Assembly: GCA_937860195.1 (NCBI GenBank)
Contig: CALMBN010000094.1
Location: 1 to 25,162 of the forward strand
Source: an uncultured Novosphingobium sp.
GTDB taxonomy: Bacteria; Pseudomonadota; Alphaproteobacteria; Sphingomonadales; Sphingomonadaceae
Length of the DNA stretch: 25,162 bases
Reading direction: 5' to 3'
In this document: one piece after another, positions 1-25,162 of the stretch
How the letters are laid out: the number at the start of each line of letters is the position of its first letter
How positions within the stretch are numbered: the stretch's first letter is position 1
The notes under the pieces: model-generated
Seen by the model: only the letters and a program-made list of their open reading frames with translations
Told to the model about the DNA's origin: nothing
Database searches by the model: none
Program-made: the position numbers and the translations under genes

Positions 1-1542
1 GGTTTGCGAGGCAGCTTCTCGCAGTTCTATTTCCGCGATCAGGGCCGGACCAGCAGGCTTATCACCAGTTCGACCCTGGGGACCGAGGTCGACAATTCGG
101 TCAACGTCAATCAGCTGCTGACTTCGGGTGATATCATGATTTCCGGCGGCGACGACCGCCGTCAATTCCAGATCCGGGCCGCTGGTTCGTATACCAAGAA
201 CTTCGGCACCAGTGCGACGGTCACCACGATCAACAATGGCAACGAAGTTCTGACGTTCCGCTCGCGGCCGGGCGGCGGCAGCAAATCTTTGACCGCCCTC
301 TACCTCGACTACACCGAGCACGAACTCAACACCCAGATCCGGGTCGGTCGGCAAACCCGCAATTCGTCCGGGGTGCTTGGCCGGTTCGACGGAGCCCTGA
401 TCGGCTGGCAAGCCAGCCCCAAAGTGCGCATCAACGCTGTGGGCGGTTTCCCCGTATTGTCCTCGCGCCAGATGTTTGTGCTCAAGGAACGTCCGTTTTA
501 CGGGGTCAGCGTCGATCTTGGGGCAAAGCGCAGTCCGATTCAGACAACGCTTTACTGGTTTGATCAGCGCGCTGAGGGTGGATTTATCGACCGTCGCTCA
601 GTCGGGATCGAAACGCGGTTCCTGAACCCGCGGTTCAATGCCTATGCCATGGCCGACTACGATGTGAAGTTCAAACAGCTCAACCTTGCGCTTGGCTCGT
701 TCACTTTCAATTTCCCCGATGGTTCAAACCTGAGCCTGACCGCTGATTATCGGCGCTCGCCCTTGTTGACCACGACCAATTCTCTGCTTGGCATGCGGGT
801 CGCGACGCTCGACCCGCTGACCGGGGTGCCGGTGTACACCCTCGACACGGGCGGTAACGTTGTGCAGCCGCTGATCAATCCGTCGGGTCCAAATGGACTT
901 CGTCCATTCTTTACCGACGCTGAAATCTACCAATTGGCGCTGGATCGGACCCTGATCGCCAAGTCAGTGACCGTCACCTACACACGGCCGATCACCAAAA
1001 AATTGCAGGTCAGTGCCGATTTTGCGCTGACGGATACCGGCGGCACCCCCGGTCTGGCGCAGCGTTTTTACACCGACCCGCTCGGCAATCTGACCGTGCC
1101 ACCGCTCCTGCTGTTCGATACTGTCGAGCCATTGCCGATTACCGGCAAGGAATACTTCTATGGCCTTCAGCTGATCGGGACGGACATGTTCATGTCCGAT
1201 GATATCTTTATTCTGTCGGGCCGGGTTGCCGACACGTCGACAGCAAAGATCTACACCGCCGATTTCAACGCCCGGGTCCCGGTCACCTCGAACTTTCGCT
1301 TGAGCCCGCGGTTGCGCTATGGTCTTCGCGACAGCAAGGTGACTACGACTGTTACGAATCCCGGCACTTTCAGTCAGTTGCAACCGACGATCAGATTCAA
1401 CTACTATCCGGTCAAACATTCCGAAATCGAAGTCGAACTGGGCGGTAACTTTACGAATCAGACCGTCTGGAACGGAACTGGCTATGACAGGATTAACGAA
1501 ACAGGCTGGGTGCTGACGGCTGGCTATCGGCTCGACTTCTGA
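1..1542 (+). CDS. Outer-membrane beta-barrel protein, C-terminal part (5' end cut by window)
   Basis: The frame is open from the first base, so the gene starts before the window; the TTG at base 4 is not a convincing start. About 513 residues are visible. They alternate polar and hydrophobic residues with many aromatic and Gly/Asn/Thr turns, and the protein ends in GYRLDF with a terminal Phe, as expected of a protein inserted by the BAM machinery. A segment with VGRQTRN and GRFDGALIGW reads like the barrel part of a larger protein, possibly one with an N-terminal TPR region upstream of the window, but I cannot see that part and do not recognise a named family. It ends 33 bases before ccmF on the same strand, where ccmE would often be found. 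Function unknown; outer-membrane location is inferred from the residue pattern. Confidence 0.65.
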   Translation, partial: GLRGSFSQFYFRDQGRTSRLITSSTLGTEVDNSVNVNQLLTSGDIMISGGDDRRQFQIRAAGSYTKNFGTSATVTTINNGNEVLTFRSRPGGGSKSLTALYLDYTEHELNTQIRVGRQTRNSSGVLGRFDGALIGWQASPKVRINAVGGFPVLSSRQMFVLKERPFYGVSVDLGAKRSPIQTTLYWFDQRAEGGFIDRRSVGIETRFLNPRFNAYAMADYDVKFKQLNLALGSFTFNFPDGSNLSLTADYRRSPLLTTTNSLLGMRVATLDPLTGVPVYTLDTGGNVVQPLINPSGPNGLRPFFTDAEIYQLALDRTLIAKSVTVTYTRPITKKLQVSADFALTDTGGTPGLAQRFYTDPLGNLTVPPLLLFDTVEPLPITGKEYFYGLQLIGTDMFMSDDIFILSGRVADTSTAKIYTADFNARVPVTSNFRLSPRLRYGLRDSKVTTTVTNPGTFSQLQPTIRFNYYPVKHSEIEVELGGNFTNQTVWNGTGYDRINETGWVLTAGYRLDF

Positions 1543-1575
1543 AGGGCAAACGGGTAGCGTGAGGACAAATCAAGG

Positions 1576-3522
1576 ATGATTGCCGAAGCCGGATTGGCCG
1601 CCCTGTGGCTGGCCGCGACCATGGCGTTGCTGCAACTGGTGCTTGGGGCCCTGGTTCTTGGCCGGGGCCAGACATCGCTTGGCCGGGCAGTCGCCCCGGT
1701 TGCGGTGATTCAGGCCGCTTTGGTCGGCATTGCATTCACGTGCCTGATCGCAGTTTTCGTAACCTCCGACATGTCGGTGCTGCTGGTGGCCGCCAATAGC
1801 CATTCCGCCAAACCGCTGATTTACAAAATCGCCGGAACCTGGGGGAACCACGAAGGGTCGATGTTGCTGTGGGTCACGATCCTTGGGCTGGCCGGCGCAA
1901 CCATCGCCTTGTTCGAACGGACTTTGCGCGCTGATACGAAGCTGGCGACGCTGTCAGCGCAAGCAGCGATTGCGCTTGGTTTCTATGTTTTCCTGTTGTT
2001 CGCTTCGAATCCATTCACCCGGATCAGCGGTGTTATCGATGGTCAGGGGCTCAATCCCTTGCTGCAGGACCCCGGCCTCGCTTTCCATCCACCGACGCTT
2101 TATGCAGGCTATGTCGGGATGTCGGCAGCGTTCTCGTTTGCTGTTGGCGCCCTGATCACCCGCGATGTTGGCCCAACCTTCGCGCGGGCGATGCGGCCCT
2201 GGATCCTTGGCGCGTGGATCTTGCTGACGATCGGGATCACCGCTGGATCCTATTGGGCTTACTACACGCTGGGCTGGGGCGGCTGGTGGTTCTGGGACCC
2301 GGTTGAGAACGCGTCGCTGATGCCGTGGCTGGCCGCGACTGCGCTGCTTCATTCAGTGACCGTTCTGGCGACGCGCGATGGCCTTAGAACCTGGACAATC
2401 ATGTTGGCGGTGCTGGCATTCTCGATGTCAATGGTCGGCACCTTCCTCGTTCGCTCGGGCATTCTGACCAGCGTCCATAGCTTCGCAGTCGATCCGCGGC
2501 GCGGGCTGTTCATTCTTGGGCTGTTGTCGGTTTACATCACCGGAGCGATGGCGCTGTTCGCGATCCGGGCCAAGACAATTGCCGAAGGTAATCGGTTCGA
2601 GCTGGTCAGCCGCGAGGCTGCGTTGGTCATCAACAACCTGATCCTGACGGTGATCCTGGTCGTGGTGCTGGCAGGCACCTTGTACCCGCTGATCCTTGAA
2701 TCCTACAATGGCGACAAGATCTCGGTCGGCGCGCCCTACTTTAACGCTGTGGCCGGACCAATGGCGGTTATCCTGATGCTGTTCCTCGCCGCTGGTCCGT
2801 TGATGCGCTGGCGCAGCGACCGACCCAAGGCGTTGGTCGAGCGCATGGCCCCGGCACTGTTTTCCGGTGCAGTCATGCTGCTCATGCTGGCCGCATTCGG
2901 TGGGACCATCGGTTATCTTCCCTTGATCGGGCTGGTCGCGGCGGCCGTCGTTGGAGTGGGAAGTCTTGCGCCGTTGTGGAAGCGGGACCTTAGGCGAACC
3001 CCGCTATTCACCTGGGGGATGGTGATCGCTCATTTCGGCTGTGCCGTTTCGATGGCCGGAATGGCCAGCGATTCAGCCTTCACCAAGGAAAACATGGTCT
3101 CGATCGCGGCCAATGAAACGCGCGAAATTGGTCCATTCGCCGTAACCTTGCTCGGCGTGCGTGAGCGGCCCGGCCCGAACTATCAAATCCTTGAAGCAGT
3201 GGTTTCCGCCAGCAAGGGCGCTGACGGGACGCCGTTCGAGATGACCCCGCAGCTTCACGCCTTTTCCGACCCGGTGATGACCACCAATCAGGCCGCAATC
3301 AAGACGTTCTGGAACGGCCAGCTATACGTGACTCTTGGTGAGAATTCAGACGGGAGCAAGTTCCTGTTGCGGATGTGGTGGAAGCCGTTCGTGACTTTTA
3401 TCTGGTTGGGCGGCATACTGATTGCGCTTGGCGGAACGCTTTCGCTGATTGGCCGGGTCCGTCGCGATATCTGGAAGAAACAGGCCGAACCGACCGCCGA
3501 ACCGATCGAGGTGCCGGCATGA
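1576..3522 (+). CDS. ccmF: Cytochrome c heme lyase subunit CcmF
   Basis: CcmF is the large inner-membrane subunit of the System I heme lyase, which with CcmH and CcmI attaches heme to CXXCH motifs of apocytochromes c in the periplasm. The protein has 648 residues, the usual length, with many membrane segments. The tryptophan-rich WWD heme-handling motif lies at about residues 234-251 (WGGWWFWDPVEN). Heme-ligand type histidines are present in HPPTLYAGY and in the HS-containing periplasmic loops. The ATG at 1576 has AAGG just upstream. The stop overlaps the start of ccmG (ATGA), which implies translational coupling. Family assignment is very secure. Confidence 0.97.
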   Translation: MIAEAGLAALWLAATMALLQLVLGALVLGRGQTSLGRAVAPVAVIQAALVGIAFTCLIAVFVTSDMSVLLVAANSHSAKPLIYKIAGTWGNHEGSMLLWVTILGLAGATIALFERTLRADTKLATLSAQAAIALGFYVFLLFASNPFTRISGVIDGQGLNPLLQDPGLAFHPPTLYAGYVGMSAAFSFAVGALITRDVGPTFARAMRPWILGAWILLTIGITAGSYWAYYTLGWGGWWFWDPVENASLMPWLAATALLHSVTVLATRDGLRTWTIMLAVLAFSMSMVGTFLVRSGILTSVHSFAVDPRRGLFILGLLSVYITGAMALFAIRAKTIAEGNRFELVSREAALVINNLILTVILVVVLAGTLYPLILESYNGDKISVGAPYFNAVAGPMAVILMLFLAAGPLMRWRSDRPKALVERMAPALFSGAVMLLMLAAFGGTIGYLPLIGLVAAAVVGVGSLAPLWKRDLRRTPLFTWGMVIAHFGCAVSMAGMASDSAFTKENMVSIAANETREIGPFAVTLLGVRERPGPNYQILEAVVSASKGADGTPFEMTPQLHAFSDPVMTTNQAAIKTFWNGQLYVTLGENSDGSKFLLRMWWKPFVTFIWLGGILIALGGTLSLIGRVRRDIWKKQAEPTAEPIEVPA

Positions 3523-4049
3523 ACCGGAAACTGGTCCTCTGGTTGCCGTTTGCGCTGATGGCGGCCTTGTTCATTTCGTTTCTGGCCAGCCTTAGCAATT
3601 CGCCGGAAAAGGTCATTGCATCGCAAATGGTCGGCCAGCCCTTGCCAGAGTTTGCAGCCGGGGCGGCGATTCCAGAACAGCCCGGCGCGGCAACCGCAGA
3701 TTTTCGCGATGGCAAGCCGCGCCTGCTCAACGTCTTTGCCAGCTGGTGTGTGCCTTGTATCGCGGAAATCCCGGTGCTGATGGAATTGAAAGCCAGCGGT
3801 GTCGAAGTCGTAGGCGTCGCCGTTCACGATACCAGCGTTGATCTGACACGATTTCTGGCGACCAACGGCAATCCCTATTCCCGGATCGGGCTCGACCAAG
3901 GCGGTCGCGCGCAAATTGCTCTGGGATCGGCCGGGGTGCCCGAGACTTTTGTCGTCGATGGCCAAGGCAAAATTCTCTACCAGCACATCGGAGTTGTCAC
4001 CGAAGCAGACAAGACTAAGTTGCTTGCGATGCTTGGGGTGGTGAAATGA
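3519..4049 (+). CDS. ccmG: Thiol:disulfide interchange protein CcmG/DsbE
   Basis: CcmG is a membrane-anchored periplasmic thioredoxin-like protein that reduces apocytochrome c or CcmH so that heme can be attached. I place the start at the ATG at 3519, which overlaps the ccmF stop (ATGA) and gives 176 residues; the frame stays open further upstream but only as read-through inside ccmF. Residues 5-25 form an uncleaved signal anchor. The redox motif is WCVPC (C77, C80), followed by the cis-Pro region GVPETFVVD typical of DsbE proteins. It overlaps ccmH by four bases. Confidence 0.95.
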   Translation: MNRKLVLWLPFALMAALFISFLASLSNSPEKVIASQMVGQPLPEFAAGAAIPEQPGAATADFRDGKPRLLNVFASWCVPCIAEIPVLMELKASGVEVVGVAVHDTSVDLTRFLATNGNPYSRIGLDQGGRAQIALGSAGVPETFVVDGQGKILYQHIGVVTEADKTKLLAMLGVVK

Positions 4050-4441
4050 GGATTCTCAAAATCCTGATTGCCGCGATGCTGCTCGGCGCTGCTCCAGCCT
4101 GGGCGCAAGATCTGGCGGATATCTCACTCAGCGATCCGAAGCAGGAATCGCAGGCTCTGGCCTTGATGGATTCGATCCGCTGTGTGGTTTGCCAGGGTCA
4201 GCCGATTTCGGGCAGCAATGCCGAACTGGCGGGCGACATGCGCCGCATCATCCGCGAACGGATCGCTGCCGGAGACACGCCCGAAGCGGTCAGAACGATG
4301 CTGATCAGCAAATACGGTGATTGGGTAACTTTCAGACCGCAGCTCAAACCGGCGACATTGCCGTTGTGGATCATCCCATTGCTGGCTCTGTTGGCAGGCG
4401 TCTGGCTGGTTTCGCGGCGACTAGGCTGGAGGCAGAACTGA
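4046..4441 (+). CDS. ccmH: Cytochrome c maturation protein CcmH (CcmL/CycL type)
   Basis: CcmH is a periplasmic, membrane-anchored thiol-oxidoreductase that presents reduced apocytochrome c to CcmF. The protein has 131 residues. It has a signal peptide ending AWA-Q near residue 20, the family motif RCVVCQGQ with C46 and C49, and one C-terminal membrane segment (LPLWIIPLLALLAG). It is the short alphaproteobacterial form, not the two-domain CcmH of E. coli. It overlaps ccmG upstream (ATGA) and the ccmI stub downstream (TGATG), so the four genes read as one coupled unit. Confidence 0.95.
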   Translation: MRILKILIAAMLLGAAPAWAQDLADISLSDPKQESQALALMDSIRCVVCQGQPISGSNAELAGDMRRIIRERIAAGDTPEAVRTMLISKYGDWVTFRPQLKPATLPLWIIPLLALLAGVWLVSRRLGWRQN

Positions 4442-4632
4442 TGGGCTGGATTTTCGCAATTGTGCTCGCCGCCTTGTCTATCCTGGCACTTTGGAAGAGC
4501 GGGTACTGTTCCCGCATGGCGCTTGAACTCGGGGCGGCCGCCGCCCTTGTCGCCTTGGCCGGCTATGGTTGGCAAGGCAGTCCGAATATGGCTGGTCAGC
4601 CAACTCTGCCCGCAGCCGGACCCAATCCCTGA
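4441..4632 (+). CDS. ccmI: CcmI N-terminal stub (TPR domain missing)
   Basis: The ATG at 4441 overlaps the ccmH stop (TGATG) and opens a 63-residue frame. It resembles the start of Ccm[14 protein letters not shown], a second hydrophobic helix, then [10 protein letters not shown], the short loop seen after the second membrane segment in many alphaproteobacterial CcmI proteins. In that family a periplasmic TPR domain of 100-200 residues follows and binds the C terminus of apocytochrome c. Here a stop comes after PAAGPNP and hemA begins 14 bases later, so there is no room for that domain. It could be a remnant of an internal deletion or a reduced but functional membrane module. The family assignment rests on position and short motifs. 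Confidence 0.6.
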
Positions 4633-4646
4633 AGGGAGATTTGCAC

Positions 4647-5861
4647 GTGAACTACGATCAGATATTCGACCAGGCGATTGAACGGCTTCATGGCGAAGGC
4701 CGCTACCGCGTGTTCATCGACATCCTTCGCAACAAGGGTGCCTACCCCAACGCACGGTGTTTTGCCGGGCACAATGGGCCCAAGGACATCACAGTGTGGT
4801 GCTCAAACGATTACCTGGCGATGGGCCAGCACCCGAAAGTGATCGCGGCGATGGAAGCTGCGTTGCACGATGTCGGCGCAGGCTCAGGCGGCACTCGCAA
4901 TATCGGCGGGAACACGCACTACCATGTCGATCTTGAAGCCGAACTGGCCGATCTGCACGGCAAGGACGGCGCGCTGCTGTTCACCAGCGGCTATGTGTCC
5001 AACGACGCGACGCTATCCACGATTGCCAAGATCTTGCCGGGCTGCGTGATCTTCTCCGATGAGCTCAACCACGCCAGCATGATTGCCGGGATTCGCAACT
5101 CCGGCGCAGAAAAGCGGGTGTTCCGCCACAACGATCTCGCCCATCTGGAAGAATTGCTCGCCGCCGAAGATCCCCAAGTGCCAAAGCTGATCGCGTTTGA
5201 GAGCGTTTATTCGATGGAAGGCGATGTCGCCCCGATCCACGCGATCTGCGATCTGGCCGACAAGTACAACGCGCTGACATACATTGACGAGGTCCACGCG
5301 GTCGGCATGTACGGCCCGCGCGGCGGCGGCATCACCGATCGCGATGAAGCCGCACACCGGATCGACATCATCGAAGGCACTCTGGGCAAGGCCTTTGGCG
5401 TGATGGGTGGCTATATCGCAGCCGACACCCGGATCATCGACGTGATCCGCAGCTACGCACCGGGGTTCATCTTCACCACCAGCCTTTCTCCGGTGCTGGT
5501 CGCCGGCGTGCTCGCATCGGTCCGCCACCTCAAGGGCAGCAGTGCCGAACGCGAGGGCCAGCAAGCCAACGCCGCCAGGCTCAAGGCCTTGTTGAGCGAC
5601 GCCGGATTGCCAGTGATGCTGTCGACCACCCACATCGTCCCGTTGATGGTTGGCGATCCGGTCAAGGCCAAGAAGATCGCCGACATTCTGCTGGCCGAAT
5701 ACGGTGTCTATGTGCAGCCGATCAACTATCCCACGGTCCCGCGCGGGACCGAGCGGCTGCGCTTTACCCCCGGACCGGCGCACACTGAAGCGATGATGCT
5801 GGACCTGACCAAAGCGCTGGTTGAAATCTGGCAGCGACTTGATTTGCGGCAGGCGGCGTAG
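4647..5861 (+). CDS. hemA: 5-aminolevulinate synthase (C4/Shemin pathway)
   Basis: HemA condenses glycine and succinyl-CoA to 5-aminolevulinate, the first committed step of heme synthesis in alphaproteobacteria, using PLP. I choose the GTG at 4647, which has GAAGGGA (4631-4637) at suitable spacing; the longer frame to 4569 would run back into ccmI. This gives 404 residues, the standard length. The PLP lysine is in GTLGKAFG at K248, the same number as the lysine reported for Rhodobacter Hem[12 protein letters not shown] carries the Asp that contacts the pyridine nitrogen, and the N-terminal [11 protein letters not shown] is typical. It lies directly behind the ccm genes, joining heme supply with cytochrome c assembly, and may be co-transcribed with them. 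Confidence 0.96.
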
Positions 5862-5925
5862 ACTCCAGGCCGCGGCAGGTCGCGACGGAGACATCGCACG
5901 ACAGTGTTCCGCAGCAGGCCTGTCG

Positions 5926-6516
5926 TCAGCCCAGCAGTGCTCCAATGTCTGCCACCACCAGCCCAAGTTGCTCAATCAGCCCGGCTATGTCTTCGGCTCG
6001 GGCCATTTCACCATCCTCGCGCATGATTGCGCAGATCACTGCGGCGTCCCCGGTTCCCGCGCGGAGGCACAGCTCAATCGCCGCCTCCAGCGCGGCCTGA
6101 CGTTCGGCCACCCCGCCCGGCGCGGCGATTAGCGGGAAGACGTGGCCAGGGGAAACCAGATCCTCGCCGGTTGAGGCCGGATCGATTGCCACCGCAACCG
6201 TCCGGGCGCGATCGGCGGCCGAGATGCCGGTGCTGACCCCGGTCCGGGCCTCGATCGAGCGGCCGTGGGGGCGGCCAGACTGACGCTCGGCCCCGGGGTT
6301 GATCAGGCTGATCCCCAGCCGCAGCGCGTGCGACGGGGTGAGCGCGAGGCAGATCAGCCCGCGGCCATGCGTCGCCATGAAGTTGATCGCCTCGGCATTG
6401 GCGTGGCGCGCGGCGACCGCAAAATCGATGTCCCCGCCGCGCAGCCGGTCACCGGTCAAAACAATCACCTGGCCTGCTGCCAGCGCCACAAGTGCCGGGC
6501 CCAATGCGCCGGTCAT
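5926..6516 (-). CDS. RibB-like protein without metal-binding active site (putative pseudoenzyme)
   Basis: The 196 residues align along their whole length with 3,4-dihydroxy-2-butanone-4-phosphate synthase (RibB): INFMATHGRGLICLALTP, GVSTGISAADRARTV, PGHVFPL and the MAR near the C terminus are all conserved. The catalytic positions are not. The DEDRENEGD loop is here TGDRLRGGD (about residues 21-29), so the Glu matching E. coli E38 is L25. The His matching metal ligand H153 is A142, in RQAALEAA where RibB has RGGHTEAT. The Glu matching E174 is A163 (VICAIM for VLCELT). Normal riboflavin-precursor synthesis is therefore unlikely. It is the last gene of the sulfoquinovose operon and its start overlaps the FMN reductase stop (ATGA). 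A role with flavin or a sugar intermediate is only a guess. Confidence 0.8.
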   Translation of the reverse strand: MTGALGPALVALAAGQVIVLTGDRLRGGDIDFAVAARHANAEAINFMATHGRGLICLALTPSHALRLGISLINPGAERQSGRPHGRSIEARTGVSTGISAADRARTVAVAIDPASTGEDLVSPGHVFPLIAAPGGVAERQAALEAAIELCLRAGTGDAAVICAIMREDGEMARAEDIAGLIEQLGLVVADIGALLG

Positions 6517-7088
6517 GGCCGATCCGCCGCCCCGGCAAAGGCCCGCGCTCCGCGCAGCACCTGCCCACCGACCAGTTCTAGTTGCATCCGGGCCCGGTCA
6601 TCAAGGCACTCACCATCGGGGCTGAACAGCCCGTGATAGGTCCGGATTGTCGCCCCCATCGGGGTAGGCCAGCCGCGCAGGGCGTGGACAATCGCCCGCA
6701 TGGTGATCAGAGTGCTCATCGTCGCCTGGTCGCCAAACGCGGTCGCGATCAGACCGACCGCGCGGCCATCGAGGTAGGGCCGCTCGTCCTTTGAAAGATC
6801 TTCAAGGAAATCGAGCGCGTTCTTGACCAGCCCCGAAATCGTCCCGTGATAGCCCGGCGCGGCGATCAGCAGGCCATCGGCTTGGCGCACAGCCTCAACC
6901 AGTTCGCTGCCATCGCCTTTGCGATGCGCTTCGCTGCCATAATGCGGCAGAGTCGCGAGGTAGCTACCGCCAAACACTTGCACTTTGGCTCCGTCTGCCC
7001 CCGCCGCCGCAGCAGCCAGTCGCAGCGCTTGCTCGGTCGAGGAGCCGGGATTGACGGTGCCGCCAATGGCGACGATCCGGGTTGTCAA
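6513..7088 (-). CDS. NAD(P)H-dependent FMN reductase (SsuE-like, flavodoxin fold)
   Basis: The 191 residues have the NADPH-dependent FMN reductase fold: a phosphate-binding loop GGTVNPGSST at residues 9-18 after the first strand, and the flavin-contacting PGYHGTISGLVKNAL at residues 78-92. Such enzymes supply FMNH2 to two-component monooxygenases, as SsuE does for SsuD. It lies 13 bases after the stop of the SsuD-type monooxygenase and overlaps the RibB-like gene, so it is very probably the reductase partner. It would fill the role of SmoA in the Agrobacterium sulfoquinovose monooxygenase pathway. Family is secure; partner assignment is by context. Confidence 0.88.
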   Translation of the reverse strand: MTTRIVAIGGTVNPGSSTEQALRLAAAAAGADGAKVQVFGGSYLATLPHYGSEAHRKGDGSELVEAVRQADGLLIAAPGYHGTISGLVKNALDFLEDLSKDERPYLDGRAVGLIATAFGDQATMSTLITMRAIVHALRGWPTPMGATIRTYHGLFSPDGECLDDRARMQLELVGGQVLRGARAFAGAADRP

Positions 7089-7101
7089 AGGGCAAATCCT
7101 C

Positions 7102-8178
7102 TCAAAGCGTCAGCGGGCCGTGCTGGATGTGGGGAAGGACATAGCGCGCAAACATATCGCATTCGTTCACATGCGGGTAGCCGGACAGGATGAAAGCCTC
7201 AATCCCCTCGGCCTGATAGGCGCGGAGCTTGGTCAGGACCTGATCGGGGGTGCCGACGATCGCTGCTCCGCAGCCGCTGCGCGCCCGGCCGATCCCGGTC
7301 CACAAGTTGGCCTCGACAAACCCGTCACCGCCGGCCGCGCCCCGCAGTTCGGCCTGACGCTGGACTCCGTAGTTCCCGGCATCGAGTGACTTCTCGCGAA
7401 TTGCCTTTCCGGCTTCATCGTCCAGTTTGGACAGCATCCGGTCGGCATAAGCGCGGGCTTCGTCTTCGGTCTCCCGGACGATCACGTGGGCGCGGTAGCC
7501 GTATTTCAGGGTCCGGCCGAATTTGGCCGCGCGGACTTTCATGTCGCCAACCGTTTCGCGGACCTTGTCCATCGTATCGGGCCACATCAGGTAGACGTCG
7601 GCGGCTTCTGCTGCACATTCACGGGCAACCGGGCTGAGTCCCCCGAAATAGAGCGGCGGACACTTGCCCGAGGTGGTGGTCATCCGCGGCGGATCGAGCT
7701 CGAGCTGGTAGAATTCGCCACGATGGGACAAGTGCTCACCGTTCAGCATGGTCTTGAGGATCTTCATTGCCTCAACCGTGCGGGCATAGCGTGGTCCGCC
7801 CTCAAGTGTTTCACCCGGAATGTCCGAGGAGATGATGTTGACCGTCAGCCGTCCGCCCAGAATCCGGTCGAGTGTCGCGATCCGGCGAGCGAGCTGCGGC
7901 GGCCAGTCCTCACCAATCCGCACCGCCATCAGCAGACGAATCCGCTGGACTTGCGTGGCTACAGCTGCGGCAAACACCGTGGTATCGAGGCCAAGTTGAT
8001 AGCCTGAAGGGAGCAGGATATTGTCGAACCCGGCCTCTTCGGCGCGCAGCACGATATTGCGGCAGTGCTCCCAGCTGGAAGCCAGATAGGGATCGGGCAC
8101 GCCAAGAAATTCGTAGTCGTCATCGCACAGGGCTGAGAACCACGAGATTTCACATTGCTGGTCTTGTAACCGGGTCAT
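7102..8178 (-). CDS. smoC: FMNH2-dependent sulfoquinovose monooxygenase (SsuD family)
   Basis: The protein has 358 residues and the bacterial-luciferase TIM-barrel fold. It aligns closely with alkanesulfonate monooxygenase SsuD: NILLPSG, ATLDRILGGRLTVNI, PPLYFGGLSPVA, YGYRAHVIVRET (R229 and H231, matching SsuD R226 and H228), NLWTGIGRARSG (R300, matching R297) and FILSGYPH. The SsuD Cys54 position, in LLPSGYQLGLD, is not Cys. SsuD enzymes cleave C-S bonds using FMNH2 and O2, releasing sulfite and an aldehyde. Between a sulfoquinovosidase, an aldo/keto reductase and an FMN reductase, the likely substrate is sulfoquinovose and the products 6-oxo-glucose and sulfite. Its start overlaps the reductase gene stop (ATGA). 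Substrate is inferred from neighbours; a general alkanesulfonate monooxygenase is the alternative. Confidence 0.85.
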   Translation of the reverse strand: MTRLQDQQCEISWFSALCDDDYEFLGVPDPYLASSWEHCRNIVLRAEEAGFDNILLPSGYQLGLDTTVFAAAVATQVQRIRLLMAVRIGEDWPPQLARRIATLDRILGGRLTVNIISSDIPGETLEGGPRYARTVEAMKILKTMLNGEHLSHRGEFYQLELDPPRMTTTSGKCPPLYFGGLSPVARECAAEAADVYLMWPDTMDKVRETVGDMKVRAAKFGRTLKYGYRAHVIVRETEDEARAYADRMLSKLDDEAGKAIREKSLDAGNYGVQRQAELRGAAGGDGFVEANLWTGIGRARSGCGAAIVGTPDQVLTKLRAYQAEGIEAFILSGYPHVNECDMFARYVLPHIQHGPLTL

Positions 8179-9089
8179 GGCAACCTCTCCCCGCGGGCGG
8201 CGACCAGCACCGAATACCAGTCAGTGCGGCTCCATTGGACAGTCAGCGCCAACGCGCCCTCAGCGATCCGCCGGGCCTGCTGCGAACCGATGATCGGAAC
8301 AATCCCGGCCGGATGGGCCAGCAGCCATGAATAGGCCGCCACTGCGCGGCTGATGTCTTGGTTGGCGGCAACACGATTAAGCTCGGCGATCACCGCTTTG
8401 TCCCGGGCGGATTCGACCCCGGTGATTCGTCCGCCACCGAGCGGCGACCAGGCCATGGGAGTCAGGCCTAGCTGCATCGCCTGATCGAGCTCGCCGTTTT
8501 CAAAGCAATCAATCCGCAACGGACTGATCTCGGGCTGAGTCGAAACCAGTTTTTGACCCAGGAAATGATTGAGTGCCGAAATCTGGGTTTGAGTGAAATT
8601 GGATACCCCCAAGGCGCGGACCTTGCCTGAAGCCACGGCATCGTCGAGCACCTGCGCGATCTCATGTGGATGCGCGAGAATGTCGGGGCGGTGGATCTGC
8701 CACAGATCGATGCTGTCGGTTCTCAGCCGGTCCAGCGATGCGTCGATCGCACTGCGGAGATAGTCAGCGCTCTGGTCATAGGGCAGCGGCGGCCTGATCC
8801 CGCCTTTGGTGGCCAGCACCATCTGCCCCCGCAGGCCTGGTTCGGCGGCAAGCACCTGGCCTAGCAGCGCTTCGGCATCGCCAAACCCGCCGGTGCCGTT
8901 GAAGCCATAGATGTCGGCTGTGTCGAGCAGGGTGATCCCGCTGTCGAGCGCGGCGTGGACCAGCCGCGCGGCTTCGGCCACGCTGCGTCCGGCTTCGGCC
9001 AGGCGCCACATCCCCCAGGCCATCGGGGAAATCGTAAGCCCGCTCAAGCCGAGCTGACGGCTGGCAGGGGGCAGGGGCAAAAGGCTCAT
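8175..9089 (-). CDS. smoB: Aldo/keto reductase, probable 6-oxo-glucose reductase
   Basis: The 304 residues have the aldo/keto reductase catalytic tetrad: D56 and Y61 in DTADIYG, K95 in ATKGG, and H133 in WQIHRPD. ALGVSNF and the C-terminal PIIGSQQARRI carry strand and nicotinamide-cofactor phosphate-binding features of the family. In sulfo-SMO pathways an enzyme of this kind (SmoB) reduces the 6-aldehyde left by desulfonation to glucose. The gene overlaps both its upstream regulator and the downstream monooxygenase by four bases, which supports this pathway role. The family is certain; the substrate is inferred from the operon. Confidence 0.85.
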   Translation of the reverse strand: MSLLPLPPASRQLGLSGLTISPMAWGMWRLAEAGRSVAEAARLVHAALDSGITLLDTADIYGFNGTGGFGDAEALLGQVLAAEPGLRGQMVLATKGGIRPPLPYDQSADYLRSAIDASLDRLRTDSIDLWQIHRPDILAHPHEIAQVLDDAVASGKVRALGVSNFTQTQISALNHFLGQKLVSTQPEISPLRIDCFENGELDQAMQLGLTPMAWSPLGGGRITGVESARDKAVIAELNRVAANQDISRAVAAYSWLLAHPAGIVPIIGSQQARRIAEGALALTVQWSRTDWYSVLVAARGERLP

Positions 9090-10099
9090 GGTTTTTTCCT
9101 GGCTGGGGGAGCGACGGACGCGCGCTCGATCAATTGGTGAGGCAGGCGGCGATGGTTGATATCACCCCCGGCGATGAGGATTTCGGCGGCCGTTTGGGCC
9201 AGTTCGGCCATTGGCTGGTGGATCGTGGTCAGCGGCGGCCAGACCGTGCGGGCAAGCGTGGTATCATCAAACCCGGCGACTGAAAGCTCGCTCGGCAAAT
9301 CGATGTTGCGATCATGCGCCACGGCCAGTACACCAGCGGCCATATCGTCGTTCGAAGCGAAGATCGCGGTTGGGCGGTCGGCCATATCAAGGAATTCAGC
9401 TGCCGCCCGCGCGCCGCTTTCGAAGTCGAATTCACCTTCGGCCACCAGCGCCGCTTCAAATGCTATCCCGGCCCGATCAAGTGCGCGGAAATAGCCGGCC
9501 AAGCGGTCGTTCGAAGCCATGTGGTTGGGATGGCCCTTGATGAACCCGATCCGGCGGTGGCCGTGATTGATAAGGTGGGTGGTCATGTCATCGGCGGCCT
9601 GCGCATCGTCCATGAAGACCGAGCTGGTCAAGGCATGGTTGGTCCCCGGCGAAATCCGCACAAAGGGTATGTCCATCGCCTCCAGCGCGCGCAGCACCGG
9701 GTCGCAATCGGTGACTGGCGACGACAGAATGATCCCATCAACATGGGTTTCGGTGACCAGCCCGCGGATCTGCTCGCCAACGAGCGGATCGGCCACATCG
9801 ACCGGCTGGGCGAGCAGCCGAATGCCGTGCTGCTTGCACACTTCCCAGCAGCCGGTCTGGATCTGGAACATGTAATAGGGGCTGTGATTGTCATAGATCA
9901 GCGCAACCTGGTTGCTTTTGGCGCCCGACAGGATTCGCGCTGCCACGCTGGGCCTGAAATCAAGTTCTTTCATCGCCGCATCGACCCGGGCCTTGGTCTC
10001 GGTGCTGACATAGGGATGACCGTTGAGCACACGGCTGACAGTCTTTACCGCGACCCCGGCCAAAGCGGCGACATCGCGGATGTTGGAGCGTTCGCTCAT
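9086..10099 (-). CDS. LacI/GalR-family transcriptional regulator
   Basis: The 337 residues begin with a LacI helix-turn-helix (NIRDVAALAGVAVKTVSRVLNG at about residues 6-27, of which NIRDVA and VSRVLN are the signature parts) and a hinge (RPSVAARILSG). A periplasmic-binding-protein-like effector domain follows, with DGIILSSP, GHRRIGFI and FASNDDMAAG. It is the second gene of the sulfoquinovose operon, overlapping the sulfoquinovosidase stop (ATGA) and the reductase start (ATGA). It probably represses the operon and the divergent receptor gene until a sulfoquinovose-related sugar binds. A candidate operator lies at 12209-12225. It is unusual in being translated from the middle of the catabolic operon it is likely to control. 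Confidence 0.92.
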   Translation of the reverse strand: MSERSNIRDVAALAGVAVKTVSRVLNGHPYVSTETKARVDAAMKELDFRPSVAARILSGAKSNQVALIYDNHSPYYMFQIQTGCWEVCKQHGIRLLAQPVDVADPLVGEQIRGLVTETHVDGIILSSPVTDCDPVLRALEAMDIPFVRISPGTNHALTSSVFMDDAQAADDMTTHLINHGHRRIGFIKGHPNHMASNDRLAGYFRALDRAGIAFEAALVAEGEFDFESGARAAAEFLDMADRPTAIFASNDDMAAGVLAVAHDRNIDLPSELSVAGFDDTTLARTVWPPLTTIHQPMAELAQTAAEILIAGGDINHRRLPHQLIERASVAPPARKKP

Positions 10100-12087
10100 T
10101 GGCTTGCCAGTCCCTCAAAGAGTGCTGCGAAGGCACTGTTTGCGTTGTAAAACACCGGCGGGCAACCAATTGGCGCAGGTATGGTGTATTGGCCGGGGGC
10201 ATAGTGCTCACCAGTAAAGGCATGGGTCCATTCGCTGGCTCCGGGCAGGATGACGCTGCGGCTGACTGCACCCGCGTCGATCACCGGCGCGACCAGCAGG
10301 TCGGCACCGTACAAATACTGGTTCTGGACCGAGTAAAGCTCTGAATTATGCGGATAATGCAGGAACAGCGGGCGCTGGGCGGGCAGGCCTTGCGTGCACG
10401 CTTCGGTGCAGAGCTGACGGACGTAAGGTGCAAGGTGGGCGTGGACCCTGCTCCAGCGGGCGAAGCAGGCCAGCAGTTCGGGAGTACTGTCATATTGCAG
10501 GTTTTCGTCCGGACGGTTACCTTCGTGGCTGCGCATGACGGGGGCGAAGGCTGCCAACTCGCACCAGCGGTGCATCAGCTCTGTCGTGCGGACATTGCCG
10601 AGTAGCGAGGTATAACCGCCGCAATCGGAGTGGCTGTAGGCATTGCCGACGAGGCCAACCGAAAGCGCCGCAGTGATCACCGTGCCGATCCCGTCATGGC
10701 GGGTGAAATCGACCGATTGGTCTCCGGCCCACAACAGCGGGCAATGCGCCTGAACGCCGCTGAACCCGGCGCGCATGAAGAACACCGCCTCGCCGGTCTG
10801 GCCCCGGCTTTCCAGCGCCATCGCGTTGACCTCGGCCCACAGCACCGGCCAGCGGTTGTGCGCCTCCATCGGGTCCGAGCCATCGGCCAGCCGCACGTCC
10901 GTGGGCAGATATTCGCCAAAATCGGCCATCCAACCCGCGATGCCGATGTCGAGCATTTCGCGGCCCAGCACCTTTTCGGCGAACCAGGCGCGGGTCTCGG
11001 TGCGGGTGAAATCGATCACGCCGCAATCGAACTCGCCAAAATCGACCAGATAGACCTCGTCGCCGTCCTGGCGCAGGCAGAAGTGCCCGCCCTCCAGCGC
11101 TTCCTCGTAAAGGATGCCGTCATTGGCGAGGTATGGATTGGCATAGGCCAGAAAGCGGATGCCGCGCGCCGCCAGACGCGCGATCCGCTGCGGCAAATCG
11201 GGAAAGCGCTGGTTGTCGCGGCGCCAATCCCAGAACAGGCGGCGGCCAAAGCTGGTTTCGCGAATCCCGGCCCAGTCCTCGCACCACAGCCCGGCAACCG
11301 CCGTGCCCGCTGCAATGAACCGCTCAAGCCGGTCAAAACTCTGCGCGCCGTCCTTCAGCCCGACGATCGCTCCGCCGATTGCCCAATCGGGCAGTGGCGG
11401 CTGGCGGCCAAACCGGGTGGAGAGGTGACCGACCAGATCCAGCGGGCCATTGGCGGCAAACAATTCGAATGTGGTCGCCGCGGCCCAGACCTCAACCCGG
11501 TGGCGGGCCGGATCGGTGAAATCGAGCACCGAATAAGCCTCGGTCGTACAATGCACCGCCACCCAGCGCGAGGTCAGGAAAGTCGGCTGCGGATAATTGG
11601 TGGTCCAGTAGTCGCCGCCGGCCATCCCGGCGGCATCCATTGCCTGGGTCAAGTCGGTGGTCTTGTCGCGGCCAACTCCCGGCTCGCTGGTCCAGATCGG
11701 AAAGGCGCGACCATTCAGCGCCAGATAGCTCATCTGCTCACCTCCGCCCCAGACCGTCTCGCCCGGTTCGGCGAAGCAGTTGAAGTGGATCCGGTCATAG
11801 TCCGCGCGGAGCAGTTCGACCGTCAACGCATTCACCAAGAACGTCAGCCGCGCCGCCGGACCTTCGCGGTCGGACAGCAAAACGCTGTCACCATCGATTA
11901 CCCAATCGGTCGGCGCGATGCTGCCGAACGGCGCATCCTCGATCCGGAAATTGCCCCGAATCATTTCGACCGCGGGGTTCCCGCGCGCCATCGTCAGCAC
12001 CGGAGTCGCAGACCGGTGCGACAGGAACAGGCGACCTGCGAAATGCAACTCAAAGCCCTCGTCTGTGCCGGTAAACCCGCTCTCCAT
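10096..12087 (-). CDS. smoI: Sulfoquinovosidase, glycoside hydrolase family 31
   Basis: Sulfoquinovosidases hydrolyse sulfoquinovosyl glycerol or sulfolipid glycosides to sulfoquinovose. I choose the ATG at 12087 (663 residues), since the frame from 12165 adds an N terminus unlike the family. With this start the residues that define the KERWY class fall where they are reported in the Agrobacterium enzyme: K245 (GLKDG), E270 (WCEDWAG), R283 and W286 (GRRLFWDW), and a Tyr at 492 (SDCGGY). The nucleophile is D389 in GWMADFGEYL and the acid/base is D456 in LLWAGDQ. HEGNRP and the C-terminal APIGCPPVFY also match E. coli YihQ. There is no signal peptide, so it acts in the cytoplasm. It is the first gene of a six-gene coupled operon. 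Confidence 0.93.
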   Translation of the reverse strand: MESGFTGTDEGFELHFAGRLFLSHRSATPVLTMARGNPAVEMIRGNFRIEDAPFGSIAPTDWVIDGDSVLLSDREGPAARLTFLVNALTVELLRADYDRIHFNCFAEPGETVWGGGEQMSYLALNGRAFPIWTSEPGVGRDKTTDLTQAMDAAGMAGGDYWTTNYPQPTFLTSRWVAVHCTTEAYSVLDFTDPARHRVEVWAAATTFELFAANGPLDLVGHLSTRFGRQPPLPDWAIGGAIVGLKDGAQSFDRLERFIAAGTAVAGLWCEDWAGIRETSFGRRLFWDWRRDNQRFPDLPQRIARLAARGIRFLAYANPYLANDGILYEEALEGGHFCLRQDGDEVYLVDFGEFDCGVIDFTRTETRAWFAEKVLGREMLDIGIAGWMADFGEYLPTDVRLADGSDPMEAHNRWPVLWAEVNAMALESRGQTGEAVFFMRAGFSGVQAHCPLLWAGDQSVDFTRHDGIGTVITAALSVGLVGNAYSHSDCGGYTSLLGNVRTTELMHRWCELAAFAPVMRSHEGNRPDENLQYDSTPELLACFARWSRVHAHLAPYVRQLCTEACTQGLPAQRPLFLHYPHNSELYSVQNQYLYGADLLVAPVIDAGAVSRSVILPGASEWTHAFTGEHYAPGQYTIPAPIGCPPVFYNANSAFAALFEGLASQ

Positions 12088-12158
12088 GCCCTTTTGCGCC
12101 CTTTGGTGCCGCCCTGTGGCCTCGCTGCAACGGTCGCTGTGCTTCCGTATGACACCGC

Positions 12159-12187
12159 TTGACATATCGGGCTAAGCGCAGCAATTC
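12159..12187 (+). promoter_or_regulatory. Possible promoter for the TonB-dependent receptor gene
   Basis: In the 202-base gap between the divergent sulfoquinovosidase and receptor genes, a perfect TTGACA lies at 12159-12164. Seventeen bases on is a weak -10 (CAATTC, 12182-12187). The predicted start would be just upstream of the palindrome at 12209-12225, a sensible place for repression. The -10 match is poor, so this is tentative. Confidence 0.25.
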
Positions 12188-12189
12188 AA
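12161..12189 (-). promoter_or_regulatory. Possible promoter for the sulfoquinovosidase operon
   Basis: On the minus strand, TTGAAT (12184-12189) and TATGTC (12161-12166) are spaced by 17 bases and resemble -35 and -10 boxes. They overlap the candidate plus-strand promoter, as is common in short divergent control regions. Only partial consensus matches are present. Confidence 0.2.
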
Positions 12190-12208
12190 GCATCAGAAGA
12201 AGCAAATT

Positions 12209-12225
12209 GCCGGGACAGTTCCGGC
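12209..12225. promoter_or_regulatory. Candidate operator palindrome between the divergent operons
   Basis: GCCGGGACAGTTCCGGC is a 17-base interrupted palindrome in which seven of eight base pairs match around a single central base. It lies in the shared intergenic region, downstream of the proposed receptor promoter and upstream of the operon promoter. The LacI regulator encoded in the operon is the obvious candidate to bind it. It lacks the central CG typical of many LacI operators. Flanking it, GCAATT (12181-12186) and AATTGC (12205-12210) form a second, wider inverted repeat. Confidence 0.4.
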
Positions 12226-12289
12226 ACAACTGCCACTGCTTGCAGCAACCGGCGTCGGAAATCGGCGCGGAAACCAGGGAGAGAGCCCG

Positions 12290-14689
12290 ATGAAATCAAT
12301 GCTTCGCGCCTCAGTTGCCGTTCTGGCACTGACCGCATTTTCCGCCCCCGCGCTGGCACAGGATGCCGCTGCCACTGACGATGATATTGCCCCCGGCGAA
12401 ATCGTCGTGACCGCTCAAAAGCGCTCGGAAAGCCTGCAATCGGTTCCGGTCGCGGTCTCGGTGCTGAGCGGCGAGGACCTTGCCGATGCCAGCCGCCCGA
12501 GCATCGAAAGCGCGGCCCAGATGGTGCCCTCGCTCAACTTCCTAAAGTCGGGCACCACGCTCAACCAGACGATTTTCCTGCGCGGGGTTGGCACCGCCAC
12601 CTTCTCGATCGCGGGTGAGCCTTCGGTTTCGACCGTGGTTGACGGCGTGGTCTATGCCCGTTCGGGCGAAGCCTTCTCCGACATGGTTGACGTTTCGCAG
12701 ATCGAAGTGCTGCGCGGCCCGCAGGGTACCCTGTTCGGCAAGAATTCGTCGGCCGGGGTGGTCAACATCACCACCCAGATGCCCAAGCACGAATTCGGCG
12801 GTTCGGTCGAAGCGAGCTATTTTGACAAAAGCGAAGTGCGGGTCAAAGGCGCGGTCAACCTGCCGCTTGGCCCCGATCTGGCAGCTCGGGTCACCGGATT
12901 CTATGGCAACTATGACGGTAACATCCGCAACACCACCACTAACGAATGGGTCAATGGCTACAAGCACTGGGGCGTGCGCGGCCAGTTCCTGTATGAGCCG
13001 AGCAATAACCTGCGCATCTACGTTGCGGCAGACTATTACAAGAACGACGACGATTGCTGCGCCGATATCATCGCTACTGGCGTTCCGACCGTTACGAGCA
13101 CTGGCGTTACCTACGCAACCACTGGCCTGGCCTTCTCGGTCCTGCCGACACCACAATTCGCCGACACCCGCGCGGTCGCGCAGAACCTGGTGACCGCGAC
13201 CAAGGAAAAAGGCTGGGGCATTTCGGGCCAGATCGATCTGGGCCTGGGCAGCCACACCCTCACTTCGATCACCGCCTATCGCGGCTGGGACAACACCGAA
13301 ATCCGCGATGGCGACTGGTTGCCGATGGCCTATGTCGGTTTCGCGCAGTTGCACGATAACGGCCCGCAAAGTTCAACCACGTTCAGCCAGGAAGTGCGCC
13401 TCACCTCGCCGGCTGATCAGACCCTGTCATATGTGATTGGGGCCTACTATTCGAAGGCCGATAGCGAGCGGACTTTCACTCGCAATGTCACCCAGTGCAC
13501 TGCTGCGGTTGGCGCGCCCACCGGTGTCCTGATCCCTTGCGGCAGCATCAATGCCAATGCCTCGACCTTCCCATCGGGTACGGCGACGTTTGGTTCGACT
13601 TTCGACAACTTTGCGGTGTTTGGTCAGGCGACGCTGAAAATTGGCGACAAAGCCCGCCTGATCGGCGGTCTGCGCTATACCAATGACAAGCTGTCGGTAT
13701 TCCATCAGCGCGTTACCCCTCTGACTGGCCCAGGCATTCAGGCCAATTTCGATCAAGGCGTCTATAACGAATACATTCGCCTGATCGGTCTTGGCTCTAC
13801 CCCGGCTGCGGCTGTCGCGGCGGCTGTGCCGTTCTCAAACGGCGTGCCGTTCCGGACCAGCACCAGCAACGACAACTTCTCGGGCAAAGTCGCGCTGCAG
13901 TATGACTTCAGCGATGATGTGATGGGCTATGTCAGCTATGCCCGCGGCTACAAGGGCCCAGCCTATAACATCTTCTACAACCTTACCGGCACCGGCACCA
14001 ATGTGATCGAACCGGAAACTGCGGACTCGATCGAGATCGGCCTGAAGAACACGTTCATGGATGGCAAGCTGACCCTGAACCTCGCGGGGTTCTATGCCAA
14101 GTACAAGAACTTCCAGGCCAACAACCCAGATATCGTCTCTGGCGTAGTAGTCACCCGCTTCACCAATGCCGGTTCAATCTCGACCACCGGGATCGAAGCC
14201 GATCTCAGCTATCGGCCAAGCCGCAACACCACCTTCAACGCCGGGATTTCGATCACCGATGCCCACGTTGTGGCGTTCAACGCCGCGCCGGGGGCTCTGC
14301 CCAGCCAGATCGTTCCGGCTGGCACCAAGCTCGGCTATGCTCCGACGGTCAAGGGTTCGGTCTCGTTCGAACACCGCTTTGTCACCGGCGGGTTTGCCGA
14401 TATTTCCTTCGGCACTTCGATGAACTTCCAATCCGAACAACTCTCGCTGTTTGGGCCAGACGCGATCCAGCGGCAATTGGGCACGATCCCTGGCTATGCC
14501 TTGGTCAATGCCTCGCTGGCGGTGGTCGATCCCAGCGATAAGTGGAAGCTGACCTTCCATGTCCGCAACGTGCTGGACAAATCCTATGCCGCTGCGATCG
14601 TCAACGGCGGAGTTTCTGGAGCGTATCGCTATCAGATCCCGCGTGATGCAGACCGCTACTTTGGCGTGACGCTGCGGGTCGGCTTCTGA
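12290..14689 (+). CDS. TonB-dependent outer-membrane receptor
   Basis: The 799 residues start with a signal peptide (to about ALAQ at 24), then the TonB box EIVVTAQKR near residue 36. A plug domain follows (VPVAVSVLSGEDL, IFLRGVGT, VEVLRGPQGTLFGKNSSAG-like block). A long beta-barrel ends in YFGVTLRVGF with the terminal Phe used for outer-membrane insertion. GGGAGAG precedes the ATG. Such receptors use TonB energy to import substrates across the outer membrane; sphingomonads use many for sugars. Its divergent pairing with the sulfoquinovosidase operon suggests uptake of sulfoquinovosyl glycerol, sulfoquinovose or a sulfolipid fragment. The substrate is an inference; the family is certain. Confidence 0.93.
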   Translation: MKSMLRASVAVLALTAFSAPALAQDAAATDDDIAPGEIVVTAQKRSESLQSVPVAVSVLSGEDLADASRPSIESAAQMVPSLNFLKSGTTLNQTIFLRGVGTATFSIAGEPSVSTVVDGVVYARSGEAFSDMVDVSQIEVLRGPQGTLFGKNSSAGVVNITTQMPKHEFGGSVEASYFDKSEVRVKGAVNLPLGPDLAARVTGFYGNYDGNIRNTTTNEWVNGYKHWGVRGQFLYEPSNNLRIYVAADYYKNDDDCCADIIATGVPTVTSTGVTYATTGLAFSVLPTPQFADTRAVAQNLVTATKEKGWGISGQIDLGLGSHTLTSITAYRGWDNTEIRDGDWLPMAYVGFAQLHDNGPQSSTTFSQEVRLTSPADQTLSYVIGAYYSKADSERTFTRNVTQCTAAVGAPTGVLIPCGSINANASTFPSGTATFGSTFDNFAVFGQATLKIGDKARLIGGLRYTNDKLSVFHQRVTPLTGPGIQANFDQGVYNEYIRLIGLGSTPAAAVAAAVPFSNGVPFRTSTSNDNFSGKVALQYDFSDDVMGYVSYARGYKGPAYNIFYNLTGTGTNVIEPETADSIEIGLKNTFMDGKLTLNLAGFYAKYKNFQANNPDIVSGVVVTRFTNAGSISTTGIEADLSYRPSRNTTFNAGISITDAHVVAFNAAPGALPSQIVPAGTKLGYAPTVKGSVSFEHRFVTGGFADISFGTSMNFQSEQLSLFGPDAIQRQLGTIPGYALVNASLAVVDPSDKWKLTFHVRNVLDKSYAAAIVNGGVSGAYRYQIPRDADRYFGVTLRVGF

Positions 14690-14716
14690 TCAGCGTGATC
14701 TTGGACTAGACACTCT

Positions 14717-14750
14717 GGGGCCTTCGCTTTGCGGCGGAGGCCCCTATTGT
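14717..14750 (+). terminator. Rho-independent terminator after the receptor gene
   Basis: An 11-base stem (GGGGCCTTCGC at 14717-14727 with GCGGAGGCCCC at 14734-14744, one G-T wobble) and a six-base loop are followed by the T-rich TATTGTTTGT. It lies 27 bases after the receptor stop and before the MFS gene, so much of the receptor message probably ends here and the transporter may depend on read-through or its own promoter. Confidence 0.8.
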
Positions 14751-14773
14751 TTGTAAGCAGCGGACAGGCCGGA

Positions 14774-16018
14774 ATGGGGAGCGCAGCGGTGCAGGTGCAA
14801 AAAATCAATAGCCGGCTCAGCTGGGCGCTGTTTATCATCCTGTGCGTCGCGGGTATTTTCAACGCGATGGACCGCCCGATTATCGCGATCCTCAAACCCG
14901 ATATGTCGGCCGACTTTGGCTGGGATGACAAGGATTTCGGCGATCTGGGGTTCTATACCCAGATGGCGGCGGCGTTTTCATTCCTGTTCACCGGCTGGCT
15001 GGTTGACCGGCTCGGCGTGCGCAAATCGATGATCGGCGGGGTGACCGCGTGGAGCATGGCTGCGATGGCGCACGGCTGGGCGATCACCACTTGGCACGTT
15101 GTCGCGGCACGGGTCGGCCTGGGCGCAACTGAGGCGGTGCAGACCCCGCTCATGATCAAGACCGTGGCCACCCTGTTTGAACCGAACAAGCGCTCGCTCG
15201 CCTTTGGGGTCGGCACTGCCGTCGCCAGCATCGGCACGATTTCGCTGCCGTTTTTCATTCCGATATTGGCGTTCACCTTTGGCTGGCGCGGCGCGCTGAT
15301 CTTTGGCGGGGTCGCCGGGTTCGTCTCACTCGCCGCCTGGCTGGTGCTGGCGCGTGGGATTAAGTTCGACGATGCCGCCGAAGATGAAACGCTCGATTAC
15401 AACGATGATGCCGCGCCCTATGGCCCGATCCTGCGCGAAAGCCGGACCTGGGCGATCTGCGTGGCCAAGACCATCTCGGACGCGACCTGGTGGTTCATCA
15501 ACTTCTGGCTCGCCGACTATTACCGCAAGACCTATGAGCTGACGACCGCGGAGCTGGCCGTGCCGCTGGGCATCGCCTTTGCCGGATCGGCGCTCGGCGC
15601 ATTGGCGGCAGGGTGGATTTCAACCCGGCTGCTCGAACTCGGCTGGAGCGTCAACCGCGTCCGCAAGACGGTGATGCTGGTCTCTGCATTGGTGGTCACG
15701 CCGCTGCCATTTATCACCCAGCTCAATTCGTTCTGGCCGGTGGCGATCATGATGGGCGTGGTGATGGCCGGGCATCAGGGCTTTTCACTCTCGATCTTCG
15801 CCACGATCACCGATGTCGTGCCGCGCGGCAAAGTCGGCCGGGTGACCGCGTTTGGCGCGTTCATGGGCAATATGGGCGGCGCCGGGATCGTCAAACTGAC
15901 CGGGATTCTGCTGGTCGGCGGCTATGGCTATATGCCGCTGTTCATCTTCGCCGCCGCCTCATACCTGTTGGCGCTGATGTGGCTGCACTTGCTGCTACCT
16001 GATATTAAACGCGCCTAG
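14774..16018 (+). CDS. MFS transporter, probable anion:cation symporter type (sugar-acid/sulfosugar uptake)
   Basis: This is an inner-membrane permease with about 12 hydrophobic helices. The segments FNAMDRPIIAILKPDM and GWLVDRLGVRKS (the helix 2-3 loop) are like the hexuronate-type anion:cation symporters of the major facilitator family. The frame is open back to 14729, but that part lies in the terminator hairpin. I use the ATG at 14774; the GTG at 14789, with GGAG six bases upstream, is an equally good start. Placed after the receptor gene, it is the natural inner-membrane importer for the anionic substrate of the sulfoquinovose operon. Its TAG stop shares two bases with the stop of the converging SDR gene. 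Substrate is inferred. Confidence 0.85.
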   Translation: MGSAAVQVQKINSRLSWALFIILCVAGIFNAMDRPIIAILKPDMSADFGWDDKDFGDLGFYTQMAAAFSFLFTGWLVDRLGVRKSMIGGVTAWSMAAMAHGWAITTWHVVAARVGLGATEAVQTPLMIKTVATLFEPNKRSLAFGVGTAVASIGTISLPFFIPILAFTFGWRGALIFGGVAGFVSLAAWLVLARGIKFDDAAEDETLDYNDDAAPYGPILRESRTWAICVAKTISDATWWFINFWLADYYRKTYELTTAELAVPLGIAFAGSALGALAAGWISTRLLELGWSVNRVRKTVMLVSALVVTPLPFITQLNSFWPVAIMMGVVMAGHQGFSLSIFATITDVVPRGKVGRVTAFGAFMGNMGGAGIVKLTGILLVGGYGYMPLFIFAAASYLLALMWLHLLLPDIKRA

Positions 16019-16761
16019 CGGCAGCCTCCATCGACCTGAAGCAGGACCCCGGTGGTATAGCTTGACGCAGAACTGGCCAGCATCAGCGCCGCCGTGACGA
16101 TCTCTTCGGGCCTGCCTGGGCGGCCCAGTGCGACTGGTTGAACTTCGCGCTGTTCGGGGGCCCAGGCCTCGGCGATGTCGGTCAGGAATGCGCCGGCGAC
16201 GATTGAATTGACCCGCACTGTAGGGGCATATTCGCGGGCGAGGCTGACGGTCATCGCGTTAAGTGCGGCTTTGGCCCCGGAATAGGGCACGACCCCGGGT
16301 GCCGCCCGGATCGCGGCGATCGAGCTGATGTTGATGATCGCACCGCCCGTTCCCTCAGCCATTCGGTGTCCAATCTGGCTGGCGAGCCGGAACGGCCCCT
16401 TGAAGTTGAGGTTAAGCACCGAATCGAACAGCGCTTCGGTCAGCTCGTGGCTTGGGCAAGCGGGTGACATTCCGGCGTTGTTGACCAGCACGTCAACCTT
16501 GCCGAACTCTCCATAGGCCGCCTCGACCAGCGCATCGCAATCGGCCCAGCGCCCGGCGTGCATCCCGACTGCCAGCGCGCGCCGACCCAGCGCGCGGACC
16601 TCGTCGGCTACCGCCTCGCAGTTCTCCAGCTTGCGGCTGGCGATAATCACGTCTGCGCCGCGCTCGGCGAAAGCCATGACCATCCGCTGGCCCAGCCCGC
16701 GCGAGCCGCCGGTGACCAGCACCACTTTGCCGGTGAAATCGAACAGCGGATCGGGGGCCAT
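16015..16761 (-). CDS. Short-chain dehydrogenase/reductase
   Basis: I take the ATG at 16761 (248 residues), which has AAAGGACG upstream at good spacing; the frame extends further to 17061 but that part is antisense to the next gene. The protein shows the classical SDR pattern: cofactor loop TGGSRGLG (17-24), NNAG (94-97), and catalytic S147, Y160 and K164 (YSGAK). It uses NAD(P)H to interconvert an alcohol and a ketone; the substrate cannot be read from the sequence. It is divergent from an acyl-CoA dehydrogenase pair, so a role in acyl-CoA or alcohol oxidation is as likely as one in sulfosugar use. Confidence 0.9.
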   Translation of the reverse strand: MAPDPLFDFTGKVVLVTGGSRGLGQRMVMAFAERGADVIIASRKLENCEAVADEVRALGRRALAVGMHAGRWADCDALVEAAYGEFGKVDVLVNNAGMSPACPSHELTEALFDSVLNLNFKGPFRLASQIGHRMAEGTGGAIINISSIAAIRAAPGVVPYSGAKAALNAMTVSLAREYAPTVRVNSIVAGAFLTDIAEAWAPEQREVQPVALGRPGRPEEIVTAALMLASSASSYTTGVLLQVDGGCR

Positions 16762-16779
16762 GGTCACGTCCTTTGGTTC

Positions 16780-16811
16780 AGGTGATTGCACCTTTTTAAT
16801 CGAACGATTAA
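16780..16811. promoter_or_regulatory. Two palindromes between the SDR and acyl-CoA dehydrogenase genes
   Basis: TTAATCGAACGATTAA (16796-16811) is a perfect palindrome of two 7-base arms around AA. Two bases before it lies AGGTGATTGCACCT (16780-16793), with 5-base arms around ATTG. Both sit in the 68-74 base gap between two divergent starts. The first has the size and spacing of a TetR-family operator. No regulator gene for it is present in the window. Confidence 0.5.
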
Positions 16812-16835
16812 GGCGGTGCCAAGGAGAGAATGACG

Positions 16836-17930
16836 ATGTCGATACTCTATGACGAAGGCCAGCAGGCCATCGCCACCGAATCGCGCCGCGTGCTGGATGC
16901 TCGCATGGACAAGGGCCGCTTGCTGGCGCTGCTCGAACAGCAGGGGCAGCACGATGCGCCGTTCTGGGAAACGGCTGTCGAGCAGGGCTGGACCGCCCTG
17001 GCGATTCCTGAGGAATACGGCGGCCTGGGGCTTGGACTGACCGAACTGGGACTGGTCGCACAGGCTTGCGGCGCGGCGACTTCGGGCGCTCCGTTTCTGA
17101 CAGGCGGCTATGGTCTGGCGCAGGCGTTGGCGCAGGGCAGCGATGCTGCGCTGGCGGGTAAGTGGCTACCCGGCTTGGCGAACGGCGATGTGACCGGTTG
17201 TGTCGCTTTTGCTGAGGGCACTGCGGCGCTGCCGCCGGTTCCCAGCGTGACCTTTGCCGATGGCAAGCTGACCGGCGCCAAGGTGGCGGTCGCGGGCGGG
17301 CTCAAGGCTGACCTCGGATTGGTCTGGGCAAGCAGTGCGGGCGAACCGGCGCTGGTCCTCGTTGAGCTTTCGGGCGCGGCTCGCGCAGCAGTGGCCAGCT
17401 ATGACAACACCCGGCTCTATGCCGATCTGAGCTTTGATGGCGCGCCTGCAACGCTGATTGCACTGGGCGATGCGGCCCGCGCTCTGGCGCTCGATGTGTT
17501 GGCCCGGATGGCGGTGGTGACCGCGCACGAGCAGGTTGGCGGGGCCGAGGCGCTGCTGTACATCGCCCGCGATTATGCCGTGACCCGCAAGGCCTTTGGC
17601 CAGTTGATCGGTGCGTTCCAGTCAATCAAGCACCGGATTGCCGAAATGTACGGTCTGGTCGAAGTGGCCCGAGCCAATTGCATCCATGCCGCAGCGCAGG
17701 AAGGCAGTGACGGCTTTCTGCTGGCCGCCGCCGATGCCCGGATTTCGGCGACCGAGGCCTATGATACCGATGCCCGCGATTGCATGCAGATTCATGGCGG
17801 GATCGGGGTGACCTGGGAGCTGGGACTTCACCTCCACATGCGCCGCGCCCGCAGTCTGGCCGTGGAGCAGGGCAACCTGCTGTTCTGGGAAGACCTCCTC
17901 GTCAAACAACTCACCGGAGACAAGGCATGA
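16836..17930 (+). CDS. Acyl-CoA dehydrogenase, small/degenerate subunit of a paired enzyme
   Basis: The protein has about 364 residues. Two starts are possible; I prefer the ATG at 16836 because AAGGAG (16821-16826) is only three bases from the ATG at 16830. The C-terminal helical half is well conserved (RKAFGQLIGAFQSIKHRIAEMY, quoted in parts: RKAFGQ, FQSIKH; and QIHGGIGVTWE). The middle beta domain is weak and lacks the usual TEPxxGSD flavin-binding segment found in the next gene. This is typical of one chain of heteromeric acyl-CoA dehydrogenases such as PimC/PimD or the steroid-degrading ChsE pairs. It overlaps its partner by four bases (ATGA). Confidence 0.88.
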   Translation: MSILYDEGQQAIATESRRVLDARMDKGRLLALLEQQGQHDAPFWETAVEQGWTALAIPEEYGGLGLGLTELGLVAQACGAATSGAPFLTGGYGLAQALAQGSDAALAGKWLPGLANGDVTGCVAFAEGTAALPPVPSVTFADGKLTGAKVAVAGGLKADLGLVWASSAGEPALVLVELSGAARAAVASYDNTRLYADLSFDGAPATLIALGDAARALALDVLARMAVVTAHEQVGGAEALLYIARDYAVTRKAFGQLIGAFQSIKHRIAEMYGLVEVARANCIHAAAQEGSDGFLLAAADARISATEAYDTDARDCMQIHGGIGVTWELGLHLHMRRARSLAVEQGNLLFWEDLLVKQLTGDKA

Positions 17931-19132
17931 GCGAGCTTGAAGCCTACCGCGCCAAGGCCCGCGCTTTCCTTGAAAGCATGGCCTTGAAATATGCCCGCGA
18001 AGCCCGAACCGGCAATACCGTTGAACAGGATCTTGCGCTCGGCCGCGAATATATGGCGGCCAAGCACGATGCCGGGTTTGCCGGGATCAACTGGCCGGTT
18101 GAGATCGGCGGCCAGGGGCTGACCCACCTCCACAAGATTGCCTTTGATGGCGAGGAAATGCAGTTCGGGATGCCGGTGCAGTTCTTCGGGATCTCGCTCG
18201 GAATGCCGGTGCCGATCCTGATCCACTATTGTGAAGACAAGGAGTTCGTAAAGGAGCGGGTCCGCAAGGCCCTGCGCGGCGAAGAAATCTGGTGCCAGAT
18301 GTTCTCCGAACCTTCGGGCGGGTCGGACCTTGCGGCGCTCAGGACCAAGGTCGAGCCTGACGGCAACGGCTGGAAGATGAACGGCCAGAAGATCTGGACC
18401 TCTTGGGCGCAGTACTGCGACTATGGGGTGATTGTCACTCGTTCTGACCCGACGGTCGAAAAACACAAGGGGCTAACCTACTTCTGGATCGACATGCGGT
18501 CCAAGGGAGTCGAGGTCCGCCCGATCAAACTCGCGGGCGGGGACAGCCACGTCAACGAGGTGTTCTTTGACGATGTCCGGGTTGAGGATTCGCAGCGGCT
18601 TGGCGCGGTTGGGGGAGGGTTCGGGGTCTCACTCCATACCCTGATGATCGAACGCTACATCGCGACCGACAGTGCCGGGTTTGGCCCGCATCTCGATGAA
18701 TTCGTCAAACTGGCGAGCGAGACGGACCTCAATGGCAAACCCGCGATCGAGGACGGGCGGATGCGCAGTGCCATCGCCCGCAACCATGCAATGCGCGCCG
18801 GGCTCGATTCAATCACCCGCCGGGCCTTTGCGATGATGATGGCCGGGATGCAGCCAGGGCCGGAAGGGTCATTGCAGAAACTGGTCGCGGTGCGCAGCCG
18901 GCAAAAGCTATCCGAGCTGGCGATGGACCTCAAGGGCAACGAAGGCCTCGCCTTTGACGAGCACGCCTATGTCAAGACTGACTGGGGAACCTCGTGGCTG
19001 AACGCGCCGACAGGCCGGATCGCCGGCGGATCGGACGAGGTGCTGCTCAACACCATCGCCGAAAAGATCCTCGGTCTGCCGCAGGATTACCGGCCGGATA
19101 AGGGCGTGCCGTTCAACGCAATCCCGGCCTGA
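17927..19132 (+). CDS. Acyl-CoA dehydrogenase, large subunit of a paired enzyme
   Basis: The 401 residues contain an intact flavin and substrate domain, with FSEPSGGSD at 126-134 and KIWTSWAQ following, and the C-terminal IAGGSDEVLLN and ILGLP. The position of the glutamate base used by medium-chain enzymes (EG in YEGT) is Ala here (about A366), so the catalytic base must lie elsewhere or in the partner chain. The start overlaps the previous gene's stop (ATGA). The pair probably forms an alpha2beta2 enzyme for dehydrogenation of a branched, dicarboxylic or ring-derived acyl-CoA; the substrate is not known. No link to sulfoquinovose is evident. Confidence 0.92.
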   Translation: MSELEAYRAKARAFLESMALKYAREARTGNTVEQDLALGREYMAAKHDAGFAGINWPVEIGGQGLTHLHKIAFDGEEMQFGMPVQFFGISLGMPVPILIHYCEDKEFVKERVRKALRGEEIWCQMFSEPSGGSDLAALRTKVEPDGNGWKMNGQKIWTSWAQYCDYGVIVTRSDPTVEKHKGLTYFWIDMRSKGVEVRPIKLAGGDSHVNEVFFDDVRVEDSQRLGAVGGGFGVSLHTLMIERYIATDSAGFGPHLDEFVKLASETDLNGKPAIEDGRMRSAIARNHAMRAGLDSITRRAFAMMMAGMQPGPEGSLQKLVAVRSRQKLSELAMDLKGNEGLAFDEHAYVKTDWGTSWLNAPTGRIAGGSDEVLLNTIAEKILGLPQDYRPDKGVPFNAIPA

Positions 19133-19175
19133 CTAATTTACCATTCGGTAACGGCTCTGGGCGGATAAGGTGTCC

Positions 19176-19310
19176 ATGGCCCGCGCCCTTGCCCATGCTG
19201 TCTGTCAACCGCTGCCTGACGCGGCGGAGTTGCTGCGGCTGTTGCTGGTGACCGGCTGCGCGGCGGCTCTGATTGCTGCTGGCCAGGCACTGCCGGCCCT
19301 AGGCCTGTAG
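19176..19310 (+). CDS. Possible 44-residue small membrane protein
   Basis: An ATG at 19176 is preceded by ATAAGG with five-base spacing and opens a 44-residue frame ending in TAG. It begins MARALAHAVCQ and has a hydrophobic stretch LLRLLLVTGCAAALIAAG that could span the membrane. The last 12 bases overlap the 3' end of the converging TauE/SafE gene. Nothing in it is recognisable. It fills most of the 166-base gap between the acyl-CoA dehydrogenase and the exporter; it could equally be chance or a gene remnant. Confidence 0.25.
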   Translation: MARALAHAVCQPLPDAAELLRLLLVTGCAAALIAAGQALPALGL

Positions 19311-20045
19311 CAGTTTCCAAAGCGCTGCTATCGCCGCAAGGCCAAGTACACCGCCGGTAAATGTCCGCCAGACGGCATCGCTGACCTTGCCGAACGCCAG
19401 ATGGCCCAGCCAGTTGCCGAGCAGTACTGCAGGAAACAGCACTGCGGCAAAGGCTGGTTCGCGCCAGGTCGCAACCCCAAGCGCCAATGCCGAGAGCACC
19501 CCGGCGATTGATGTGGCCATGAAAATCGTCATCATCGACGCGCGGGCCAATTGCGGGGAGATCTCGCGGCGCAAATAGTACGGCACGACGGGCGGCCCAG
19601 GCATGCCTGCAAACCCGGTCAGTATGCCTGATGTGATCCCGGTGGCACCAGTCTCGGCTGGGCCAGGCGCATAGTGTGCGGGCTTCTTTGGCAGCAAGAC
19701 CAGCACGAACGAGGCCAAGGCGATCAGGGCGATCAGCAGCCGCGCCAGAGCAGGATCGGTCAGCGACAGCAGCCACACGCCGAGCGGAGTCGCGAGCATC
19801 GCCAGCGCGGAAATAGTGAATGCGCTCCGCTCGCTCGCGCCGATGATCTTCTTTAGCCCGACCAGCCCGATCAGCAGTCCCAGCCAGTTTGCCACCACCA
19901 CCGCTTCGGTCGGTGGAATGGCAAGGCCAAGCACCGGCACCAGCAGGATCGCCATCCCGAACCCCGCCAGCCCCCGTACGAAAGCCGCGCCCAGCGCCGC
20001 AGCGAGGGCGACGATAATCTGAGCTTCGGTAAGGCCGAGGATCAA
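19299..20045 (-). CDS. TauE/SafE (TSUP) family transporter, possible sulfite exporter
   Basis: The 248 residues form about eight hydrophobic helices with the family pattern of two related halves: [17 protein letters not shown] near residue 27 and [19 protein letters not shown] in the second half. Members move sulfite, sulfoacetate or related anions out of the cell. The start is a TTG at 20045 that overlaps the thrS stop (TTGA); no other good start exists before residue 30. It is translated behind thrS, so it looks like a housekeeping operon by position. Still, a sulfite exporter would suit the sulfite released by the monooxygenase some 11 kb away. The transported ion cannot be read from the sequence. 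Confidence 0.8.
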
Positions 20046-22039
20046 CGCAAATCCGGCGGGGTGGCTTCGCCCTGCAACATTGCAATCGCCTCAGCCAGCG
20101 GCATCACCTTCTGGTATTCGGCCCCAAGCGTTCGGACCGCGACGGTGCCTTCATCGGCCTCGCGCTTGCCGACCACCAGCAGGTGCGGGATTTTTGCCAG
20201 TGAGTGTTCGCGGACCTTGTAGTTGATCTTCTCGTTGCGCAGATCGCTTTCGGCCCTGATCCCGGCGGCTTTGAGCGCCTCCATCACCTCTTCGGCGTAG
20301 CCATCGGCATCGGACACAATTGTTGCCACCACCGCTTGCACGGGGGCAAGCCAGACCGGGAAGCGGCCGGCGTATTCCTCAATCAGGATGCCGATGAAGC
20401 GTTCATAGGCGCCGAAAATAGCACGGTGGAGCATAACCGGGCGGTGCCGCTCGCCATCTTCGCCGATGTAGCTCGCGTCGAGCCGCTCGGGCAGGACCCG
20501 GTCAGACTGGATCGTGCCGACCTGCCAGGTCCGCCCAATCGCATCGGTCAGGTGCCATTCGAGCTTGGGGGCATAGAACGCGCCTTCGCCGGGGAGCTCT
20601 GCCCAGCCATATTCTTCGGTCGCCAGCCCTGCCTTGACCACGGCATCGCGCAGTTCATTTTCGGCCTTGTCCCAATCGGCATCCGATCCGAAGCGCTTAT
20701 CCGGGCGCAGTGCCAGCTTGATCGCGTATTTGAAGCCGAAGTCTTTGTAGACCCGGTCAGCCAGTGCGCAGAAGGCCTGCACCTCTTCCACGACCTGATC
20801 TTCGCGGCAGAAGATGTGGGCATCGTCCTGCGTGAACTGGCGCACTCGCATGATCCCGTGGAGCGCGCCGTGCGCCTCGTTGCGGTGGCAGCAGCCGTTC
20901 TCGTAAAGCCGCATTGGCAGATCGCGGTAGCTTTTGATCCCCTGTTTGAACACCAGTACGTGCGCTGGGCAGTTCATCGGCTTGATCGCCATCCACTGGG
21001 CATCGGCGGCTACCGTCGGGGCGCCGCTTTCAACGTCGGGAACGATATCGGGCACGGCAAACATATTCTCGGCATACTTGCCCCAGTGGCCGGATTGCTC
21101 CCACTGGCGCACGTCCATCACTTGCGGAGTCTTGATCTCCTCGTAGCCCGCGCCATGGATTGCGCGGCGCATGTAGTCCTCCAGCGCGCGATAGATGACG
21201 TAACCCTTGGGGTGCCAGAAAACACTGCCATGGGCCTCGGCCTGAAGGTGGAACAGGTCCATCTCCTGCCCCAGCTTGCGGTGATCGCGTTTGGCCGCTT
21301 CTTCCAGCCGGGTCAGGTGCGCGTCGAGCTGCTTCTTGTTCAGCCAGCCGGTGCCGTAAATGCGGGTTAGCTGGGCATTGTTCTGATCGCCGCGCCAATA
21401 GGCCCCGGCAACCCGCATCAGCTTGAAGGCTTGCGGATCGAGCTTGCCGGTGCTGGGCAAGTGCGGCCCGCGGCACATATCGAGCCAGTCATCCCCCGAC
21501 CAATATACGCTGAGTTCTTCGCCCTCGGGCAAACCGGCGGCCCATTCGGCCTTGAAGCTTTCGCCTTCGCTGGTCCATTTTTCGATCAGCGCCTGCCGCG
21601 ACCAGACTTCGCGGCGCAGCGGTTTATCGGCCCGGATGATCGCGCGCATCGCCTCTTCGATCACGGGCAGATCGTCCATGCCGAATGGATCGCGGCTCGC
21701 CGGGGCCATCACGTCATAATAAAATCCGTCGTCAGTGGCCGGACCGAAGGTGATTTGCGTGCCAGGAAACAGGCCCTGGACAGCCTCGGCCAGAACGTGC
21801 GCGAAATCGTGGCGAGCGAGGTCAAGCGCATCAGCCTCGTCGCGCGCGGTGACCAGCGCCAAAGCAGCATCGCCCGAGAACGGCTGGGTCAGATCGACCA
21901 GTTCGCCATCAATCCGGGCGGCCAGCGCGGCTTTCGCGAGGCCGGGACCGATCGCGGCAGCGACGTCTGCCGGAGTCGACCCAGGGGCCATATCGCGGGT
22001 TGAACCATCGGGCAGGCTGATCTTGAAAAGCTGAGACAT
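20042..22039 (-). CDS. thrS: Threonyl-tRNA synthetase
   Basis: ThrS charges tRNA-Thr with threonine. I use the ATG at 22039 (665 residues, close to the usual length); the frame to 22075 adds 12 unlikely residues. Domains in order: an N-terminal TGS domain ([11 protein letters not shown]), the editing domain with [11 protein letters not shown] and the zinc-type motif [12 protein letters not shown], the class II catalytic core with MKPMNCPAH (zinc Cys), [20 protein letters not shown] (zinc His) and [11 protein letters not shown] (motif 3), and an anticodon-binding C-terminal domain ([14 protein letters not shown]). The stop overlaps the start of the downstream transporter. Confidence 0.97.
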
Positions 22040-22117
22040 ATCCCAGCCCTTAGCGGGCCACGCGCAAAGCTTCAACTAAAGCGGAGTGCGTCTAATCTGA
22101 CCCAATATCCGTCTATG

Positions 22118-22199
22118 CTGAGCGTGTCGAAGCACTGTCCTTTTCTTCGTGCCGCAGCGCACAACTGCTTGAAGAAAAACAATCCTTCGACAAGCTCAG
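22118..22199. repeat. Long inverted-repeat element (REP-like)
   Basis: CTGAGCGTGTCGAAG (22118-22132) and CTTCGACAAGCTCAG (22185-22199) are inverted copies with one mismatch. Inside them a second pair, TTTTCTTC (22141-22148) and GAAGAAAA (22171-22178), is perfectly complementary, so the strand can fold into a two-tier hairpin. It fills most of the 204-base gap between thrS and phoD. Motifs of the CTTCGACAAGCTCAG kind are, to my knowledge, frequent intergenic repeats in sphingomonads, and may be mobilised by REP-associated transposases. It could also act as a terminator for phoD. Confidence 0.75.
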
Positions 22200-22243
22200 G
22201 AAAGACGGGCTTGGGGGGTGATTCATATCTCCCAATCGTTGCT

Positions 22244-23896
22244 CTAAGCCGAAAACTTCCTTTGCCCGGCAAGCACCGTCATGCGTTTGGATCCGGCCAA
22301 GGCCGTTCCGCGCTGCCGCACGCTGGCCATGAAGCGCCATTCGCTGGTGGTCGATTTCGGAGTCAGTTCAACCGCCATATAGCCGCGCTGCGAGGTGTCC
22401 GCCCATTTGAGCTGCTTGTTGCGACCGATCAGATCGGCGGCCAGCGCATCGGGCTTGCGCCAGCGGATCGTCGCTTCGGCGCCGGGCGAGGTGACCCCAT
22501 GTCCGGCCATTTCGACCCCGACCCGCGCGCCTTTGCGATCAAGATCGAAGGCCCAGGCGTTGTGGCTGTCGCCGGTGAAGACCAGCAAGTTGGCATTTGC
22601 TTCCAACGCGGCCTTCATCAGCCTGTCGCGGGCAGCGGGATAGCCATCCCAGGCATCCATGTTGTACGGCAGGCCATTCTGTGAGGCGACCGAGGACACC
22701 GCGATCAGCTTCTTGAGCCAGTCGGGCGAATCCGCTGCCATCCCTTCGGCGAGGTTCAGCGGCATCGCCAGATTGCCCATGATAACCTGCTGGATCAGCA
22801 CCTGCCACGGCTTGCGGGCCCGGGTGCTGGCCTTGAGGCCCTGCGCCAGCCAGGCCTCTTGCGGCGCACCCAGCAGCCCGCGCCTGACATCGCGCCAGGC
22901 TCCATCGCGGAACGCGGCGAGCGCGGCATCGGCCTGCCCTGGCGCTGCGGCGTCGAACACTTTGGTCAGTTCAAAGGGCTTGTCACGGGCCACATGGCGG
23001 GTTTCAAGCCGGAACAGCGTGGCGAGGTCACCGACCACGTAGCTGGCATAATAGTCCTCCGAGACGGGCAACCACTCGCGGTAGGCCTTTTCCGCAGCGG
23101 CCTTGCGCACCGCCCAGTCGCCCTCGCCGGCATCGTGGTTCTCGGCCCCATCGCGGTAGGTATCGTTGGCAGTTTCGTGATCGTCCCACACGGTCACCAT
23201 CGGATAGAGCTGGTGCAGCCGCTGCAAGTCCGGGTCTGAGCGGTAGGTCGCAAAGCGTTCGCGGTAGCCAGCCAGCGTCACCGCCTCATCCACGGGCAGC
23301 ACGCGGCCCCCCAGCGTCTGCTTTGCACTTGGATAGACCCCGCGCTTGTACTCATAAAGGTAATCGCCCAGGTGCAGCGCGAGGTCAAAATCACCCGCTT
23401 CGGCGGCATGGGCATAGGCGTTGAACCAGCCGAAACCATAGTTGGAGCAGGAAAACACCGCGATCCTGAACCTCGGCACTTTGCCGACCGGGAGCGTTTT
23501 GGTGCGGCCAATGGCTGAGACTTCGCCCGTGGCTGCAATGAAACGGTAGAAATACCACTGCCCAGGGTTGAGCCCCTTGGCCCAGGCCTTGGCGCAGCAA
23601 TCGTTGGCTGGCGAGGCTACGGCATCGCCCTGCACCGCGATCCGGGCAAATTCGGCATCCTCGGCGACTTCCCACTTGAGCTGCGCTTCGGCATCGGAGA
23701 GGTATCGGGTCCATAGCAGTACCTGCGTCGGCCCTGGCTCGCCGCTCGCCACGCCGTGCGTAAAGCCGCCGCTGCCCTGCCCCAGCGCGGGCGCGCCGAT
23801 CCCGGCCAACCCCAGCAGCCCCAATTTCAGCGCATTGCGGCGGTTGGCGGCCAGCAAGGGCATTTCAGGCACGGCAAGGGGTTTGGAGGCGGTCAT
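22244..23896 (-). CDS. phoD: PhoD-type alkaline phosphatase/phosphodiesterase
   Basis: PhoD enzymes hydrolyse phosphate mono- and diesters outside the cytoplasm. The 550 residues begin with a Tat-type signal (NRRNALKLGLLGLAG, twin Arg at 19-20), then a fibronectin-like N-terminal domain (VASGEPGPTQVLLWTR). The metallophosphatase core has VFSCSNY (C150), HLGDYLYEY (D178, Y181), VWDDHETAND (238-240) and FTGDSHNAWAF. These match the Fe/Ca ligands of the family. GGGAGA precedes the ATG. Single gene; no Pho box was recognised upstream in the short gap to the hydrolase gene. Confidence 0.94.
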   Translation of the reverse strand: MTASKPLAVPEMPLLAANRRNALKLGLLGLAGIGAPALGQGSGGFTHGVASGEPGPTQVLLWTRYLSDAEAQLKWEVAEDAEFARIAVQGDAVASPANDCCAKAWAKGLNPGQWYFYRFIAATGEVSAIGRTKTLPVGKVPRFRIAVFSCSNYGFGWFNAYAHAAEAGDFDLALHLGDYLYEYKRGVYPSAKQTLGGRVLPVDEAVTLAGYRERFATYRSDPDLQRLHQLYPMVTVWDDHETANDTYRDGAENHDAGEGDWAVRKAAAEKAYREWLPVSEDYYASYVVGDLATLFRLETRHVARDKPFELTKVFDAAAPGQADAALAAFRDGAWRDVRRGLLGAPQEAWLAQGLKASTRARKPWQVLIQQVIMGNLAMPLNLAEGMAADSPDWLKKLIAVSSVASQNGLPYNMDAWDGYPAARDRLMKAALEANANLLVFTGDSHNAWAFDLDRKGARVGVEMAGHGVTSPGAEATIRWRKPDALAADLIGRNKQLKWADTSQRGYMAVELTPKSTTSEWRFMASVRQRGTALAGSKRMTVLAGQRKFSA

Positions 23897-23991
23897 GCGG
23901 GTCTCCCGGATATTTGCGCCAGACTAACCAGGTTTTGTGACACGGCAATGGCGGGATTGCTTTGCGACACTGGCGCGGGCAGGACTCGCCG

Positions 23992-24723
23992 ATGGCCAAG
24001 ATCCGCTCTCACCCCCTGCCCGATGGCCGCCGGATCGCATTCCGCCATGCCGCGGGCGCCAACCCGACGCTGGTGTTTCTGCCGGGCTATATGTCCGACA
24101 TGGCCGGGAGCAAGGCTGGCGCGGTGTTCGATTGGGCCGTGGCGCAGGAGCGGGCTTGCCTGCTGCTCGACTATTCGGGCTGCGGCGAGAGTGCGGGCGA
24201 GTTCAAGCATGGCACCCTGACCCGCTGGCGAGATGAGGTGCTGGCCTTGATCGAGGCCCATTGCCCCGGACCGGTCGTGCTGGTCGGCAGTTCGATGGGC
24301 GGATGGCTGATGCTGCTGGTGGCGCTGCGCATTTCCGAAAAGGTCGCCGCTCTGGTCGGGATCGCGGCTGCGCCGGATTTTACGGCCTGGGGGTTCAGCG
24401 ATGAACAGCAGGCTGACTTGCTGGCCGGCGAGACGGTGCTCGAAGAGAACGCCTATGGCCCGCAGCCGACCCCGACGTTCCCGGCTTTTTGGGCCGATGG
24501 TCAGGCGAACTTGTTGCTCGGCAATGACATCGCGCTCGATTGCCCGGTGCGTTTGCTTCACGGCCAGCAGGATGCCGACGTACCGTGGGAAATCGCGCTG
24601 CGGCTGGCCAACGCGTTGCGTTCAGCCGATGTGCAGGTCACCACGGTCAAGGACGGTGACCATCGGCTCAGCCGTGAAGCCGACATTGCCCTGCTGCTGC
24701 GCATCCTTGCAGCGCTGGACTGA
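23992..24723 (+). CDS. Alpha/beta hydrolase (ABHD10-like esterase/thioesterase)
   Basis: I choose the ATG at 23992 with AGGA upstream (243 residues). The alpha/beta hydrolase pattern is clear: FLPGYMSDMAGSK (oxyanion region), LLLDYSGCGES, nucleophile S101 in VGSSMGGW, acid D194 in HGQQDADVP and His 224 in DGDHRLS. The FLPGYMSDMAGSK and SGCGES segments are like the ABHD10 group of thioesterases/acyl-glucuronide esterases found in alphaproteobacteria and mitochondria. Natural substrate unknown. It is divergent from phoD and followed 16 bases later by a small gene. Confidence 0.88.
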   Translation: MAKIRSHPLPDGRRIAFRHAAGANPTLVFLPGYMSDMAGSKAGAVFDWAVAQERACLLLDYSGCGESAGEFKHGTLTRWRDEVLALIEAHCPGPVVLVGSSMGGWLMLLVALRISEKVAALVGIAAAPDFTAWGFSDEQQADLLAGETVLEENAYGPQPTPTFPAFWADGQANLLLGNDIALDCPVRLLHGQQDADVPWEIALRLANALRSADVQVTTVKDGDHRLSREADIALLLRILAALD

Positions 24724-24739
24724 CTGACCGGAACCCTCC

Positions 24740-24970
24740 ATGCCGCTCTCCCTCCTCCTCCCCCTGATCGCCCAGATCGGCCCGGTCGGCGCGCTGCCGC
24801 CCAAGCCTCTGCCGATCCCCAGAGCAAAGAGCGCCGCCGTGGCTTCACCTGAAACCGATCGCTTCAAACAGTGCCTCGATCTGGCGATGACCCGTCCATC
24901 GGAAGCGATCGAAGCTACCCAGGCGTGGCTCAAGGTCGCCAGGACGATGGCGATCCAGGGAAAAATCTGA
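24740..24970 (+). pseudogene. 5' part of a small exported hypothetical protein, broken at a sequence junction
   Basis: The frame encodes 76 residues: a hydrophobic N terminus (MPLSLLLPLIAQIG), a proline-rich linker and RFKQCLDLAMTRPSEAIEATQAWL. The CLDLA...P..A...A..WL pattern is like the first TPR-type helix pair of a hypothetical exported protein family in sphingomonads that normally continues for another 100 or more residues. After about residue 64 (about base 24933) the sequence instead becomes the antisense of an M48 peptidase and stops soon. The gene therefore looks truncated by a rearrangement or a misassembly. Confidence 0.5.
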
Positions 24971-25162
24971 GTGAGCCGCGTCATGACGTCGGCGAGGCCC
25001 ATGACGGCCAGATCGTTGTTGCGCACGTGGCTCAGCTCGTGCGCCAGCACGCCGCCGAGCTCGCGCGGTACCCCGTGTGCGCGGCGGTCGAGCTGCCGGC
25101 CTGAAGAAGTGAAGCGGGTCGCCGACCCCGTGGCCGGCGACCCGCGCTGCTGAAGCGGACGC
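24935..25162 (-). pseudogene. M48-family metallopeptidase fragment (HtpX-like), cut at both ends
   Basis: On the minus strand the frame is open from the window end. It reads PRELGGVLAHELSHVRNNDL (HELSH is the zinc-binding HExxH motif), then AVMGLADVMTRLTQ and a hydrophobic stretch beginning IFPWIAIVLA. This matches the active-site helix and following membrane helix of HtpX-type M48 peptidases. Upstream residues look less like the family, and beyond about 24935 the frame becomes antisense of the neighbouring small gene. Only about 50 residues are convincingly peptidase. The coordinates of the inner edge are approximate. Confidence 0.6.
25114..25145. repeat. Perfect 11-base inverted repeat near the window end
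   Basis: GCGGGTCGCCG (25114-25124) and CGGCGACCCGC (25135-25145) are exact inverted copies around a 10-base loop. No T-run follows on either strand. It lies within the open frame upstream of the M48 motif, which adds to the doubt about the sequence at this end. Confidence 0.6.

Follow-up and report, generated by a model that had tools for sequence, protein, structure and literature searches.

The protein analysed here, for which we coined the label RibL, shares its fold with RibB, the DHBP synthase (PF00926, EC 4.1.99.12), whose active site sits between two protein chains. In the crystal structure of a DHBP synthase (DHBPS) with a phosphonate inhibitor, as described in the part of that report covered here, the phosphono group is bound by two arginines together with the main chain at H153 and T154, H136 and D42 contact oxygens of the carbon chain, and E38 and H153 are direct metal ligands (PMC12268802). 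The clamp of the real enzyme accepts a C-phosphonate. Residue numbers in that part of the report are 3 lower than the E. coli numbering used throughout this text. The second system that bears on RibL is the sulfoquinovose (SQ) monooxygenase pathway (sulfo-SMO, or sulfo-ASMO); the sections of one paper covered here report that the sulfo-ASMO cluster of N. aromaticivorans lacks an SsuE-type flavin reductase gene of its own (PMC9594981). Within the portions of the literature covered, which include PMC13372026, PMC10755693, PMC12890257, PMC5228156, PMC9594981, and PMC12268802, we found no description of a metal-free RibB in an SQ or FMN monooxygenase operon. No RibB-fold gene is named in the parts of the SQ papers searched.

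The gene for RibL lies in a 25,162-nucleotide stretch of DNA from an uncultured Novosphingobium sp. (contig CALMBN010000094.1), referred to below as the window (Table 1). There, gh31, lacI, akr, smoC, fmnR, and ribL form a six-gene run (12165 to 5926, minus strand), with a 4-nt overlap at four of the five junctions and a 13-nt gap at the fifth (smoC/fmnR). The gh31 product also scored 865 bits against PRK10426 (cut-off 553), and the best PDB matches of the monooxygenase (7olf, 7oh2) and of the aldo/keto reductase (7bbz, 7bby) are SmoC and SmoB of the published pathway. The fmnR product scored below the cut-offs of the MsuE and SsuE models, and its PDB matches were weak (azo-, chromate, and FMN reductases among others); we treat it as a putative FMN reductase of the PF03358 family. 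Sulfoquinovosidase, SmoC, SmoB, and flavin reductase family genes were all found in the one cluster and, as judged from sequence, the operon context of RibL is a true sulfo-SMO operon. The TonB-dependent receptor gene is close to gh31 in many relatives, and the MFS transporter gene adjoins it in several.

Table 1. Coordinates of the genes and residues discussed for the window and, in the last two rows, for the RibL2 loci
Feature	Position	Strand	Description
ribL	5926..6516	-	RibB fold without the metal ligands, 196 aa; final gene in the operon
fmnR	6513..7088	-	PF03358, NADPH-dependent FMN reductase family, 85 bits; overlaps ribL by 4 nt
smoC	7102..8178	-	FMNH2-dependent sulfoquinovose monooxygenase; PF00296; best matches 7olf (382 bits) and 7oh2 (372 bits)
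akr, SmoB-like aldo/keto reductase	8175..9089	-	PF00248; top PDB matches 7bbz, 7bby
lacI, LacI-family regulator	9086..10099	-	PF00356, PF13377
gh31, YihQ-type GH31 sulfoquinovosidase	10096..12165	-	828 bits to YihQ entry 5ohy
TonB-dependent receptor	12290..14689	+	PF00593, PF07715; divergent from the operon
MFS transporter	14729..16018	+	PF07690
Start of GDxLRxGDxDF motif, residues 22-31	6424..6453	-	Occupies the place of the RENEGD loop of RibB
H125 (E. coli H136)	6142..6144	-	Retained ligand contact; 41/41 rows
R139 (E. coli R150)	6100..6102	-	Phosphate clamp retained, together with R26 (R37); 41/41 rows
A142, position of metal ligand H153	6091..6093	-	A in 36, T in 5 of 41 rows
A163, position of E174	6028..6030	-	S in 35, A in 6 of 41 rows
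RibL2, locus L130	5822-6427	-	3 nt behind a luciferase-like monooxygenase gene
RibL2, locus L129	6057-6743	+	PF01613 flavin reductase gene about 3 kb away

Two observations may bear on the handling of sulfite. The window carries a TauE/SafE family gene (19299-20045, minus strand), and the relative L021 has a PF03601 gene upstream as well as a gene for a molybdopterin oxidoreductase just past ribL (4821-5912, 8588-9802). A link between RibL and heme synthesis was also considered, as hemA adjoins the operon in the window, and was dropped; among 25 RibL loci, several of which end shortly after ribL, hemA is shown at L001 alone, which is the window itself.

RibL consists of a single PF00926 domain and matches no other Pfam family; it contains neither PF00925, the second domain of RibBX and RibBA, nor PF01263, the domain of YihR-type mutarotases. 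Its score against the NCBIfam ribB model (149.2 bits) is under the cut-off of 177.45. All 47 solved structures nearest to it at E ≤ 0.001 are DHBP synthases or two-domain proteins containing one, and its AlphaFold2 model (63 rows) reached a pLDDT of 93.1 and a pTM of 0.91. Together with the residue counts below, these results bear out an earlier reading of the sequence, the first-pass annotation, according to which the metal site is lost while fold and reading frame are intact. Residues were counted in an ungapped register over 41 diverse RibL rows and also in the best 120 hits. In the window protein, E38 is replaced by Gly (G27), E40 by Asp, H153 by Ala (A142), and E174 by Ala (A163); the first-pass annotation was right about the last two, but had placed Leu at E38 and Gly at E40 through a two-residue shift. 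R37, D42, T107, S110, D113, R114, H136, and R150 are kept in all 41 rows, H153 and E174 are lost in all 41, and E38 and T154 are lost in 40. In the best 120 hits, R26, D31, and R139 are present in 120 and H125 in 119, which rules out a sequencing error behind the substitutions and contradicts the idea that correcting one would restore the motif.

Canonical relatives look different at these positions. RENEGD is found in 56/56 of them, and none departs from E38, T154, or E174; eight have Gln at H153, so this position can vary. In the GDxLRxGDxDF motif of RibL, on the other hand, R26, G28, D29, and D31 are invariant in 41/41 rows. The earlier claim that every metal ligand had been lost stands for E38 and H153, the direct metal ligands in the covered part of the DHBPS report (PMC12268802); D42 and H136, which contact the bound ligand there, are kept. 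With R37, R150, D42, and H136 retained and the metal ligands lost, the phosphate clamp and the sugar contacts are preserved and the metals are gone. Most of the replacements (G, A, L, S) are small or apolar, so the pocket of RibL may be larger than that of RibB. A tree of 66 proteins placed all 23 RibL rows in one group (support 100/100, stem 0.93), with a bootstrap that had not fully settled.

In a one-genome-per-species scan, 134 loci matched, of which the best 80 were typed and 54 were not kept; among these best 80, 24 were of the RibL type and 56 canonical. We take 22 of the 24 RibL-type loci to be sphingomonads at some rank, the other 2 being placed merely as Pseudomonadota or Alphaproteobacteria. 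Two further samples were searched, which share genomes, so that the genomes are not independent. In the family sample (149 genomes), RibL at 55% identity or more was found in 14, all of which have smoC, in one case (G116) on a second contig. A canonical ribB was found elsewhere in all 13 RibL genomes other than the window's own, as an open frame of more than 390 aa in 12 and of 350 aa in G007. The search for a second, intact ribB thus succeeded in 13/13 genomes, but found none in the window's own assembly, which is 71% complete.

In the order sample (296 genomes; thresholds of E 1e-48 for RibL, 1e-100 for smoC, and 1e-65 for fmnR), RibL was detected in 23 genomes from 11 genera, smoC in 56, and fmnR in 28. 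All 23 RibL genomes have both smoC and fmnR, and in all 23 ribL is on the same contig as smoC, at most 11.3 kb away. At E 1e-48, RibL was found in none of the 33 smoC genomes without this fmnR and in none of the 5 fmnR genomes without smoC. Among the genomes sampled, RibL is confined to those encoding both the FmnR clade and SmoC. The 23/23 co-occurrence rules out a chance neighbourhood with the SQ operon and, together with the 4-nt overlap, upholds the coupling to an FMN reductase and an SQ operon that had first been read from the window, and shows that homologues co-occur with smoC. Since 33 genomes have smoC and no RibL, the SmoC reaction itself can run without it; the N. aromaticivorans cluster, reported in the covered text to lack an SsuE-type reductase, is in line with these genomes, which have neither fmnR nor RibL.

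The pairing with fmnR is equally tight at the level of single loci. In 67 fmnR-ribL locus rows, which include repeated genomes (42 different ribL sequences among 63 rows), the gap was -4 nt in 47 and within 30 nt in 66; the exception, L152, carries a damaged ribL. On a SmoC tree of 53 rows, the distribution of RibL requires 7 changes, at least 5 of them forced by well-supported forks. We then compared 32 RibL-positive with 19 RibL-negative distinct smoC loci, counting the window and leaving out L001 and L082 as its repeats; the 19 negative loci were chosen by hand: all 9 RibL-free genomes whose smoC reaches 79% or more, plus 10 others. An fmnR of at least 60% identity was present at 32/32 positive loci and 1/19 negative ones; every positive locus had at least 61% identity, and 17/19 negative loci had no fmnR match, the other two being L139 and L140. 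The same comparison led us to drop a link to glpD (20/32 positive, 5/19 negative).

Some loci separate the genes. L159 and L160 carry the operon glpK-glpD-smoC-akr-lacI-gh31, from which fmnR and ribL are both absent, and L166 has the order gh31-lacI-akr-smoC-glpD-fmnR-ribL-glpK; glpK was named by motif in all three. Because ribL and fmnR overlap, one deletion can remove both and mimic a functional tie, which weakens the argument for a role in flavin handling. L112, L113, and L114, from genomes without smoC, have an fmnR inside the RibL-linked fmnR group and no RibL (support of the forks that place them: 96/88, 99/77, and 97/89, with some long branches); RibL therefore seems to be lost with smoC even when fmnR stays.

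A glpD-like (glycerol-3-phosphate dehydrogenase) gene occurs in many sphingomonad SQ operons, some of which also have a glycerol kinase-like gene, again by motif (for example L014:5921-7432, L160:5758-8705, and L166). These genes could use the glycerol from sulfoquinovosyl glycerol. In L113 and L114, at about 8.2-10.9 kb on the minus strand, a member of the FmnR clade stands behind glpD in genomes without smoC, so the clade may have a second use.

Taken together, RibL is very probably a metal-free RibB fold that is not a DHBP synthase and is dedicated to the FmnR/SmoC pair. It would be a RibB paralogue that has given up DHBP synthesis for a new function and acts between FmnR and SmoC, probably handling either flavin or sugar in an operon with which some soil and water bacteria release sulfite from the plant sugar sulfoquinovose. 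Its dependence on a reductase plus a monooxygenase, and a pocket built for a five-carbon sugar phosphate, make FMN or FMNH2 a candidate ligand; the side chain of FMN is a ribityl phosphate. Our tentative reading is that flavin is the most likely ligand of those considered and that it is bound through this ribityl phosphate. The ribityl-5'-phosphate would be held in the former ribulose-5-phosphate site, and the space freed by E38G, H153A, T154L/A, and E174S/A would accommodate the remainder of the flavin. RibL could then carry, store, or gate reduced flavin for SmoC, so that less of it is lost to O2. Of the roles suggested in the first-pass annotation (flavin handling, sugar binding, or regulation), the first is favoured by the gene distribution, without amounting to proof; against it, L139 and L140 have near smoC an FMN reductase from outside the RibL-linked fmnR group, and no RibL. 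It is conceivable, if somewhat doubtful, that RibB here became a dedicated carrier or gate of reduced flavin by dropping its two metal ions and keeping its clamp, and that metal-free RibB folds have been recruited more than once near flavin enzymes.

The main rival, which we regard as rather unlikely, is that RibL binds the sulfosugar. The clamp arginines would hold the C6 sulfonate of SQ in place of a phosphate, and D31 and H125 would provide the acid and the base for mutarotating or opening the ring of SQ or 6-dehydroglucose without a metal, a step preceding SmoC or the aldo/keto reductase. RibL would then add one more type to the SQ mutarotases, unrelated to the others. It is the main rival because the sulfonate would suit the clamp and because other SQ clusters have unrelated mutarotases, namely YihR and, putatively, SqvB, the uncatalysed mutarotation of SQ being slow according to the sections covered (PMC9594981). 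The tolerance of the real enzyme's clamp for a C-phosphonate, described in the covered part of that structural report (PMC12268802), the invariance of D29 and D31, and the absence of RibL where smoC is absent though fmnR remains all fit a sugar ligand. However, a sugar enzyme would not be expected to be missing from the 33 smoC genomes without this FMN reductase, and RibL tracks the reductase rather than glpD.

A distinctly less likely alternative is that RibL is a non-catalytic subunit or regulator partnering FmnR or SmoC, with a pocket for a small effector or for folding alone. This would agree with the overlap of ribL and fmnR and with the co-dependence on smoC, but a mere scaffold would have no need of invariant pocket residues.

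That RibL is still a DHBP synthase, with D29 and D31 as new metal ligands, and boosts the riboflavin supply of the operon appears very unlikely. There is a parallel in the ribB genes near luciferase (lux) genes, which boost riboflavin supply, and in genome G122 a two-domain RibB with an intact motif and PF00925 (L116:7246-8930, minus strand) adjoins another FMN reductase gene. The fold and half of the pocket are retained in RibL, and the H153 position varies even in canonical relatives. Nevertheless, the loss of E38 in 40 and of H153 and E174 in all 41 rows, the score below the ribB cut-off, and the canonical RibB in each of the 13 other RibL genomes of the family sample stand against continued synthesis. 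Also in the L116 stretch are an acd2-like ORF and one that, by eye, resembles an acyl-CoA ligase.

For ribL, comparing the window with seven relatives gave Nei-Gojobori omega values of 0.11-0.20, and nine further pairs gave 0.04-0.15. Over these 16 comparisons the values fall within the range of fmnR, smoC, and akr; they are rough, because the comparisons with the window have synonymous distances close to 1. RibL is under purifying selection and shows no decay, as had been proposed from the window. The reading of RibL as a degenerating ribB copy about to be lost is extremely improbable and was rejected on selection and residue conservation: damaged copies do occur (L024/L095 and L152), but omega resembles that of the neighbouring genes, and RibL forms one clade with a new invariant motif in 23 of the 296 genomes and 11 genera. 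As to the damaged copies themselves, L024 and L095 belong to G007, whose smoC is likewise in pieces, which suggests assembly errors. The ribL copy at L152 (G249) has its start in a different reading frame and lacks the stretch with the motif; G249 is nonetheless counted among the 23 RibL-positive genomes.

Two other sphingomonad genomes encode a different RibB-derived protein, RibL2 (Table 1); the member at L129 stands amid ORFs that by eye resemble a meta-cleavage cluster. In 17 RibL2 sequences, E38 is lost in 16, R37 in 15, and H153, R150, and D42 in all 17, which also have Asp at E174 and keep T107, S110, R114, and H136. On the tree, RibL2 formed a separate group (100/100) with a very long stem that calls for caution over long-branch effects. 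It is rare, with 16 proteins in a large database, and in the 296 genomes of the order the search gave two weak hits, both at the positions of RibL itself. We considered RibL2 as a close parallel of RibL and rejected this on the alignment, with R37, D42, and R150 mostly lost and Asp at E174. Mostly without the clamp arginines, it would have to work differently and gives the proposed binding mode of RibL no support. RibL2 is a further metal-poor RibB near flavin enzymes, but makes thin evidence. Another may be a two-domain RibB/RibA-like protein in genome G127 (L135:6286-7407, plus strand), in which DEHSQSKADL replaces DEDRENEGDL and Pro occupies the E174 position (by eye).

Two-component systems have long raised the question of how reduced FMN reaches the monooxygenase from its reductase without wasteful reaction with oxygen. 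A cofactor-biosynthesis fold that is confined to genomes with both FmnR and SmoC offers a candidate for this transfer step or else for a new sulfosugar enzyme. It also illustrates that the database label 'DHBP synthase' can cover other proteins, which matters for the annotation of the riboflavin pathway and for the reading of SQ gene clusters.

Set against the known systems, RibL has the RibB fold but lacks the metal ligands E38 and H153 as well as E174, carries GDxLRxGDxDF, and is not the canonical ribB product of its organisms. Compared with the two-domain RibBX (6mnz), it lacks both the second domain and the metal site, whereas the L116 protein keeps the metal-site motif. The SQ mutarotases YihR and SqvB are like RibL in possible role alone, PF00926 being its one Pfam family. 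The operon of the window has the same sulfoquinovosidase, monooxygenase, aldo/keto reductase, flavin reductase family gene, and regulator as the sulfo-SMO (sulfo-ASMO) operon encoding SmoI/YihQ, SmoC, SmoB, and SmoA, and differs from it by the extra RibB-fold gene. Both the fold and the operon type are known; a metal-free variant of this fold within an SQ operon is new within the portions of the literature searched.
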